Source: Candidatus Bathyarchaeota archaeon (GTDB lineage: Archaea > Thermoproteota > Bathyarchaeia > Bathyarchaeales > Bathycorpusculaceae). Taken from it: a DNA stretch of 64,000 nt. The stretch spans positions 62,001 to 126,000 of the forward strand of contig JAOZHW010000022.1 in NCBI GenBank assembly GCA_026014685.1. The letters are read 5' to 3'. Under the pieces are notes generated by a model that worked only from the letters and a program-made list of their open reading frames with translations, had not been told where the DNA came from and made no database searches. The position numbers and the translations under genes were made by a program. Every line of letters starts with the position of its first letter. The first letter of the stretch is position 1. Shown here in pieces: positions 1 to 64,000 of this stretch.

Positions 1-321
1 GATTGCTTCTTGGAGTAGAAGTGAACCGTAGCCTTTTTGTTTGTACTTGTTGGGGTTCATCCAGATGCAGTGGATAAACAAGTAGTCTGCTGCATCCACA
101 GCTCGCCATGCATACTCGCCAGGGGTGTATTCGATGAAGCCGTTGGGTTTCTTTTCGTTTTGAAGTAACAGGTGCTTTATGGTTAAGCCCTCGGATAATC
201 GGTCTTTGAGCCATTCCAGCTTGATTTGGTGTCCTTCCTGTTTTGGGTTGAGAAAGCAGGGGCAACATAGTTCTGTATAGTTTTCGGGGGTTAAGGTGAC
301 TACTTTGGGGGTGATGCTCAT
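1..321 (-). CDS. GNAT-family N-acetyltransferase, N-terminal part (runs off the left edge)
   Basis: An open frame of 107 codons on the minus strand begins with ATG at 321 and is still open at base 1, so only the N-terminal part is present. The translation starts MSITPKVVTLTPENY, has a Cys-rich patch (LCCPCFLNP), and ends in NKYKQKGYGSLLLQEA, which matches the acetyl-CoA-binding Q/RxxGxG/A loop of the GNAT fold. GNAT enzymes transfer acetyl from acetyl-CoA to amines; the substrate cannot be inferred. Purines AAAG lie just before the ATG. Confident for the superfamily only. Confidence 0.72.
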   Translation of the reverse strand, partial: MSITPKVVTLTPENYTELCCPCFLNPKQEGHQIKLEWLKDRLSEGLTIKHLLLQNEKKPNGFIEYTPGEYAWRAVDAADYLFIHCIWMNPNKYKQKGYGSLLLQEAI

Positions 322-399
322 CTTTGGGACCACTAAAAAATAAGTGATGCTGTGTTTAAATGATTTTTTGACAGAAAAATGTAGTGACGACCAATGTGA

Positions 400-588
400 T
401 TATACTACGTATTGGATTGCGATTTCTGGAACATGCGCTTGCATCTGGACGTTTCCCTTGTAGAGTTGGGGTGCATGCTTAAACAGCCATGCCGTGAGTT
501 GTTTACAGCCATCTGGGTTGCAGGAAAACTTTTTCTGCTCTCTTTTCCATGACTGACAAGTCGCGCAGGGTATTTCGTCTTTTTGCAT
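400..588 (-). CDS. Small Cys-rich protein, possible metal binder
   Basis: A 62-residue protein with a CATC motif near residue 9 and two further Cys (SCNPDGC) about 20 residues later, a C-x2-C...C-x4-C arrangement that could hold zinc or iron. The frame is also open from an ATG at 600, but GGTGAT sits 4 nt before the ATG at 588, so the downstream start is preferred. It stands alone between a GNAT gene and a tRNA gene, both on the same strand. I do not recognise the family; the Cys spacing and ribosome-binding site are the case for it being real. Confidence 0.5.
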   Translation of the reverse strand: MQKDEIPCATCQSWKREQKKFSCNPDGCKQLTAWLFKHAPQLYKGNVQMQAHVPEIAIQYVV

Positions 589-697
589 GACAATCACCAT
601 ATCGTTAATCTTGCGATACTATTATTGCTTGTGAAAACCCAATCTTTAGCGGCTATTTATATTCAAAATCACACAAACCGCCTGAAATGTGGAGAAG

Positions 698-775
698 TGG
701 CGCCCAGGCCGGGATTTGGACCCGGGTCCTGCGGGCGACAGCCGCATATACTGGGCCGAACTATACTACCTGGGC
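698..775 (-). tRNA. tRNA-Asp (anticodon GTC), with encoded CCA
   Basis: The minus strand folds as a full cloverleaf. The acceptor stem GCCCAGG (775-769) pairs with CCTGGGC (708-702), followed by discriminator G at 701 and an encoded CCA (700-698). The anticodon stem is TGCGG/CCGCA, with loop CTGTCGC giving anticodon GTC at 739-737 and T at position 33. The T arm is CCGGG-TCCAAAT-CCCGG. No intron is visible. Reads as tRNA-Asp. Confidence 0.93.
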
Positions 776-948
776 AAACTAATGCGCCGCAACAATACAC
801 ATTATTTTAGCTAATTAACCTTTCTCGGATTTGACGGTTAACGCTTTGTCTAAACATAACAAAGCATGCATCTATATCTATGGCGACTGTTTAGCGAGGG
901 CTTTAATAGTGCATAGAAGCATTTACCTGTTCAACACAGTGACCGAAA

Positions 949-2859
949 TTGACAAGGGTCAAAGCAAACACGGCTCAAGGGGCGGTTTTACAGAAATATT
1001 GGCTCTCGACAGTGCTGTTGCTCTTGGCTGCCGTCTCTTTTGTTCAAAGCTATGTAGCCGTTTTGTCGGCGTTGATTTTCACTTTTCTGGTTCCAGGCTT
1101 AATTGCCTACCGCTTCTTCCACTTGAAATCACATGAAGTCTGGGCTTTCATCCCCATCTTTAGCGTTTTAGTTTCGGTGCAACTGATCTATTATTTGTCG
1201 TTGGTTTTAGGATACTCCAACCTGACAATCGGGTTGTGCTTTTTTGTTTTAGCCGCAATTTACCTTTTGGTTGTTTACAAAAAAGGCGAACCCCTTAAAC
1301 CTCAAAGTCTGCTGAGAATTGGTCAACTCAAAAAAAGCAACCTGCTGCTTTTCACAATAATCTTTCTAATTTCGCTCTCAGTGCTCTGCCTAAGTGTCTG
1401 GCGGGGCAACCAATACGGCATTATCATTACAGGCTCTAACTGGCAAGACACCCCTTTCCACTACGACATAATAGAAAGCCTAAACAACGGCAACTTCCCA
1501 CCCCAAACCCCTAACTACATCGGTACACCCCTAACATACCACTACTTCGTCGATTTTCACACCGCCATAGTTGAGAAAGTCTACGGTTACTTGCCCACGG
1601 CATTACCCGTTTTGAACGCGTTGTTTATCGTCGTGTTCGCAGTTGCCATCTATGCTTTGGCGCGGCATTATGGGCGGCGCGCTGCGTTTGTCGCTACGGT
1701 TTTGGGGATTTTCGGTTGGGGTTTCAGCTATACTGGGCTCTTCTCAGCCTTATTCGACGGAACGTTTAGTCCATACCAGAATTACATCTACCAGTTTGGG
1801 CAGATGTTTGGGCTGCCTTCGATTTTCGATAACTTACTGCAGCAGCGACCCTTGCTGATGGGGTTGCCTGTGTTTGCACTGGTTCTCGCGTTGATGCGGG
1901 ATATGAGCGACAAAAACCGCCTCTTGCTCGCAGGTATACTCACAGGATTGGTTTTTCCTTTCCACAACGTAGCCTTCTTCTGTTGCTACGTTGCCTACGC
2001 TTCGGCGGTCATTTTTAGCATGCGAAAAATCCACAGAGGCTACTTGTACTTCCTTCTGCCAAGCGTTTTTGCTTTGCCGTTTATCTTTTCAGGTGGCCCC
2101 CCGCTTTCAATCAGCCTCAGCACCGCCTTTATTTCGCAGTTCGCTCAGAATCCCTTCCTCTACTACTTCCTAAACCTCGGCGTACCCTTCATCTTAGCCA
2201 TTGTCTCATTCATCAAACCGGGTCATGAATACCTCAAATTGACGTTTCTGTTCCTGTTTTTGATCCCCAATATTTTGTTGATGACGCCTTGGGTTTGGGA
2301 CATGTACAAGTTTTTCATCTTCGCCTGGGTGCCCATCGCTGTGCTGAGCGGAATTATGCTGGCGAAAACCAAAAAAATCGTTGTGATAACTTTGGTGTTG
2401 CTATCCGTGATTACCTCGGCTAGCGTCATAATCTACAATGTAGGCACCGACTACACGGGGGTCAGTTGGGGCGAATACCAAGTCGGCATCTGGATCAAGG
2501 AGAACACACCTGAGGGTTCGGTGTTTTTGACTTATTATAGCATTCAGTGTCCACCGTCGATGATTGCGGGGCGGCTTAGGGTTTCATCGTATGTTTATTG
2601 GCCTTATGGACACGGCGAACCGCTAAGTGAAGTTAACGCACGAGAGAAAGCAATCGATGGCGCTTACAACGGCACCGAGAGCCAACTATCCACAGTAATC
2701 CAAACATACAATGTTAGCTACGTTTATGTGGGTAACGACGAGTTGCGCAACTATCCCGGATGCATTGCGCATTTAAACGAAATAAATTGGTTGGTACAGG
2801 TTTACGCCAAAGACGGCCTATACGTGTACCAGGTAGATTGGGCAAAACTTGGCGGTTAG
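949..2859 (+). CDS. Large multi-pass membrane protein, GT-C glycosyltransferase-like
   Basis: A 636-residue protein with roughly a dozen hydrophobic segments across residues 18-500 and a soluble C-terminal tail (about 500-636) with several Tyr/Trp-rich stretches. A loop after the fourth or fifth helix carries WQDTPFHYDIIESLNNG and HYFVDFHTA, acidic and His residues in an extracytoplasmic loop as in GT-C fold glycosyltransferases that use lipid-linked sugar donors. It starts at TTG (949), with a TATA-like CTTTAATAG about 45 nt upstream. Stop overlaps the convergent next gene by 4 nt. The GT-C assignment is inference from topology and loop composition; substrate unknown. Confidence 0.72.
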   Translation: MTRVKANTAQGAVLQKYWLSTVLLLLAAVSFVQSYVAVLSALIFTFLVPGLIAYRFFHLKSHEVWAFIPIFSVLVSVQLIYYLSLVLGYSNLTIGLCFFVLAAIYLLVVYKKGEPLKPQSLLRIGQLKKSNLLLFTIIFLISLSVLCLSVWRGNQYGIIITGSNWQDTPFHYDIIESLNNGNFPPQTPNYIGTPLTYHYFVDFHTAIVEKVYGYLPTALPVLNALFIVVFAVAIYALARHYGRRAAFVATVLGIFGWGFSYTGLFSALFDGTFSPYQNYIYQFGQMFGLPSIFDNLLQQRPLLMGLPVFALVLALMRDMSDKNRLLLAGILTGLVFPFHNVAFFCCYVAYASAVIFSMRKIHRGYLYFLLPSVFALPFIFSGGPPLSISLSTAFISQFAQNPFLYYFLNLGVPFILAIVSFIKPGHEYLKLTFLFLFLIPNILLMTPWVWDMYKFFIFAWVPIAVLSGIMLAKTKKIVVITLVLLSVITSASVIIYNVGTDYTGVSWGEYQVGIWIKENTPEGSVFLTYYSIQCPPSMIAGRLRVSSYVYWPYGHGEPLSEVNAREKAIDGAYNGTESQLSTVIQTYNVSYVYVGNDELRNYPGCIAHLNEINWLVQVYAKDGLYVYQVDWAKLGG

Positions 2860-3350
2860 GGCTGCGTTTTGGGTGGCGCTTGGTGCTTCTTACCCGACAT
2901 GTAGGTGAGGTCTATTCTACACATTGTGGTTTTGGCGAGTTTTTCAGGCTTCACTCGCGCCAGTTTCTCTTCAGGGGTGTTGGAGCTTTGGCGTACAAGG
3001 GTTTCAAGCGCATGCCTCTTTTCCTCTAAATCCGTGATAAGACTTAGTTTGCCGCTGAAATGCACTGAAGTGTAGGCGTAGTCGCATTCGTCGGTGACTC
3101 CATAATCCAGAACGGCTTGTCCCCAAACCTGCGGGTTAACCTGCGCGTAGACCAGTTTTTTGCCTTCCGGTGCACAATGGAAGTAGAGGCAGTTTTTAGC
3201 TTGGTCGTAGCCGTGGCTTAACGAAACAAGGTAGGGCTCGTTGTTCATACATAAGGCTATGGTGACGTATTTTGTGGCTTTAAGAACCTGCTGCATCTCG
3301 GAGGTGTTGGTGATTTCTCGGTCTTTGCGTCTAACGTGGAATGACGACAT
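2856..3350 (-). CDS. Pyridoxamine 5'-phosphate oxidase-like (FMN-binding split barrel) protein
   Basis: A 164-residue protein. The N-terminus FHVRRKDREI followed by KATKYVTIALCMNNEPYLVSLSHGYD is the hallmark of the NimA-like/PNPOx-like split-barrel flavoproteins. FHCAPEGKKL (about residues 77-86) follows the usual pattern of the flavin phosphate-binding strand. Such proteins bind FMN or F420 and reduce or sequester varied substrates. It is transcribed convergently with the preceding membrane-protein gene and co-directional with the next gene 33 nt upstream of its start. Exact substrate unknown. Confidence 0.82.
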   Translation of the reverse strand: MSSFHVRRKDREITNTSEMQQVLKATKYVTIALCMNNEPYLVSLSHGYDQAKNCLYFHCAPEGKKLVYAQVNPQVWGQAVLDYGVTDECDYAYTSVHFSGKLSLITDLEEKRHALETLVRQSSNTPEEKLARVKPEKLAKTTMCRIDLTYMSGKKHQAPPKTQP

Positions 3351-3383
3351 GGGGAAAGGTTAGGTAAATGTGTTACTTAACTT

Positions 3384-3899
3384 TTAAGCGGTTCTGTGGC
3401 AGGCTTTTTTCAGTTTGTCCACAACGAAACCGATTACCGTTGGCGTGAAAATCGAAAGTGAAGCCAGTAGGAAGTTCAGCGGGTACACCATGGGGTACTC
3501 GAAGAGGTTGCCGCCGTATGAGCCCCAGATGTTTTGCAGATTTCCCCAGAGTTGGAAAAGCGACCACGCCGTCGTCCACAGCAACGCACCCGCAAGACGA
3601 TGCAGATACTTCCGTCGTTTGCTGATGGCTTGGCCTTTTTTGGCGTAGGAAAAGTAGATTTCGCCTGCAACTGCTCCTGCTCCGCCTGGGAAAAACGCGT
3701 TAACCAAAATCTTTTCAACCAAATTGCCTGGTACATAGTGGTCGATCCAGGGGGTTTCAAGCAGCCCAAGTATGGGCAAAACGACGTTGCCTGTGGCAAG
3801 CCGAATCACTACGGGCACAGCGTATATGGCGGCGCCGCTGATTTGCCAAATCCAGAACCGCTTGGCGCGCAATGTGTACGTGAGCGCTTGAAAAGACAT
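3384..3899 (-). CDS. Predicted membrane protein of unknown function
   Basis: A 171-residue protein with about four hydrophobic segments (near residues 17-35, 58-80, 104-120 and 135-158). The N-terminus is basic (LRAKRFWIW) and a polar cytoplasmic loop KKGQAISKRRKYLHR lies between helices. The C-terminus ends in a charged tail. It probably forms a transcription unit with the flavoprotein gene 33 nt downstream. No catalytic motif is visible and I do not recognise the family. Confidence 0.66.
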   Translation of the reverse strand: MSFQALTYTLRAKRFWIWQISGAAIYAVPVVIRLATGNVVLPILGLLETPWIDHYVPGNLVEKILVNAFFPGGAGAVAGEIYFSYAKKGQAISKRRKYLHRLAGALLWTTAWSLFQLWGNLQNIWGSYGGNLFEYPMVYPLNFLLASLSIFTPTVIGFVVDKLKKACHRTA

Positions 3900-4094
3900 A
3901 AACTTAAACTGTCACATGTTTTTAAAAAGCCTTCTAAAGATAGAGATACGGTTCGTCGGCGATTTCATGTTTCACTCTTTATGCTTGGGTGGTTGCTACA
4001 TTATGGGCGATTAGCTATAAGGGTATAGAAATGTTTCATATTGTAGATGGTCTAAGGTATTGTGTTGTCTGGAATTGTTTGCTACTTCTGGAAA

Positions 4095-4208
4095 AGGTTT
4101 ATTTCGTTGCATGACGTTTTGATGTGAAATTGCAGGCGGACAACCTTGTCCGTTGGGATGTGGCCGAAAGGCTGAACCGCAAACAATAGATACAAAAGTG
4201 ATTGAAAC
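4095..4208 (+). promoter_or_regulatory. rpl15e promoter and folded 5' leader
   Basis: A TATA-like GGTTTATTTC at about 4096-4105 would start transcription near 4125-4130, giving a leader of about 80 nt. The leader contains two hairpins: CGGACA-ACCT-TGTCCG (4137-4152) and GGCC-GAAA-GGCT with a GNRA tetraloop (4162-4173). The rest of 3900-4095 shows nothing recognisable. Long structured leaders are not the rule elsewhere in this window. Confidence 0.4.
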
Positions 4209-4823
4209 ATGGCATACAAATACATAGCTGAAGAATGGGCGAAACCCGAAGACAGTTTCGTCGATGAACTCATGCGCCAACGCCTCGTAGAATGGCGAAA
4301 ACAGCCTTCGACTGTGCGCATAGAGAACCCAACCAGACTTGATAAAGCAAGAAAACTCGGCTACAAAGCCAAACAGGGCTTCGTAGTTGCAAGAACCAAA
4401 GTCCGCAGAGGTGGACTTAGAAAATTACGGCCAAAAGCAGGCAGACGCCCCAAACGTATGGGTGTCAACAAATTCAAGCCCGCAAAAAACCTACGCTTAA
4501 TCGCAGAAGAAAGAACTGCAAAACACTTCCCGAACCTAGAAGTACTTAACAGCTACTGGGTTGGCGAAGACGGCAGACACAAATGGTTCGAAGTGATCCT
4601 TGTGGACCCCAACGCACCGACCATAAAAACTGACAAAGACATCAGTTGGATCACCGAGAAACAGCACACAAGCCGTGTCTTCCGCAGCATGACCAGCGCA
4701 GGCAAAAACGTTAGAGGCTTACATCACCGCGGTGCAGGCGCAGAAAAAGTGCGACCAAGCCACCGAAAAGGCGCAAAGAAACACCACGGCGTAAAACGTC
4801 AACGCAAAGGAGACGGCCAATAA
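4209..4823 (+). CDS. rpl15e: Large-subunit ribosomal protein eL15
   Basis: A 204-residue, very basic protein matching eL15 end to end: the start [10 protein letters not shown], the block [22 protein letters not shown], the ending block [20 protein letters not shown] and a Lys/Arg-rich tail. eL15 is a core 60S/50S protein in archaea and eukaryotes that contacts 23S rRNA near the peptidyl-transferase region. The stop TAA is immediately followed by the ATG of rpl13e (no spacer), so the two are translationally coupled. Full-length for the family. Confidence 0.97.
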
Positions 4824-5027
4824 ATGCACCACATAAAACCCACCATTGTTAGCCAGAAGGGCAAACAAAAACAGGGCAAAGGCTTCAGCATAAACGAGCT
4901 AAAAGCTGCAGGCATCAGCAAGCAGCAAGCTCAGCGGGCTGGCTTACCTGTTGATGTGCGCCGAAAGAGCGAACATGAGGAAAACGTGGCTGCGATTAAG
5001 GCACACGCCAAGAAATCAAAAGCCTAA
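4824..5027 (+). CDS. rpl13e: Large-subunit ribosomal protein eL13
   Basis: A 67-residue basic protein. The block GKGFSINELKAAGISKQQAQRAGLPVDVRRKS is the core of archaeal eL13. Archaeal versions are short compared with eukaryotic eL13, and eL13 is found mainly in Thermoproteota-related and Asgard lineages, a useful lineage clue. It abuts rpl15e with no spacer and is followed by a clear hairpin terminator, so rpl15e-rpl13e is a two-gene operon. Confidence 0.9.
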   Translation: MHHIKPTIVSQKGKQKQGKGFSINELKAAGISKQQAQRAGLPVDVRRKSEHEENVAAIKAHAKKSKA

Positions 5028-5043
5028 AACCGCAAATTACTAT

Positions 5044-5070
5044 GCACTCTTTTTTTGAGTGCCCTTCAAA
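5044..5070 (+). terminator. Hairpin terminator of rpl15e-rpl13e
   Basis: GCACTC (5044-5049) and GAGTGC (5057-5062) form a perfect 6-bp stem closing on a run of seven T. T-rich sequence continues downstream (5071-5105), typical of archaeal termination. Confidence 0.65.
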
Positions 5071-5173
5071 TTTTTGTCGCTTTTGTTTTGCGTTTTTTCT
5101 TTTTATGTTTGTGTAATCAAAACTTCTAAATCTCACCAGATCGAATACAACCAGCAGGAAAAGAGGCACCGCC

Positions 5174-5632
5174 ATGGAGAAAAACAGAGACCTGACCAAA
5201 TCTGTAGGATACATCGACGTACGAGTTTTTGCTCATGCAACAGAGAATCAAGCAAAGGTAGAAACAGCAACAAAAAACCTCTTCACTGAAGCACTTACCG
5301 AATCATTAGTTTTCGAAAAAGCCGCTCTTTCAGGTCACCACTCAAACCCCATTATCCTCCTAACCGCTAAACTAACAGACCGCAAACTCCTCCCGTCTGC
5401 ACTTGAGAAAATAGGCGCAAACCTTAGCTCTTTAGACAAGGCTCAGCTAAACGACGAAATCAAATTGCACCTAGAGAAGGGGAACTTGTACTTGCGTTTT
5501 GATAAGCAGGCGGCTTTTTTGGGGCAGACAAAGTTTACGCAGAATGATCCTATTCATTTGAAGGTTCATTTTAGGGATAAAACCAGCGACGAAGTTGTAG
5601 AGTTGGCTAAGCAGTTTGGGTTGCTGCCATGA
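5174..5632 (+). CDS. COG1325 family RNA-binding, predicted exosome-associated protein
   Basis: A 152-residue protein of the archaeal COG1325/PF01877 family (VGYIDVRVFAHATEN near the N-terminus; LSGHHSNPIILLTAKL in the middle; DPIHLKVHF near the C-terminus). The family has an RNA-binding fold related to ribosomal protein L5 and is found in archaeal exosome/ribosome/RNase P gene neighbourhoods; its molecular role is not settled. Its stop overlaps the start of rnp3 by 4 nt, consistent with coupled translation in an RNA-processing operon. ATG at 5174 is the first start after the upstream terminator. Confidence 0.85.
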   Translation: MEKNRDLTKSVGYIDVRVFAHATENQAKVETATKNLFTEALTESLVFEKAALSGHHSNPIILLTAKLTDRKLLPSALEKIGANLSSLDKAQLNDEIKLHLEKGNLYLRFDKQAAFLGQTKFTQNDPIHLKVHFRDKTSDEVVELAKQFGLLP

Positions 5633-6363
5633 AGCGTACGTTTGTGGATTTGCATTTACGGGTGAACCCTAAAGATACACAGTCAACTCGGCGTGTGATC
5701 GAGAAGGCAGCAAAACTGGGCTACACAGCTATCAGCATTCCTTTTTGCGGGCAACTTGAAGAAGACCAAACCCTTGCACTCAAAGCAACTTGTGTTGAGG
5801 TCGGGTTGGATTTTGTTGTTAGGGCGGACTTTAAACCTCGGAACCAAGAAGACCTCATGCGTTTCCTACGTAAAGCTCGTCGCAAGGTCGAAGTTATCTG
5901 CATTTTCTGCGACAACAAAGAAATCGCTCGCCAAGCAGCCAAAGACCACCGCGTCGACCTCATAAACTTCCAAAGCATAGACTACCGTAAACGGTTTTTT
6001 GACGGCGCCGAAGCAGAACTTGCAAGCTGCAGCCAAACCGCCTTAGAAGTAAACATAAAACCTCTTCTGATGCTTGAGGGTCCGCCACGTGTGAGGTTGC
6101 TTTCAAGTTTGCGGCGCGAAGTTGTTCTTGCCCGCGAATTCCGAGTTCCAGTTGTCCTCTCAAGCGGTGTCTGCGAGACTTCCCTTATGCGTATGCCTCG
6201 GGACATGGCAAGTTTAGCTTACCTGTTCGGGTTAAACGAAGCCGAGGCTTTGGACGCTGTTTCTTCTAATCCGATGGCTATTGTTCAGCGTAACCGCGAA
6301 AAACTCGATGCATCGTTTGTTGCTCCAGGCATTCGTTTAGTCAAGGAGGGTAAACAGGATTGA
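5629..6363 (+). CDS. rnp3: Ribonuclease P protein component 3 (p30/Rpp30)
   Basis: A 244-residue TIM-barrel protein. MKRTFVDLHLRVNP at the start, the central VDLINFQSIDYRKRFFD and the late SSGVCETSLMRMPRDMASLAYLFGL are typical of archaeal Rnp3/Rpp30. With Rnp2 it forms the heterodimer that activates the catalytic domain of RNase P RNA for 5'-end tRNA maturation. It overlaps COG1325 upstream by 4 nt and rnp2 downstream by 4 nt. Confidence 0.92.
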   Translation: MKRTFVDLHLRVNPKDTQSTRRVIEKAAKLGYTAISIPFCGQLEEDQTLALKATCVEVGLDFVVRADFKPRNQEDLMRFLRKARRKVEVICIFCDNKEIARQAAKDHRVDLINFQSIDYRKRFFDGAEAELASCSQTALEVNIKPLLMLEGPPRVRLLSSLRREVVLAREFRVPVVLSSGVCETSLMRMPRDMASLAYLFGLNEAEALDAVSSNPMAIVQRNREKLDASFVAPGIRLVKEGKQD

Positions 6364-6671
6364 AGCGGGTTAAACGTAGATATTTAGCAGTTCAACTTGA
6401 TTGTGACGGTGTTCCAGCGGAGCGGGATTTTTTGGATGCTGTTTGGGCGTCTTTTACGCGTTTGTATGGTGAGGTGGGGGCAAGTCAGTCTGGGTTGGCT
6501 TTGGTTTCGTTCGACGTGGAGCGTAAGGTTGCGGTGGTTAGGGTTTCACTTGTGTGTTTGCCTTTTCTGCGTGCTTCTTTGGCGGCTGTGACTTCAGTGG
6601 CTGGTTTGTCTGTGGCGTTGCATGTTTTGGCGGTTTCGGGTACGCTTAAGGCGCTTTTTTCCAACTTTTAG
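6360..6671 (+). CDS. rnp2: Ribonuclease P protein component 2 (Pop5)
   Basis: A 103-residue protein starting at TTG (6360), overlapping the rnp3 stop. KRVKRRYLAVQL at the N-terminus and VVRVSLVCLPFLRASLAAVT followed by LHVLAVSGTLKAL are the Pop5 signature. Pop5 pairs with Rnp3 on the RNase P catalytic domain. In many archaea this operon continues into the proteasome alpha subunit; here it ends and the next gene has its own 183-nt upstream region. Confidence 0.9.
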   Translation: MKRVKRRYLAVQLDCDGVPAERDFLDAVWASFTRLYGEVGASQSGLALVSFDVERKVAVVRVSLVCLPFLRASLAAVTSVAGLSVALHVLAVSGTLKALFSNF

Positions 6672-6854
6672 TTTGTCGCTATGTAAAGGTTTTGTTGACA
6701 TTCTGACAAGACAAACAAAAGTTAAGTCACATATTCTATTGGACAAACTTACAAACATTATACAGAAATGTTTATCAACAGCAGATAACGGGATAATATC
6801 CATTACAAAAATGCGTTGGGAGAAACGCAAAAAATAGACTGAGAAGAGCGAAAA

Positions 6855-8087
6855 ATGGACATAAAAGATTACTTCTTCAAAATGAAGCCCCTAAAAACCG
6901 AAGCAATAATAGATGATACCACCCTCCGAGACGGCCTCCAAATGCCAGGATTAGCCGCTGGACCAAAAGACGCCGCCAAAGTAGCGCAACTACTCTCAGA
7001 AGTCGGCGTTGAACGCATAGAAATGTTCCACTACCAAGAACCGGACAAAAAAGCAGCTAAACTCATCCAAAACCTAAACCTCGACATGCGTATCGCTGGG
7101 TGGTGCCGCGCAGTTAAAGACGACATCGACAGCGCAGTAAAATGTGGCTTCAAAGAAGTAGGAATATCCCACCCCGTCTCATTCATACACTTCAAAGCCA
7201 AATGGCCAGAAAAAACCACCGAACAAATCCTAGCCAACGTAGTCGAAGTTACAGAATACGCAGCCAAAACCTGCGGATTACGCACATTCGTACACGGCGA
7301 AGACAGCACACGCGCAGATTGGACGTTTGAAAAGAAATTCATCAACGCCGTTGCAGACGCAGGTGCAGAATGCTACCGCATATGCGACACCGTGGGCATC
7401 GGGTTGCCCGACGAAGAAGCGCCTCTACCCATCGGTATCCCCGCAAAAGTGAAGGCAATCAAGAAGGAAACCAAAATCCCCGCCATAGAAATCCACGCTC
7501 ACGATGACTTTGGTAACGCAGTCGGCAACACTATGGCCGCAATAAAAGCTGCCTCAGGCTTATACGACAAAGTGTATGCAAGCACCACATACTTGGGCAT
7601 AGGTGAACGTGCAGGAAACGCAGAAACCGAGAAAATCATCCTTAACCTCTACCTACACAGGGGCTTCAAAAAGTTTGAGGGCAAAACACAGAAACTCAAG
7701 CAAGTCGCAGACTTCATCGGCAAAGCCACAGGTTTCGTTGTGCCGCCTAACAAAGCAATTGTAGGTGACTATGGATTTGCACATGAGTCAGGCATCCACA
7801 CACACGGCGTTCTCAATGATCCCTGGACCTACGAGCCTTATCCCCCAGAGTTGGTTGGCAACACGCGACGATTAACTATCGGCAAACAGTCAGGTAAAGG
7901 CATCATAAAACACAAAATCACCGAATTAACTGGAACTGTCCCCGACGACGGTACAGTCGCCATGGTGGTTGAAACCGTCAAAGACATCTACGCTAACGGT
8001 CGCCGCGCATCGCTTAAAGAGGAAGAATTCAAAAAAATCCTCCGTGTCCTGAAAATCCTGCCTGAAAACGGCAACGGGCACTGCTGA
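6855..8087 (+). CDS. LeuA/homocitrate/citramalate synthase-family enzyme (DRE-TIM metallolyase)
   Basis: A 410-residue enzyme with the DRE-TIM signature IIDDTTLRDGLQMPG (about residues 18-32), the metal-binding EIHAHDDFGNAVGNT (about 213-227), and STTYLGIGERAGNAETE, the family's second signature. These enzymes condense acetyl-CoA with a 2-oxo acid. The length covers catalytic barrel plus subdomains without the long C-terminal leucine-feedback domain of classical LeuA, so homocitrate or another 2-oxo acid is as likely as 2-oxoisovalerate. It is monocistronic here, with no leucine or lysine genes nearby. Confidence 0.85.
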   Translation: MDIKDYFFKMKPLKTEAIIDDTTLRDGLQMPGLAAGPKDAAKVAQLLSEVGVERIEMFHYQEPDKKAAKLIQNLNLDMRIAGWCRAVKDDIDSAVKCGFKEVGISHPVSFIHFKAKWPEKTTEQILANVVEVTEYAAKTCGLRTFVHGEDSTRADWTFEKKFINAVADAGAECYRICDTVGIGLPDEEAPLPIGIPAKVKAIKKETKIPAIEIHAHDDFGNAVGNTMAAIKAASGLYDKVYASTTYLGIGERAGNAETEKIILNLYLHRGFKKFEGKTQKLKQVADFIGKATGFVVPPNKAIVGDYGFAHESGIHTHGVLNDPWTYEPYPPELVGNTRRLTIGKQSGKGIIKHKITELTGTVPDDGTVAMVVETVKDIYANGRRASLKEEEFKKILRVLKILPENGNGHC

Positions 8088-8139
8088 GCATAAACCAAAA
8101 ATAACCCCTCTTTCCCTTCTATTTTAAAAGGGCACCGCT

Positions 8140-8394
8140 ATGGTTGACGTGGATATTTCACTGCTGGTAATTGTAACAAACACGATGGTTGTTTTAGCCA
8201 CATTTATCGCGACACTCTACCGCATAAAAATAGAGCGCGACCAAATCCGAACCTACAAACAAAACACACACGCCATTCAATGCCTGGATGCCTTCCGAAA
8301 ATACGTCAAAGCGGAACGCAAATCCATCGTGCATATGGATAAGGCTGAACTTGAAAAATTTGTCACTTACCTAGAAAAACTGGGCGAATGTTAG
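8140..8394 (+). CDS. Small single-pass membrane protein, unknown
   Basis: An 84-residue protein with one N-terminal hydrophobic segment (about residues 6-28, ISLLVIVTNTMVVLATFIATL) and a charged cytoplasmic helix rich in Lys/Glu. The upstream sequence AAAGGGCACCGCT leads into the ATG. It lies 52 nt after the previous gene, on the same strand. No family recognised; the orderly TM-plus-tail layout supports a real gene. Confidence 0.55.
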   Translation: MVDVDISLLVIVTNTMVVLATFIATLYRIKIERDQIRTYKQNTHAIQCLDAFRKYVKAERKSIVHMDKAELEKFVTYLEKLGEC

Positions 8395-8544
8395 TATCAA
8401 GGTTTGAGGTTAACACTTGGCTCAGCATTGTTGGATCACGTTATTATCCCCGCTATATTCTGTCATGTGTTGTGCCGTAAAATGAAGCGCTAAATTTTGG
8501 GTTTAAAGCAGTGGAATTTGGGGAACATATATCGGCGAAATTGG

Positions 8545-10224
8545 TTATAGGTATGCTTCTGTAACGTATCTGCGCATCATTCTGTGACTGTTAAAGTAGT
8601 AGGCAATTTTACCTATCGAGTTCTTCATCAAGGAAATCCATTGGTCCCGGCGGTCATAGAATGTGGGCATGATGACGTATTCGAGTTTGTTGTAGAGGTC
8701 TTCGTTTTCTTTCGCAAAGCAAACAGGGTCATCAACATTTTCGTTCGGGTGCGGTCCAATCGCCCAGCCTGTTAGGTTTTCTATCCAACCCTCAATCCAC
8801 CAGCCGTCCAAGACGCTGAAGTTCATGACGCCGTTGTGTGCTGCTTTCATACCGCTGGTTCCTGACGCCTCCATCGGACGAAGCGGAGTGTTGAGCCAAA
8901 CATCTACGCCGCCAACTATCTTTGCAGCTATATCCATATCATAGTTTTCTAAGTAAACAACTTCAATGTCGCCCTTTAGCTGACGCGCGAAACTGTAGAT
9001 TTGCTCGATGAGTCGTTTGCCGCCTTCATCTCTGGGGTGTGCCTTGCCTGCAAAAATCGCTTGCAATTTGCGTATGTGGCTGATTGAACGTAATCGTTCA
9101 AGGTTTGAAAACAGCAGGGTTGCGCGTTTGTATTCGGTTGCTCTGCGTGCGAAACCTAACGTGAAAACCTCGGGTTCCAAGTGGCTGCCTGTAGCTTGGT
9201 TTGCGTAATCAATCAGGTGTTGTTTTTGTTGATGATGGGCTAGCCAGATTTCTTCGTCTGGGATAAGGTCTACTTTTGCCAGGAGTTCAGGTTCGATTGC
9301 CCAACCTGGCAGGTACTTGTCAAAGAGTTTACGGTATGCCTCACCCGTCCAAGTGTAGGAGTGCACACCGTTTGTTATTGCGTGAATCTCGTAGCCTGTG
9401 AACATTTTGCTGGAGATTTCTTGATGCCGCTTAGCGACACCGTTGACGTAGTTGCTTAAGTTGAGTGCTAAGCAGGTCATGTTGAGGCGTTCTTCTCCGC
9501 CGTATTCGGTAAGGATTGATAGGTCAACTGTATCGAGCACATCACGAATTAAGTCGTAGGTAAATTTGTCGTGCCCCGCTTCAACTGGGGTGTGGGTAGT
9601 GAAGACGCAGAGTTCACGAACTTTTTCCTCATCCATCGCGTATTTCCGTAAAAGTTCAACCGCTAAAAGACTTGAATGCCCCTCGTTCATGTGGTACTTG
9701 CGTACCTTAAACCCTAATGCGTCAAGCATTCGCACACCGCCGAATCCAAGGATGGCTTCTTGTTTGAGGCGGTAGCGTTCATTTCCGCCGTAGAGGTAGA
9801 AGGATATTTCGCGGTCTTGTTGAGTGTTTGAATCAAAATCTGTGTCTAAGAAAAGAACCGGAACTACTCCGCCTGTGATGCTTTGATACTTGTAAAGCCA
9901 AGCTTTGACTTTAACAGTGCGGCCCTCAATTTGGACATTAACTTCGTTTGGCAAAAGAGTCATGAACTTTTCGGGTTCCCATTCATTGGGCAACTCTGAC
10001 TGGCGACCGTTTGCGTCGAGTTTTTGCCTAAAATAATTCTTTTTACTGATTAAGGTGACTGCAACCAAGGGTATTTTGAGGTCGGCACAGGAACGGATGG
10101 CGTCGCCTGCAAGGGTGCCCAACCCCCCTGCATAGGTTGGAATCGCATTGGTTAGTCCTACTTCCATGGAGAAGTAGGCGATTTTTTGTCCTTTTAGTAC
10201 ACCCTGTAAGTCGTCGGTCTGCAT
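8545..10224 (-). CDS. glgP: Alpha-glucan (glycogen/maltodextrin) phosphorylase, GT35
   Basis: A 559-residue protein of the short alpha-glucan phosphorylase type. The N-terminus IAYFSMEVGLTNAIPTYAGGLG is the family start, FTTHTPVEAGHDKF lies mid-protein, GFARRATEYKRATLLF is the phosphate-site region and EASGTSGMKAAHNG (about residue 455) holds the Lys that binds pyridoxal phosphate. The enzyme releases glucose-1-phosphate from alpha-1,4-glucan. It lacks the long N-terminal regulatory region of animal/yeast phosphorylases. Monocistronic; no other glycogen genes nearby. Confidence 0.93.
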   Translation of the reverse strand: MQTDDLQGVLKGQKIAYFSMEVGLTNAIPTYAGGLGTLAGDAIRSCADLKIPLVAVTLISKKNYFRQKLDANGRQSELPNEWEPEKFMTLLPNEVNVQIEGRTVKVKAWLYKYQSITGGVVPVLFLDTDFDSNTQQDREISFYLYGGNERYRLKQEAILGFGGVRMLDALGFKVRKYHMNEGHSSLLAVELLRKYAMDEEKVRELCVFTTHTPVEAGHDKFTYDLIRDVLDTVDLSILTEYGGEERLNMTCLALNLSNYVNGVAKRHQEISSKMFTGYEIHAITNGVHSYTWTGEAYRKLFDKYLPGWAIEPELLAKVDLIPDEEIWLAHHQQKQHLIDYANQATGSHLEPEVFTLGFARRATEYKRATLLFSNLERLRSISHIRKLQAIFAGKAHPRDEGGKRLIEQIYSFARQLKGDIEVVYLENYDMDIAAKIVGGVDVWLNTPLRPMEASGTSGMKAAHNGVMNFSVLDGWWIEGWIENLTGWAIGPHPNENVDDPVCFAKENEDLYNKLEYVIMPTFYDRRDQWISLMKNSIGKIAYYFNSHRMMRRYVTEAYL

Positions 10225-10452
10225 GTTTCCCCTCTATTAACTGAACTTAAAGTGGAGCCCAGTCCAATCTAAGCTCAATTATAGTGTTGCTGTGGAACCC
10301 GTAAAATATCTACCTTTCCATACTGCTTATCGCTTCTTTAGGTGTTGAACAGGCCTTTACGCATACAGCGCATAACATTTTCTTCTGAAATTGTGAGCGA
10401 GACTTTAAAAGAACAACATATTATCTTAATGCTATCTTAGGTGTACAGTAAA

Positions 10453-11730
10453 ATGCCTTCCACTTTCCAGCCTGTGCGCGGAATGCGCGACCTCATCGGC
10501 GAAGAAGCAAAGACCTTCACAAACATCATAGCTACCGCCAGACAAACAGCCGATCTCTATGGCTTCAAAGAAGTCATAACCCCCCACGTCGAACCTCTCG
10601 AGCTACTCAGCGCCAAATCAGGCGACGAAATCCGCCAACGCATGTTCATCTTCAAAGATTTGGGTGAGCGTCAAGTGGCGCTACGCCCAGAATTCACAGC
10701 CTCAGTCGCACGCCTAGTAACCACTGCGCTGAAAAATGAACCTAAACCGCTTCGCTTATTTTCTGTAGGCACAGTTTACCGTTACGATGAACCTCAAAAA
10801 GGCAGGTACCGAGAGTTTTGGCAATCAAACTTTGAGTTGATGGGTTCCTCTAAGCCTGAAGCAGACGCTGAAATCGTGCTGTTAACAAACAGTATGGTTG
10901 CATCTTTAGGTTTGCAGGGGTTTGCTTTCAAAATAGGTCACATAGGGGTAATCCGCGGAATCCTAAATCAAGAGGGCATCGACGAGAAAACCCAAAACGC
11001 AGTTTTCCAACGTATGGATAAAAAAGAGTACGGTGAAGCACTCAGTCTTGTTGCTTCCGAGAAATGCCGTGAAATGCTCAGAGGCTTACTTGAAATCAAA
11101 GGCGCAACCTGGAAAGAGACCGTTGAACAGATAAAGAACCACGTTAGTGGATACGAGAAGGCCCAAGCAGCAGCAGAAAACCTCTACGAAATCCTAGCAT
11201 TAATCACCCAAAGTGCAGGCCTAAAAGTTACTGTTGACCCAGGATTTGCGCGTGGCTTAGAATACTACACCGGTATGATCTTTGAAATCTACATCCCCGA
11301 ATTAGAGATAGCTTTAGGCGGCGGCGGAAGATACGACCGCCTCATCGAAGTTTTCGGCGGCGAACCCACACCCGCAGTCGGCTGCGCACACGGCATAGAC
11401 CGCATTGCCATTGCTTTGCAGGAACAAAAAGCCGTGTTCACCGCAAAAACAGCTAAAAAAGTTGCAGTTATGGCGATCAATGATTCGTTGAAAGCTGAGG
11501 CGCTCAAGATTGCACAGCATCTTCGTGCAGCAGGAATCGCGGTTGAGTTTGAGGTTATGGGCCGCAAGATGGCTAAAGCCCTCGAAGACGCAGACAAACG
11601 AAAAGATGATTACGCCGTCATCTTAGGTGAACGGGAACTCAAAGAAGGTGCGGTTATGCTTAAAGAGCTAGCAACCCGCCAACAGTGTCTGGTTCCGTTG
11701 TCGCTGTTGGTTGAAAAAATTAAAAGTTAA
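10453..11730 (+). CDS. hisS: Histidyl-tRNA synthetase
   Basis: A 425-residue class II synthetase. QPVRGMRDLIGEEA at the N-terminus, motif 2 as VYRYDEPQKGRYREFWQ, the HisA motif ARGLEYYTG and GGGGRYDRLIEVFGG together identify HisRS; the C-terminal anticodon-binding domain is present. It charges tRNA-His. A GTG at 10441 is in frame, but AGGTG (10439-10443) lies 9 nt before the ATG at 10453 and the TATA box TTTAAAA (10404-10410) predicts a start near 10431-10436, so ATG 10453 is preferred. Confidence 0.95.
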   Translation: MPSTFQPVRGMRDLIGEEAKTFTNIIATARQTADLYGFKEVITPHVEPLELLSAKSGDEIRQRMFIFKDLGERQVALRPEFTASVARLVTTALKNEPKPLRLFSVGTVYRYDEPQKGRYREFWQSNFELMGSSKPEADAEIVLLTNSMVASLGLQGFAFKIGHIGVIRGILNQEGIDEKTQNAVFQRMDKKEYGEALSLVASEKCREMLRGLLEIKGATWKETVEQIKNHVSGYEKAQAAAENLYEILALITQSAGLKVTVDPGFARGLEYYTGMIFEIYIPELEIALGGGGRYDRLIEVFGGEPTPAVGCAHGIDRIAIALQEQKAVFTAKTAKKVAVMAINDSLKAEALKIAQHLRAAGIAVEFEVMGRKMAKALEDADKRKDDYAVILGERELKEGAVMLKELATRQQCLVPLSLLVEKIKS

Positions 11731-11746
11731 AAAAGAAAATTTTGGG

Positions 11747-11770
11747 GTAAGCCAAAAGGCTTACTTTTTT
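11747..11770. terminator. Shared terminator between hisS and glnA
   Basis: GTAAGCC (11747-11753) and GGCTTAC (11758-11764) form a perfect 7-bp stem with an AAAA loop, followed by six T (11765-11770). An A-rich tract on the other side makes it usable in both directions, which suits the convergent hisS and glnA genes. Confidence 0.75.
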
Positions 11771-11775
11771 GTTGT

Positions 11776-13140
11776 TTAGAGTCGTTTGATGTAGCGGTTG
11801 ACTTCCCACTCAGTGACTTGTAAGCGGTAGAGGTCCCATTCGTGACGTTTCTCTTTAAGGAAGTTCTCAAACGTTACTGGACCGAGGGTTTCACGCATCA
11901 AGTCGCTGGTTTCAAGTTCGTCGAGTGCTTCTTTTAGGTTTTCTGGTAATGAAACGATTCCGCGTTGTTTGCGTTCTTCATAGCTCATGTGGTAAACGTT
12001 TAACTCTACTGCGTCGCCTGGGTCAATCTTGTTCTTTATGCCGTCAAGACCAGTGGCAAGTAGCACAGCGAACTGTAAGTATGGGTTGCCTGCACCGTCT
12101 GGGCATCGAATTTCGCATCTGGCCGCGCTCTTTCTTCCGCCGAAGTTGGGGACACGGATAAGTGGGCTGCGGTTTTTGTGTGCCCATGCGAGGTAGACTG
12201 GGGCTTCGTATCCTGGGACGAGACGTTTGTAGCTGTTTGGCCAACTGTTTAGGACTGCCGCCATTTTGCGTCCATGTGCGAGTTGTCCGCCGATGTAGTT
12301 GCGTGCGAGTTCTGAGAGGTAACCGTTTTTGGCGTCGTCGGCGTAGAAGAGGTTTTGTGTCATTTCTTTGTTCCAGAGGCTTTGGTGAGTGTGCATGCCG
12401 CTTCCGTTGATGCCTTGGAAGGGTTTAGGCATGTATGTGGTGATGTAGCCGTTGCGTGCTGCGACGACTTTACCGCACATCTTCATAGTTATTGCGCGGT
12501 CAGCGGTTTCGAGAGCTTCACCGTATTTGAAGTCGATTTCGTTCTGTCCCAAAGCAACCTCGTGGTGGCTGATTTCTATGTCGATGCCGAAGGCTTCAGC
12601 TGTGTCTGCAATTTCTCGTCTGAGGTCATCAGTTAAATCGCCTGGGTGGAAGTCGAAGTAGCCTGCTAAGTCGATGGGGGTTGGTAAGCCGCCGTTTTCG
12701 CTTTCTTTAACGATGAAGAACTCCAGTTCTGGAGCGCAGATGAATGTGTAACCTGCTTTTGCTGCTTTTTCAACTGCTCTTTCGAGGATGTATCTTGGGT
12801 CGCCTTCAAAGCGTTGGTTTTGTGGGGTGTAGACGTCGCAGATTAGTCTTGCTGAGGCTTTTTCTTTTGGTCTCCAAGGCAAGACTGCGAAGGTTGATGG
12901 GTCTGGGTAGAGAACCATGTCTGATTCTTCGATGGGTCTGTATCCTGTGATTGATGACCCGTCGAAGGATTGCCCGTTCTCGAATATACTTTCGATGTTT
13001 TTGGCGCTTACGGCTAGGTTTTTGAGGAAGCCGTTTATGTCGGTGAACTGCAGTCTCACAAATTTTACGTCGTTTTCCTGGATTTTTTGAACTACTGTTG
13101 TTACTTGTTCTTTCCATGCCGCGTTTTTAAAATTCTTCAT
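11776..13140 (-). CDS. glnA: Glutamine synthetase, type I
   Basis: A 454-residue GSI enzyme: SFDGSSITGYRPIEESDM near residues 75-92, the metal-binding APELEFFIV, GINGSGMHTHQSLW (substrate loop) and the KNRSPLIRVP/ARCEIRCPDGAGNPYL blocks. It makes glutamine from glutamate, ammonia and ATP. The Tyr-containing adenylylation loop of bacterial GSI-beta is not seen, consistent with a GSI-alpha-like enzyme. On the minus strand a TATA box CTTATATATG (13217-13208) precedes a leader of about 45 nt with AGAGGT 9 nt before the ATG. Confidence 0.96.
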   Translation of the reverse strand: MKNFKNAAWKEQVTTVVQKIQENDVKFVRLQFTDINGFLKNLAVSAKNIESIFENGQSFDGSSITGYRPIEESDMVLYPDPSTFAVLPWRPKEKASARLICDVYTPQNQRFEGDPRYILERAVEKAAKAGYTFICAPELEFFIVKESENGGLPTPIDLAGYFDFHPGDLTDDLRREIADTAEAFGIDIEISHHEVALGQNEIDFKYGEALETADRAITMKMCGKVVAARNGYITTYMPKPFQGINGSGMHTHQSLWNKEMTQNLFYADDAKNGYLSELARNYIGGQLAHGRKMAAVLNSWPNSYKRLVPGYEAPVYLAWAHKNRSPLIRVPNFGGRKSAARCEIRCPDGAGNPYLQFAVLLATGLDGIKNKIDPGDAVELNVYHMSYEERKQRGIVSLPENLKEALDELETSDLMRETLGPVTFENFLKEKRHEWDLYRLQVTEWEVNRYIKRL

Positions 13141-13199
13141 TTTTCAAATACCTCTTGTGACTGTTTGGCTTGCTCTCCATGTGTTATGGAATTCACATT

Positions 13200-13222
13200 A
13201 AACGTAAACATATATAAGTTTA
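13200..13222 (-). promoter_or_regulatory. glnA promoter (TATA box)
   Basis: On the minus strand CTTATATATG at 13217-13208 is an excellent archaeal TATA box; initiation is expected near 13185. Downstream, CCAT-AACAC-ATGG forms a small inverted repeat near the predicted start that could be an operator or a leader hairpin. No clear NrpR-type operator was found. Confidence 0.5.
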
Positions 13223-13358
13223 TCGCTCAAACACCGTTGATAATTGTCCAATAACTCATCAAATAATTGAAATAATGTACTGCAGCCAAAAGTGTTTCGC
13301 GCTGAAAAAAACCGCTTAAAAACAAACATTAACTAGTCAAATAACCAAAAAAACCCAA

Positions 13359-13835
13359 TTATCTTTCCCTGCGCAAGAAATCTCCCACATCAGAAACATT
13401 ACGCACTGCAACTTCATCCATACCACCCTTTACGTTCAGGTTTCCAACAATTCTGCCAAAACCTAAACATTCGCCGAACTCATTTAACACTAAAACATGT
13501 ATATTTTTCTTGCCTGAACCAAAAACCTGCAGAACGCTTTGCGCAAGAATCGGCCTGCCACAGATAAAAAGCCACGCAGCCTTGCGTTCAACAACGATTC
13601 GGTGAGCACCCCTCTGTGCAAGCATAGAGAGCAGGTTAAAACTGGGGAAAAACTTGCCTTCCTTGGCTTTGCCCAAGAAAACACCTGCATAGAAAAAGTC
13701 TTTGCGGACTAGCAGAGGCTTCAACGCTTCATTAACGAAATAGAAACGCCCGTTCTTTTCCACAACTAACTCAGGATTTAAGGATAGGTTTACACCGAAC
13801 TGTGACGCAAAGTTAGTTACTGCTCTGGCTTTCAC
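13359..13835 (-). CDS. PUA-like RNA-binding protein, partner of the m5C methyltransferase
   Basis: A protein of 158 residues when started at GTG 13835. The frame is open upstream inside the methyltransferase gene, but GTG 13835 gives a GTGA overlap with the methyltransferase stop and has GGAG upstream. The C-terminal half KAAWLFICGRPILAQSV...KKNIHVLVLNEFGECLGFGRIVG fits a PUA domain, preceded by a pre-PUA-like region, as in NIP7-like proteins. It probably supplies RNA binding to the adjacent methyltransferase or acts separately in rRNA maturation. Confidence 0.72.
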   Translation of the reverse strand: MKARAVTNFASQFGVNLSLNPELVVEKNGRFYFVNEALKPLLVRKDFFYAGVFLGKAKEGKFFPSFNLLSMLAQRGAHRIVVERKAAWLFICGRPILAQSVLQVFGSGKKNIHVLVLNEFGECLGFGRIVGNLNVKGGMDEVAVRNVSDVGDFLRRER

Positions 13836-14719
13836 TGTTTTCGTCTCCGTTTTAGTTTGCACACAAAAAAGCCCTGCGTGTCTCCGGGCCACAACCGCCT
13901 ACACCGCGCAACGGAAGCGTCCAGCTCTCTGCCAAAAACATTTGTTAAGCCCCTTGTTCCGTGACAGTCGATTTCTTGAATTTCGAGGTTTAGGTTTTTT
14001 ATCGCCCAATCCATGTTTAGTTCGTCTTCTTCAGGTTCAAGCGAACAAGTAGAATAAACAAGTTCACCACGATCCGTTAAGCACTCAGAGGCGACAGTTA
14101 GGATTTGTCTTTGAGTAGCCGCGTTACGCTCCACATCTTTTATGGTGCGGTTTTTGAACCAGTCCCTATCTGAGGCGTAGTTACCTGAGCAAGGCGCATC
14201 AACTAACACGCGATCAAATTTTAATCCCAGAGTAGTCGCCTGCCTTGCATCGAGCAAATAGACAACCGTGTTCGCAACGTGGCAACGCTCCAAGTGGTTG
14301 CTCAAAGCAGCTAAACGCCGCTTATCCACATCCAACGCCACGATGCCACCAGTGTTTGCCATGGCATCAGCCAACTGCACAGTTTTTCCTCCCGGAGCAG
14401 CGGCGCAATCCAGAACTCTTTTTCCCTTTAAATCTGAAAAGAGCGACACTGGGATTTGAGCGGCTGCTTCTTGAATTGAGTACAAACCCAAAAGATACTC
14501 CGCGGTTGCGCCCGCTGAAACTTTGGATTCAGCCACCCAATACCCCGACTGCAAAAAAGGAATTTTCTCCAGTTGTACGCCTAACCCTGATAGGCGTTCG
14601 ATTAGGTTTTTGTCTTTAGCGTTTGCGTTGTTGATTCGGATGGCTTGACGTAGCTTAACCTCTTTTAATGTAAAACCGAGTTGTTGGTAGCGGTTTTGGA
14701 AGAATTCTTTTCCCGACAT
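13832..14719 (-). CDS. RNA cytosine-C5 methyltransferase, NOP2/Sun (NSUN) family
   Basis: A 295-residue enzyme from ATG 14719 (MSGKEFFQNRYQQLGF); an upstream in-frame ATG at 14776 would add a hydrophobic, Pro-rich stretch unlike the family. VLDCAAAPGGKTVQLA is the SAM-binding motif, VLVDAPCSGNYAS carries the motif IV Cys and ELVYSTCSLEPEEDE the motif VI catalytic Cys. It methylates cytosine in rRNA or tRNA. Its stop overlaps the PUA gene by four bases (GTGA), so methyltransferase and PUA protein are probably made as a pair. Confidence 0.9.
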   Translation of the reverse strand: MSGKEFFQNRYQQLGFTLKEVKLRQAIRINNANAKDKNLIERLSGLGVQLEKIPFLQSGYWVAESKVSAGATAEYLLGLYSIQEAAAQIPVSLFSDLKGKRVLDCAAAPGGKTVQLADAMANTGGIVALDVDKRRLAALSNHLERCHVANTVVYLLDARQATTLGLKFDRVLVDAPCSGNYASDRDWFKNRTIKDVERNAATQRQILTVASECLTDRGELVYSTCSLEPEEDELNMDWAIKNLNLEIQEIDCHGTRGLTNVFGRELDASVARCRRLWPGDTQGFFVCKLKRRRKQ

Positions 14720-14810
14720 CAAGCAGAAAGTGATTGGCGGCGGATAAAAGCTTTTCAAAACCAGAAAGCCACGCAAGCCTTAAAATCATAGATGAACACT
14801 GCATTGCAAG

Positions 14811-16214
14811 ATGAACCAGCGCATACTCGCCAACCTTGGCTTCCTCCTCCAAACCGCAGGACTACTTACCATTCTGCCAATCGGTGTAGGCTTTGTCTTT
14901 AACGAAACCGCGCAGTTGATTCCGCTTTTCTTAACGTGCATCGCGTTTTTAGGCGGCGGATTCTTGCTCAACGCGTTGTGCGCACGCAAAGACTTAGACG
15001 TAAAATCCGCAAGCATACTGCTGCTTTTAGCGTTTCTCATCTTGCCCTTAATCGGCGCCATCCCCTACATCTACACCGACCCCTTCAACAGCCCAAACCC
15101 CCTTGACCGCTTCACCAACAGTTACTTCGAAAGCGTCTCAGGATTCACAACCACCGGGTTTAGCTTCATAGAAAACACCGCATCCCTACCCAGATGCATA
15201 CTTGTTTTTAGAAGTTTAACTGAGTTGATGGGGGGTGTGGGTGTGGTGTTTTTGGTGTTGGCGTTTTTTCAGTCTAAACGTGCGATGCCCCGACTGGGCG
15301 GCATGTTGGGTATTGATAATCTGATTAAGAATTTTAAGAAAATGTTTTTCCTAGTTTTTGCCATTTACGCCCTGATTATTCTGGTTTTCACAGGGGTATT
15401 TCTGCTTTCAGGATACAGCGATTCAGTAGCTACAGCCACCTTTGTGATCGACACGGTTTCAGGAGGTTTTGCACCCAGTGCACAGCAGTTCCCCCAGTAC
15501 CTATCGTTTGTTCCCCAAAGTCTTATGGTTATTATGATGTTTCTGGGTTCCGTTAACTTTGCATTTAACTATCACTTGTTTACAGGGAAAATCAAAAAGC
15601 TACTCTCAGTGGAAATCGTAGTGTTCCTTGCGATAATGGTTACTGCTAGTGTTGCTTTGGTTTTTGTTGGAAATGTCGGTTTTGGTGAGTCACTGTTTCA
15701 TGTCGTTAGTTTGTCCTCAACAGCAGGTGGGACATATCTTGATTTATCGTCTTTGAATACTAACGCCGTCTTGCTATTGGTTACGGTTATGGTTATCGGA
15801 GGCTGTGCTTTCTCGATGGCTGGAGGCATCAAAATATCAAGGTTTCTAACTGTGGGCCAAGCAGCCAGCCAACAAATAAAAACTGTTTTCCACAGAAACA
15901 CAAAACCCAAGAAAGAGCAAAACTCCGAAGTATTACCCGCAGTTGCCACGATTCTATTGTTCATCTTGGTACTGCTTGTGTTTGCGGCGCTGTTCTCAAC
16001 GATCGGAATCTCGTTTACTGATGCACTATTTGAGGTGGGGTCAGCTCTCTCCACCACAGGTGCTTCTCTGGGCACAGTCACAATCGCGATGCCTCTGGCT
16101 TACAAGTGGCTGATTATTGCGGCGATGACAATTGGAAAAGTTGAGGTCTTAACCGTTGCGGCGGTGATTGTTCCCTTCGCCTTAAAGGAACTTAAGCGGA
16201 AGACTATCGCTTGA
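14811..16214 (+). CDS. trkH: TrkH-family potassium uptake channel subunit
   Basis: A 467-residue membrane protein with the four P-loop repeats of the Trk/Ktr family: YFESVSGFTTTGFSFIE (first filter, about residues 105-121), IDTVSGGFAP, VVSLSSTAGGTYLDLS and EVGSALSTTGASLGTV. It forms the K+-conducting pore driven by membrane potential. The gating partner TrkA/KtrA is not adjacent. Start ATG 14811 is divergent from the methyltransferase gene, about 90 nt apart. Confidence 0.92.
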   Translation: MNQRILANLGFLLQTAGLLTILPIGVGFVFNETAQLIPLFLTCIAFLGGGFLLNALCARKDLDVKSASILLLLAFLILPLIGAIPYIYTDPFNSPNPLDRFTNSYFESVSGFTTTGFSFIENTASLPRCILVFRSLTELMGGVGVVFLVLAFFQSKRAMPRLGGMLGIDNLIKNFKKMFFLVFAIYALIILVFTGVFLLSGYSDSVATATFVIDTVSGGFAPSAQQFPQYLSFVPQSLMVIMMFLGSVNFAFNYHLFTGKIKKLLSVEIVVFLAIMVTASVALVFVGNVGFGESLFHVVSLSSTAGGTYLDLSSLNTNAVLLLVTVMVIGGCAFSMAGGIKISRFLTVGQAASQQIKTVFHRNTKPKKEQNSEVLPAVATILLFILVLLVFAALFSTIGISFTDALFEVGSALSTTGASLGTVTIAMPLAYKWLIIAAMTIGKVEVLTVAAVIVPFALKELKRKTIA

Positions 16215-16239
16215 TTTTTCCAAAAGCTTTTAGGGAGAA

Positions 16240-16265
16240 CAAACAATCATACAGAGTGATTAGTC
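16240..16265 (+). promoter_or_regulatory. Inverted repeat upstream of nikR
   Basis: AATCA (16245-16249) and TGATT (16257-16261) form a 5-bp inverted repeat with a 7-nt spacer directly before the nikR ATG. Its position could allow autoregulation; the half-sites are short and chance occurrence is possible. Confidence 0.25.
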
Positions 16266-16673
16266 ATGTCAAAAATTGTCCGTGTAGGCGTAACCTTCCC
16301 ACCTGACCTTCTCAAAGACTTTGACCAAATCATAGAAAAAATGGGTTATGAAAGCCGAAGCAAAGCCGTCCAAGATGCAGTGCGACTCTACGTTTCAGAA
16401 CGCAAATGGCTCCAAGAAGAAAACGCTAACCAAACAGGTGTAATACTGATGGTTTACGACCATGAGACACGCAATTTAGAAAGCGACTTAACAGACTCAC
16501 AGCATCACCACCAAGACCTTATCTCTTCAACGATGCATATTCACCTTGGTGAACACGACTGTCTTGAAGTCATAGCTGTAAAAGGTAAAGGTTCAGAAAT
16601 ACGGCACTTAAGCGATGACTTGGCCACAAGAAGAGGCGTAAAAATCCTCAAGTCAATGATTGTTTCAGTTTAG
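16266..16673 (+). CDS. nikR: NikR-type nickel-responsive transcriptional regulator
   Basis: A 135-residue protein with an N-terminal ribbon-helix-helix domain (VRVGVTFPPDLLKDFDQI...SRSKAVQDAVRLYV) and a C-terminal ACT-like metal domain. The segment HHHQDLISSTMHIHLGEHDCLEV carries the His, HxH and Cys ligands of the square-planar Ni site. NikR represses nickel uptake genes when Ni is bound. No nickel transporter or nickel enzyme genes are in the window, so the target is elsewhere. It overlaps the convergent nadA by 4 nt. Confidence 0.9.
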   Translation: MSKIVRVGVTFPPDLLKDFDQIIEKMGYESRSKAVQDAVRLYVSERKWLQEENANQTGVILMVYDHETRNLESDLTDSQHHHQDLISSTMHIHLGEHDCLEVIAVKGKGSEIRHLSDDLATRRGVKILKSMIVSV

Positions 16674-17581
16674 CTTTTTACTTCAAACATCCGTTCCAGT
16701 GAAGCTCGCGCTTTCTTTGCTACTGCTTCAGGAACTGTAACTAAATGTTTTTCTTCTTTTAGTGAAACGTAGATTCTGTCCAGCGTAGTTAGTTTCATGT
16801 TGGGGCAGATGGCTCCTTCATATGCAGGGTAGAATTTTTTGGTCGGGTTCTCTTTTCGAAGCCTGTGCAGTATGCCTTCTTCTGTGCCGACGATGAATTC
16901 TTTAGCGGTTGATGCTTTGGCGAATTTACAAATCTTTGAAGTGCTACCGATAAAGTCCGCAACAGCCCGCATTTCTTTGGTGCATTCAGGATGAACCAAA
17001 ACTACCGCTTTTGGGTGAGCGATCTTTTGGACTTGTACATCTTCAGGTTGGAAAAGCAGATGTGTCGGGCAGAACCCATGTGAAGGAATAGGAATTATAG
17101 TTTTACCTGTCTTCTCCGCAACGTAATCCGCCAGATTCATGTCGGGCCCAAACAACACTGTGTCCGCCTTCAGTGACTGTACTACTTCCACAGCGTTGGC
17201 GCTTGTACAGCAAATATCCGCTTCCGCTTTGCAGGCACCCAAGGTGTTAACGTAGAGAACCACAGGTGCATCTGGGTGTTTGGCTTTAGCGCGCTTTATC
17301 TCGTCAACCGTGAGCATCTGAGCCATTGGGCAACGTGCACCTAAGCTGGGCAGGAGCACCTTCTTGTTTGGGTTGAGAATCGCAGCAGATTCCGCCATGA
17401 AATCCACTGCAGAAAAAACGATCAGCTCGGCGTCTTTTTCATTCATGGCTTTTAGGCTTAACTCGATGCTGTCGCCTGTGTAGTCAGCTATATCTTGGAC
17501 TTCTGGACGCTGATAGTTGTGAGCCAAGATGATGGCTTTTTTCTCTTTTTTGAGTTGCTGGATTTTCTGTGTTAAATCCAT
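16670..17581 (-). CDS. nadA: Quinolinate synthase
   Basis: A 303-residue enzyme of NAD biosynthesis that condenses iminoaspartate with dihydroxyacetone phosphate. IILAHNYQRPEVQDIADYTGDS opens the protein, and three conserved Cys for the 4Fe-4S cluster are present (LGARCPMAQ, PSHGFCPTH, EGAICPNMK). HPECT and SHGFCPTHLL are diagnostic. nadB and nadC are not adjacent. Full length for the family. Confidence 0.95.
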   Translation of the reverse strand: MDLTQKIQQLKKEKKAIILAHNYQRPEVQDIADYTGDSIELSLKAMNEKDAELIVFSAVDFMAESAAILNPNKKVLLPSLGARCPMAQMLTVDEIKRAKAKHPDAPVVLYVNTLGACKAEADICCTSANAVEVVQSLKADTVLFGPDMNLADYVAEKTGKTIIPIPSHGFCPTHLLFQPEDVQVQKIAHPKAVVLVHPECTKEMRAVADFIGSTSKICKFAKASTAKEFIVGTEEGILHRLRKENPTKKFYPAYEGAICPNMKLTTLDRIYVSLKEEKHLVTVPEAVAKKARASLERMFEVKS

Positions 17582-17815
17582 AGTTCCGCCGATTCCAAGT
17601 TGGGTGAAAAGAAACAGGAATAGTTAACAGATATATGTTTTTGGCTTCGACAAAAACGCTTTAACCTTAAAAAAGCCCAGAACAAATGTAGACGTCAACA
17701 GCAGGGATGACTGCGGGTTCCTTATCGGACGAAGTTCAGCTTTATGCTTGGAACATTTACAACAAAGGCTTAGCCAGCATCTGAATAAAAATATCTAAAG
17801 AACACTCAATCCGAG

Positions 17816-17857
17816 TTTATATAAGGGAGGGGAGGTCAGCTTTGAGACGTCGTGTGA
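17816..17857 (+). repeat. TATA/G-rich dispersed element, copy A
   Basis: TATATAA (17818-17824) is followed immediately by GGGAGGGGAGG and, 20 bases on, by GAGACGTCGTGTG ending at 17856. Copies B (42938) and C (53289, minus) align without gaps over 39 bases. A run of six T follows (17858-17863). This copy points into the 3' end of the opposing DUF2283 gene, so it is not a promoter for an identifiable protein gene. The rest of 17582-17815 shows no gene. Confidence 0.7.
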
Positions 17858-17861
17858 TTTT

Positions 17862-18080
17862 TTATGCTGTTGCTTCCAGTTTCTCAGTAGCCAAAATTTT
17901 GGTAACTAGTTCTTGTCCCATGTTTTTTGAGGCGTCTAAAACTTCTATGCCTATGATGCGCCCGTTTTTGTCTAGGTCGATTATGACGTTTTCGGCTAGT
18001 TCTTCGCTTATGTCGTATTTTGCTTTTCTTACCCAGATGTAGAGGGCGTCGGCCTTTTGGTCGTACTCAACCTTTACCAT
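17862..18080 (-). CDS. DUF2283 family small protein (possible antitoxin)
   Basis: A 72-residue protein matching DUF2283: VEYDQKADALYIWV at the start, ENVIIDLDKNGRIIGIEVLDASK in the middle. It starts 5 nt after the stop of the DUF4258 gene upstream, so they are a two-gene operon. DUF2283 next to a small DUF4258/RelE-like partner is a recurrent arrangement resembling toxin-antitoxin modules, with DUF2283 the likely antitoxin; function here is inference. Confidence 0.85.
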   Translation of the reverse strand: MVKVEYDQKADALYIWVRKAKYDISEELAENVIIDLDKNGRIIGIEVLDASKNMGQELVTKILATEKLEATA

Positions 18081-18085
18081 AAGCT

Positions 18086-18310
18086 TTAGGGTCTCCTTGT
18101 CCAGTAAACTGTGACCACGGTTATTTTATCGTTGCCCTTTTCGCAGATGACTTTTAGGTATTTGTCGCCGTACTTTTTTACAGCTATGATTCTGTCGAGG
18201 CGTGAGGGAACGGTGAAGTAGGGATGGCGAATTGTCTCTTCAACTTCGGCTTTGGTTATTGCCCTGTTTTTCATTCGTTCTTTAGCGTGCTCTGTGTAGG
18301 TGAGGACCAT
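18086..18310 (-). CDS. DUF4258 family small protein (possible toxin)
   Basis: A 74-residue protein: LTYTEHAKERMKNRAITKAEVEETIRHP at the N-terminus and KVICEKGNDKITVVTVYW at the C-terminus match DUF4258, a fold related to BrnT/RelE-type RNases. First gene of the pair with DUF2283. The conserved H-x3-R-M/xxR pattern of the N-terminal helix is present. Probably a toxin-antitoxin-like module or a solitary RNA-binding regulator; activity not shown by sequence. Confidence 0.82.
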   Translation of the reverse strand: MVLTYTEHAKERMKNRAITKAEVEETIRHPYFTVPSRLDRIIAVKKYGDKYLKVICEKGNDKITVVTVYWTRRP

Positions 18311-18432
18311 TTCTTTTCAAAGCTTGTTTGTTGACTGCAAATAAAACATTTGCTATCCTTCAGTCCTGGGGTTTGTTGCGCTATTTTGAGCGGCTCCGGG
18401 CATCCTTGAAATAACTGGGTTTTTAGCTACTA

Positions 18433-18472
18433 TATATAAAATAGGGGAAGAGGGGGCAGAGCAGCAGCGTGG
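18433..18472 (+). repeat. TATA/G-rich dispersed element, copy D
   Basis: TATATAA (18433-18439) is followed 33 bases later by the end of GGCAGAGCAGCAGCGTGG. Copy B aligns gaplessly: same distance from TATA, with matching GGCAGAG and GCGTGG blocks and a purine-only G-rich spacer. It lies 157 nt before the ileS ATG, which has its own TATA box (18593-18600). Confidence 0.6.
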
Positions 18473-18565
18473 CTTCTGGCTTCAGCGACTGTGGAAACAG
18501 AAGCGTATGCGCTCCATAAATAAAGGGACACAAATCAATCGAAGCATCAGTCGCAATAGCTCATT
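18455..18565 (+). ncRNA. Candidate small RNA downstream of element D
   Basis: If element D is a promoter, transcription starts near 18460. The next ~100 nt contain complementary arms GCGACTG (about 18486-18492) and CAGTCGC (about 18548-18554), plus small hairpins CTGT-GGAA-ACAG and AGCG-TATG-CGCT between them. No open reading frame is evident. It ends before the separate ileS promoter. Candidate only; there is no match to a known RNA family that I can name. Confidence 0.3.
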
Positions 18566-18590
18566 TGCAGCGGGTTTTGTTGCTGTTTAT

Positions 18591-18602
18591 ACTTTATATA
18601 GT
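18591..18602 (+). promoter_or_regulatory. ileS promoter (TATA box)
   Basis: TTTATATA at 18593-18600 predicts a transcription start near 18623-18627, only a few bases before ATG 18629. This implies a nearly leaderless ileS mRNA and argues against the GTG at 18620. Confidence 0.6.
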
Positions 18603-18628
18603 CTTTTTGCATATTTTGCGTGACGGTA

Positions 18629-21600
18629 ATGGATTTGACCTCCCAAAACGCTGAGCAAAACAAAAACACACTTCCACCAAATTATACGCCGCTTGAATTG
18701 GAAAAAGAAATCCGTGAATTCTGGACAAAAAACCAGATACGAGAAAAACTCGAAGCCCTACAAAACTCGCCCGCAATAAAGGGCAACCTCGGATACGTCG
18801 AGGGACCACCTACACTAAACGGTATCCCACACATCGGTCATGCACGTGGAAGAATAATGAAGGACATCCGTTACCGATGGAAAACCATGGAAGGCTACTA
18901 CATGCCGTTTTGGGCAGGATGGGACTGCCAAGGTTTACCCGTCGAACTAGAAGTAGAGAAACTCCTCGGAGTGCGCAACAAGCGGGAATCCATCGAAAAG
19001 TACGGCATGGAACGCTTCATCGAAGAATGCAAAAAAGCAATCATGCGTTACCACGCGATGTGGCTTGAAGCCGACAGCCGCCTCGGCATAGCGATTAATC
19101 AAGATAAAGCGTACTGGACATACAAAGACAGCTACATCGAGCGGGAATGGCAAATCCTCAAAGCCGCTTGGGATCAAGGTCTCCTCGAAGAAGGACACTA
19201 CGTCGTTGCTTACTGCCCCGGTTGTCAAACCAGCCTCAGCAGCGCCGAAGTCGGTTACGAGGGCAGCTACAAAGAAGTCGAAGATCCCTCATTCTACTTT
19301 AAATTCAAAGTCGCAGGCACTCCAAACGAGTATTTCCTTGTTTGGACAACCATGCCCTTCACAGTCATAACAGACACGATGCTTGCGGTGCAGCCAGAAG
19401 CCGAATACGTCAAAGTCCAAGTCGGCGACGAAATCTGGATAATGGTTAAGCAACGTGTCGAACCCGTCATGGCGGAGCTTGAAATCAAAAACTACCAAAT
19501 CACAGAAACCATCCAAGGCAAGAGCCTTGAAGGAAAAGGTTACGATTACCCACTTAAAGACATAATCCCCAAACAGGCAGAACTAGAAACCAAACACCCC
19601 CTTGTTCACCACGTGGTGGGTGAAGACTTCGTAGACGTAAACACAGCCACAGGCGTTGTGCATCTTTCACCGGGCAACGGTGAAGACGACTTTTGGGCAG
19701 CAAAGCGCCGTGAAGTCCCGATTTTTGCGCCCTACGACGACGAAGTAAAATTCACAAAAGACGCAGGACAATTCGCAGGCGTCTTTGCAAGAGACGCAGA
19801 CATGCTGGTTGTGGAGGAGATGCGTAACCACAACGCGTTTGTAGCGCTCAAAAAAACCAGGCACGAGTACCCAACCTGTTGGCGCAGTCACCACAAACTT
19901 GTCTGGCTTGCACGAAAAGAATACTTTTTGCGCACCGACAAAATTAATCAGAAAGTTCTCGAAGCTGCAGACAAAGTCGAATACTTCTATGAAGAACCCA
20001 AAAACCGTTTCCTCGGTTTTCTCAAAGAAGGCAAACCCTGGTGTATCAGTCGCGAACGCATCTGGGGTACACCGCTGCCGATGTGGACCTGCGAAAAATG
20101 CGGCGAACACCGTTTAGTCGGAAGCAAAAAAGAACTTCTCGAAGCCGCACAACAAGAAATCCCATCTGACTTCGAGCTGCACAAGCCGTGGGTTGACAGA
20201 ATCACAATCAAATGCAGCAAATGCGGCGGCACAATGCGCCGTGAAGATTTTGTGCTGGATACTTGGCATAACAGCGGCGCTTCACCCCATGCACGCTTCA
20301 GTGACGAGGAAGAAGCAAAATACGTCCCCACAACTTTTCTCACCGAAGGAATTGACCAGACACGTGGCTGGGCAAACTCGCTGTTGCTCGAACGTGTTAT
20401 CTTAACTGGAAAAGCAGAAGCACCCTACAAGGCGTTTTTGTTTCAGGGCTTAACACAGGACGCTAAAGGGCGCAAGATGAGTAAAAGCCTCGGCAACGTA
20501 GTCCAAACAAACGAGTTACTCGCAAAAACAAGCGCTGATCTCTGCCGCTTCTACATGACCCGTAAATGTTCACCCACCGATTTCATGAGCTTTGATATGC
20601 AGGAACTTACCCGCAGAAGCTATCAAGTCCTCTCCACACTCTACCACCTCAGCCGCTTCTTCATGGAAAACGCATCCTTCGACGAATTCAACCCCAAAAA
20701 GTACTCGTTCGATTGGGCACTAAAAACTGGAAAACTACAAGCAGCTGATGTCTGGATGCTTTCAGTTTTGCAGCAACGCATCACAGATTACACTGTAAAG
20801 TTGGAGCGCTGCGAATTCAACGCCGCATTGGCGGTGCTTGACGACTTCGTTATTGAAACACTGAGTCGCCTATATGTGCCGATGATTAGAAAGGAACTTT
20901 GGACAGACGACCCAGAAACCACCGAGCGCCGCCAAACCATCTACGCACTACTTCACAACACATTAAAGACTGTGACTTTGCTGTTTAACCCGATTACGCC
21001 GTTTCTAGCAGAAGCACTCTATCAAAAAATCTACCGAAAACTCGAACCCGACTTACCCGAAACAGTAAACTTGGCAGCTTGGCCAAAACCAAACACTGCT
21101 GCAGTAAACAAAACTGTGGAGGAACAGTTCGAGGTTTTGCTTAAAGTGGTTTCGATTTCTTTTGCAGCACGGCAACAGGGTAAACTTAAACGTCGTTGGC
21201 CACTTGCCAAAGCAATTGTGGTGGCTCCAGAAAAAACCTTAGCTGCACTGAAAACTCTTGAAAGCTTATTCCTAGAACAGATCAACGTAAAATCCGCAGA
21301 ATACGCAACCGCAGTTCCCGACTACGTTGGCGGAGAAAGTTGGGTCAGCAGCCAAGAAGACGACATCACAGTCTTTGTAAGCGGACAACGCGACGACAAA
21401 CTCCTCGGTGAAGGCATAATGCGTGACTTGGCAAGACGTGTGCAGGCGCTTCGTAAAGAGTTAGGGTTTGTACCCACCGAAGTTCTGGATGCGATTCACA
21501 TCGCAGAGTTAGACACTGAAAGTATAGGACTGCTTGAGTCGTATTTGGAAGAGATGGCAGGTTTAGTGCGCGCCAGAAAAGTTTACTTACACGCAAGCCG

Positions 21601-21670
21601 CAGCGAAGTCACAGCGGATTGGCATGAGTCAGAATTGGACGGCAAAAAAATCTACATAAACATTCACTAG
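18629..21670 (+). CDS. ileS: Isoleucyl-tRNA synthetase
   Basis: A class I synthetase of about 1013 residues. GIPHIGHARGR is the HIGH motif, GRKMSKSLGN the KMSKS motif, and GWDCQGLPVELEVEK is characteristic of IleRS rather than ValRS or LeuRS. The CP1 editing domain (VWTTMPFTVITDTMLAV) is present, as are Zn-binding-like Cys pairs (CEKCGEH, CSKCGG). It charges tRNA-Ile with proofreading. ATG 18629 is chosen over GTG 18620 because the TATA spacing predicts initiation after 18620. Confidence 0.96.
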   Translation: MDLTSQNAEQNKNTLPPNYTPLELEKEIREFWTKNQIREKLEALQNSPAIKGNLGYVEGPPTLNGIPHIGHARGRIMKDIRYRWKTMEGYYMPFWAGWDCQGLPVELEVEKLLGVRNKRESIEKYGMERFIEECKKAIMRYHAMWLEADSRLGIAINQDKAYWTYKDSYIEREWQILKAAWDQGLLEEGHYVVAYCPGCQTSLSSAEVGYEGSYKEVEDPSFYFKFKVAGTPNEYFLVWTTMPFTVITDTMLAVQPEAEYVKVQVGDEIWIMVKQRVEPVMAELEIKNYQITETIQGKSLEGKGYDYPLKDIIPKQAELETKHPLVHHVVGEDFVDVNTATGVVHLSPGNGEDDFWAAKRREVPIFAPYDDEVKFTKDAGQFAGVFARDADMLVVEEMRNHNAFVALKKTRHEYPTCWRSHHKLVWLARKEYFLRTDKINQKVLEAADKVEYFYEEPKNRFLGFLKEGKPWCISRERIWGTPLPMWTCEKCGEHRLVGSKKELLEAAQQEIPSDFELHKPWVDRITIKCSKCGGTMRREDFVLDTWHNSGASPHARFSDEEEAKYVPTTFLTEGIDQTRGWANSLLLERVILTGKAEAPYKAFLFQGLTQDAKGRKMSKSLGNVVQTNELLAKTSADLCRFYMTRKCSPTDFMSFDMQELTRRSYQVLSTLYHLSRFFMENASFDEFNPKKYSFDWALKTGKLQAADVWMLSVLQQRITDYTVKLERCEFNAALAVLDDFVIETLSRLYVPMIRKELWTDDPETTERRQTIYALLHNTLKTVTLLFNPITPFLAEALYQKIYRKLEPDLPETVNLAAWPKPNTAAVNKTVEEQFEVLLKVVSISFAARQQGKLKRRWPLAKAIVVAPEKTLAALKTLESLFLEQINVKSAEYATAVPDYVGGESWVSSQEDDITVFVSGQRDDKLLGEGIMRDLARRVQALRKELGFVPTEVLDAIHIAELDTESIGLLESYLEEMAGLVRARKVYLHASRSEVTADWHESELDGKKIYINIH

Positions 21671-21679
21671 GCGAAATTG

Positions 21680-21853
21680 ATGGCGCAGAAAAACCAGAAC
21701 CACACCTACAAATGCCCGCACTGTGCTTGCATATTTTTCACCGAGGCAGACCTAAAAAAACACACCGAAACTTTCGGCGTCAACAAAGAGCAGCACGATT
21801 ATCTGTACAAGAAGACGCATGGCCGAATGGAACACGGTTACAGCGACGAATAA
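21680..21853 (+). CDS. 57-aa C2H2-like zinc-finger protein
   Basis: A short frame starting ATG 21680, ten bases after the ileS stop, and ending TAA 21853. The protein begins MAQKNQNHTYKCPHCACIFF and continues TEADLKKHTETFG, giving a C-x2-C...H...H pattern like a single C2H2 finger with a charged, His-containing tail (KKTHGRMEHGYSDE). It is probably co-transcribed with ileS. Target unknown; small archaeal zinc-ribbon/finger proteins often bind nucleic acid or other proteins. Confidence 0.72.
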   Translation: MAQKNQNHTYKCPHCACIFFTEADLKKHTETFGVNKEQHDYLYKKTHGRMEHGYSDE

Positions 21854-22071
21854 CAAAAACAATTTTTCCAAATAGTTAATTTTTTTGTCTCTTACAAAAA
21901 CGAAAACACGCTCGCTCTCTTGGGTGATCTCTAAGCCTATTAGTGTGGCTTGATTGTGTTTTTTATTTGCGCCGTTATGTGGCGACTGTTTTTTTGTGCA
22001 ATAGAACAAACAGAGCGACAGTGAACTAAAATTAAAAAACTAATTTAGAGACTAAAAAAGAGGAAAAGATT

Positions 22072-22767
22072 TTACTCAAGGATAATTCTTGCGTCGACTG
22101 TTTTTGCACCCTTTGGATAAGCCATGACAGGGTTCAAGTCCAACTCTTTGATGCTTGGCTCATCCATAACCAACTTGGAGACGTTAGCGATTATTGTTGC
22201 GAGCGCGTCTATGTCTGCAGGTTTGGAGCCGCGGTAACCGTTGAGCAACGGGAACGCTTTGAGCTGAGTAATCATCTCTTTTGCGTCTGCTTTAGTTATG
22301 GGTGCAACTCGGAAGTTTACGTCTTTTAGTAATTCAACGAAAATACCGCCGAGCCCAAACATCACGGTTTGCCCAAACTGTGGATCTTTAACTGCGCCCA
22401 CGATAACCTCTGTGCCCTGCGGAGCCATCTCCAACACCAGCACCCCGACGATTTCAGCGTCTGCTTTGTAGTTCTTGGCGTTTTCGATTATTTTTGTGTA
22501 ACCAGCGGCGACCTCTTCTGCGGTTTTTAGGTTAACAAGGACCCCTCCCGCGTCGGATTTGTGGATGATGTCGGGGGAGACAATTTTTAGGACGATTGGG
22601 TAGCCGATTTCATCTGCAAATTTGGCGGCTTCTTTGGCGTTTTTTGCCAGCTTGAATTTGTTTGTGGATATGCCGTATTCGGTACAGATGGCTTTTGCTT
22701 CTGGTTCTAAGAGGGCTTTTCTGCCTTCTTTTTTGGCTTGGTTGATGATTTTTGAGGTTTGGTTCAT
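22072..22767 (-). CDS. acdB: ADP-forming acyl/acetyl-CoA synthetase, beta subunit (ATP-grasp)
   Basis: A 231-residue ATP-grasp_5 protein. YPIVLKIVSPDIIHKSDAGGVLVNL is the diagnostic block, EMAPQGTEVIVGAVKDPQFGQTVMFGLGGIFVELLKDV the nucleotide-binding core and ELDLNPVMAYPKGAKTVDARI the C-terminus. With the CoA-binding alpha subunit it converts acyl-CoA + ADP + Pi to acid + ATP, conserving energy in peptide or sugar fermentation. The alpha subunit is not in this window, so the enzyme is encoded as split genes. Confidence 0.92.
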   Translation of the reverse strand: MNQTSKIINQAKKEGRKALLEPEAKAICTEYGISTNKFKLAKNAKEAAKFADEIGYPIVLKIVSPDIIHKSDAGGVLVNLKTAEEVAAGYTKIIENAKNYKADAEIVGVLVLEMAPQGTEVIVGAVKDPQFGQTVMFGLGGIFVELLKDVNFRVAPITKADAKEMITQLKAFPLLNGYRGSKPADIDALATIIANVSKLVMDEPSIKELDLNPVMAYPKGAKTVDARIILE

Positions 22768-22957
22768 TGTTTATTCCACTGTTAGCGTGTGATGTGGTAG
22801 TGGTTGGTGGGGTGTTTTAAATATTGTTTGGTTGTTGTGGGCGGTTTTTGTTTGTTTTTGGTTTTTTCTGTTTATGTGTTAAACAGATTTACAGTAGTGT
22901 TTAGTGAGACGCAATACTTAATAGCATTCAGCCTCCGAACAATATTGACGTGTCCAG

Positions 22958-24877
22958 ATGTCCCCCTCAAACGAAAAAACCCCAAGTTTACTTGCCAGAA
23001 TAAAGGCAAAACTCCAAAACACAGGAAGCAAAATCAAACAAAGCTTCCAAACTTCAAAGAAAACATCAACCACAGAAAAGAAAGAAAAAATAAGCATCTC
23101 AACAAAAATAAAAAACATCAAACTACCAAAAATCAAACTTACCCCGAAAAAGAAAGAAACCAAACCCCATGTGAAACAAGAAAAAGTCAGCTTTTCAACA
23201 AAAATAAAACTCGCATTTAGCAGCAAAAAGAAAACAGAACCCGTCCAGACGACAGAAAAAGTCGGCTTTTTCACAAAAATAAAAGGCATCAAACTATCTT
23301 TGGGCACTAAAAAGAAGAAACCAGAAATAGAAACTACACTCTCAGCCACACCAAAAAGTCTGCCTAAAGGCGTAAAAATCGTAGAAAGATATCCACTCTA
23401 CGAACCCTTCAGCCAAGTCGTCATCGTACAAGACCCCACCACAGGCGAACACAAATACATCCTCGACGAACTCCAACTTGACCCCATGGAACGCGGCATA
23501 TACAACAGGGTCCTAGAAATCCTGCTCGCCGAGATCGTTTCACCTAAAGAGGAAATTACTGATCCACGCAAATTCTTCGCAGAAGAAGCAAAAAAAATCG
23601 TGGACAAATACCGCATCAGCCTCGGTTGGCTTCCAGATGTTTCGTGGTACAAGATTCTCTATCACGCTGAACGCGATTTGGTTGGTTTCGGAAAAATCGA
23701 TCCGTTGATGCGTGACCCTAACATAGAAGACATTTCCTGCGACGGTGTCAACAAACCCGTCTACATCTGGCACCGCGTGTTTGAAAGCATCGAGACAAAC
23801 TTGCAGTTTGAAAGCGATGCGGACCTCGATAACTTGGTCGTTAAATTCGTGCACATGGCAGGCAAACACGTCAGCAGCGCTTTCCCAATCGTTGACGCTT
23901 CGCTTCCAGGTAAGCATCGTCTCGCAGTCGCATACAGAAGAGAAATCACTCCGTTTGGCACAGCGTTCACTATAAGAAAATTCCGCGACGACCCATACTC
24001 AATTATCGACTTGATTAACATCGGCACTTTCACTGAGGAAATGGCGGCTTACCTCTGGATTTGTCTTGAGAACCGCGCATCAGTCATGGTGCTCGGTGGA
24101 ACAGCCGCAGGCAAAACCACAGCACTCAACGCGTTAGGTTGCTTAATCAAGCCAGGCAGCAAAATTATGACTATCGAAGAAACTGCAGAGTTAAACCTCT
24201 CGCACGAGAACTGGGTTTCTTTGATTGCGCGTCAAAGCTACGGGTTAGGCGGCAACAACGTCGGTGAAGTCGCTCTATTCGACCTCGTTAAAACTTGTAT
24301 GCGTCACAGACCTGACTTGATGATTGTAGGCGAAGTCCGAGGTCAAGAAGCTTATGTGCTGTTTCAGGCGCTTGCCACAGGCCACGGTGGTATGTGTACG
24401 ATGCACGCTGAAAACGTTCAGTCAGCTGTTAAAAGATTAACACAGAAACCGATGGACATATCTCCAGCTTACATTCCGCTGATGAACATTGTTATGTCTG
24501 TGCAGCGAGTTCACTTGATTAAGAACGGCGAGAAACGCGCTTTCCGCCGAGTGCTCTCAGTGAACGAAATAGTTGAGTTCGAAAAATACGTCAACCCCTT
24601 CAAATGGGATCCAGTTAAAGACGAGCAAATCATGGATTTAGACTCAAGTTTCCTACTGACTCATATCTCCGAACGCCTCGGCTTAGAACGCGACCAACTC
24701 ATTGCAGAGATGAAACGACGCAGCGACGTGCTACGTTGGATGCGGCAGAAAAACATCCGCAGCTACAAAGAAGTCGCAGCTATAATTGCAGAGTACTACG
24801 CGCGACCCAAAGAATTCTACGACAAAATCATGAATGGCGAGGAGGTCAAGGCGGTTGCCGCTCCTAGAAAAGTTTGA
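22958..24877 (+). CDS. Type II/IV secretion (archaeal pilus/archaellum-type) ATPase with Lys-rich N-terminal repeats
   Basis: A 639-residue FlaI/GspE-superfamily ATPase. Residues 1-130 are Lys-rich and contain degenerate repeats of the form K-hydrophobic-x-hydrophobic-x-T-K-I-K: ISISTKIKNIKL, VSFSTKIKLAF and VGFFTKIKGIKL. The catalytic part has Walker A GGTAAGKTT (about residue 382), Walker B LMIVGEVRG (about 451) and the ATGHGGMCTMHAE box. It would power assembly of the surface filament from the inner face of the membrane. It opens a co-directional cluster that continues into the TadC-like protein with an overlap. Confidence 0.92.
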   Translation: MSPSNEKTPSLLARIKAKLQNTGSKIKQSFQTSKKTSTTEKKEKISISTKIKNIKLPKIKLTPKKKETKPHVKQEKVSFSTKIKLAFSSKKKTEPVQTTEKVGFFTKIKGIKLSLGTKKKKPEIETTLSATPKSLPKGVKIVERYPLYEPFSQVVIVQDPTTGEHKYILDELQLDPMERGIYNRVLEILLAEIVSPKEEITDPRKFFAEEAKKIVDKYRISLGWLPDVSWYKILYHAERDLVGFGKIDPLMRDPNIEDISCDGVNKPVYIWHRVFESIETNLQFESDADLDNLVVKFVHMAGKHVSSAFPIVDASLPGKHRLAVAYRREITPFGTAFTIRKFRDDPYSIIDLINIGTFTEEMAAYLWICLENRASVMVLGGTAAGKTTALNALGCLIKPGSKIMTIEETAELNLSHENWVSLIARQSYGLGGNNVGEVALFDLVKTCMRHRPDLMIVGEVRGQEAYVLFQALATGHGGMCTMHAENVQSAVKRLTQKPMDISPAYIPLMNIVMSVQRVHLIKNGEKRAFRRVLSVNEIVEFEKYVNPFKWDPVKDEQIMDLDSSFLLTHISERLGLERDQLIAEMKRRSDVLRWMRQKNIRSYKEVAAIIAEYYARPKEFYDKIMNGEEVKAVAAPRKV

Positions 24878-26591
24878 GGCACTGTCTTTCCGCCTGTTTG
24901 GGCGGTTTTCTCCTTACTTCCTCAAAAAAGTTTTTCCCACACTACCAAGCACGCTGGAACGTGGACGCGTAAAGATTTACCCTGAAACCTACATTGCACT
25001 GATGCTCTTCTGCGTAGTCATAACGATTCCTATCTCAGTTGTAGCGGCAGTGCTTGCGATAACATTCGGAGTTTTACCGCTTTTAATATTGACTTTTCTT
25101 CCCCTCTTCATCATGGCAGGCTTCGTAGTCGTTCCACTCAACAACGCCAGCGACCGCTCAACAAGCCTTGAGCGAGAATTACCCTTCGCTGCAGCATACA
25201 TCAGCGTCATGTCCTCAGGTGGCATAGCACCATACGACAGTTTCAGAAGACTAACCGAAGTCAACTTGATGCCATCCATGAGCAAAGAAGCCCGAGACAT
25301 CGTTAAAGATGTGGAAATCTTTGGTGTAGACCCACTTACCGCACTTGAAAGTGCAGCCAAGAAAACACCCCTTGACCTCTTCAAAGACTTCTTGGGCGGT
25401 TACTCTTCAACTGTCATCATAGGTGGAGACATTGGTCACTTCTTGGAACGCAAAGCAGAAGACATCTTCAAGGCGCGTGGACTCCGAGTTAAAGCCGCCG
25501 CAGACCGATTAGGCATGCTACTGGAAACTTTCATCATAGTCGAAGTCATGATGTCATTGTGCTTCTACATTCTGTTCGCAGTTAACAACCTTCAAACAAG
25601 CACAGTCACCACAACTGTATCAAACGCAAACAGTGACCTCTCAGCTTACTCAGGCATGTTGATGTATACTTTCATCTTCACACCCATGCTTTCGATGATG
25701 TTCATCTACCTGGCGCACAGCATGCAGACAAAAACGCCGCTAACCGAGATGCGACCCTACAAAGTCTTAGGCATCTCAAGCGTTCTGGGTATAGTGTTTT
25801 TCCTGCTTCTAACAAACTTCATGGGCATGGTCGAGTTGCCGCTGTTCACTCAGCTCCAAGCCATCGGCGTAGACTTACCCGTTGCATTAGCTGTTTCACT
25901 GTTCATCGTTGCAGCACCGCCAGCGGTAGTACATATGAAGTTGTCCAAGACCAAAAGCAGCATGGAACATGGCGTCGCAAGCTTTCTACGCGACTTAACC
26001 GAAGTCAGAAAAACAGGTCTCTCGCCAGAAAAATGCATCGAAAGCCTCTCAAAACGAGACTACGGCGCGTTCAGTAAAGAACTACGAAAAATCAGTTCCG
26101 ACATTTCGTGGGGCATACCTATAAAGAAAGTCATGACTGACTTCCTAAATCGCACCCGCAGCTGGATGGTCCAGATCGTAATGTTCCTCCTAGTCGAAAC
26201 CATCGACGTCGGCGGAGGCACCATCGCGATGATTGATTCACTGGCACGCTTCAACAACATGACCCAAGAAGTCGAGAAAGAAAAGAAGATGAGCGTACGC
26301 CCCTACATCATGATGCCATATTTAGCGTCAATTCTACTGGTGGCAACCACCGTTATGATGATGGGCTTAACCACAGGCATAACCGTGCCTGGTCAACCAG
26401 CTCCACCACCCAACACCTTGATGGAAACCATATTCATCTCGTCAGTGATTTTCCACAGCTTCCTAATCGGCATGGTTGCGGGAAAAATCAGCGACGACTC
26501 CATAGCGTCTGGACTAAAACACTCAGCCATACTAGTCATAATAGCTGTTGTATGTGCAAAGTTGATTCCGCAATTCATTAAACTGGTATAG
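24855..26591 (+). CDS. Pilus/archaellum assembly platform membrane protein (TadC/FlaJ/GspF-like)
   Basis: A 578-residue membrane protein from TTG 24855. An ATG 21 nt upstream is in frame, but GGAGGT at 24841-24846 lies 8 nt before the TTG and the ATG has no such site. It carries two GspF-type cytoplasmic modules (around LERELPFAAAYISVMSSGGIAPYDSFRRL and GVASFLRDLTEVRKTGLSPEKCIESLSKRDYG) separated by several TM helices, the usual FlaJ/TadC two-half layout. It overlaps the ATPase gene by 23 nt and is its expected membrane partner. Confidence 0.9.
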   Translation: MPLLEKFEALSFRLFGRFSPYFLKKVFPTLPSTLERGRVKIYPETYIALMLFCVVITIPISVVAAVLAITFGVLPLLILTFLPLFIMAGFVVVPLNNASDRSTSLERELPFAAAYISVMSSGGIAPYDSFRRLTEVNLMPSMSKEARDIVKDVEIFGVDPLTALESAAKKTPLDLFKDFLGGYSSTVIIGGDIGHFLERKAEDIFKARGLRVKAAADRLGMLLETFIIVEVMMSLCFYILFAVNNLQTSTVTTTVSNANSDLSAYSGMLMYTFIFTPMLSMMFIYLAHSMQTKTPLTEMRPYKVLGISSVLGIVFFLLLTNFMGMVELPLFTQLQAIGVDLPVALAVSLFIVAAPPAVVHMKLSKTKSSMEHGVASFLRDLTEVRKTGLSPEKCIESLSKRDYGAFSKELRKISSDISWGIPIKKVMTDFLNRTRSWMVQIVMFLLVETIDVGGGTIAMIDSLARFNNMTQEVEKEKKMSVRPYIMMPYLASILLVATTVMMMGLTTGITVPGQPAPPPNTLMETIFISSVIFHSFLIGMVAGKISDDSIASGLKHSAILVIIAVVCAKLIPQFIKLV

Positions 26592-26604
26592 GAGACACGC
26601 CAAA

Positions 26605-27459
26605 ATGAAAACAGCAATCCCACGCTTTTACAGGAACAGAAAAGCCGTCAGCCCAGCGTTCTCCACCATGATCCTCACAGCAGGCGTAATCGTCTTAATT
26701 TTGGTGGCGATGGGTTACGCCAGCAACATCATGAACCTAAAACTGGCACAAAACGAATTCAGCAGCAATAAGCAGTTGATGCAGACGGCGGGGGAACAGT
26801 TAGACGACATAGCATGGACGATTGGGCGTACGCAGACTGTGAATTTTGCAGGTCGATTCGGCAGCTTAAACTTCACGGAACAAGTCGTCAACTACAAAAT
26901 TGATGTCCACACTATCTCTGGTTGGGAAAACTTGACCTTCCAAGGAGAAACAGGCGCAGTTCTATTCAACATGCCCGTCAGCGCCTACTCGATGGGAGAC
27001 GACTACTTTGAAAGAGTTCCCTTCTCCGCTAACAGCTCCTTTTTGCTCAGCGGTTCTTCATCACCTGTCAGTCAAGTGTTCTGTATAGAAAAATTTGGCA
27101 TGACTGACGGCGGTTACCTTCGTGTAGCGATGGTTCCAACGATTCGCGTATTAAGCTCCACAGTCGGATCAAATTACCTAAAGTTCTACTTACCAACGAT
27201 GCATAGCGGTGACAACCCCTACAGAAGCCAATCATTAACCATGACTGGCGAAGGCATAATAAAAATAATTAAACCAAACGTTGACCAAGTTGTCATCACC
27301 GCCACATACCCCAAAGCCGCCGATGGATTTGACGCCTCATTTTTCAATTTCAGAAACGCAACAATCACCCTCAACAGCACTTCAACACCCAAGTTGCAAG
27401 CTGGGTCTACTGTGGAGTTCTACTTTGGCAAGGTTCAGGTTTCCATAGGAGCAACATAG
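26605..27459 (+). CDS. Type IV pilin-like protein (class III signal peptide)
   Basis: A 284-residue protein whose N-terminus reads RNRKAVSPAFSTMILTAGV followed by a hydrophobic helix, the archaeal pilin pattern (basic stretch, K-A cleavage region, SP motif, TM helix). The rest is a Ser/Thr/Asn-rich extracellular domain with several N-x-S/T sites. It follows the platform gene by 13 nt with AGGAG upstream. Probably a structural or minor pilin processed by the peptidase encoded at the end of this cluster. Confidence 0.85.
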   Translation: MKTAIPRFYRNRKAVSPAFSTMILTAGVIVLILVAMGYASNIMNLKLAQNEFSSNKQLMQTAGEQLDDIAWTIGRTQTVNFAGRFGSLNFTEQVVNYKIDVHTISGWENLTFQGETGAVLFNMPVSAYSMGDDYFERVPFSANSSFLLSGSSSPVSQVFCIEKFGMTDGGYLRVAMVPTIRVLSSTVGSNYLKFYLPTMHSGDNPYRSQSLTMTGEGIIKIIKPNVDQVVITATYPKAADGFDASFFNFRNATITLNSTSTPKLQAGSTVEFYFGKVQVSIGAT

Positions 27460-27470
27460 GAGGCGGCTAT

Positions 27471-27947
27471 TTGGGGCAAATAACTATCGAGTACATGATT
27501 ATGATTCCGGTGTTGATTCTGCAGATTTTCCTCTTTCCCCTAACCGCCACCATAATCATCGATAACTGGGCTGATTCGCGGCAGACCCTGCAGTTAGAGC
27601 AAGTGGCGGGGCATCTTGGCAGCACCATTCAGCAATTGTACTACACAGTTTCGCATGCCTCGATGGCTAACGGTTCCATGTGGATTAAACTTGACGTACC
27701 TGAAACAATCGAGCAACACGCCTACAGCGTCACACTTGGCAACGTGACCCATCAAGATGGGTCTTACCGAATAATGAACATAACCTTGCGTTCACTGAGT
27801 CGCGACATTTCCTGCTCAACACTTGTAACGTTGGGAGACAACGTAAACTGGCAAAACAATGTTTTCTTCAACAGCACCGCACGTAACCTCAGCTTAACCG
27901 CCACCAAAACCCAAAACAACATCCAGTTAACTTTGGGAGGCAGCTAA
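27471..27947 (+). CDS. Pilin-like/TadE-like small surface protein
   Basis: A 158-residue protein starting at TTG 27471 with GGAGG upstream (inside TAGGAGGCGG). The N-terminus GQITIEYMIMIPVLILQIF resembles both class III pilins and TadE pseudopilins (GQ...E...hydrophobic helix). The C-terminus is a beta-rich, N-glycosylation-prone domain ending LGGS. The final Gly-Gly-Ser codons contain the Shine-Dalgarno of the next gene, whose ATG follows the stop directly. Confidence 0.8.
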   Translation: MGQITIEYMIMIPVLILQIFLFPLTATIIIDNWADSRQTLQLEQVAGHLGSTIQQLYYTVSHASMANGSMWIKLDVPETIEQHAYSVTLGNVTHQDGSYRIMNITLRSLSRDISCSTLVTLGDNVNWQNNVFFNSTARNLSLTATKTQNNIQLTLGGS

Positions 27948-29168
27948 ATGGCAAGTGCAAGCGTAGACCACATGCTCTCGCTCACCATCTTCATCGCCGC
28001 GCTGCTACTTTTCATCGCAATGTTTAGCAACACCATACAAACAGGCCTCAGCTACCAACAGCACACTGCCATGTCAACCAAAACAAGCGACCTGCTCGAC
28101 ACCTTGCTTTTGAGTTCAGGGTTACCGATTAATTGGAGCCGAAGCGACCTTGTCCCCGTCGGTTTAGGATTACAGGATCCCGAGTTTGGGCAGTATAAAA
28201 TCAATTCGTTGGCTTCGATGCGGCTAGCTAATGACCAGAATCAAACCTATTACCCACGCACAGACGGGTACTACAGTAATTTTTCCGCTGGTTACGGCGG
28301 CTACCTACTTACACCCAACACCAAAACCCTCAACTACACAACGGCGGCAAAGCAACTTGGCGTGAATGGCACCTACGGTTTCCAGTTAACCTTAACCCCA
28401 ACCGTCTCGGTGTCTATCCAAAAAATCTCCACTGGTTCACCTTTGCAGTTCTCGATAAGTGCCTCGGGAACTGGGTTTGTGCTCTCCAACGCAAACATAA
28501 CCTACAGCCTAATAGTCGTCAACCAAGACAGCAACGAGTACCCATCCTACAACATCATATCTGGAGAAACAGCCACCAACGCAGCAGGCACAGCCACAAC
28601 AAAAGTCTTCTCGGGAATAAACGGAGAAAACCGAGCATACGCGTTGATTGTTTATGCGCGGATTTATGGGCTCAAAGGCGTCGGCTACTACGTTCACGTA
28701 CCCGACCAATCGGCCAAGTCCGTTGTGCCGCTGGTGGAGAGCTTCCAAAACCAAAACATAACCCTCGCCCACAGTGACTCAGTCGGTTCAGTGCCTCAGT
28801 CGCCAGCGTACTCTCAGCTAAGTTACAATACCTCTTACGCGATAGTAACTGAAGAGTACACTCTTCGCCAAGTATCCTTACAGCAATCCACAGGAAAAGT
28901 CACCTACAACTCCGCCGAATCACCCTACGCATCGGTAGCGATTCCAGACAACGCGGGCATTCTCGTCGTCACTTACAAAAACGCTGCTTCAAGCCAGTAC
29001 GGCGTAGTTTTAATGCCTTGGGGTTTGGGCTCTTTGGGTTTCCCGCTTACCTTTGGCGGTAACTCTGCGGGTTACAGTTGGGTGACAACAGACATCCGCC
29101 AAGTCACCATCGACGGCGTCGCCTACCAAGCGACGCTTTCACTGTGGAGCCTACAAGGAGGTAGCTAA
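27948..29168 (+). CDS. Pilin-like membrane-anchored surface protein
   Basis: A 406-residue protein with N-terminal MASASVDHMLSLTIFIAAL, a pilin-like hydrophobic helix with little signal before it, then a Ser/Thr/Tyr/Asn-rich extracellular region including a segment with an Ig-like or bacterial macroglobulin-like character (PLQFSISASGTGFVLSNANI). It ends LQGGS. It starts right after the previous stop and is itself followed directly by a TTG start. Role inferred from position: a minor pilin or filament-associated protein. Confidence 0.75.
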   Translation: MASASVDHMLSLTIFIAALLLFIAMFSNTIQTGLSYQQHTAMSTKTSDLLDTLLLSSGLPINWSRSDLVPVGLGLQDPEFGQYKINSLASMRLANDQNQTYYPRTDGYYSNFSAGYGGYLLTPNTKTLNYTTAAKQLGVNGTYGFQLTLTPTVSVSIQKISTGSPLQFSISASGTGFVLSNANITYSLIVVNQDSNEYPSYNIISGETATNAAGTATTKVFSGINGENRAYALIVYARIYGLKGVGYYVHVPDQSAKSVVPLVESFQNQNITLAHSDSVGSVPQSPAYSQLSYNTSYAIVTEEYTLRQVSLQQSTGKVTYNSAESPYASVAIPDNAGILVVTYKNAASSQYGVVLMPWGLGSLGFPLTFGGNSAGYSWVTTDIRQVTIDGVAYQATLSLWSLQGGS

Positions 29169-30479
29169 TTGCTTAGAACCATCGAAGTCCTCTTTGTAAT
29201 CATCATCCTTTCAGGCGCGTTTATCGCAACTTCTTACCTTGCGGTTTTACCCTCGCCTAAAGAGGTGTCGCCTATAAACCTCAGACGCCTCTCTTTCACT
29301 ACGCTTCAGATGTTGGATTCTGATTACGATTTAGGCAGAGTTGCCTTCGAAACCGACAACGCATATGCATGGAGCAGGCTGCAGATAGCGCTCTCCGCCG
29401 CGTTGCCAGCCAACGTGGTTTATAACATGACCGTTTACAACGTGACCGATACAGGTGGGCAACTCTACACCAAAGTGGCTTCGTTCTCAAACGCAGACGG
29501 CTTAATTGGAACAAGTGACGTCGCCACCTACACAGTTGCATCATCGAACGTGACGTTTAACTATAAAGCTGAAAAAATCGGGGAAAACAGCGGCGGCGGA
29601 ACCCTCTACATCTTAAACTGCAGCGACGCAAACGGCTGGTGGATCACAGGCTACACAGCACACAGCTTAGCGCAGGAGCTATACAATTTGCTTTCTCCGT
29701 ATTTCGTTAACACCATAATGATTCAGAACACTGCTCAACTCGGGCAGATTCTGGGTGGTTCACCGTTGAATGGAGAAATCCTCCAAAACGCAGTCATCAT
29801 CAACACTTGCGGAGAAGCCGTCCCCATACCCACAGCTTATTGCACTTCACCTTATTCCGATAATAACTATGCCCGCTACAGCTATTTTATTGGCCAAAAA
29901 GTTAATCAGTATAATTGGACGTGGGCAAGCATCGTTGGATACCCCTTCTACTACGTCACCAACACCGCGGTCTTCTCAAGCACACAAAACAATTGGGGGA
30001 TCTACGGAATGCAACAAACCTCAGGAACAGGTTTGGTAGCGTTTCTAAGAGGTCTAGACAATCAAGCTTATGGCACCAGCGGAACCGTAGTTGACAGTAC
30101 CGCTCGGCAAGCCACTCTAAGTCAAGTAGCTTTAGAGGCCTGCAACTACTACGGCATATATCCATCGTCAAGTCAAACTGCTACAAGAACGGTTCTGGAG
30201 TCAGTACTTGCTACTTATCATCTTTCAGTAGGCATAAACGTACTCAATCCAATCTCGGTCTCTGGTTCAACTTACTATCCAGGAACCCTCTACAACCATG
30301 GATCCACAAACGTTTCAGGGTCTTTTTTGGCTTTAGGTTTAACCCGTACCCCAGACGTACGTATCACTGCCTTGAGTTTGCTTTCATATTACGAACCAAG
30401 AGTTTATGCTTCAGAGTACACTGCGACTGGTACTTCACGGATGGTTGTTCTGCAACTTGGTTTAGTGGGAGGTAGCTAA
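29169..30479 (+). CDS. Pilin-like membrane-anchored surface protein
   Basis: A 436-residue protein starting at TTG 29169, preceded by GGAGGT 6 nt away. An N-terminal helix (VLFVIIILSGAFIATSYLAV) anchors a large extracellular domain rich in Tyr, Thr and Asn, with Trp-containing turns (NQYNWTWASIVGYPFYYV). It ends LVGGS, the same C-terminal motif as the two preceding proteins. No catalytic signature seen; probable component of the filament or its membrane base. Confidence 0.75.
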   Translation: MLRTIEVLFVIIILSGAFIATSYLAVLPSPKEVSPINLRRLSFTTLQMLDSDYDLGRVAFETDNAYAWSRLQIALSAALPANVVYNMTVYNVTDTGGQLYTKVASFSNADGLIGTSDVATYTVASSNVTFNYKAEKIGENSGGGTLYILNCSDANGWWITGYTAHSLAQELYNLLSPYFVNTIMIQNTAQLGQILGGSPLNGEILQNAVIINTCGEAVPIPTAYCTSPYSDNNYARYSYFIGQKVNQYNWTWASIVGYPFYYVTNTAVFSSTQNNWGIYGMQQTSGTGLVAFLRGLDNQAYGTSGTVVDSTARQATLSQVALEACNYYGIYPSSSQTATRTVLESVLATYHLSVGINVLNPISVSGSTYYPGTLYNHGSTNVSGSFLALGLTRTPDVRITALSLLSYYEPRVYASEYTATGTSRMVVLQLGLVGGS

Positions 30480-33400
30480 ATGAACAATAAAGGTCAGTTC
30501 TCGATTATCGCTGCTTTGCTTGTGGCCGTTGTGCTGGTTGCTGCTGTTGCCACAACTTACTCGGCAATTAGGTACAGTGGCAGTGAAGATCATCCCCAAA
30601 TCTTGAGCGCAATAGACGAAACCAACTTGGGTCTTAAAGAAATCCTCGGTTTCACAGTTGGCTACTATGGGTCAATCCTAAAAGTAACAGGCAACCAAAC
30701 ATACGCCCAAAACTTGACCATAAGCTACCTCCGAAGCGGTGTAGAACACATTGGCGGGGTTCACCCTGAATGGAACATGAACTTCAACATTACAAATTTG
30801 GCGCTGGATGCTTGTTGGTTTGCTAATCAAAGCTACAGCAGGGGCAACATGACGGTTAACTATGACCTAGTTGGGCTTGGCATCTACGGCATCAGTTATT
30901 CAACAACAGTCCGTTTAGACGTCAAAATCTTAGATACCGCTTCGTCTAATCATACGCAACTGGTAATTCTACGAGATGAACAAGAACCACTTATTAATCT
31001 GGGGAAAAACAACCTCAAAATTTACCAATATGACTATCAAGCGTCAACTTGGAACCTTGCTGAACCAGCTAACATCGCCTCATACCTCAACGGCACATAC
31101 GTACTCGATTTACCTCAAGGCGTAAGTAGCAACGCATACACCATTGAAGTCAGCGACACAAGAGGCTTAATGGTACTGGCATCATCTTTTACACAATTTA
31201 CCACAAGTTTAGCGTGGAACTCTACAGGATTCCGTGAAGGCGTTGTAGACTATGTGGACGAAGCCATTGATGTATTGGGAACACATTCAAATTTTGCTGC
31301 ACAGCAATCTGGACCAGACGGAATATATGACACCTTAACCGAACAAACCACAGGAACAGTCGCGGTAGATAATTATCCAAGCACATGGACACCTATAGGC
31401 TCGACAAGCATCGTTTCTGGTTCTACTGCAGATTTACAGAGCGACAACGGGGCCTACATGAAGCTCCGAAGTTACCCAGCTGCATATAACACCATTGTTT
31501 TTGACAGACAAAATAGCGCTATCTTAACTTCCGCTGCAACTTCAATGTCTTGGCAGCACACCACTGGCAGTGGAAACGATAGAATTTTGCTCGTATCCAT
31601 TGATATTGATAGAAGTGGTTCTTCATCAGCACCGACAACAGTTACAAGTGTAACCTATGGCGGTGTCTCATTAACTCAAATAGCCACTGCTGCATACACA
31701 AGCACATCTAACCCCCAAGTTCGCAGTTATGTTTTTATGCTTACTAACCCCGCTTCAGGAACGTACACAATTAACGTTAACTTCGCAGCATCAACTCTTG
31801 CAGTAGCCGGATCAATTTCGTACGTAAATGTAAATCAAGCAACGCCTTACCTCGCCTCGAACAGTAGTACCGGTTATAGCCAAAGCCAATCTGTTAGTGT
31901 TACGGCGTCAGGCGGCTATTCTAAGGTACTGTTTGGCCACGTCGGAACATACAGAACATCCAACACTTACGACCTAACTGATGACACAGCGCAAACACGC
32001 AGATGGGCCCAAACTGGAGAATACAATAAGGGTGTTGGAAGTGACAAAACAATAACAAACGGAACAATATCCGCTTCCTGGACAACAACTAGATCAGCAA
32101 GTTGGGTCGCTATAGCTTTACTCTTGGAACCAACACCTGTAGCGGGAACCACATATATTTGTGGCGCAGAATTTTCTGGTTCTTCGAACCTTGAAACATG
32201 GAATAACGTTGCTTGGACCATTGACGCTTCAGCTTCAACCAATAATGTTGGCGTAACGTATCAACTGTATAATTATAGAACTGGAAAATACATGACAAGC
32301 GGAGACGGTTACCTAACAGACATACTGGGAAATACAAGCGATAGTACCAGAACACAAACGATAGAGGCCAACCTCAGTGATTACAGAGACGCTTTAGGCA
32401 ACTGGAAAATTAAAGTTAATGCCACAACAGTTTCTACACAATTTGATTTGAAGCTTGACTTAATGAAATACAGCATTAACCAAACAAATTATGTTCTGAA
32501 CCTCGAAGCGCAATGGCTCACTGTTAATGCTTCTAATGTGCGTCAAGATTTATGCATAAAAACAGGCAGCAAAACAACCTCTGAAAACTTGACTGTACAG
32601 GTTTGGCAGGGGGGTTCATGGAAATATCTCATGACGCTGCTTCCTAATTACTTCAACAACGCATCTCTTGTTCCATACATCGATTCATCGACATTAAAAA
32701 TTCGCTTCGTAGGAGACAACGAAGACGTTGACTCCACTTGTAGCACTTGGGAAATTGACTGCGTCTATATAAAAGACCAACCAGACATAAAATTCCTAAT
32801 CGGCCGTCAACAATCCACCTTCACAGTCGAGTTGCTACAGAATGGTACGATGCGATGGCTGGGACAAAACCTTGAGGTAACAACTCAAACAATTCCAATT
32901 CCGCCAATCTCAGTAAAATCAATCCGTGTAAACCAGACAATCAACGGCGTCAACCAAGAAGTCCCCTTCCAAATTGAAGACTGGGCATCCAATTACCAAA
33001 TCCCACTAGGCTTAACCAGTAACGCCACCGTCTTTAGCAACCGCCAAATGATCGTTATCCTCCTCAATAGTGCAGTTACGGACTTCACAGTTTGGTGGGA
33101 TGGCAGCGACGCCGCAAATCAAACGTCAATGGCGTTTACAAACCGTTTCTTTACAGCTGATAATACTGCCGCGAACAAATACAGCAACGGCAACATAACC
33201 CTCGTCTTCTCAAACGGAATGGTAGGGGCAACTGTTGTTGGAACCAGCACCTACAGCAACGCTACCTTTATGCGAGTGAATCTAGAAGGCAGTACCTATG
33301 GTTCAGGTACATCTTTGGTCATCCACCATGGCGTAGTACGTGACATTGCTATGATGGAACCTGAATGGGGAACATCTGGAAGCGGCGGTGGAGCAGAGAA

Positions 33401-33980
33401 TTGCCCAAACATGTACGCCAACATAATAATTCTGCTACCCGCCAATGCAACTTACTATCAATACCAACTAAGGTTTATGTTCCTCAACTCAACCCAATCA
33501 AGAACCATAACTGACCTTTGTCCATTAAAACTTGCAACCTCAGCGACTTCAACCACTTTGCAGGCTGAAAATGGAACAATCGCCAAATTCCCCGTAGTAG
33601 TCAACGGAACCGCAACCTACATTAACTTTACAAGCGGCGGTTACACGGATCACCATTTCATGCAATTCATTGCAAACAGCGGAAAAGGCGCAGGTATAAT
33701 GTTCAATGATGTTCATAATCTGAGGTTATATGCATTTGATAACTTTGCAAGCAGTACATCCAAAGGCGCAATTAAAACAAGCGACACTGGACTTGAGTTG
33801 TTGCCTGTTAGTTCTGGTCAAGTATCTTTCCGTACACCTTACGACATCACTTGGCAGGGCGCCGTAGTAACATTCGATAACAACACGCCTGTCTGCAACT
33901 TCTATGATGGTACGACTCCTATGGGGCTTTGGATTTTAGCCGAGTACCCACCGACGTTGACGGTGACCCCTAAAAGATAG
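30480..33980 (+). CDS. Very large pilin-like surface protein (candidate tip adhesin)
   Basis: An 1166-residue protein with N-terminus MNNKGQFSIIAALLVAVVL, a typical class III/pilin N-terminal helix, and no other TM segment. The first ~300 and last ~400 residues resemble the neighbouring surface proteins. Residues about 340-555 form a distinct module (SMSWQHTTGSGNDRILLVSI ... VTSVTYGGVSL ... WVAIALLLEPT), a beta-sandwich repeat type common in secreted adhesins, followed by a module with YQLYNYRTGKY and WKIKVNATT. Many N-x-S/T sites. Likely the exposed, substrate-contacting component of the filament. Confidence 0.8.
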   Translation: MNNKGQFSIIAALLVAVVLVAAVATTYSAIRYSGSEDHPQILSAIDETNLGLKEILGFTVGYYGSILKVTGNQTYAQNLTISYLRSGVEHIGGVHPEWNMNFNITNLALDACWFANQSYSRGNMTVNYDLVGLGIYGISYSTTVRLDVKILDTASSNHTQLVILRDEQEPLINLGKNNLKIYQYDYQASTWNLAEPANIASYLNGTYVLDLPQGVSSNAYTIEVSDTRGLMVLASSFTQFTTSLAWNSTGFREGVVDYVDEAIDVLGTHSNFAAQQSGPDGIYDTLTEQTTGTVAVDNYPSTWTPIGSTSIVSGSTADLQSDNGAYMKLRSYPAAYNTIVFDRQNSAILTSAATSMSWQHTTGSGNDRILLVSIDIDRSGSSSAPTTVTSVTYGGVSLTQIATAAYTSTSNPQVRSYVFMLTNPASGTYTINVNFAASTLAVAGSISYVNVNQATPYLASNSSTGYSQSQSVSVTASGGYSKVLFGHVGTYRTSNTYDLTDDTAQTRRWAQTGEYNKGVGSDKTITNGTISASWTTTRSASWVAIALLLEPTPVAGTTYICGAEFSGSSNLETWNNVAWTIDASASTNNVGVTYQLYNYRTGKYMTSGDGYLTDILGNTSDSTRTQTIEANLSDYRDALGNWKIKVNATTVSTQFDLKLDLMKYSINQTNYVLNLEAQWLTVNASNVRQDLCIKTGSKTTSENLTVQVWQGGSWKYLMTLLPNYFNNASLVPYIDSSTLKIRFVGDNEDVDSTCSTWEIDCVYIKDQPDIKFLIGRQQSTFTVELLQNGTMRWLGQNLEVTTQTIPIPPISVKSIRVNQTINGVNQEVPFQIEDWASNYQIPLGLTSNATVFSNRQMIVILLNSAVTDFTVWWDGSDAANQTSMAFTNRFFTADNTAANKYSNGNITLVFSNGMVGATVVGTSTYSNATFMRVNLEGSTYGSGTSLVIHHGVVRDIAMMEPEWGTSGSGGGAENCPNMYANIIILLPANATYYQYQLRFMFLNSTQSRTITDLCPLKLATSATSTTLQAENGTIAKFPVVVNGTATYINFTSGGYTDHHFMQFIANSGKGAGIMFNDVHNLRLYAFDNFASSTSKGAIKTSDTGLELLPVSSGQVSFRTPYDITWQGAVVTFDNNTPVCNFYDGTTPMGLWILAEYPPTLTVTPKR

Positions 33981-34009
33981 GGCAGTTTGTCGTATTTTGT
34001 TTTTACCGA

Positions 34010-34067
34010 CAAAATCTTATATCCCCTGCAACCCCAAACTACCCATTAACACACAGAGGTAACGCCC
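34010..34067 (+). promoter_or_regulatory. Promoter and ribosome-binding site of the prepilin peptidase gene
   Basis: CTTATAT at about 34017-34023 is a TATA box predicting a start near 34045-34050. AGAGGT at 34055-34060 then sits 7 nt before ATC 34068. No ATG, GTG or TTG occurs in this frame between the upstream stop (TAA 34047-34049) and the first catalytic Asp. Confidence 0.5.
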
Positions 34068-34892
34068 ATCCAAACCCTACAGTTCACGCTCATAGCCGCA
34101 AACATCGCAGTAACCTTAGCCATACTAGTCTATGCTTCATGGCGAGACTACGTATGCCGAGAAGTCAGCAACAAAGTCTGGGCAATCTACGCACCCATAG
34201 CGCTTGCCTTAACCCTGCCAGAGCTTCTCCTCTTTGAGTCATCTCAGCTACCTTGGTTTGGCTTAAGCGTCGGCGTAACCGTCTTCATCGCATTCCTGCT
34301 CTTCTACGCAGGCGGGTTTGGCGGCGCAGACTCAAAAGCGCTGATGTGCATCGCCATCGCATTACCATTTGCCCCCATCGGCGTCATTACCCCCCTGATC
34401 GCTTCTGGGGTTTCGCCGATTTCGCAGCTAATTTACCCCATAACCATCTTCGGCAACGGCGTGCTTTTCGCGGCGGCAAGCGGCGTCTACATGATAGTGC
34501 GCAACCTCGTCTGGCATAAAAAAACCAAAACCGCGCTGTTCCCAGGAACCCTCGCCAAAGAATCCTTCGGCAAAAAACTGCTGGTGCTCGTAACAGGATA
34601 CAAAATGAACATCAGCAGACTTAAGGAGAAATGGCATATATTCCCCATGGAAGACGTGGACGAAGAAAACGGGGATTTGAAACGTAAACTCGTCGTTGTT
34701 CCCAAAGATGAGGGACGCGACAAAATCCTTCAACGCCTCTCAGATGCGATTGAAACACAGAAAATTGACCGCTACGTTTGGGCGACGCCTGGTTTGCCTA
34801 TGCTGATTTTTGTCACGTTAGGTTTAATCGTGGCTTTAGTGTTTGGCGACGTCGTTTGGTTACTTGTGCGTTTAGTGTTAGGCGCGGCCTAA
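34068..34892 (+). CDS. Prepilin/archaellin-type aspartic peptidase (PibD/FlaK-like), non-standard start
   Basis: A 274-residue membrane peptidase if initiated at ATC 34068. The first catalytic Asp lies in YASWRDYVCREVSNKVW (about residues 23-39), the usual site of the A24/PibD family, and the second in GGFGGADSKALM (about 82-93). Several TM helices and a long C-terminal cytoplasmic region with a last TM pair follow. The first ATG in frame (34344) would remove both helix 1 and both Asp, so the coding region must begin upstream. It would cleave the class III signal peptides of the pilin-like proteins encoded just before it. Confidence 0.82.
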   Translation: MQTLQFTLIAANIAVTLAILVYASWRDYVCREVSNKVWAIYAPIALALTLPELLLFESSQLPWFGLSVGVTVFIAFLLFYAGGFGGADSKALMCIAIALPFAPIGVITPLIASGVSPISQLIYPITIFGNGVLFAAASGVYMIVRNLVWHKKTKTALFPGTLAKESFGKKLLVLVTGYKMNISRLKEKWHIFPMEDVDEENGDLKRKLVVVPKDEGRDKILQRLSDAIETQKIDRYVWATPGLPMLIFVTLGLIVALVFGDVVWLLVRLVLGAA

Positions 34893-35128
34893 ACTTGTTG
34901 ACGAAGAAGCTCTTTTGTCTTTTTAGAATAAGAAATCGACGCAGTAACCATGGAAAGCGAGCCTACACCGAGGAAAAACAAAGCGACTCCCCTGTATGGG
35001 TAAGCGAGGTTTTGTGTGCTCAGCGTCATGGTTTCGCTGGTTGTGGATGAGTAAGAGTAGAAGAATGAAGCTACACTGAAAAGTGCGATGGCTAATACTA
35101 ACAGGCTTACTTCTGTTTTGAATTTCAT
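34889..35128 (-). CDS. Small two-helix membrane protein, unknown
   Basis: A 79-residue protein from ATG 35128, with GAGGAG about 9 nt upstream; an ORF extending to 35161 exists but places that Shine-Dalgarno inside the gene. Two hydrophobic segments (about residues 6-24 and 46-66) flank a polar Ser/Thr-rich loop. Convergent with the prepilin peptidase gene, overlapping by 4 nt. No family recognised. Confidence 0.55.
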   Translation of the reverse strand: MKFKTEVSLLVLAIALFSVASFFYSYSSTTSETMTLSTQNLAYPYRGVALFFLGVGSLSMVTASISYSKKTKELLRQQV

Positions 35129-35212
35129 ACTCCCCTGCTCCTCTTCCAAGTTACCCATCATAATCGAAAAGGTATTTTAGGTTTTTGGAAAATACTCTAC
35201 TGGAGCCACCTG

Positions 35213-36298
35213 ATGAACACTAAAGAATGTCAAAGGGAACTGCAGGATTTCCTTGCAAAACCCGCAGAAAAGGACTGCAGGGTGGTGGTTATGCCTGACT
35301 TTTTCCTCGACCGCATCGTCAACCTGCCTTGGAATCTATCAGAATTCACCAGCTCGGTCGGCGAAGTAGCGAAACGCAAAGGCGGTAGCATAGACGGCAT
35401 CCCCCAAATTGACATGAAGGGTGGAAACGCCGTTAACACCGCATCCGCGCTGACCAACTTGGGCGCCTTAGTTACGCCCATTCTCTGCACAAGCGAGTAT
35501 GGGTTGCAACTGATAAAGTACCACTTCAAAGATACAGCGATGGATTACTCGCACATAAAGGTCAAAGGGAAAGCCTCGATAACTACGGCGCTGGAGTTTA
35601 GAGGTGAAAACGAAAAAATCAACGTCATGCTAAGAGATGTGGGCGCTTTAGAAGAATTTGGCCCCAGCGACCTCGACGAAAGCGACTACACTTTGTTTGA
35701 AAACTCGGATTATGTTTGCCTCTTTAACTGGGCAGGCACCAAGCGGCATGGCACAGCACTTGCAGAAGCTGTTTTTGATCGGACAAAACATGGTGGCAGA
35801 GCCAAAACCTACTATGATACCGCTGACCCAAACCCCAACGCAGCAGAAATCCCACGTCTTGTTGAAAAAGTGCTCAAAACCTCCCAAGTGGACATTTTAA
35901 GCCTCAACGAAAACGAAGCCATAACATACGCCAACATTTTAGACGCAGACTTTGGGGCGAAAAAGGGGCAGTTGAGCTTCCCAGATTACGCATTAGAAGC
36001 TGCACGGGTTTTAGTATCAGTTTGCAAAGCGCGCATAGACCTGCACACCACGTTGTTCTCTGCAAGCCTAAAGGGGAAACGAGAAGTTGTTGTGCCTACT
36101 TTTAAGATAGAGGTTTATCGTGCGACGGGCGCTGGAGACGCATGGAACGCAGGCAACATCATAGCCGACTACTATGGGCTTTCAGATGAATGCCGCCTCA
36201 TGCTTGCCAACGCAGTCTCTGCCTGTTACCTTTCTGGCGCTGACGGCATGCATCCAACCAAGAGCAAGATAGCAAACTTTCTAAAAACAAACAGTTAA
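35213..36298 (+). CDS. PfkB/ribokinase-family carbohydrate kinase
   Basis: A 361-residue protein with the PfkB N-terminal substrate signature DMKGGNAVNTASALTNLGA (about residues 68-86) and the C-terminal ATP/anion-hole motif YRATGAGDAWNAGN (about 302-315) containing the catalytic Asp. Family members phosphorylate sugars or nucleosides with ATP or ADP. It is about 60 residues longer than a minimal ribokinase, with an N-terminal extension. Not in a recognisable operon; substrate unknown. Confidence 0.87.
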   Translation: MNTKECQRELQDFLAKPAEKDCRVVVMPDFFLDRIVNLPWNLSEFTSSVGEVAKRKGGSIDGIPQIDMKGGNAVNTASALTNLGALVTPILCTSEYGLQLIKYHFKDTAMDYSHIKVKGKASITTALEFRGENEKINVMLRDVGALEEFGPSDLDESDYTLFENSDYVCLFNWAGTKRHGTALAEAVFDRTKHGGRAKTYYDTADPNPNAAEIPRLVEKVLKTSQVDILSLNENEAITYANILDADFGAKKGQLSFPDYALEAARVLVSVCKARIDLHTTLFSASLKGKREVVVPTFKIEVYRATGAGDAWNAGNIIADYYGLSDECRLMLANAVSACYLSGADGMHPTKSKIANFLKTNS

Positions 36299-36363
36299 CA
36301 CTGCCCTTTGGTGTTGAGGCAAATTCTTAAAGCCTCCAGCAACCATACAGGTGACTGATTGTT

Positions 36364-36960
36364 ATGGTTCAATTAATGAGAGTCGGTGCAGTTGCGGGTT
36401 TTTTGGCGCCCATAGTCGCGTCACTGTTTATTGCCTCTGCCATCCTGTTCTATCCACCGTTCAGTTGGACTAACAACGCGTTAAGCGACCTCGGTGTAGT
36501 TGAAGGCGCAACCAGCATCCTGTTCACGGTTGGCTTAATCGGGGCGGGCGTGTTGGGTTTCGTTTTCGCTGTTTTGGGCTTATACAAATTCGCTGGAGAA
36601 AACCGGTTGGGCAAAACTGGTTCGGCTGTGTTTGCTGCCGCGACGGTGGCACTGGTCTGCATCGGGGTGTTCAACGAGCACGCGGTTCCCACACACTACT
36701 TGGTTTCAGTGGCGTTCTTCACTTTGACGCCCATCGCATTATTCATCTTAACCTGTGCATTCTTCCAAAGCCGCCAACGTGATTTAGCTGCCTTCACGGT
36801 AGCCATCGCGTTTGCAGCTGCCGTGCCGTGGATTCTGCAATTCACCATTCACTACGTTCCAAACGTCGCCATACCAGAAGCGGTGTCTGCTGCAGCGGTT
36901 TCAGTTTGGGCGTTTATGCTGGCTGCAAAAATGCATAAACCCAAAAAAATGCGGGTTTAG
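36364..36960 (+). CDS. DUF998 family membrane protein
   Basis: A 198-residue protein with about six TM helices. The first loop PPFSWTNNALSDLGV is the DUF998 signature, and the FNEHAVPTHYLVSVAFF segment is the second conserved loop. Members are widespread in archaea and bacteria and of unknown function. Its stop overlaps the convergent radical SAM gene by 4 nt. Confidence 0.85.
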   Translation: MVQLMRVGAVAGFLAPIVASLFIASAILFYPPFSWTNNALSDLGVVEGATSILFTVGLIGAGVLGFVFAVLGLYKFAGENRLGKTGSAVFAAATVALVCIGVFNEHAVPTHYLVSVAFFTLTPIALFILTCAFFQSRQRDLAAFTVAIAFAAAVPWILQFTIHYVPNVAIPEAVSAAAVSVWAFMLAAKMHKPKKMRV

Positions 36961-37946
36961 AGGAAATCAAGATACATCTGGGCGCAGCAGTAAGACGAAA
37001 AAAACGTTCTAAACCCCCTCTTCTGCGCGTATTGGATTGCCGCCTCGCTTGGAAACGCAACCGCGTCTACACCAGCCTTAAGCGCCAGGACATCTGTCTC
37101 GTCTCGCAACTTGCCTTTGGGACGCATACAGCCCAACGCAAGAGGTGTAGTTGAGAACAGGGCGCGTGCAGCGGCGGCAACTTTGGCTATGTCCATCGGT
37201 TTGGGCGGTGAGGTTTTGTGCATTTGTGTGCCGTGGATGGGCATGAACGCGATGATGACAACTGCGACGGGCTTGACGGTTTGAGCGATGGTTTGTAACG
37301 CAGCGAGTTCGCCGTCGAGTTTACCTTCGTTTAAGCCGACGATGACGTGGGGCACGACGTTTAGGTCTGCGTTTGCGAGGGCTCGGAGCGATTGGGCGTA
37401 GGTTTGAGTGGACACGTTTAGGTTTAGAACTTGTTGGATGGTTTGGTCTGAGCCGACTACGTCAATCAATGTGGCGTCGACTTCTGCTTTTTTAAGTGCC
37501 GAAGCGGTTTGCGGCGAGGTGGCTGCGGTGTGGACAAAAACCGTTAACTCCAACTCTTGCTTAAACCGAAATAGCACATCCGCAAAGCCCTCAATTGGAA
37601 TAGAGCCATCGGGCAAGCATCCGCCACTAACCAGCACACCCTTGGCGCCTTTTGCCTTGAGATCCACTCCGACTTGCCAAAGCTGCTCCGGCGTCAAGGC
37701 GGCATGCATTGTTTGAAGAACTTTGCCGCCGCAATGTTTACAGTTCAATGTGCAGCTGTTGCCTGTTATTGAAATTGTTGGGAACTCTGCGGTTTTGGCG
37801 TGGTAGTGTTTGGTTTTGTAGTAGGTGAAGCTTGGGGCATAGAAGCGGATGGTGCTGCTTTGAGGTTTTAGTTTACCTGATTCGAGCAGCGTTCTGAGTT
37901 GGGTGGTGTTTAGGTTCCAGATGGCTTCAGCGGTTGGGATTGGCAT
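36957..37946 (-). CDS. Radical SAM protein, COG1856 (biotin/lipoate synthase-like)
   Basis: A 329-residue enzyme from ATG 37946. The cluster motif NSCTLNCKHCGG (C-x3-C-x2-C) binds the 4Fe-4S cluster; GVLVSGGCLPDGSIPI and VVPHVIVGLNEGKL follow as in COG1856, described as a biotin-synthase homologue in archaea. The frame is open to 38075, but that extension encodes the TATA/G-rich element E (YMREGGG) and a second TATA box (AAATAAATATGG, near 37983), so ATG 37946 is preferred. An ECF S-component gene lies just upstream, possibly supplying a cofactor precursor. Confidence 0.83.
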   Translation of the reverse strand: MPIPTAEAIWNLNTTQLRTLLESGKLKPQSSTIRFYAPSFTYYKTKHYHAKTAEFPTISITGNSCTLNCKHCGGKVLQTMHAALTPEQLWQVGVDLKAKGAKGVLVSGGCLPDGSIPIEGFADVLFRFKQELELTVFVHTAATSPQTASALKKAEVDATLIDVVGSDQTIQQVLNLNVSTQTYAQSLRALANADLNVVPHVIVGLNEGKLDGELAALQTIAQTVKPVAVVIIAFMPIHGTQMHKTSPPKPMDIAKVAAAARALFSTTPLALGCMRPKGKLRDETDVLALKAGVDAVAFPSEAAIQYAQKRGFRTFFSSYCCAQMYLDFL

Positions 37947-37998
37947 GTTTTTTCTGTCTAATTCATCACGGATGCCATATTTATTTGATGCACAAAAA

Positions 37999-38037
37999 GC
38001 TGCTGGTCTGACGCCTCCTCCCTCCCTCATATATAGA
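37999..38037 (-). repeat. TATA/G-rich dispersed element, copy E
   Basis: Reading the minus strand, TATATATGAGGGAGGGAGG begins at 38035, followed by CAGACCAGCAGC and a T5 run. The CAGAxCAGCAGC block matches copy D, with the TATA-to-block distance longer by one base. It is the most divergent of the five. It lies 53-90 nt upstream of the radical SAM start, beyond that gene's own TATA box. Confidence 0.5.
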
Positions 38038-38225
38038 ACAAAAGTCTGTACTGCGGCCTCGGGGTAAATACTCACGAATTAATTCTAAACTGCAAATTCA
38101 ACACAACTAACACGACAGTAGCAGCCATTAAAATTTTGCCTCAGAAAATTCGCTAAAGGATTACTCTTTTAATCCCTTAAAAACATTACAATTAAGCTGA
38201 AAAATAAAGAAAATAAATATTGGAT

Positions 38226-39038
38226 TTATGTGGGAACAGGTGCCGCAGGAGGCAGGGGAGTTGGCTTTTGGCTAAAGAGGTTTTCTTCGCTCCATAGCCA
38301 GTTGGTTTTTCTAAGCACGCGTAACAGAGGTACAGCTATTAGCATCGCAATGAGTGCTTGTATTATTCTGATTACAGGGTAGAGGAATGGGCTTGCTAAG
38401 AGGCTTGTTTGGACGAATTCAAGGGAGAAACCAAAGATGCCTTGGTAGACTGTTGGAGTTGCATACATCAAGGTGCCGAACATATTGTCTGCTTCGTTGC
38501 CGATGAATCCTAAGATGAAGAAGAAAGCGCTGCCATAGGCAAGGGATAATTTCTTTCCGAAGAACGCTAAGGGCAGAATCAGCAGTAAAGCGATGACTTT
38601 GTCAAATACTGTGGCGGCTGCTATGAACCAGTTATCGACTACTACGCCTCCAAGGTTGGTTTGTGCAGTAATCGGAAAAACGGGTGGTGTGAATAGGAAT
38701 GCGACGATCATAACTGCAAATGTTACAAATGCGTATTTCCATTTTTTATAGAAGACTAAACCGACTATCAGTGCGTTGAACATTGGTGCCAAAATGAATG
38801 GTGCTCCGTAGGGGGACATTCCCGTGAGTGCCCATGTTACTGAGGAACCCAATAGGGCTGCGGCAGCGCCTAAGTAGGGTCCGAGGATTAATCCGAATAC
38901 GGTTGCGATCATGGCTGCAAAGTTGATTTCTATCATTCCTATGCCTGTTGGGATTTTTATTGGTGCGATTAGTGATAGTACGTAGAATAGGGCTGCGAAT
39001 ATGGCCATTAGGGCGACTTGTTGGGTTGTGATTTTCAT
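38226..39038 (-). CDS. ECF transporter substrate-binding (S) component
   Basis: A 270-residue protein with about six or seven TM helices. The N-terminal half, MAIFAALFYVLSLIAPIKIP...IEINFAAMIATVFGLILGPYLGAAAALLGS, is the typical ECF S-component start (small-residue helices, FGxxxGP-type motif). The C-terminus is a short Pro-rich tail. S components bind vitamins or metals; substrate cannot be told. No EcfA/EcfT genes are adjacent, so it probably shares an energising module encoded elsewhere. Confidence 0.78.
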   Translation of the reverse strand: MKITTQQVALMAIFAALFYVLSLIAPIKIPTGIGMIEINFAAMIATVFGLILGPYLGAAAALLGSSVTWALTGMSPYGAPFILAPMFNALIVGLVFYKKWKYAFVTFAVMIVAFLFTPPVFPITAQTNLGGVVVDNWFIAAATVFDKVIALLLILPLAFFGKKLSLAYGSAFFFILGFIGNEADNMFGTLMYATPTVYQGIFGFSLEFVQTSLLASPFLYPVIRIIQALIAMLIAVPLLRVLRKTNWLWSEENLFSQKPTPLPPAAPVPT

Positions 39039-39070
39039 TTTCTCAATGGACTCCTGTATTTATCTTCAAC

Positions 39071-39107
39071 GTTATGTAATTTTTTACATAGCGTCATCCT
39101 ATAAAAG
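39071..39107 (-). promoter_or_regulatory. ECF S-component promoter with TATGTAA operator
   Basis: On the minus strand TTTTATAGG (near 39106-39098) is the TATA box. Downstream, TATGTAA and TTACATA form a perfect 7-bp inverted repeat with a 4-A spacer within 39071-39090, overlapping the predicted start site, a classic repressor position. A related half-site recurs upstream of the COG1665 gene. Confidence 0.5.
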
Positions 39108-39201
39108 ACTTCCCCCACCAAATTCCTACACAAGCAACCGCTAAATACACCCACAATAACCAAATAAACACCGACAAACAATCAAAACCGAAGGCAAAAC
39201 A

Positions 39202-40758
39202 ATGAAAACCCTCCTAATTACCGGAACCCTCGCAGAAAACACCGTAAAACAATACGCCAAACAAAGCCAAACCCCAACTGAAGTCCTCACCCTAAACGTT
39301 CAAGTCGCTGCATTCCTCACTCCAGAAATCATCAGCCAAGCCCTCAAAAAACACAAACTCCACGACATCGACATCATTTTAACCCCTGGCCAAGCCTTAG
39401 GCGACACCAAAATCATAACCGACGCCACCAAAATTCCCGCTTTCAAAGGCCCACGGTACGCTGCCGACCTCCCTGTAGTTTTAGACAGTTTAGGCGAAGT
39501 GAAGCTTTCATCGGTTGTACCTGCAGATGATTTGCTCAGAGCGAAGCTTGAGGCGAAGGCTCTTGAAGAACTGGAAAAAGTTGAGCAAAACCGAGAGGAG
39601 TTATTCAAAAAACAGGGCAACTTGATGATTGGGGACTTGACTGTTGGTAAAGAGTTGCCGATGCGTGTTTTGGCGGAAATCGTTGATGCACCGCTTCTGG
39701 ATACAGCAGAGATTGCACGTTTGGCTAAGCATTACGTTGCTTCAGGCGCACACATAATCGACATCGGCATGGTCGCAGGGCAAACCCGCCCTCAAGACGC
39801 AAAACGGGCGGTAACCGCAGTTAAAGCCGCCGTAGACGTGCCTGTCAGCATCGATACACTAAACCCCCTTGAAATTGAGGCGGCAGTGGCTGCGGGGGCA
39901 GATTTGGTTTTGAGCGCGGACGCAGGTAACCTAGAAGAGATCGCGCCGTTTGCAAAGGATGTTGCTGTGGTGGTTATTCCCACTAATCATCGTAAGGGAT
40001 TTTTCCCAAAGAAATCTGCTGAACGGGTGAGGCTACTTGAGCGTTTAATTAAGCAAGCTAAGCAGTTGGGCTTCAAAAAAATCGTCGGCGACCTAATTCT
40101 TGAACCCACAAACATAATGGATTCTTACGTTGCGTTTCAAGAGTTCAGCCGCAGAAACCCTGAGGTGCCTCTTTTGATTGGCATCGCTAATGTGGTGGAG
40201 CTTTTTGATGCTGATTCAGTCGGGCTTAATGCGTTACTTGCGAGGCTTGCTTCTGAGGTGTCGGCGGATATTTTGTTGACAACCGAGGAGACCCCAAAAG
40301 CGCGAGGTTGTGTGCGTGAGGTTTCTGTTGCGGCAAAGATGATGTTTCTTGCCAAGAGGCGCAATTCTGTGCCACGTGATTTGGGTTTAGATTTACTTGT
40401 GTTAAAGAACAAAACAGAAAAAGAAGCACCACTCAAATTAGGTAAAACAAAAATTATCACCGCAAAACGTCAGAAAAACAAGTCTGTCACAGTTGACTCT
40501 TGCGGAGTTTTCCGCGTGATGGTTGACCGAGAAAACAAAAAACTTGTAGCGCTACATTACAAGTCTGCTGAGGCACCTGCGCCTAATTGTGCTGTTCGTG
40601 GGGTAGATGCTGAAACCGTGATGGCGGAGGTTTTGAGGTTGGGGTTGGTTTCTCGGTTGGAGCATGCTGCGTATTTGGGTGGTGAGTTGGCGAAGGCGGA
40701 GGTGGCGTTGCGTGTGGGGCGGGATTATGTTCAGGATGCGGTTTTGTTTGAAAAATGA
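39202..40758 (+). CDS. Dihydropteroate synthase-like protein (archaeal TIGR00284 family)
   Basis: A 518-residue protein. The N-terminal ~140 residues form the family-specific domain; from LMIGDLTVGKELPMRVLAEIVDAP a pterin-binding TIM barrel follows (GAHIIDIGMVAGQTRP, VPVSIDTLNPLEIEAAVAAGADLVLSADAGN) and a C-terminal DUF4346-like domain (SCGVFRVMVDRENKKLVALHY). Related methanogen proteins were proposed to act in tetrahydromethanopterin or similar pterin metabolism, but the family lacks proven dihydropteroate synthase activity. Stand-alone gene with its own AT-rich upstream region. Confidence 0.85.
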   Translation: MKTLLITGTLAENTVKQYAKQSQTPTEVLTLNVQVAAFLTPEIISQALKKHKLHDIDIILTPGQALGDTKIITDATKIPAFKGPRYAADLPVVLDSLGEVKLSSVVPADDLLRAKLEAKALEELEKVEQNREELFKKQGNLMIGDLTVGKELPMRVLAEIVDAPLLDTAEIARLAKHYVASGAHIIDIGMVAGQTRPQDAKRAVTAVKAAVDVPVSIDTLNPLEIEAAVAAGADLVLSADAGNLEEIAPFAKDVAVVVIPTNHRKGFFPKKSAERVRLLERLIKQAKQLGFKKIVGDLILEPTNIMDSYVAFQEFSRRNPEVPLLIGIANVVELFDADSVGLNALLARLASEVSADILLTTEETPKARGCVREVSVAAKMMFLAKRRNSVPRDLGLDLLVLKNKTEKEAPLKLGKTKIITAKRQKNKSVTVDSCGVFRVMVDRENKKLVALHYKSAEAPAPNCAVRGVDAETVMAEVLRLGLVSRLEHAAYLGGELAKAEVALRVGRDYVQDAVLFEK

Positions 40759-40764
40759 GTGCTG

Positions 40765-40787
40765 TACATTTTTGACATGTAAATGTA
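40765..40787 (+). terminator. Hairpin after the DHPS-like gene
   Basis: TACATTT (40765-40771) and AAATGTA (40781-40787) form a 7-bp inverted repeat with a 9-nt loop just after the stop; T-rich sequence follows (about 40804-40812). Probable terminator; an operator role is possible. Confidence 0.4.
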
Positions 40788-40962
40788 TAAATTGTCGCGT
40801 CTTTTTTATATGGAGAAAAATGCCTGTTTTGTAGTTTGTTTTTGAGCTTATTTTTGTATTAGGAGCCATTTTTGCGTTTATTGATAAATCGGGGTAGCGC
40901 AATTAACGTTTCGTAAATTTTAAATATAAAACGGGTTCTACAATACTTTTGAGGTCAATATC

Positions 40963-41013
40963 GTGGCGAAGGCTCCAAAAAAAGAAGATAAAAAGGCGAA
41001 AAAGAAGAAATAA
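40963..41013 (+). CDS. 16-aa Lys-rich microprotein
   Basis: A 17-codon frame, GTG 40963 to TAA 41013, encoding MAKAPKKEDKKAKKKK, ten of sixteen residues Lys. It has all signs of a real unit: TATA-like TTTTAAATATAAAA (about 40917-40930), Shine-Dalgarno GAGGT (40951-40955) 7 nt before the GTG, and a hairpin plus T-rich terminator right after the stop. It could be a free basic peptide (RNA- or DNA-binding, ribosome-associated) or the remnant of a longer basic protein. No homologue can be named. Confidence 0.5.
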   Translation: MAKAPKKEDKKAKKKK

Positions 41014-41055
41014 GCCGCTTCAAAGCAGGCTATTTCCTCACTTTTTCTTTTTACT
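41013..41055 (+). terminator. Terminator of the microprotein gene
   Basis: AGCCGC and GC-A-GGCT (41013-41031) pair with one bulge around a TTCAAA loop, followed within 10 nt by the T-rich CTTTTTCTTTTT. Confidence 0.45.
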
Positions 41056-41184
41056 CCACACCAAAAGTCTACGCCCTCAAAATTGCTTAAAATCAATCAT
41101 AAACGTCTAAAACCTCAAAAAAATCGCTAAACGAAGATTTATCTTACTAAATGCAGTAACCTAGATTGAAGGGTGAAATTTAAT

Positions 41185-42102
41185 TTGAACACTAACGCAT
41201 TAAGCATAGACTTTGCTGGATTACAACTAGAAAACCCCACGATGCTCGCCTCAGGCGTCATGGGGTACTCCGCAGAGTCCTTCCACCGCATCGCCAAAAG
41301 CGGCGCAGGCGCAGTCGTCACCAAATCAGTCGGCATACAACCTAGAGTTGGCTACGTTAACCCGACAGTGGTGCAGGCAGAGGGCGGTTTGATTAATGCA
41401 ATGGGTCTGCCCAATCCAGGGATTGAAGTTTTTTGTGAAGAAATTAAATTCTCCAAAACCATCTTGCGTGTGCCGCTTATCGTTAGCGTTTTTGGTTACT
41501 CTGCAGAAGAATACGCCACTGTCGCCAAGAAAGCAGTCGACGCAGGTGCTGATGCAATTGAGTTAAACGTTTCCTGTCCGCACGTAAAGCAGACTGGTGC
41601 AGAGATCGGGCAGAACCCAAAAATCTTATCCGAAGTCGTGCAGCAAGTCAAAGCCGCAATCAACAAGCCCCTCATCGTTAAGCTGTCGCCTAACGTTGCA
41701 GACATAACAGTCCTTGCTGAGGCAGCAGTCAAAGCAGGCGCAGATGCACTAACTGCCGTGAACACGCTTAAAGCCCTGGCGATAGATGCAGAAACCATGA
41801 TGCCGATTCTCGCCAACGTCCGGGGTGGATTGTCGGGTGCAGCGGTGAAACCTGTGGCGCTTCGTTGCGTCTACGACATCGCAGAAAAGTTTAAGGTGCC
41901 CATAATTGGATGCGGCGGAGTCACCAACTGGCGTGATGCCGTAGAATTCTTCTTAGCAGGCGCCTCAGCCGTGCAGATAGGTACAGCAGTCGCCGATGAC
42001 ATTGAAGTTTTTCGTTCAGTTGCTAAGGGAGTGGAGACTTACTTGAGAAAGAAACATTATCAAAACATAAAGGAGATAGTCGGACTTGCCCACCACAAAT
42101 AA
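41185..42102 (+). CDS. pyrD: Dihydroorotate dehydrogenase, catalytic subunit (type 1B)
   Basis: A 305-residue FMN enzyme that oxidises dihydroorotate to orotate. NPTMLASGVMGYSAESFHRIA, the active-site loop ELNVSCPHVKQTG with catalytic Cys, TAVNTLKA and GCGGVTNWRDAVEFFLAGASAVQIGTA are diagnostic. GTG 41173 is in frame, but GGGTGA (41171-41176) is better read as the ribosome-binding site of TTG 41185. It overlaps pyrK by 17 nt, the canonical PyrD-PyrK pair. Confidence 0.95.
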   Translation: MNTNALSIDFAGLQLENPTMLASGVMGYSAESFHRIAKSGAGAVVTKSVGIQPRVGYVNPTVVQAEGGLINAMGLPNPGIEVFCEEIKFSKTILRVPLIVSVFGYSAEEYATVAKKAVDAGADAIELNVSCPHVKQTGAEIGQNPKILSEVVQQVKAAINKPLIVKLSPNVADITVLAEAAVKAGADALTAVNTLKALAIDAETMMPILANVRGGLSGAAVKPVALRCVYDIAEKFKVPIIGCGGVTNWRDAVEFFLAGASAVQIGTAVADDIEVFRSVAKGVETYLRKKHYQNIKEIVGLAHHK

Positions 42103-42895
42103 CACCCTGCGAACCACGCAGATAGTGCAAATACGCACCGAGAGTCCAACAGTAAAAACATTCGTGCTACCTGACCGCCTCTGCTGCAAAGCAAAACCAG
42201 GGCAATTTTTGATGCTGTGGATTCCAGGCATAGACGAAATCCCACTAAGCATTATGGATGCCTCAAACGGGTTGGTTTCAGTTTCAGTCAAAGCCGTCGG
42301 CGACGCAACCCGCCACCTCCATGCCATGCAAGCTGGCGCAACCGTGGGCATCCGTGGTCCCTATGGCAACAGCTTCACAGAAAGCCGAGGCAAAGTGCTT
42401 CTTGTCGGCGGCGGAACAGGAACGGCGCCCCTGTTGTTTTTGGCAAAACAGTTAGCCACAAAAACCGAACGACTCTCATTCGTGGAAGGCGCCAAAACTA
42501 AGGATGAGTTGCTCTTTGTGCACGAAATCGGTGGAGTTTGCCAAGAAAAAAACATAATCACTACAACCGAGGACGGCACCGCAGGCCTCCAATGCCTTGT
42601 CACACAGCCGCTGTCCAGCCTCCTCGAAAAGGAACGTTTTGACATGATATATACCTGTGGACCAGAGATTATGGTTAAGAAGATTTTTGAGATGACTGAG
42701 AAACGCAAGTTGCCCCTTGAGGCGAGTCTGGAGCGGTTAATGCGCTGCGGCATCGGTTTGTGTGGAAGCTGCGTTATCGGCAAGTACCGCGTCTGCCGTG
42801 ATGGTCCCGTGTTTAACGCGGCGCAGTTGCGGGAGATAAAAGACGAGTTGGGTGTTTCAAAGATCGGTTTTGACGGCTCAAGAATCCCAATATAA
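42086..42895 (+). CDS. pyrK: Dihydroorotate dehydrogenase electron-transfer subunit
   Basis: A 269-residue FAD/2Fe-2S protein that passes electrons from PyrD to NAD+. KPGQFLMLWIPGIDEIPLSI holds the flavin-binding region, LLVGGGTGTAPLLFLAKQL the nucleotide-binding loop, TCGPEIMVKKI the C-terminal NAD site, and RCGIGLCGSCVIGKYRVCRDGP the four cluster Cys. It starts at TTG 42086 inside the end of pyrD. Confidence 0.94.
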   Translation: MPTTNNTLRTTQIVQIRTESPTVKTFVLPDRLCCKAKPGQFLMLWIPGIDEIPLSIMDASNGLVSVSVKAVGDATRHLHAMQAGATVGIRGPYGNSFTESRGKVLLVGGGTGTAPLLFLAKQLATKTERLSFVEGAKTKDELLFVHEIGGVCQEKNIITTTEDGTAGLQCLVTQPLSSLLEKERFDMIYTCGPEIMVKKIFEMTEKRKLPLEASLERLMRCGIGLCGSCVIGKYRVCRDGPVFNAAQLREIKDELGVSKIGFDGSRIPI

Positions 42896-42937
42896 CCCTA
42901 TTTCCCACGGTTTTATTCAACATTTTTTGCGCCTTTG

Positions 42938-42979
42938 TTTATATAAGGGAGGGGAGGTAGCGGCAGAGAGGTCGCGTGG
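42938..42979 (+). repeat. TATA/G-rich dispersed element, copy B
   Basis: TATATAA (42940-42946), then GGGAGGGGAGGTAG, then GGCAGAGAGGTCGCGTGG ending at 42979. Identical to copy A over the first 19 bases and gapless with A, C and D thereafter. It lies 144 nt upstream of the dnaJ start; dnaJ has its own TATA box nearer its ATG (ACTATAAATC, about 43058-43067). Confidence 0.7.
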
Positions 42980-43122
42980 TTCCATCTTTTGCGAAAAGAA
43001 AAACAATCGACATCATTGAGGTTTGCATGCTTAAAACTGCTTTTTCATCAGGGAAATACTATAAATCTTTGATTGTATTAGCTTACAAAGTTCAAATTAT
43101 CAGGACTACACGGTAAGGTCGC

Positions 43123-44241
43123 ATGGCTCAAAAACGAGACTACTACGAGGTACTTGGCGTACAGAAAGGCGCAACAAAAGACCAAATCAAAGACGCCTAT
43201 CGGAAACTGGCTTTGCAGTACCATCCAGACCGCAACAAGGAACCTGGTGCAGAAGAAAAATTCAAAGAAATTAGCGAAGCATACGCAGTCCTAAGCGACG
43301 ACCAAAAACGGGCACAGTACGACAACCTTGGCCACGCAGGCTTTGACCAACGCTACACCAGTGAGGACATTTTCCGTGGTGCAGACTTTGACTCAGTCTT
43401 CCGCGACATGGGCTTCGGCGACCTCTTCCGCACCATATTCGGCGGCGCAGGCGGATTCGGCGGTGGATACGAAGAACGTAACCGAGGACAAGACGTTGGA
43501 TTCGACCTGGAAGTGACCTTAGAGGAAGCCGCCAAAGGCACCGAACGCGAAATCGAGATTCCCCGAACTGAACGATGCGACACCTGCAATGGCTCAGGAG
43601 CCCAACCGGGTACACAAGCCAAAACCTGCCCCAGATGTGGTGGCGCAGGCAGAGTCCAGAACATGCATAAAGTCGGCTTCGCAACTTACATGCAAGTCAG
43701 CGCCTGCCCAACATGCAAAGGTAAAGGTAAAATCATCGAAACCCCATGTAGCAGCTGCCGCGGCTCAGGTTTAGTCCGCAAAAGAAGAAAAATCACTGTC
43801 AAAGTCCCACCAGGCATAGACGAAGGCACCCAGCTGAGGCTGCGCGGTGAAGGTGAAATGACAAGTAGCGACGGAGAGCCAGGTGACCTATATGTCATTG
43901 TACATGTTCGGCAGCATCCACAGTTTGCCCGCGAAGGCGACGACCTCTGGCATGTAGCCATAATCTCTTTTCCCGAAGCGGCGCTCGGCGCAGACATCGT
44001 GGTGCCTACACTCGAAGGGCCCACGACCGTAAAGGTTCATCCAGGCACACAAGTCGGTGAAGTCATTACTCTGCGCGGTAAAGGTATGCCGAGGTTTAGG
44101 GGGTATGGCAGAGGGGATTTGCTTGTACGTATCGGTATCCGAGTGCCTGAGAAGCTTACCTCCACGCAGAGGGCGCTGTTGGAGCAACTTGCTAAAGAGT
44201 TCGGCTCAGAGCAGACTAAAAGCCGAAAATTCCGCCTATAA
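43123..44241 (+). CDS. dnaJ: Chaperone DnaJ (Hsp40, type I)
   Basis: A 372-residue full-length DnaJ: J domain with HPD ([11 protein letters not shown]), Gly/Phe-rich linker ([13 protein letters not shown]), four zinc-binding CxxCxGxG repeats ([32 protein letters not shown]) and the substrate-binding C-terminal domain. It stimulates DnaK ATPase and binds unfolded proteins. dnaK and grpE are not next to it here. In archaea the DnaK system is usually of bacterial origin. Confidence 0.96.
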
Positions 44242-44395
44242 ACGTAGGGTATTTCGAATTTCTGCTAATTTCTCGTTGAAGCGCACTACATCAAGCGGCA
44301 CGGTTACTGCTTTTTATGAGCTGTACCGAACCCATGTTTGGCTCTAAAAAAGGGTTTTTCAAAGAAACGGAAAAGAGTTGTATTTTATGCATTTT

Positions 44396-44869
44396 TTATG
44401 GTCCTGGGGTTGGTGTAGCTGCGGCTGTGGCTTGGACTAGGGTTTCGGTGAAGTATGCTCCTTGTGTGGTTGTGATGACTATGGCGATGGGGCGTCCCAC
44501 ATCGTTTACGGTTATTAGGTCAGGTGTTAGGGTGACGGTTAGGGTTGTGCTGTTGCCTTTAGCGAGACCTGTGCCGATTTCTGGGTTACTCGTGTAGTTG
44601 CTGAATCTTTCACCTTTGATGGTGATTTGCGAGACTCGAATGGAGGTGGGGCCTGTGTTGACGAGGCTGATTTGGGCTTTTTCTGTGTCCAGTGTTGCGC
44701 CTGCTATGAAGAGGCTTTCTTTCTGAATCTGGTTCGAGGTCAAGTTAACCGCAAACAGCACCACAGTGGTTGAGAGCACGACGGCTGCCATGAGGATGAT
44801 GAGGTTGCCGACTGGGGCGCCCAGAGCTTTTTTGCTCCAGAGCAGACGTCTAAGCGTGAAATGCCCCAT
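44396..44869 (-). CDS. Pilin/archaellin-like protein (class III signal peptide)
   Basis: A 157-residue protein with N-terminus KKALGAPVGNLIILMAAVVLS followed by a hydrophobic helix and an extracellular beta-rich domain (TSIRVSQITIKGERFSNYTSNPEIG, ITTTQGAYFTETLVQ), the layout of archaeal pilins and archaellins. It ends with a Thr/Pro-rich tail. It lies about 10 kb from the main filament cluster, one base after the stop of a small charged protein gene. Possibly the major pilin or an alternative subunit of the same machine. Confidence 0.75.
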   Translation of the reverse strand: MGHFTLRRLLWSKKALGAPVGNLIILMAAVVLSTTVVLFAVNLTSNQIQKESLFIAGATLDTEKAQISLVNTGPTSIRVSQITIKGERFSNYTSNPEIGTGLAKGNSTTLTVTLTPDLITVNDVGRPIAIVITTTQGAYFTETLVQATAAATPTPGP

Positions 44870-44870
44870 G

Positions 44871-45146
44871 CTACGTCGCCTCTTGAGAAGCTAACTCATC
44901 AGGGTAAGCTATAACTTCCCTGATTTTGGGAGCGTCCTCTCGGGATATTCTAAGATATGTCAGGGATTTACATTGATAGATGATCTGGGAACCGTTGCGG
45001 TTGTTGATGTACTTTAAAAGGTTAACGTATTCTTTTTCAGTTCCCTTTAGCACTAAACCTATGTAGAAGTAGGGTTCGGCTGAGTTGGTTTTTGGCTTTG
45101 CCCTAGTTTTAGGTTTAGGGTCTAGTGTAGTTTGGTTTTTTTTCAT
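44871..45146 (-). CDS. Small charged protein upstream of the lone pilin gene, unknown
   Basis: A 91-residue protein: a Lys/Pro-rich N-terminal ~22 residues (TLDPKPKTRAKPKTN) then a compact alpha/beta-looking domain (YFYIGLVLKGTEKEYVNLLKYINNRNGSQIIYQCKSLTYLRIS). Separated by one base from the pilin-like gene downstream, so the two are co-transcribed. No family recognised; a regulatory or assembly role linked to the pilin is inference. TATA-like TATTATATAG lies about 60 nt upstream. Confidence 0.6.
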   Translation of the reverse strand: MKKNQTTLDPKPKTRAKPKTNSAEPYFYIGLVLKGTEKEYVNLLKYINNRNGSQIIYQCKSLTYLRISREDAPKIREVIAYPDELASQEAT

Positions 45147-45305
45147 CTGTCGATTCCTTCGTTCAATCCATACGCACTAGGCGTAAGTATCATGTATTAC
45201 GTCTTGCTATATAATAAATATTTCTGCTCTTAACCCCAAATCAACATCCAAAATCACAAGAAAAAAGAAGAGTAACCCGTCAATCAGTTAAGCAAAATTT
45301 GTAGA

Positions 45306-46391
45306 TTAATGGAGAGATTTGGGGGTTACCGAGGAGTTTTTATGTGAGAAGATTAGGCTAGTTGATTTGACGACCTGTGGTACACCGATTAAGTCTTCGA
45401 TTATGAGCATGCCGCGTGCGATGATGGCAAACGCTGCTGCAGGAGCTGCTGCTACACCGAGGAGTCCAAGTATACCTATGATGCCGAATTCTTGTACGCC
45501 TGCACCTGCAGGGGTTATGGGGACAAACGCCAACGCCGTCGCTAAGGGATGGATCAAGAAGTAGGCGATCCATGGTACATTGGTTATGCCTAGTGCGAGG
45601 CCTAAAAAGTACCACTCAAGACCTTTGAGAATCCAGCAGACCAAGGTTAAACCTAAAATTTCTGGGATAGCCTTTTGTGTGCTGTGGGAGCTTTCTTTGT
45701 ATTCTTCGAGTTTTCCCATGATGCCGCCTGTGACTCTTTTGAGAAACCGCCAGTTAGCGATGCGGTCAAATACGCCTATGGCGCGCCGTGACCATGTGAA
45801 GGCTGCTAGCACAATTGCGCCTGTAAGCATCAAGCTAATGCCCAACGCCGCCACGATGATGCCTATGTTTATGCCCAGCAGGGTTCCGGGGAAAAGCTCA
45901 TTCCATGTTGTAGCGGGAACCATGTTAACGAGGTAAATCACTGCGCCAACGCCGCCTGCAACTTTGATGAGAAACTCTATGGTTTGTATTCCCAAGATGC
46001 TTGAGAGGGCCTTAGATGAGGGGACATTTTGGTCTCGTAGATAGATGGGTGTGAGGATGTATCCTGATCTACCTGGAGTTACGTCGCTTGTAAGCATACC
46101 TGCATATTGAGCAAGGAGGGTTCTGCCAAAGGTTGTTTTTACGCCGCTTTTGGCCAAAACCCGTTGCAGTCGAATAGTAAAAAACAGGTTAATTCCAAAA
46201 TACATCAGAAATGCAAGCGCCAAATACTCAACCTTAATGTTGAGTAGTGCATTGTAGAGCGAATCAACCCCGATGTACCAAAACAGTGCTGCAAAAATAG
46301 CCACCATCACGACGATTTGAACAGCGATCTTTAGGATACGCTTCGATGAACTTTGCGGCTTTGCAGGGTTTGGGGACTCGGAGGCGGACAT
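45306..46391 (-). CDS. Flippase-like membrane protein (LPG synthase TM region/UPF0104 family)
   Basis: A 361-residue protein from ATG 46391 (MSASESPNPAKPQ); the open frame further upstream encodes Cys/His-rich text that does not look like coding sequence. About eight TM helices with the family motifs LLAQYAGMLTSDVTPGRSGY (around residue 97) and FVPITPAGAGVQEFGIIG (around 290). Related proteins move or modify lipid-linked compounds; archaeal members are often found near glycosyltransferases. No such partner is adjacent here. Confidence 0.85.
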   Translation of the reverse strand: MSASESPNPAKPQSSSKRILKIAVQIVVMVAIFAALFWYIGVDSLYNALLNIKVEYLALAFLMYFGINLFFTIRLQRVLAKSGVKTTFGRTLLAQYAGMLTSDVTPGRSGYILTPIYLRDQNVPSSKALSSILGIQTIEFLIKVAGGVGAVIYLVNMVPATTWNELFPGTLLGINIGIIVAALGISLMLTGAIVLAAFTWSRRAIGVFDRIANWRFLKRVTGGIMGKLEEYKESSHSTQKAIPEILGLTLVCWILKGLEWYFLGLALGITNVPWIAYFLIHPLATALAFVPITPAGAGVQEFGIIGILGLLGVAAAPAAAFAIIARGMLIIEDLIGVPQVVKSTSLIFSHKNSSVTPKSLH

Positions 46392-46539
46392 GTTGGTTAG
46401 GAATTCGTTTGGGAAGTTAAATGGATTGTGGAAAAACCAACAAAAACAGCAACACAATTCTTTCTTTTTATGGGAATGCGAGATTTTGGGGCAACAATGG
46501 GAGGGGGTTGTTTGGGTTTGCACGGTGTGCGGAGTTTCA

Positions 46540-47586
46540 TTAGTGTTTAAGTATCATGTAATCTTGGGGTTTATTGCCAAGAATCATGCGATAGTGTGTT
46601 TTGCCGTTTTTCTTTTCAGTGACTAATTCGGTTTTGCCCTGAACTTCAATCCGCTCTCCCACGTTGGCCTGCATACAGAATCTGCCTCGGAAGGATACAA
46701 CCTCAGAAATGGGTGCGAGTTTAGGGCCTTCAAGAACTTCTACGTTGCCGATTTGGTAGCTACAGGGAGTAAAAAGTGCATCCGTGTTGTCTTGCACAGT
46801 TGCTGTGATTTTGCAGTAGCCTGCGTTCTTGAAGTATACATCGCCATATTTTTCAGGGGTTTCGTTCCAGTCTTTTAGAAATCGAATAAAGTAGTCTGTG
46901 CCCATGAACATGCCCTGAAATGCCTTCCGATTCTCAACAGCCTGAAAATCCTGGAAGCTCATGTGTGTGTCTTTATTACGGAAGTCATAGAGTGTTTTCA
47001 GTTCCGTTTCTGTGTATGCTTTGAATCTCGAGTTTTCTGTGTTGCGGAGTTGCTGTAAGGCTTTGTAGGCTTTTTGGCTGTTTTCTATGCCGTAAACCAA
47101 GGGGTCGATGTCTGAAGTGGTTGTTGTTAATCCCGCCATTATGGAGCCAGATATGCCGATCGCATTCCAGGGTATGTCGGCTTTTTCTTTGAGCCTTAAT
47201 GCTAATTGGTATGCTTTTTCTTCCAGCGGACTACGATTGCTTTCCCGTAGTTGGGCAAGCTTTTCGGTAGGTTGATAGAGCTGGGCGATTTGGTCTGTTG
47301 GGACTTCGCAGAGGGTTTCGCCGAAAACTGGGTCGTAAACTATGAGGTCTGGGTGGTGCTCTTTTAGGTAGGCGAATCTTTCGTCTAAACTGTAGACTTT
47401 ACCGTAAGTGATGTTGTTACCTCTGCGTGTACCTGTGGGTGAGGGAATGAATCTGGGAAACGCCACTATCCTATCTTTTGGGTGAACTGTGCCTTTAACG
47501 TCGAAAACAACGTTGCTTTTGGTTCTGATTAGGTCTCCTTCGCGGGCTTTCATCACTAACTGTTCGCCTTTAGTATCTGGCTTCAT
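46540..47586 (-). CDS. COG1665-type predicted nucleotidyltransferase
   Basis: A 348-residue protein. The motif ISGSIMAGLTTTTSDIDPLVYG (around residues 144-165) is a pol-beta-type nucleotidyltransferase signature (GS...DxD), flanked by archaea-specific domains (VVAFPRFIPSPTGTRRG-like N-terminus; SYQIGNVEVLEGPKLAPISEVVSFRGRFCMQ C-terminus). Acceptor unknown. Its promoter shares a TATGTAA-type motif with the ECF S-component gene. It is divergent from the CitG-like gene with only about 60-120 nt between them. Confidence 0.8.
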   Translation of the reverse strand: MKPDTKGEQLVMKAREGDLIRTKSNVVFDVKGTVHPKDRIVAFPRFIPSPTGTRRGNNITYGKVYSLDERFAYLKEHHPDLIVYDPVFGETLCEVPTDQIAQLYQPTEKLAQLRESNRSPLEEKAYQLALRLKEKADIPWNAIGISGSIMAGLTTTTSDIDPLVYGIENSQKAYKALQQLRNTENSRFKAYTETELKTLYDFRNKDTHMSFQDFQAVENRKAFQGMFMGTDYFIRFLKDWNETPEKYGDVYFKNAGYCKITATVQDNTDALFTPCSYQIGNVEVLEGPKLAPISEVVSFRGRFCMQANVGERIEVQGKTELVTEKKNGKTHYRMILGNKPQDYMILKH

Positions 47587-47589
47587 TTG

Positions 47590-47618
47590 TTTGTATTTTT
47601 TTACATAACGTTAATAAG
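47590..47618 (-). promoter_or_regulatory. COG1665 promoter with TATGTAA-like motif
   Basis: On the minus strand CCTTATTAACG is a TATA-like box followed by GTTATGTAAAAAAATACA, which matches the ECF S-component operator (GCTATGTAAAAAATTACA) except for a weaker second half. The two share an ACG(T/C)TATGTAA core. Confidence 0.35.
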
Positions 47619-47710
47619 GCTTTTTTGGAACCCTAATAGAACGGTGCAACAAAACGAGCAGCAACCAAAAAAAAGCCCAACACATCAGCCGCTGCCTACA
47701 ACTCGCCATA

Positions 47711-48604
47711 GTGCTTGAAGTCAGCGCCGACAAACCCGGCAACGTCAACTTAGTCGTCGATTTTGAAGGCACCAGATGCGAACATTTCTTGGCCTCTTCT
47801 ATCGCTGCTGGCCCATCTTTCCAAGAAGCTGCATCACGCGGTATCGAGATTGCGGATAAAAAACGTAGCCTTGCAGATGCAGGTTTAGGCGACCTCATCA
47901 AATGGGGCATTGCCGACATAGACCAATGGCAACATGGGGGAAACACGTTGCTGGGAACAATCATGTTGTTTGCCCCTTTGGCAGTTGCTGCTGGAATGAC
48001 TCCTACAGACAGCAAATTTAACTTCGATTTTTCGGTTCTTCGCAGGAATATGGATTTGGTGATTAAGGCGTCCACTGCACAGGATGCGGTTGAAGTCTAT
48101 GAAGCCATAGACATCGCTAAACCCAGCGGACTCAACGGGGCACCTGACTTAAACGTTAAAGACAAAAATAGCAAAACCCGCTTAATCAACGAAAACATTA
48201 CGCTCTATGAGGTTTTCAAGATTGCCTCAAGCTACGACGACATATGCAGCGAATGGATAAACAATTTCCCAATAACTTTCGATTTAGCCTATCCATACCT
48301 GATAAACGAACTAGAACATAAAGACCTAAACAGCGCAATCGTAAACACATTCCTAAAAGTTCTCTCTGAACATCCCGACACTTTCATCTCGCGCAAGGTA
48401 GGTTTAGAAAAAGCCAAAGACGTCTCGGTTGGGGCGAAAGAAATTTTGGATTTAGGCGGTGTAGAAAACCCCCAAGGCAAAGAAAAACTGATTGCTTTCG
48501 ATGAAAAGTTGCGTAAAGCGGGTAACGACTACAATCCAGGTACAACTGCAGACATCACAGCGGCTGCTTTAGCATTAACTACTCTAAGCGGTTACCGCCC
48601 ATAA
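47711..48604 (+). CDS. Triphosphoribosyl-dephospho-CoA synthase-like (CitG/MdcB family), 5' end uncertain
   Basis: At least 297 residues. LEVSADKPGNVN, GIADIDQWQHGGNTLLGTIMLFAPLAVAAG and GNDYNPGTTADITAAALAL match the CitG/MdcB (COG1767) family, which in bacteria makes the prosthetic group of citrate/malonate lyases and in archaea has an undefined role. The frame continues upstream with family-like sequence (HISRCLQLAIV) but has no ATG/GTG/TTG. A GTG at 47644 in another frame would join correctly if the A8 run (47667-47674) had one A fewer, giving a natural N-terminus MQQNEQQPKKAQHISRC. Indel, frameshift or unusual start is undecided. Confidence 0.8.
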   Translation: MLEVSADKPGNVNLVVDFEGTRCEHFLASSIAAGPSFQEAASRGIEIADKKRSLADAGLGDLIKWGIADIDQWQHGGNTLLGTIMLFAPLAVAAGMTPTDSKFNFDFSVLRRNMDLVIKASTAQDAVEVYEAIDIAKPSGLNGAPDLNVKDKNSKTRLINENITLYEVFKIASSYDDICSEWINNFPITFDLAYPYLINELEHKDLNSAIVNTFLKVLSEHPDTFISRKVGLEKAKDVSVGAKEILDLGGVENPQGKEKLIAFDEKLRKAGNDYNPGTTADITAAALALTTLSGYRP

Positions 48605-48667
48605 AAAGTAGGCTTGTTTTAATTTGCTACAAGCACACTATCAAGCCTATTTTATGGTTCAGTGGAC

Positions 48668-49198
48668 TTAGAGTGGAACCGTTCCTCTGGCGGTATGCGC
48701 TGACACCGCACCTTTTTTTATGGCAGCTAAAACTGAATCGACACTAAAAGCGGAATCTATCTGCGTATAAACACTGAACAACTCCGACACCTGATGCGCG
48801 TCTGTGCCAGCTGTGCCGGGTAATTTCAATGCTTTAGCGAATTCTTTAGCCTGAGCATTAGCTTCTTTGCTTGAACCACCATTGAGCACTTCGATGGCAT
48901 CCACTTTGAAGTTTTTCGCCTGTTCACCCATACCGTACATCCGAAAGGGATGGGCAACTATTGTTACGGCGTCAATGGCTTTAGCGTAGTCCACAACCGC
49001 TTGCGGGGTCCAGGGTTTTGGGGGTAATTCGTCGGTGCCCAAAACCAGCATGTCACCTTGGACTGTGCTTATTTCCACGCCTGGGATGATGAGTACATCT
49101 GGGTATGCGGAGGCCAACTCTATTGCTGCTTTGCAGCCTCTTGTGCTGTCGTGATCGGTGATTGCTGCGACTTTAATGTAGCTATGTGCAGCGAGCAT
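48668..49198 (-). CDS. PHP-domain metal-dependent phosphoesterase, 5' end uncertain
   Basis: 176 residues from ATG 49198 cover VAAITDHDSTRGCKAAIELA, IIPGVEISTVQGDMLVLG, IVAHPFR and TAGTDAHQ, the PHP metal ligands. However the frame continues upstream through CADLHLHTVYSPDS (about 49227-49268), the indispensable first PHP motif, and then reaches a stop with no ATG/GTG/TTG. One extra A in the AAA at 49284-49282 would connect ATG 49287 in frame (MKTIPTLCADLHLH). Real coding region is therefore about 49287 to 48668. PHP proteins hydrolyse phosphoesters such as nucleotides or polymerase products. Confidence 0.85.
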   Translation of the reverse strand: MLAAHSYIKVAAITDHDSTRGCKAAIELASAYPDVLIIPGVEISTVQGDMLVLGTDELPPKPWTPQAVVDYAKAIDAVTIVAHPFRMYGMGEQAKNFKVDAIEVLNGGSSKEANAQAKEFAKALKLPGTAGTDAHQVSELFSVYTQIDSAFSVDSVLAAIKKGAVSAHTARGTVPL

Positions 49199-49371
49199 GT
49201 CGACTAGGGTCTTTGGTTGAACTAGGGAATCTGGTGAATAAACGGTGTGTAGGTGGAGGTCAGCGCATAAAGTTGGGATTGTTTCATCTCCATAATTGGC
49301 TGAGGTGAATGGTATATGCTATGGGGTGTAAAATAGTTATTTGAAAACAATTGGATAGCGGTTTTTGTGGG

Positions 49372-49569
49372 TTATTTTGAGAATATGCGCTGGGCTGCGG
49401 TGTTTTTTTCTAGTTTTTCTAGGTTTTCGGTTTCTGTTTTTAGTTTGTAGATTGCTTTTTCTAGTCCGTCGCTGCGGTTTTGGAATGTGAAGTCGTCGAC
49501 TTTTTTGTCTATCCAACTGACTAATGATGCGTCGAGTGAAACGCTGATTTTGACTTTGCGGGAGCGCAT
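49372..49569 (-). CDS. Ribbon-helix-helix DNA-binding regulator
   Basis: A 65-residue protein from ATG 49569: SRKVKISVSLDASLVSWIDKKVDDFTFQNRSDGLEKAIYKL is a clear RHH (CopG/Arc) fold with a beta strand, two helices and the conserved NRSD turn, followed by a Lys/Glu-rich helix. It is divergent from a small Cys-containing gene with an operator-like inverted repeat between them. It may repress one or both genes, antitoxin-like, but no toxin fold is obvious in the neighbour. Confidence 0.87.
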   Translation of the reverse strand: MRSRKVKISVSLDASLVSWIDKKVDDFTFQNRSDGLEKAIYKLKTETENLEKLEKNTAAQRIFSK

Positions 49570-49627
49570 GTTGTACATATCTACAGTTCAGCTGTTATAA
49601 GTATTAATCCCACTTTGGAGCATTCTT

Positions 49628-49680
49628 AAAGCTTATATATATCATAGTGTGAAAAGTGCATATATTATCACACTTAACTA
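49628..49680. promoter_or_regulatory. Operator-like inverted repeat between divergent RHH and Cys-protein genes
   Basis: AGTGTGA (49646-49652) and TCACACT (49668-49674) form a perfect 7-bp inverted repeat with a 15-bp AT-rich spacer. TATA-like boxes CTTATATATAT (about 49632-49642) and ATATATTA (about 49660-49667) lie beside and inside it. The position suggests binding of the adjacent RHH protein as a dimer of dimers. Confidence 0.55.
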
Positions 49681-49693
49681 AAGAGGCGAAGCT

Positions 49694-49930
49694 ATGTTAG
49701 AACAAGACTTAGAAAACAACTTTCAACCCGTAAAAATCGACCTAAAAGAATACGCCCTCGCACTAGAACACATCGAAAACCTCTACACACGCCTATGCTG
49801 CCAAAAAAAACTCGGCGACCAATGCAAAGACTGCGCCCTAATAACCGCCGTAACTGCACTCAAAGACTTCGCGCAAACCGAACAAGTAAAAGCAGTCGAA
49901 AAAAACTTGGGCTTCAACTTACCCAGATAA
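49694..49930 (+). CDS. Small Cys-containing protein, unknown
   Basis: A 78-residue, mostly helical protein. A central LCCQKKLGDQCKDCALI segment gives C-C-x7-C-x2-C, a possible metal or disulfide site. AGAGGCGAAGCT precedes the ATG. Divergently transcribed from an RHH regulator with a shared operator, so probably controlled by it. No recognised family. Confidence 0.6.
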   Translation: MLEQDLENNFQPVKIDLKEYALALEHIENLYTRLCCQKKLGDQCKDCALITAVTALKDFAQTEQVKAVEKNLGFNLPR

Positions 49931-49953
49931 CCTAATTTCCCCTTTTTCCTTTT

Positions 49954-51579
49954 TTACACCAACTGTTTGCGGATTGCGCTTGCCAAATGATCTAACATTT
50001 TTTTGGTACTTTCCATATTGGTCTCAACAAAATCAAATACCACTAACTGCTCTTCGCATGCTTGCTGAGAGGCTTTCTTAACGGTGTCATTCCAGAGTTT
50101 TTTGTCATTCAGCAAAACAACTCCACGGTAATTGCTGCGCTTAATGTATTCTGCCGCTTGCACAGCAACGTACTTGACGGTTTCTAAGTTCAGCGGAAGC
50201 GCAGTTTCGTGTTGAGACAGCGGATAAATTTCATCCAGTTCTAAGGGGATAACGCCGAATGGCGCAGCATAAACACAAACATGCACTTGTGATGCGAGTT
50301 CTTCGCCCAAATTTCTGAAGAGCTGACGAATTTTTTTGAATTCAGGCGCTTTGTGAAAGGGCTTGTTGCGTGTTTGAGGCACAAGAAAAAGCACCTTGGC
50401 GTTTTTTGGTGGTGTGTAGTTTTCTCTTAGGTGTTTGCGGTAATGTGTGATTTCTGGTCTTGCAAGCCCAACCGAGTTGAAGTAAAAGAAGCCACTGCTT
50501 TTTGTAGTTGGACTATATCTTTGCAGAAAATCTTCATGATGCCGAACACGTTTCAAGGCAGAGAGCAATGCGGGGTGCGCGTGGAGCCTCATCTCGGTGT
50601 GTTCCCAGAGCCTGCCATCACGGATAGCTTGTTTTATGCGGCGGAGCTCAGCGAGGCAAACATGCAAGTTGTGTTCCGCTAAGAAAACTTCGCGCTCTTT
50701 AGCTGGTTTTTTGCGTAAGCTCTCAGGTGTTTCGCTTATGCATCTTGGGCAGCTACATGGGAAGTAATCCATTTGGTCAAGCCGCCAAGTACCGTTTTCA
50801 GTCATGTACCGACCTTCACGGGCATAAAGCGCATAAGCTGCAGAGTCGAAGAGGTCACAGCCCAACGAAACTGCTAACGCAAACATGGATGGGTGTCCTG
50901 CGCCAAAGAGGTGTAGCGGTCGCTCGATGGGTATGCCTTTTCTGCAAGTCAAAATCATATCCGCGAGTACATCGTAGCGGTAGTTTTCCATGACTTCTGT
51001 TGGGCTGCCCAAGGCGTGGATTGGGAAGGGCAGTTTACCCATTTCTACTGCGGATGATGCGACAAGGTCGAGGTGTCTTCCGCCTTGTACAGGTCCAACC
51101 CAGAGTATGTCATCTCTAGTTTTTAGTTTAAAGAAGTCTTTTGCTCTGCGCAGTGTTTCGGCTACAGTGACTTCGGCTTGTTCTTTGGTAACTTTCCACC
51201 CGGTGGGGATATCTAAGATTGTGGCGATGTCGCTTCCGATGCCCTCCTGATAGGCCACGATTTCTTTTTGGGTAACTTCAACTTCGCCGTAGACGAGGAT
51301 CTGGTACGCTCCCGAATCGGTCATGATTGCGCCGTCGTAGTCGAGGAATTTATGCAGCCCCTGCTCGACGGGCACATTGTTGTAGCGTTTTTTTATGATG
51401 TAGCTGTTAGTGATTAATGCTTGGCAGCCGAAGGTTTCCTTGAGCCGTTTGCAAGGTATGGGTTGATTGCTGGGGTTGATGACTGGAAAGAGGAGGGGCG
51501 TTTCCACTGTGGCGGTTTTGGTTTTTAGTTTACCGATTCTGCCAAGCAGGTCTTTTTCTTTTATTTCAAAGATGCTCAA
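49954..51579 (-). CDS. tgtA: Archaeosine tRNA-guanine transglycosylase (ArcTGT)
   Basis: A 541-residue enzyme that swaps guanine-15 for preQ0 in archaeal tRNA D-loops. The barrel has ALITNSYIIKKRYNN, the nucleophile region IMTDSGAYQILVYG, VGPVQGGRHLDL, HLFGAGHPSMFALAVSLGCDLFDSAAYALYAREGR and the zinc site CSCPRCIS...H. A C-terminal domain follows (RHHEDFLQRYSP, VLFLVPQTRNKPFHKAPEFKKI), but the protein ends around 541 residues, shorter than ArcTGTs with a terminal PUA domain (about 600-650). PUA function may be supplied separately. Confidence 0.93.
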   Translation of the reverse strand: MSIFEIKEKDLLGRIGKLKTKTATVETPLLFPVINPSNQPIPCKRLKETFGCQALITNSYIIKKRYNNVPVEQGLHKFLDYDGAIMTDSGAYQILVYGEVEVTQKEIVAYQEGIGSDIATILDIPTGWKVTKEQAEVTVAETLRRAKDFFKLKTRDDILWVGPVQGGRHLDLVASSAVEMGKLPFPIHALGSPTEVMENYRYDVLADMILTCRKGIPIERPLHLFGAGHPSMFALAVSLGCDLFDSAAYALYAREGRYMTENGTWRLDQMDYFPCSCPRCISETPESLRKKPAKEREVFLAEHNLHVCLAELRRIKQAIRDGRLWEHTEMRLHAHPALLSALKRVRHHEDFLQRYSPTTKSSGFFYFNSVGLARPEITHYRKHLRENYTPPKNAKVLFLVPQTRNKPFHKAPEFKKIRQLFRNLGEELASQVHVCVYAAPFGVIPLELDEIYPLSQHETALPLNLETVKYVAVQAAEYIKRSNYRGVVLLNDKKLWNDTVKKASQQACEEQLVVFDFVETNMESTKKMLDHLASAIRKQLV

Positions 51580-51762
51580 GGACTTGAAACCTACAATTGA
51601 AGCGTATCTCGCTTATAAAAAAGGTTAGCTCCAGAAAATCCGAAGGGTTGTTGACTAGTATTTTGAATTCAGAGCTCAAAGTTGCAAGTGTTATAAACAA
51701 AGTGCTGCATAGTAGAGCTTGGCTAACTACGCATTGGTTGGCTGTTTGAGGGGTTCACGTTA

Positions 51763-51915
51763 ATGCAATTGGGCTACATCCTGGTGCTGTTGAGCATCTG
51801 TTTCTTCGCGGGCATGTCAGTTTGGGTTATTTATCGGTCTCGGCAGGAAGCAAAAAAACTTGAAAACCCAAACCCAACCTTGATGGCTAACAAGACAAGA
51901 AAGTGCCGTGATTAG
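51763..51915 (+). CDS. 50-aa single-pass membrane protein
   Basis: ATG 51763 to TAG 51915. The protein is one hydrophobic helix (QLGYILVLLSICFFAGMSVW) followed by a basic cytoplasmic tail (RSRQEAKKLENPNP...KTRKCRD). GAGGGG lies about 10 nt before the ATG. It sits between the divergent tgtA and the PAC2 gene, 49 nt before the latter. No family recognised. Confidence 0.5.
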   Translation: MQLGYILVLLSICFFAGMSVWVIYRSRQEAKKLENPNPTLMANKTRKCRD

Positions 51916-51964
51916 TCATCCTTATATCGCAATGTTTCTCTAATACCCTCAGAAGTGCACTTTC

Positions 51965-52717
51965 ATGGTCTGCTCAATCGACATCATAGAGAAACCAAAA
52001 CTCAACGACCCAATCTTAATCGAAGGCTTACCCGGCATCGGCTTCGTCGCAAACATCGCCGCATTACACTTAATTAAAGAATTGAAAGCCAAAAAATTTG
52101 CACAGGTCTTTTCCTCATCATTCCAAGATTTCGCCATAACAACCGAAGACGGCGGAGCACTCTCACCCATAAACGAACTCTACTACGCAAAACGCGAAGA
52201 CGGCGGACGCGACCTCATAATCTGGTACGGCAACACTCAAGCACTCACAACGGTTGGCCAATACGAGTTAGTGGGGAAAGTCTTAGACATAGCAATTGAG
52301 GTGGGATGCCGCTTTGTGATCTCTATCGGCGGCTTCAAAAAAGAAGAAGTGCAACCAATCCCCGCGATCTACAGCACCGCAACAGATTTGGAGACGATGC
52401 AGCAGGCACTGGATTTAGGAACAAAAGTTATGGTGGGTCACGTTTTCGGTATCGCAGGATTGACAGTTGGGTTGGCGCGCCTGCGCGACCTCAAAGGTTT
52501 CTCACTGCTTGTCGACACATTGGGTTTGAATCCTGACGTGAACGCTGCACGCTACGCCCTGATTACTCTGGGAAAATACTTGAACCTAAACGTCGACTTA
52601 ACGGGGCTTGAAGCAAGTGGAGAAGAAATAAAAAAGATGCTAGAATCGTTTGGCATAATTCGAAGTATTACAGAAGAAAAGAAAAAGGAAGAGCAGCAAC
52701 TGCGCTGGTTTATTTAG
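51965..52717 (+). CDS. PAC2-family proteasome assembly chaperone-like protein
   Basis: A 250-residue protein of COG2047/PF09754. LNDPILIEGLPGIGFVANIAALHLIKEL opens the protein, AISIGGF-type (VISIGGFKKEE) and GHVFGIAGLTVGLARLRDLKGFSLLVDTLG follow. Archaeal PbaA/PbaB of this family bind proteasome alpha subunits or act as other adapters. It is convergent with smAP3, overlapping by 4 nt. No proteasome gene is in the window. Confidence 0.88.
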   Translation: MVCSIDIIEKPKLNDPILIEGLPGIGFVANIAALHLIKELKAKKFAQVFSSSFQDFAITTEDGGALSPINELYYAKREDGGRDLIIWYGNTQALTTVGQYELVGKVLDIAIEVGCRFVISIGGFKKEEVQPIPAIYSTATDLETMQQALDLGTKVMVGHVFGIAGLTVGLARLRDLKGFSLLVDTLGLNPDVNAARYALITLGKYLNLNVDLTGLEASGEEIKKMLESFGIIRSITEEKKKEEQQLRWFI

Positions 52718-53136
52718 GCTTTGACTTCACTCATAAATTGAGCGTAGACTTTGCCCACTCTGTCCGCGGCTGGTCCTGAGCCTTCCACGATGCCTTTCTC
52801 GGTCAGTTTCACTTTATCCATAACCCAGATGAAGCCTTGATCCTCGTAGAGTTTAACCATAGTTGGGAAAACTTTTTCCAACCTGCCTGCTAAAGCTTTG
52901 AGGTCGAAGGGTTTTTCTGCGCTGCTGATTTGTGCAACTACTGCGCCGTTTAGGCATATGCGGTGACACAGTTTTCCTTGATCGTCTTTGGCGTCTGCTA
53001 AGCAGAGGCTCATGTTGTCGGGGTTAATGCCGATGAGTGTGCCGTTGAAGACTTTTCCGTTTGTGGTGACAACTGCAACAGTTTTATCTGCTAACGCTGC
53101 CACTTCTGTAAAATATTTTCTTTGCGCTACAGACAA
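52714..53136 (-). CDS. Sm-like RNA-binding protein, SmAP3-type
   Basis: A 140-residue protein with an N-terminal LSm domain (LADKTVAVVTTNGKVFNGTLIGINPDNMSLCLADA, Sm1 motif; then GAVVAQISSAE, Sm2-like) and a C-terminal helical extension of about 60 residues. The two-domain layout matches SmAP3 proteins known from Thermoproteota, which form rings as do other Sm proteins. Its TATA box (ACTATTTAAATC, near 53193) lies about 50 nt upstream, well downstream of repeat copy C. Confidence 0.8.
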   Translation of the reverse strand: MSVAQRKYFTEVAALADKTVAVVTTNGKVFNGTLIGINPDNMSLCLADAKDDQGKLCHRICLNGAVVAQISSAEKPFDLKALAGRLEKVFPTMVKLYEDQGFIWVMDKVKLTEKGIVEGSGPAADRVGKVYAQFMSEVKA

Positions 53137-53288
53137 CTTTTATTTCTCCTGACTTGTATGTGAAGTTACTATTCAACTATTTATCTTTGATTTAAATAGT
53201 TTACACAAAACTTGCGGCAAACAATTTTTCGGACAGACAAATCTATTCACTCAGAAGCATATACGGTTCCGTCCGAAGGCGCTGGAGG

Positions 53289-53329
53289 CACGCGACGTCT
53301 CAGCGTCTACCTCCCCTCCCTTATATAAG
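53289..53329 (-). repeat. TATA/G-rich dispersed element, copy C
   Basis: On the minus strand TATATAAGGGAGGGGAGGT begins at 53327, followed by GCTGAGACGTCGCGTG ending at 53289. Gapless with copies A and B. It points toward smAP3, 150 nt away, and lies 96 nt upstream of the integrase start on the other strand. A GC-rich tail (CCTCCAGCGCCTTCGG) follows. Confidence 0.7.
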
Positions 53330-53424
53330 GAAAAGTTGTTTTGAGCGTTATCTCTTTGCGGAGCGGGTTGGCGTTTTAAACGTAAGGCTTTTAGGGGAAA
53401 ACACAAACCAAAGGATGGAACAAT

Positions 53425-54669
53425 ATGAGTAAAGAATCAAAACCCTATACTCAAGACCCCTATTTTAAGCGATGGATGTCAGGTCTTAGTGAGCGCACTA
53501 AGCTGAACTATACTGAGAGAATCCAGAACTGGATAACCTTTACAGGCATGGATTTAACCATGCAGGTAAGTAAACGCATGAGGGATTTAACCTCTCAAGA
53601 CCTCTCAGAGAGACAGTTTTTTGAAGACAAATTCAGAGCCTACAAAGAGTACTTGGAGAAGCGAGGTGACCTAAAGCCTCTTAGTGTGAGGACTGAGTTA
53701 ACGGCTGTGGCTTCTTTCTTTTCAAGAATCGGCCTACCCTTAGCACTAAAGCGCGGTGACTGGGAAAGTACACAGCAACAAGCAGTAATTCAACGTTTAA
53801 AGATAACACGCGATGACGTTAAAGCGATGTATGCACACGCTAACCTAAGAGACAGAGCTTTGTTGCTTGTTTTAGCGCAAAGCGGTTTTTCTGAGGTTGA
53901 TGTGAGCAATCTTCGGATTGAGGAGCTAAAGGGGCTTTATGAGAATGCTGAGACGGAGCATTATTTTATCGAGAAGCCACGTGAGAAAACAAACGAGGTT
54001 CAGGCTACTTGTTTTAGTTATGAGGCTGTGCATGACCTAAAAGCTATGCTCCAAGAGCGAGGCAACCCAACAGAGGGGTTTTTGTTTGTTAGCCAAACCA
54101 AAGGCAAAGGAGAACAACTAGAGGTTAGAAGTATTAATGAGGCTATGAAGTCGTTAGCGCAAAAAACGTTTAGCGAAGACAAAGCCAAAGACTTCAAAAC
54201 AAAAGCGCTTAGGAGCTTTTACAATTCTGCGCTTTTGAGGGCTGGTGTGTCGCCGCAGGAGCTTAAGGATTTGATGTTTGGGCATGGCAGAAAAGGCGCC
54301 AGAGGACACTACGACTACGACGAACAAACCATTAAAGAAGCCTATGGTAGGGTGTTTGAGCATGTCTCAATCAACGGTCTGCAAGTCAGAAACGATTTGA
54401 AGAAAGTTATGGATGGACTAAACAGTTTGAGCAGTATGAATGAGGTTTTTAGGCGTCAGCTTGAAGCCAAAGACCGTGAACTCCAAGAACTTAGAGGTGA
54501 GCTTAAGGCTTTGAGCAGCATGATTAGGCAGGTAGCATGTTCTGAGCAGGTAAAGATAGCAGACGAAGTTCTTGCGCAAGTAGCTGATAGATTACTTGCA
54601 GACTCAGAGTTTATGGCTAAATTCAAAGAAAACGCTCAAAAAATAAACCCCAACACCCTCAAAAGATAG
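53425..54669 (+). CDS. Tyrosine recombinase/integrase
   Basis: A 414-residue protein: N-terminal SAM-like DNA-binding domain (GLSERTKLNYTERIQNWITFTG), catalytic domain and a C-terminal coiled coil (NEVFRRQLEAKDRELQELRGELKAL). The second Arg box KALRSFYNSALLRAG (about residue 259), a His in LMFGHG and the nucleophile Tyr in the HYDYDEQTIKEAY region (about 295-305) are visible. At the first Arg position (SGFSEVDV, about 152) there is Ser instead of Arg. Probably from an integrated element; activity uncertain. Confidence 0.88.
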   Translation: MSKESKPYTQDPYFKRWMSGLSERTKLNYTERIQNWITFTGMDLTMQVSKRMRDLTSQDLSERQFFEDKFRAYKEYLEKRGDLKPLSVRTELTAVASFFSRIGLPLALKRGDWESTQQQAVIQRLKITRDDVKAMYAHANLRDRALLLVLAQSGFSEVDVSNLRIEELKGLYENAETEHYFIEKPREKTNEVQATCFSYEAVHDLKAMLQERGNPTEGFLFVSQTKGKGEQLEVRSINEAMKSLAQKTFSEDKAKDFKTKALRSFYNSALLRAGVSPQELKDLMFGHGRKGARGHYDYDEQTIKEAYGRVFEHVSINGLQVRNDLKKVMDGLNSLSSMNEVFRRQLEAKDRELQELRGELKALSSMIRQVACSEQVKIADEVLAQVADRLLADSEFMAKFKENAQKINPNTLKR

Positions 54670-54685
54670 GCACCAACCTATCTTT
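54662..54685 (+). terminator. Integrase terminator hairpin
   Basis: AAAGATAGG (54662-54670) and CCTATCTTT (54677-54685) form a perfect 9-bp stem with a CACCAA loop; the stem includes the integrase stop codon. Confidence 0.6.
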
Positions 54686-54845
54686 CCTATCCTATCTCAT
54701 CGCCAGAAATTCTTAGCTTTTTCAGCTTAGTTCTCAGTTGCTGTTCTTTCATTTTTGTCTTGAGCAGTCAGGCTTAGAAGTTATTTGAATCTATTTTATT
54801 TTTTCTTAATCTCAAGTTTCGTATCTAACTACGTTAACAAGATAA

Positions 54846-55060
54846 GGCGCGCCCTTCGGGCGCGCACGACACCGCCCAAACCCTACCGCCAAACGACCTG
54901 GCGTCTTCGGCGTGCAACCCCTCCGCAAGCCCTATCGGGTGAGCCGTTTTGCCCCTCAAGGGGGCGCCTGCCCCGCTTTCGTGTCCTCGTCCCCGCTCCA
55001 TGAGCAGGGACCGCTTCAGGCTAAAACGGCTCACAGAGGGGGCACGCCTAAAATACACGA
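54846..55060. other. GC-rich, strongly folded non-coding island
   Basis: About 215 bp of high GC inside AT-rich surroundings. Structures visible: GCGCGCCCTTCGGGCGCGC (54848-54866), an 8-bp stem with a UUC/UUCG loop; a 12-bp pair GTGAGCCGTTTT (54939-54950) with AAAACGGCTCAC (55023-55034); and, inside that, GTCCC-c-GCTC-cat-GAGC-a-GGGAC (54989-55011). Short open frames exist on both strands but none looks coding. It could be a structured RNA, a recombination site or replication-related element of the integrase-bearing region. It does not show the conserved cores of RNase P RNA or SRP RNA. Confidence 0.45.
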
Positions 55061-55235
55061 TAAAGAACGGTGGGGGGTGTGTGATTTGGGTTGGTTTGAA
55101 TTATAGAAAAACCTGAGCAACCACAAGGGTTGCCGCCGACTGTAAAAATTATTTTTCTTTTATTGACAATTCACAGCCATCTCAGAGGAATAATTATAGA
55201 ATACTGAAACACCTTTTGGTCGTCTAAAGCTTTTT

Positions 55236-55769
55236 TTAAGAAATCATAGGCGGTACCAAAGTATCGTTGTTTTCACCTAAATCACCACCGTACATGAACC
55301 TGCTCTGTCCGCCCCAGTTAGATTCAATCAGTCGCAAAAAAAGCTGGTTCGATTGCGACTCAATCAAGATGTCAAATCTCGGAGGACTACCTATCGAAAA
55401 GTATAGGTCAGTGGACCTGCTCTCTTTACTATGCAGAGTGTATGATAATTTGACTGTATGGGCATCCACAAACTCCGTTGGGTAAAAGTCATCCCGTGAA
55501 AAGGTTGCGTTTCCCTCTAATTTAACAACGATGCTAAAGGTTGCATCAAATAGACCAGTATTCTGACATTGAACCGTAGTGAATGTTCTGTTAACAAGTT
55601 GGCTATTTTTGGGGTAATCAATTACTGTGTACCAATGACCATCGATTTTTTGGTATATACGGGGCTGAAGAAAATAATTAACCGATGACCCAAAAAAATA
55701 AAAAACAACTATTAACGCAAATACAAAAACGCCAATCAAAGCTAATGTCAAGCGAATTTTTCTTTTCAT
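55236..55769 (-). CDS. Membrane-anchored surface protein, unknown
   Basis: A 177-residue protein from ATG 55769 (MKRKIRLTLALIGVFVFAL): basic start, one TM helix (about residues 7-28), then a beta-rich extracytoplasmic domain with N-x-S/T sites (VNRTFTTVQCQNTGLFDATFSIVVKLEGNATFS). The middle looks like an Ig-like or CARDB-type fold. No catalytic motif. Isolated in an AT-rich accessory region. Confidence 0.65.
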   Translation of the reverse strand: MKRKIRLTLALIGVFVFALIVVFYFFGSSVNYFLQPRIYQKIDGHWYTVIDYPKNSQLVNRTFTTVQCQNTGLFDATFSIVVKLEGNATFSRDDFYPTEFVDAHTVKLSYTLHSKESRSTDLYFSIGSPPRFDILIESQSNQLFLRLIESNWGGQSRFMYGGDLGENNDTLVPPMIS

Positions 55770-55779
55770 AGCCAACACA

Positions 55780-56408
55780 ATCTTATTTGCTTGTTGCTAT
55801 TATTAATTTTTGTAATATTTTAGGTCAAATGATAAGCTTTTTAGCACTCACATCAGAGTTCTGATGATTAGAGAATTCTTGCAAAAGCTTATAACTAGCC
55901 AGTAATAATAGAAATCAGCGACAAACGTCCCTAAAATTTACTTTTCCCTAAGGCAGGTCTTTCCTACAAACTAAGTGCTGATAAAATAGTGATTACGATC
56001 TCTAAAGACGCATTAATAGTAAATTGTCAATCAAGTTAGAAGAGGACCAAGCTTTTATAAATAAGTTTAATTATTGTTTAGCTATCCCTAAAGAAATGCA
56101 TTTAGAACGTAAAAACCTCTTAACCCTCAGGAATGGCTGTTTAGAACTGCTTTTCCATATAAAGAACAAACGCCAGCATTCTTGACGATTGTGAACTGGT
56201 TTTGTAAACTGAAAACAAAATGCCGCCTTTAACCAATTTTTATGGATATTGGAATTCGCTTCAAGTGAGGACAACTACCTTTTTTGATTGAAAAAGCCGC
56301 CCCGTCAGTAACCGAAAGCTGTGCAGCCAAATCAGCCCTAAAACCTATAGTTGTGCTTCTAAAAGCATTTATGTAGGGTGATGTTTTTTAGAGTACTGAA
56401 GATGAAGT
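55780..56408. other. AT-rich intergenic stretch without recognisable gene
   Basis: About 630 bases, low in GC. Short open frames occur on both strands but none has convincing composition, a start site or family resemblance. The last 60 bases hold the probable thpR promoter. I see no repeats or RNA gene. Confidence 0.4.
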
Positions 56409-56972
56409 ATGTCTGAGAAAATTAGGAGTTTCATAGCTTTCGATTTGGAAAACGACAGTGTTGTGAACAGAATCGCTGCAGCGCAGAAGATGATTATGCA
56501 GACTAACGCTGACGTTAAACTTGTAGAACCAAAAAACATTCACATCACCGTGCGTTTTCTAGGCGACATCTCGCCAGACATGGTTGAGAAAGTCTATGCG
56601 GCAATGAAAAATATCAAATTTACACCGTTTAACATTCAATTAACAGGTTTAGGGGTTTTCCCAACGATCAATTATCCACGGGTTGTTTGGGCGGGTATAA
56701 CTGACGGCGCACAGCAACTCACCAGCATCTTTGAGCAGTTGGAACCTCAAATCCACGATTTAGGTTTCGCACCTGACCCCAACGGATTCACTCCACACTT
56801 AACCATCGCCCGTGTCCGAAGTGGCGCAAACAAGCAGCGATTGGTTGATTTGGTGCAGCGACAAGAGCACTATGACTTTGGTAACATTCGCGCAAGCTGT
56901 CTGCGCCTCAAAAGAAGTCAGCTATCACCTAAAGGGCCAGCTTACTCTACACTTAAAGAGTACTGCCCCTAA
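56409..56972 (+). CDS. thpR: RNA 2',3'-cyclic phosphodiesterase (ThpR/LigT)
   Basis: A 187-residue 2H phosphoesterase. Both catalytic HxT motifs are present: NIHITVRFLGDI (about residues 44-55) and FTPHLTIARVRSG (about 127-139). The enzyme opens 2',3'-cyclic phosphates on RNA, and in archaea is linked to tRNA splicing or CCA-end repair. It is followed 12 nt downstream by cca, a conserved archaeal pairing. Confidence 0.92.
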   Translation: MSEKIRSFIAFDLENDSVVNRIAAAQKMIMQTNADVKLVEPKNIHITVRFLGDISPDMVEKVYAAMKNIKFTPFNIQLTGLGVFPTINYPRVVWAGITDGAQQLTSIFEQLEPQIHDLGFAPDPNGFTPHLTIARVRSGANKQRLVDLVQRQEHYDFGNIRASCLRLKRSQLSPKGPAYSTLKEYCP

Positions 56973-56984
56973 AAGGCCACAACA

Positions 56985-58400
56985 ATGAGCCATGATGAAT
57001 TAACCGCACGTATTCTTGAAAAAATTACACCTAAGCCCAAGGAACGCGCAAAGGTTGAGGCGGTAAGCAAAGAATTAGAGAAAAAGATAGCTGCAGCCTG
57101 TAAAGAGGAAGGTATAACCGCTACCGTGCGCGTCGAGGGTTCAGTCGCTAAAGACACGTGGCTCTCAGAAAACCCCGACATAGACATATTCATCAGATTA
57201 CCCACATCCATAGACCGCCAATTTCTAGACGAGATCGGGCTGCGGATAGCAAAAAAAGCAGCGGGTAGCGCTGAACAGCTGGAACGTTACGCGGAGCACC
57301 CATACCTTGAAGTTTTCGTCGAGGGATACCGCGTAGACATCGTGCCCTGCTACGACTCCAAACCCGGCGAGTGGCAAAGCGCGACCGACCGCACACCCTA
57401 CCATACCGACTATATCAAGGGGCATTTGGACAGGAAACTGCTCGGCGAAGTGCGTCTGCTCAAACGGTTCATGCAGGGCATCGGTGTGTACGGTGCAGAA
57501 ATCAAAGTGGGTGGATTCAGCGGTTACCTCTGTGAACTGCTGATTTTGAAGTACGGTTCATTCGCCGAGACCGTGGCGGCATTTACAGGTTACAGTAAGC
57601 GAATCGTTGTTGACATCGAGGGTTTCTATGGCGACCGCGAAAGAGACCTCTGCCTGCTTTTCCCTGAGCCGCTTGTGATTGTTGATCCTGTGGATAAAGG
57701 CAGAAATGTTGCTGCGCCTGTGCAGCTCCAGAAGCTCTACGAATTTATCGCCGCTGCAAGAGCCTACCAAAAAGCGCCCAGTGAAGAATTTTTCTATCCT
57801 CCACCAATTCATGCCGAACCACCCAACATTATCGAAAGTCACATCAAAAACAAGGGCACCGCACATCTTTACCTAACAATCGGCGAGTTAACTGCAGTTC
57901 CAGACGTGTTATGGGGACAACTATACCGCACGAAACGTTCGTTGCGCAAACTTCTTGAAACTTACAGTTTTTGTGTCCTGCGGGATACGGTTTGGAGCAA
58001 CGAAAAGTCTCTCAGTGTCTTTGTTTTCGAGTTAGAACAGTTAGTTTTGCCGAATGTTAAGCGGCATCTTGGTCCGCAGCTTGAGCGTGCAAGTGACTGC
58101 GAAAAATTCCTTTCAAAATACGTTGAAAGTAAAGAGGTAATTTCTGGACCCTACATTGAGGATGCCCGCTGGGTTGTAGAGGTTCCCCGTAAATACACCG
58201 ACGCCTCAACCCTCTTTAGGGAAAAACTAGCTGACGGCGGCAAAAGCGCTGGAGTCGCGGAAATAGTGCAAAAAGCTATTCAGACGGAATATAGCGTTCT
58301 AGTCGATGAGCAAGTGCTTAAGCTCTACATGGAGAACTCGGATTTTGCTGTGTTTTTAACTGAATTTCTCTCAGGAAAACCTTTGTGGCTAAAAGCCTAA
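56985..58400 (+). CDS. cca: CCA-adding tRNA nucleotidyltransferase (archaeal class I)
   Basis: A 471-residue enzyme that builds or repairs the 3'-CCA of tRNA. The catalytic head is GSVAKDTWLSENPDIDIFIRLP (about residues 50-71), with the metal-binding Asp pair DIDIF; a further Asp lies in EGYRVDIVPCYD. Central and tail domains follow at full archaeal length. tRNA-Asp in this window already encodes CCA, so the enzyme would serve repair and other tRNAs. Overlaps uppP (convergent) by 12 nt. Confidence 0.95.
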   Translation: MSHDELTARILEKITPKPKERAKVEAVSKELEKKIAAACKEEGITATVRVEGSVAKDTWLSENPDIDIFIRLPTSIDRQFLDEIGLRIAKKAAGSAEQLERYAEHPYLEVFVEGYRVDIVPCYDSKPGEWQSATDRTPYHTDYIKGHLDRKLLGEVRLLKRFMQGIGVYGAEIKVGGFSGYLCELLILKYGSFAETVAAFTGYSKRIVVDIEGFYGDRERDLCLLFPEPLVIVDPVDKGRNVAAPVQLQKLYEFIAAARAYQKAPSEEFFYPPPIHAEPPNIIESHIKNKGTAHLYLTIGELTAVPDVLWGQLYRTKRSLRKLLETYSFCVLRDTVWSNEKSLSVFVFELEQLVLPNVKRHLGPQLERASDCEKFLSKYVESKEVISGPYIEDARWVVEVPRKYTDASTLFREKLADGGKSAGVAEIVQKAIQTEYSVLVDEQVLKLYMENSDFAVFLTEFLSGKPLWLKA

Positions 58401-59180
58401 TGCAGCTAAAACGAACATAACTGCCCCCGCGATGAAGCAGTATATTGAGAACAGGTAGAATTTTTTGGCTGCCAAAGATTTTTCAAGCAGTTTAAGCGCC
58501 AAGAAACTAATCGCCACAGTTACAGCAAGGGCCACTGCAAGTTCGAGGTTTCCGATTCCGGCAACTGTAAGCGCGTCGTGTTCTTGGTATAGTGTTAGGC
58601 CTAAGGCGCCGATTACTGCAGGGATGGAGAGGAGGAAGGAGAATTTGAAGGCGATTTCTTTTCGTACGCCCAGTAGAAGCAGAGTTGCGATGGTGAAGCC
58701 GCTTCGGGAGACGCTTGGGATGATGGATAAACCCTGCATGACGCCAACTAAAAGCGCCATGGGTAAGGTTATTGTGTCTTTGCGTTCCGTGGAGAATTTG
58801 GATGCGAACAGGACGCTGCCTGTTATGATGAACCAAACCCCCAGCCAAAGCAAGGTGCTAAAGTAGGAGTCTAGTTGTTCTCCGATTGTAGCGGCCATTA
58901 ATGCGGTTGGAACTGAACCGACGATTATAGGTAAGATTAATTTGCCGTCTTCAGAGTGGAAGTCTCTGTGCCAAAGCGAAATTAGGACATTTTTGATGGC
59001 GACGCGGAAGTAAATCAAAGTAACTAAAAGTGTGCCGAAGTGCAATAGTACATCGAAAAGTAAGGGGACAGTTAAACCGAAAAAGTATTCAGCGATTCTT
59101 AGGTGTCCTGTGCTGCTTATGGGGAGCCACTCGGTTGTGCCCTGAATCAGGCCTAAAGTTATGGATTGCAGTATGTCCAT
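58389..59180 (-). CDS. uppP: Undecaprenyl-diphosphatase-type polyprenyl diphosphate phosphatase (UppP/BacA)
   Basis: A 263-residue membrane enzyme with the two family signatures: GLIQGTTEWLPISSTGHL (about residues 11-28) and GVMQGLSIIPSVSRSGFTI (about 146-164), and about seven TM helices. In archaea it probably dephosphorylates C55/C60-type or dolichyl diphosphate to recycle the lipid carrier for N-glycosylation, which fits the many N-x-S/T sites of the surface proteins in this window. Confidence 0.93.
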   Translation of the reverse strand: MDILQSITLGLIQGTTEWLPISSTGHLRIAEYFFGLTVPLLFDVLLHFGTLLVTLIYFRVAIKNVLISLWHRDFHSEDGKLILPIIVGSVPTALMAATIGEQLDSYFSTLLWLGVWFIITGSVLFASKFSTERKDTITLPMALLVGVMQGLSIIPSVSRSGFTIATLLLLGVRKEIAFKFSFLLSIPAVIGALGLTLYQEHDALTVAGIGNLELAVALAVTVAISFLALKLLEKSLAAKKFYLFSIYCFIAGAVMFVLAALGF

Positions 59181-59226
59181 GCTACTTCGCTGTTAAGTGG
59201 TTGCTTCGGCGGCATTTAAGCTATAC

Positions 59227-60381
59227 TTACTGGGTGACGCTGTGATACCAGCTGATTATGTATTCAGGCAAGTTTAAGCCGCGTTCGCCGAGGCGCTCAG
59301 CTAATTTTACAGGTAACGGACTAAGCACGTATGCGGCTCGGGTGTAGAAGCGTCTGGGGAAAGTGGGTTTTGCCTCTTCGGGGAGTATGATTTTTAGGTC
59401 AGCTTTTTTGGCAAGCGAGGAATCTTTGTCGCTGGTGATCGCGAAGACTGTGCCTGCAAATTTCTTAAGCACATCCGCCCAAAGGAGGACTGGGCGTGTT
59501 TCACCTGAGTAAGAAAGCAGTATTTCTAGGTCACCAGCGCGTGGATGGGGCGTGTTTACGCCGCGGGTGATGTAGACGTTGTCACCTAGGAAGCTTTTGA
59601 TGTGGAAAAGTCGCACGCCAGTCATTTTGGCTATTTCGTTAGCGGTTCCTCTGCCCCCCAAGAACAGGTTAGTGCGTTGTTCAAGCAGATCAACGAGTTT
59701 AACGTAGGTTTCTGAATTGACGTTTGAGTCAATCATATCTCCTAATTTTTCGAACTCTTCAACGCATAACGGTAGAATTTCGTCTGCATCGAAGTTGCGG
59801 TAGATGGCTTCGATCATGCTGTTGAGTAATTCAAGGGTACCTAACTCGAAGATGTCGCCCATCATGCCTGTTTCGGAGTATTCAAAGCTTGGTTTGAGTT
59901 TGCCGCGTCCTTTTAGTTGAACGACCTGGCCGTATTTTCTGGTTATTTCCGCTAGAGGTGACTCCATGGATGAAGTGAGTAGGCCCATTGAGAAGTTTTT
60001 GGATTTCTTTTCCTCTATGTATTTAGCGAGGTCTTGGGCCATGACAAGGGGGTCTTCGCTGTAGCCGCTACCTGAGTTCATGAGCAGAAGTGTTTTTTTG
60101 TAGCGACGTGCGAGGTCAGGTGCCGCGTCGTACATGCTTTTACCTGGAAAACCTGGATCGTCGGGTGTTAGGACGACTTTGTTGCGCCAACCTGCTGTCG
60201 CCAGTGCAATCTGGCTCATGGCTGCGTTGAGTGAGTAGAGTGAGCGTCCGGAGCCTCCGCAGATCACGCAGTCAGCGGATTTGAGTTCTTCGTAGAGGGG
60301 AGCGAGTTCTTTCTTTTTTATGGCAAGGATGTTTTCTTGTATTCTGTTTACGTATCCGAGGCTGCTTACTTTGCTTTTCAT
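59227..60381 (-). CDS. Double-SIS-domain protein (sugar isomerase-like)
   Basis: A 384-residue protein from ATG 60381, with two SIS-like halves. The first holds CVICGGSGRSLYSLNAAMSQIAL and LLLMNSGSGYSEDPLV, the second NLFLGGRGTANEIAKMTGVRLFHIKSFLGDN and EILLSYSGETRPVLLWADVLKKF. SIS domains bind phosphosugars; candidates are 6-phospho-3-hexuloisomerase-like or phosphoglucose/phosphomannose isomerase-like activity, neither certain. The in-frame start at 60402 would add MNWKRVP. No partner 3-hexulose-6-phosphate synthase is nearby. Confidence 0.82.
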   Translation of the reverse strand: MKSKVSSLGYVNRIQENILAIKKKELAPLYEELKSADCVICGGSGRSLYSLNAAMSQIALATAGWRNKVVLTPDDPGFPGKSMYDAAPDLARRYKKTLLLMNSGSGYSEDPLVMAQDLAKYIEEKKSKNFSMGLLTSSMESPLAEITRKYGQVVQLKGRGKLKPSFEYSETGMMGDIFELGTLELLNSMIEAIYRNFDADEILPLCVEEFEKLGDMIDSNVNSETYVKLVDLLEQRTNLFLGGRGTANEIAKMTGVRLFHIKSFLGDNVYITRGVNTPHPRAGDLEILLSYSGETRPVLLWADVLKKFAGTVFAITSDKDSSLAKKADLKIILPEEAKPTFPRRFYTRAAYVLSPLPVKLAERLGERGLNLPEYIISWYHSVTQ

Positions 60382-60580
60382 AGGGACACGCTTCCAGTTC
60401 AAAATCAGTTAGGGATGGCTATATTATCCTTATGCTCGCTAAACTGCCGTTACCTCAAATACACCACAATAATAATTGATTCTAAAAGAACATAAACCAA
60501 TTACATAATACAATAGCAAGGTACACCTTATATTTTAACTGCACTTAACATACAGCGGCAACCTGTCAAGTGTATCGGTT

Positions 60581-61771
60581 ATGACGAAATTGCGGTTAGC
60601 GGTCTTTAACACTCAACCCCCCCACCTCTACTATGGCGGAGTAGAACGACGCATAATAGAAACTGCTAACCGACTGCAAAACACGGCAGATATTACCGTT
60701 TATTCAGGGACCAAAGCAGGCTTCAAAAACAAAACCCGCCTAAACGGGGCAGATTTGGTTCCTTGCCACTCAACGGACATAGTTTTTCCCATAGACAACT
60801 GGACTTTTAACAGAAGTCTAGTTAAGAAAGCAAATGCCATTGACGCAGACGTCTTTGAAGCGCATGCAGTCAGCGGTTATGGTTTTCCCAAAAAACTAAA
60901 ACAACTAGGCATCGCCAAACCTTTCATCCACACCATTCATGGGGTTCTCGCAGACGAATATGAACAAGCCCGAATGGAGGGGCATCGATCTTTGAGGGGA
61001 AAAATCGCTAACCGCTTTATGCGTTACCTTGCAGGTTTGGAAAAAGAAACCGCAAAAGATGCCGCTTTGATTGTTACCATTAGCAAGTATTCGCTGGAGA
61101 AACTGCAGAAATACTACGGTGTTGACGCCTCAAAGGTAAGAATTATCCCAAACGGCGTAGACACAGACAAATACAAACCCATAGCTGACACTCTTAATGT
61201 GAGGCGGCGGTTCGGTTTAGGCGATGGTCCCTGTGTACTTTTTGTAGGCAGCTTAATTCCCAGAAAGGGATTACATTTTCTAGTTGAAGCAGCCAAAAAT
61301 GTTTCTCGCATACATCCGAAGTTAAAATTTGTGATTGTTGGGGACGGCCCGTTAAAAACACAGTTACAACAAAAGGTTCAGAGCTCGAACTTGTTGGGGA
61401 ACTTTGTTTTCCTAAGCCGAGTGGAAGAAGAAGTGCTGCCTGAGCTTTATAACTGCGGAGAGGTATTTGTTTTGCCATCCATTCAGGAGGGACAGGGTAT
61501 TGTTTTGCTTGAAGCGCAATCTTGCGGCAAGCCAGTAGTTGCTTTTGACATTGGAGGAGTCAACGAGGCAGTAATTAACGGAGAAACAGGTTTGCTTGTT
61601 GACCGAGGGGGTAGTGATGCCCTCGCGGAGGCTTTGCTGAAACTTTTAGGGGATCAAGCTTTGCGTGGACGAATGGGGCTGTCTGCCCGCAGGTTTATCG
61701 CAGAAAACTACACCTGGAACCTCTGTGCACAACGAATGCTTAATGTCTATAGGGAAACATTAGAAGCCTAA
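60581..61771 (+). CDS. Glycosyltransferase family 4
   Basis: A 396-residue GT-B enzyme. YYGGVERRIIETANRL is the N-terminal acceptor-side motif, VRIIPNGVDTDKY and LFVGSLIPRKGLHFLVEA the linker region and SIQEGQGIVLLEAQSCGKPVVAFDIGGVNE the C-terminal nucleotide-sugar site with the EX7E-type pair. It adds a sugar from an activated donor with retention of configuration. It may feed lipid-linked or surface glycan synthesis together with uppP. Convergent with the next gene, overlapping by 4 nt. Confidence 0.92.
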   Translation: MTKLRLAVFNTQPPHLYYGGVERRIIETANRLQNTADITVYSGTKAGFKNKTRLNGADLVPCHSTDIVFPIDNWTFNRSLVKKANAIDADVFEAHAVSGYGFPKKLKQLGIAKPFIHTIHGVLADEYEQARMEGHRSLRGKIANRFMRYLAGLEKETAKDAALIVTISKYSLEKLQKYYGVDASKVRIIPNGVDTDKYKPIADTLNVRRRFGLGDGPCVLFVGSLIPRKGLHFLVEAAKNVSRIHPKLKFVIVGDGPLKTQLQQKVQSSNLLGNFVFLSRVEEEVLPELYNCGEVFVLPSIQEGQGIVLLEAQSCGKPVVAFDIGGVNEAVINGETGLLVDRGGSDALAEALLKLLGDQALRGRMGLSARRFIAENYTWNLCAQRMLNVYRETLEA

Positions 61772-62286
61772 ACGTCAACATGTTTTGCTAACCGTTCGAA
61801 GTCCTCTTGGCTCATCCATTCGGTTCGCAGGTAGTGGCGGATTCTTTCTTCACTGAGCCCCAAGCGCTTGGCCTCCTGTACAGTATAGCGGTATGCTTCA
61901 ATCTCTGTGGGTCTATCGACGTATTCGTAGCGGGGATCGAAGAGTTCTTTGCCGGCCATAAACTGCTTCACATGACACAATTCATGGATTAAATCAAGGT
62001 AGATGTCGGTTTTGTTGCCCCTGTTTAGGTAACTTTTGCTTATCACAAGATGTCCATCTGCGCCATCAACATACATGTAGCCGCTAAACCAGCTAAATTC
62101 AACGGTAAGATTGTTGAGGACTTCGGTTGTTTTTTCTCCAAAAATCCCTCTGACAGCAGGAACTTTGTCAAAGTCTTTGAAGTACTCTGCAAAAATCGTC
62201 TTAGAGTTACCGATACTTAGGGGGTTGATTGGGAAATTTCCGAGTTTGCGAAGGATTCTGAAGATGAAGTACTCAATTCCAGGCAA
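61768..62286 (-). CDS. HExxH-containing putative zinc metallopeptidase
   Basis: A 172-residue protein. YLDLIHELCHVKQFMAGKELFD (about residues 96-117) contains HELCH, a gluzincin-type zinc motif, with Glu residues in DRPTEIEAYRYTVQEAKRLGL some 20 residues later, suitable as the third ligand. No signal peptide is seen, so it would act inside the cell. It is last in a three-gene operon with an unknown 451-residue protein and a GNAT enzyme. Confidence 0.75.
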   Translation of the reverse strand: MPGIEYFIFRILRKLGNFPINPLSIGNSKTIFAEYFKDFDKVPAVRGIFGEKTTEVLNNLTVEFSWFSGYMYVDGADGHLVISKSYLNRGNKTDIYLDLIHELCHVKQFMAGKELFDPRYEYVDRPTEIEAYRYTVQEAKRLGLSEERIRHYLRTEWMSQEDFERLAKHVDV

Positions 62287-62297
62287 ATGTTTTTCTC

Positions 62298-63659
62298 CTA
62301 TCCGAACTTTGCAAGGTGTTCCAGTTTCATGCCTCGATGCGCCAAATCAGCCAAGTCCGCCACGCTGCCTATGCTGGCGTCGATGTTGCGATGGATGGGG
62401 TGACTCCATAAACCTTCGGGTGAGAGGTTAAACTGTAATGGCACTCTCAAGTTAAGGTGGTATTTTTGGTTTAAATCTTTAAGCAGTCTGCCTTCTCTGC
62501 ACGCGACACGAGCGTTTGCGTAGCTTTGCAGAAGCTGAGAAGAACCAAACGCTCCCACGCCATGCCACATTGTTGCATCCTCAGGCGACCCCATCGAGTA
62601 GAGGAAAAACTGCGGCGAAGACGGCGTTTCAATGTAGCTGTAGTCTGAGAATTTTTCTCCCGACACAGTAAACTTGTCGTCGCAAACTGCCACAGCGACG
62701 TCTTGTGGGTCAATGGCGTTTGGGTAGAGCGCAGTTGTCTTGTATGTTACCGTAGCGTCGTGGAATCTTTCGTTTTCAAAATGCAATTTTCCTCTGGCGG
62801 CACGTTTGGAGCCAAACCCCTTCTTTGAATGCGGCACCGTCAAAAGCGTGGTGCGTTTGTTCATGCTTCGCCCCATACATGCATAAGCTGCCTCAACCGA
62901 GGTGTAGTCGCGATTGCTCTCGCTTATTATGTAGTGAAGCAAGCCGTCTTTGTTTTCCGCTGCCAAGGTGGAAAGGGGCATACGTAGAGTATAAAGAGAG
63001 AGGTCCATTCCAAAGAAGGCTGATAACTCAACTATCTGAGCATATTTGACAGTATCTACAAAATCAATGTAGGAACCATTGCAGCAATCTAATTTCTCAG
63101 CAACGAGTTCCGTTTCCTTTTTAGAAATCAGTGCACCATCATACTTTTTCACGTAGTCCTCATCGATTTTTAGTTGTTCCGTTCTGACATTAATCGCGGG
63201 AAACGCACTTTGCCCGCTTTCCACTATAGACTTCTTAAGCGGATTCATAGAATAGCGGTCAGCTTCCACGTCGTCAGTGTTAAGCAGAAATGGCACTATG
63301 TAGCCGCGGGGTGGCTTTTTTAACGCTTCAGAAAGCGCAGAGATGTCATCGATGTTTGGCTCATGCAACCCCCGCTCCAGAAAGTAGTTTGCACACGTCT
63401 CAAGCAGTCGAGTTCCAATTATACCTTGCACTTCTTCGACGGTTAACTGTGGATTTGTATATTCCACGGAGCTTCGGAAGTAGAAGTGTTCGTCTTCAAA
63501 GGGTACAGAAACCTTTTTGCCGTTGACATACTGGAAGAGGGTGACTTTTCGATTTGGGGTTTTACCCTTAGCGGCGGCTGCGCCTTCAACTAGTACTTTT
63601 ACAGTTGAAAAAGAAGACTTCAAGAAGTCCTCAAGCAGAAATCTACAGTAATCTTCCAT
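62298..63659 (-). CDS. Unrecognised 451-aa protein between GNAT and metallopeptidase genes
   Basis: ATG 63659 is preferred over TTG 63662 because CGAGG lies 7 nt before it. The protein is soluble and mixed alpha/beta, with no TM segment. Notable stretches are CMGRSMNKRTTLLTVPHSKKGFGSKRAARG (a Gly/Lys-rich, possibly phosphate-binding loop), SPQFFLYSMGSPEDATMWHG and a C-terminal DLADLAHRGMKLEHLAKFG. It starts 3-6 bases after the GNAT stop and ends 11 bases before the metallopeptidase start. I cannot assign a family. Confidence 0.75.
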   Translation of the reverse strand: MEDYCRFLLEDFLKSSFSTVKVLVEGAAAAKGKTPNRKVTLFQYVNGKKVSVPFEDEHFYFRSSVEYTNPQLTVEEVQGIIGTRLLETCANYFLERGLHEPNIDDISALSEALKKPPRGYIVPFLLNTDDVEADRYSMNPLKKSIVESGQSAFPAINVRTEQLKIDEDYVKKYDGALISKKETELVAEKLDCCNGSYIDFVDTVKYAQIVELSAFFGMDLSLYTLRMPLSTLAAENKDGLLHYIISESNRDYTSVEAAYACMGRSMNKRTTLLTVPHSKKGFGSKRAARGKLHFENERFHDATVTYKTTALYPNAIDPQDVAVAVCDDKFTVSGEKFSDYSYIETPSSPQFFLYSMGSPEDATMWHGVGAFGSSQLLQSYANARVACREGRLLKDLNQKYHLNLRVPLQFNLSPEGLWSHPIHRNIDASIGSVADLADLAHRGMKLEHLAKFG

Positions 63660-63662
63660 CAA

Positions 63663-64000
63663 TTATCCTCGCTCTAATGATTCAGCCATGTATATACAAT
63701 TTTTTGCAGGTGCTTTGCCTAAAAACATTCTTGAAACAGAAAATGCTTCCCTAAATCCAAACCCCCGAAAAGCCTCAAGCAACTCTACTTCGGTTTTGGG
63801 GAGTACGGCAAAGACGTCTCGCCCAGTCATTTCTGATAACGCTGCTTTAATCAGCGGTAATGCGATGTCGTATCTGGATGGGGCACAAATTAAGGGCCCA
63901 AGCCACGCCATTGACTCATAAATCGTTGCTGCAACATATCCTACAACGCCGTGGTTTTTGGATATGTAGAAGCTTGCGTTGCTTTCTGTGCAAATTATTG
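63663..64000 (-). CDS. GNAT-family N-acetyltransferase, C-terminal part (runs off the right edge)
   Basis: The frame is open from 64000 down to the stop at 63663, giving 112 C-terminal residues. KNHGVVGYVAATIYESMAWLGPLICAP, the ALPLIKAALSEMTGRDVFAVLP helix-strand and GFREAFSVSRMFLGK are typical of the C-terminal half of a GNAT protein. It is the first gene of an operon with the two genes downstream. An internal ATG at 63911 is not the true start, because the homologous fold continues upstream. Confidence 0.78.
   Translation of the reverse strand, partial: IICTESNASFYISKNHGVVGYVAATIYESMAWLGPLICAPSRYDIALPLIKAALSEMTGRDVFAVLPKTEVELLEAFRGFGFREAFSVSRMFLGKAPAKNCIYMAESLERG

Follow-up and report, generated by a model that had tools for sequence, protein, structure and literature searches.

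The window, by which we mean the whole stretch of 64,000 nucleotides analysed (contig C22:62001-126000 of an archaeal genome of 2.32 Mb), holds a segment of 2.83 kb with the characters of a mobile element (53329-56156), in which a left end, an integrase gene, a GC-rich folded island, one cargo gene and a right end follow one another. Since the element spans these positions, the island is internal to it. The features of the locus are listed below.

53261..53332, plus strand: copy of a dispersed intergenic repeat, core CACGCGACGTCTC-7 nt-ACCTCCCCTCCCTTATATAA, based on 40 scored DNA matches; the putative integration target
53319..53400, plus strand: left terminal inverted repeat, with the TTATATAA core at 53321-53328 and the first element bases, GGAAAAG, at 53329-53335
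53425..54669, plus strand: tyrosine recombinase (integrase) of 414 aa (Pfam PF00589, E 4e-11)
54670..54893, plus strand: non-coding segment common to element copies 1 and 2, which reaches about 54 nt into the island
54846-55083 (about), no strand assigned: GC-rich foldback island, defined by composition, stems and folding statistics
Within the island, nested arms at 54909/55042, 54918/55036 and 54939-54950/55023-55034, an inner stem at 54989-55011 and a head hairpin at 54846-54865
55236..55778, minus strand: cargo ORF of 180 aa with an N-terminal hydrophobic segment and no Pfam family; this gene differs in each element
56083..56166, minus strand: right terminal inverted repeat, with CTTTTCC at 56150-56156 followed by ATATAA at 56157-56162 and the flanking AGAACAAA

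The integrase shows the xxLR, GHxR and Tyr signature of PF00589, with the box II residues L262 R263, G286 H287, R289 and Y296 invariant among 15 aligned family members. At box I the catalytic Arg is absent from the alignment, on which this statement is based, and SGFS stands in its place in 15 of 15 members; L024 has a different non-Arg motif there and L014, a relative from the same genome, reads GLRISD. As an observation on the recombinase family in its own right (53425-54669 and the relatives L013-L028), Ser replaces the box I Arg (SGFSExD) and an Arg, invariant in the 15 aligned members, lies two residues ahead of the active-site Lys of REKT. The archaeal XerA model NF040815 scores the integrase at 49.7 bits, far below its cut-off of 220, and no IntI model match is listed at E 0.01; the family is only distantly related to archaeal XerA. 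At E 1e-20 the integrase is found in 11 of 150 genomes, the relative G018 not being among them, while a search of genome contigs for relatives of the integrase gave none, and viral contigs searched with the integrase, the repeat pattern and the family alignment likewise held no relative. A close second copy lies on contig C1 (97% amino acid identity; 91.6% DNA identity over 1613 bases), and the pair has a dN of 0.024, a dS of 0.45 and a dN/dS of about 0.05, both genes being old and under purifying selection.

In 382 kb the sequence of the right end has three occurrences, one behind each element copy, and its reverse complement resembles the left end. When the ends of a relative from G013, which is another species of the genus, are included in the alignment, the terminal repeats are imperfect and about 80 nt long; left and right ends agree at 43/82, 48/82, 23/45 and 56/93 positions (51-60% within an element). 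An end model built from the eight ends was searched in 61 genomes and matched exactly six places in the whole genome, which form three inverted pairs, and two places forming one pair in G013. That the model recovers its own eight ends is expected, and the informative part is that the genome holds no further pair. Some match at E 0.05 exists in 31 of the 61 genomes, mostly weak and single, with unpaired end-like matches in G024, G005, G022, G009, G035 and G015; none of these adjoins an integrase of this kind except near G022:C21, where the orientation does not fit a pair. The good single matches (G022:C21:2974-3059, locus L216; G024:C106:2375-2455; G005:C140:1743-1826) are perhaps remnants. Read across the junctions, the joined ends are predicted to be CTTTTCC-ATATAA-GGAAAAG (arm, 6 nt, arm) and the empty site CCCTCCCTTATATAAAGAACAAA; copy 3 deviates from this pattern at both ends.

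Each of the three elements of this genome is placed within the TTATATAA box of a copy of the dispersed repeat, and AGAACAAA or a variant of it stands outside its right end, as it does outside solitary repeats. Allowing up to three mismatches to one pattern, the repeat occurs at 59 places in the genome and 18 in G018, and in none of 59 other relatives searched; the same pattern is present in the Bathyarchaeota MAG FK_Sedi_B_Bin.165, which corresponds to G018. With 59 boxes of 8 nt in a genome of 2.3 Mb, the probability that chance would put three of three elements into them is, roughly, negligible. The 40-nt core of the repeat at copy 1 is shared without change by six or more other repeats, among them one in G018, and differs by three bases from the cores at copies 2 and 3, so that the repeat was there before the element. 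G018 has the repeat with neither an end-model match nor an integrase match at E 1e-20, from which it follows that the repeat exists independently of the element. A clean empty site for copy 1 was not found in G018, where a repeat follows the same Lsm gene with different DNA between the two and beyond them, and where the genes to the right of copy 1 are located on another contig. The repeat was also considered as a promoter, given a TATA-like box at its end, and this was rejected as the neighbouring genes at 38 places have no orientation bias. Its conserved 40-nt core ends in TTATWTAA and is preceded by two kinds of upstream module; further copies in the window lie at 42939-42978 and 17817-17856, both on the minus strand.

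The island was originally described in the first-pass annotation as a GC-rich, folded segment some 170 bp past the integrase terminator, and composition, stem positions and folding against shuffled sequence bear this out, the integrase stop at 54669 being about the right distance from the island start at 54846, where GGCGCGCCCTTCGGGCGCGC begins. Its extent had been given as 54846-55060; the start holds, and the structure continues to about 55083. The surrounding DNA was called AT-rich, which is true locally (GC 0.31-0.43 immediately flanking and 0.68-0.70 per 100 nt within the island) but not of a 382-kb genome sample made up of contig C1 and most of C22, where mean GC is 0.46, the island is the top 200-nt window at 0.68 and the next separate window has 0.62. 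The stems stand where that annotation placed them: the 12-nt inverted repeat 54939-54950/55023-55034 is flawless, and in the stem 54989-55011 one bulge separates the perfect parts. Outside them GGCGTGC at 54909 pairs with GCACGCC at 55042 and CCCCTC at 54918 with GAGGGG at 55036, and an inverted-repeat search of the island (seed 9, minimum 12) returned one pair, the remaining stems being shorter or hairpins.

Ranked by fold strength among the 3801 windows of 200 nt in that sample, the island comes second, after the one next to copy 2 of the integrase, which lies on C1 and is its only other close copy. RNA folding gives z of -3.9 on the plus and -3.8 on the minus strand (none of 200 shuffles reached so low a value on either), DNA parameters give -3.9 and -4.5, and in a separate run of 100 shuffles one was as low on the plus strand and none on the minus. 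Folding energies of the two islands are nearly equal on both strands (-93.3/-91.8 and -89.7/-84.4 kcal/mol) and both contain few G-U pairs; of the next-ranked windows, save one that overlaps the island of copy 2, most have a good fold on a single strand, C1:173001 and C1:61901 being strongly one-sided. Over their full length, all three islands fold better on the minus strand, with 10, 10 and 9 G-U pairs versus 3, 7 and 7.

The three end pairs of the genome belong to the element in the window (copy 1), a copy whose foldback and cargo are different (copy 2) and an integrase-less deletion derivative (copy 3), and a fourth element, with an integrase 67% identical and another cargo gene, is that of G013. 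Identity between copies 1 and 2 extends about 54 nt into the island and ends at 54893, beyond which the islands are unrelated in sequence, although both are long foldbacks. The foldback of copy 2 is different in sequence, about 175 nt long, with perfect outer arms of 13 nt (L010 4165/4328), inner arms of 9 and 13 nt and folding z from -5.9 to -8.1. In copy 3 (C1:2398-2601) an internal deletion has brought the left end up against the right half of the island as it is in copy 1; the part 54965-55082 recurs there, and homology between copies 1 and 3 ends near the right edge of the island, at about 55083. This derivative (L009 2398-4237) retains both ends and a secreted cargo protein of 410 aa, and could possibly be moved in trans. 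In the G013 element the GC-rich folded stretch lies between cargo and right end, not beside the integrase, and its folding is significant on one strand only (z -4.05 vs -1.26). Copies 1 and 2 are a mosaic of identical and diverged tracts; at an overall identity of 91.6% their longest unbroken match is 141 nt, a length reached in 1 of 5000 shuffles, so the elements probably recombine. They are also identical over 54744-54863, and the idea that this 120-nt stretch before the island is special was rejected because the 141-nt run lies in the gene.

Compared over 1.34 Mb of loci, the four elements carry four unrelated cargo genes. In copy 1 the product has 180 aa and in copy 2 it has 179 aa; that of copy 3 has 410 aa and a prealbumin-like domain, and that of G013 has 278 aa with weak, sub-threshold metallopeptidase matches. 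All four start with a hydrophobic segment. On either side of the cargo gene of G013 stands a 23-nt direct repeat whose two copies differ by one mismatch, one of them at the integrase stop codon; this repeat (L169 889-911 and 2081-2103) resembles a cargo insertion scar.

The island itself is absent from all 99 relatives searched and from the phages and plasmids searched. The first-pass annotation had asked whether it accompanies the integrase, and each of the two close integrase copies in the genome is indeed followed, at an equal distance, by a GC-rich foldback. Of its suggestions for the nature of the island, a structured RNA and a single-strand origin are candidates, and others fared less well. 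The island does not behave as a repeat family or MITE present in many copies without the integrase, as besides itself the genome holds two partial copies, both in related elements. It is not the attachment site either, for the ends of the element, which are inverted repeats, lie at a distance from it, 1.5 kb on the upstream side and 1.0 kb on the downstream side. The idea that the right end lies within the island was dropped once the right inverted repeat had been found downstream, and TAAAGAA at the right edge of the island was dropped as a core site because the homology of copies 1 and 3 extends past it. As a known RNA the island finds no match in Rfam at gathering scores, with only chance-level matches up to E 5, and there is no sign of contamination, as another contig carries sibling copies and a second species a relative. 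Elsewhere in the window, at 4137-4183 on the plus strand, Rfam places an eL15-Euryarchaeota ribosomal protein leader (RF03144, 44.8 bits) in what is apparently a Bathyarchaeota genome. The island is thus not an element end, a dispersed repeat or a known RNA; it is an internal non-coding foldback module that marks the junction of integrase and cargo.

That the island lies within a mobile element of this kind, with one tyrosine recombinase, cargo and inverted ends, is very probable, and the element itself is, as far as sequence can tell, a minimal tyrosine-recombinase transposon with exchangeable cargo. The recombinase would bind the inverted ends and join them as CTTTTCC-ATATAA-GGAAAAG to form a circle, which would reinsert into the TTATATAA box of a dispersed repeat. 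Less certain than these steps is the part of the island. It may act at the DNA level, as a palindrome prone to recombination that separates the variable half of the element from the conserved half with the integrase; there element copies might swap their cargo, and the foldback with it, through breakage or through template switching, and the integrase and ends would stay intact. We tentatively favour this exchange of cargo at a DNA foldback, at somewhat below an even chance, because the likeness between elements stops at the island, the fold is kept while its sequence is free to vary, and the copies are mosaic. The near-equal folding of the two strands and the small number of G-U pairs also count in its favour. 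The sample of foldbacks amounts to two and one half, and no exchange event has been seen directly. Against it stand the G013 element, where the folded part stands between cargo and right end, folds significantly on one strand only and a direct repeat flanks the cargo instead, the better minus-strand fold of all three islands, for which a pure DNA palindrome has no need, and the lack of such a foldback in the other integrase relatives with downstream sequence. End repeats only 51-60% identical within an element, and a copy 1 with no clean empty site in G018, also speak against the explanation as a whole.

The minus-strand preference speaks for the main rival, a gene for a structured non-coding RNA within the cargo, most likely on the minus strand and directed towards the integrase. 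GC-rich folded islands in AT-richer DNA are a usual mark of RNA genes, copy 2 reaches its z of -8.1 on that strand, and the G-U counts are uneven; yet the island has no Rfam family, copies 1 and 2 share just 54 nt, which leaves no comparison for covariation, and the strands fold almost equally, unlike those of C1:173001 and C1:61901, so that we consider an RNA gene rather unlikely. The free sequence of the foldbacks, the half structure kept in copy 3 and the distant integrase relatives that lack one would suit functionless passengers, either old insertions or palindromes that repair created at cargo breakpoints, but two of two full copies have a foldback at the same place, these are the two strongest folds of 382 kb, and they are nearly intact in copies that are old (dS 0.45), making this reading unlikely. 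Least probable is that the integrase uses the island as a folded single-strand site for capturing cargo by recombination, in the manner of integron attC/attI: a position directly after the integrase, a fold that stays as its sequence varies and downstream content that differs between elements would fit, whereas no RYYYAAC and GTTRRRY pair bounds the foldback of copy 1, the one pair of copy 2 does not bound its foldback, the integrase has no IntI match and scores 49.7 bits with the XerA model, far below the cut-off, cassette arrays are lacking and the G013 element has no island beside its integrase. Bolder still, and very doubtful, is a minimal archaeal cargo shuttle, integron-like in its working but independent in origin; in this one-enzyme transposon a foldback defined by its shape and not by its sequence would be the docking site for swapping secreted-protein genes, and the tyrosine recombinase would be of a family without the canonical box I Arg.

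The element would explain in a tractable way how small surface-protein genes move among Bathyarchaeota. It gives a role to a dispersed repeat that is otherwise unexplained, and raises the question whether a fold without conserved sequence is a point of cargo exchange or an RNA.

In the open-licence literature we found no archaeal cargo transposon with a single tyrosine recombinase and long inverted ends that homes to an intergenic repeat. Starship and Crypton are tyrosine-recombinase transposons in which the recombinase gene likewise comes ahead of the cargo, and they too have repeat ends and a site preference; their hosts are fungal or other eukaryotic, and Starships are far larger than this element. 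Archaeal and bacterial integrons, as PMC9668308 describes them, also have an integrase with a folded region and exchangeable genes behind it, and differ from an element with mobile ends, no IntI match, no attC boxes around its fold and one cargo gene in place of an array; the element is not an integron. A dif site consists of two inverted arms of 11 nt around a 6-nt spacer according to PMC8371274, a geometry to which the predicted joined ends correspond; the distant relation of the integrase to archaeal XerA is a further likeness. Unlike Xer/dif, the element is mobile and multi-copy and has long ends, and Ser replaces the XerA-type arginine of box I. The strand-biased circularizing elements, or SEs (PMC9345347 and PMC10214605), have four core genes (intA, tfp, intB and srap), ends of 13-19 nt and C/C' repeats with a 6-nt spacer, and are reported only from Gammaproteobacteria. 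Here the intA-tfp-intB-srap set is replaced by a single recombinase ORF in an archaeon, the ends are about 80 nt and a foldback stands between integrase and cargo; a tyrosine recombinase, imperfect inverted end repeats, a 6-nt spacer in the predicted joined form, cargo and preferred targets are what the element has in common with the SEs.
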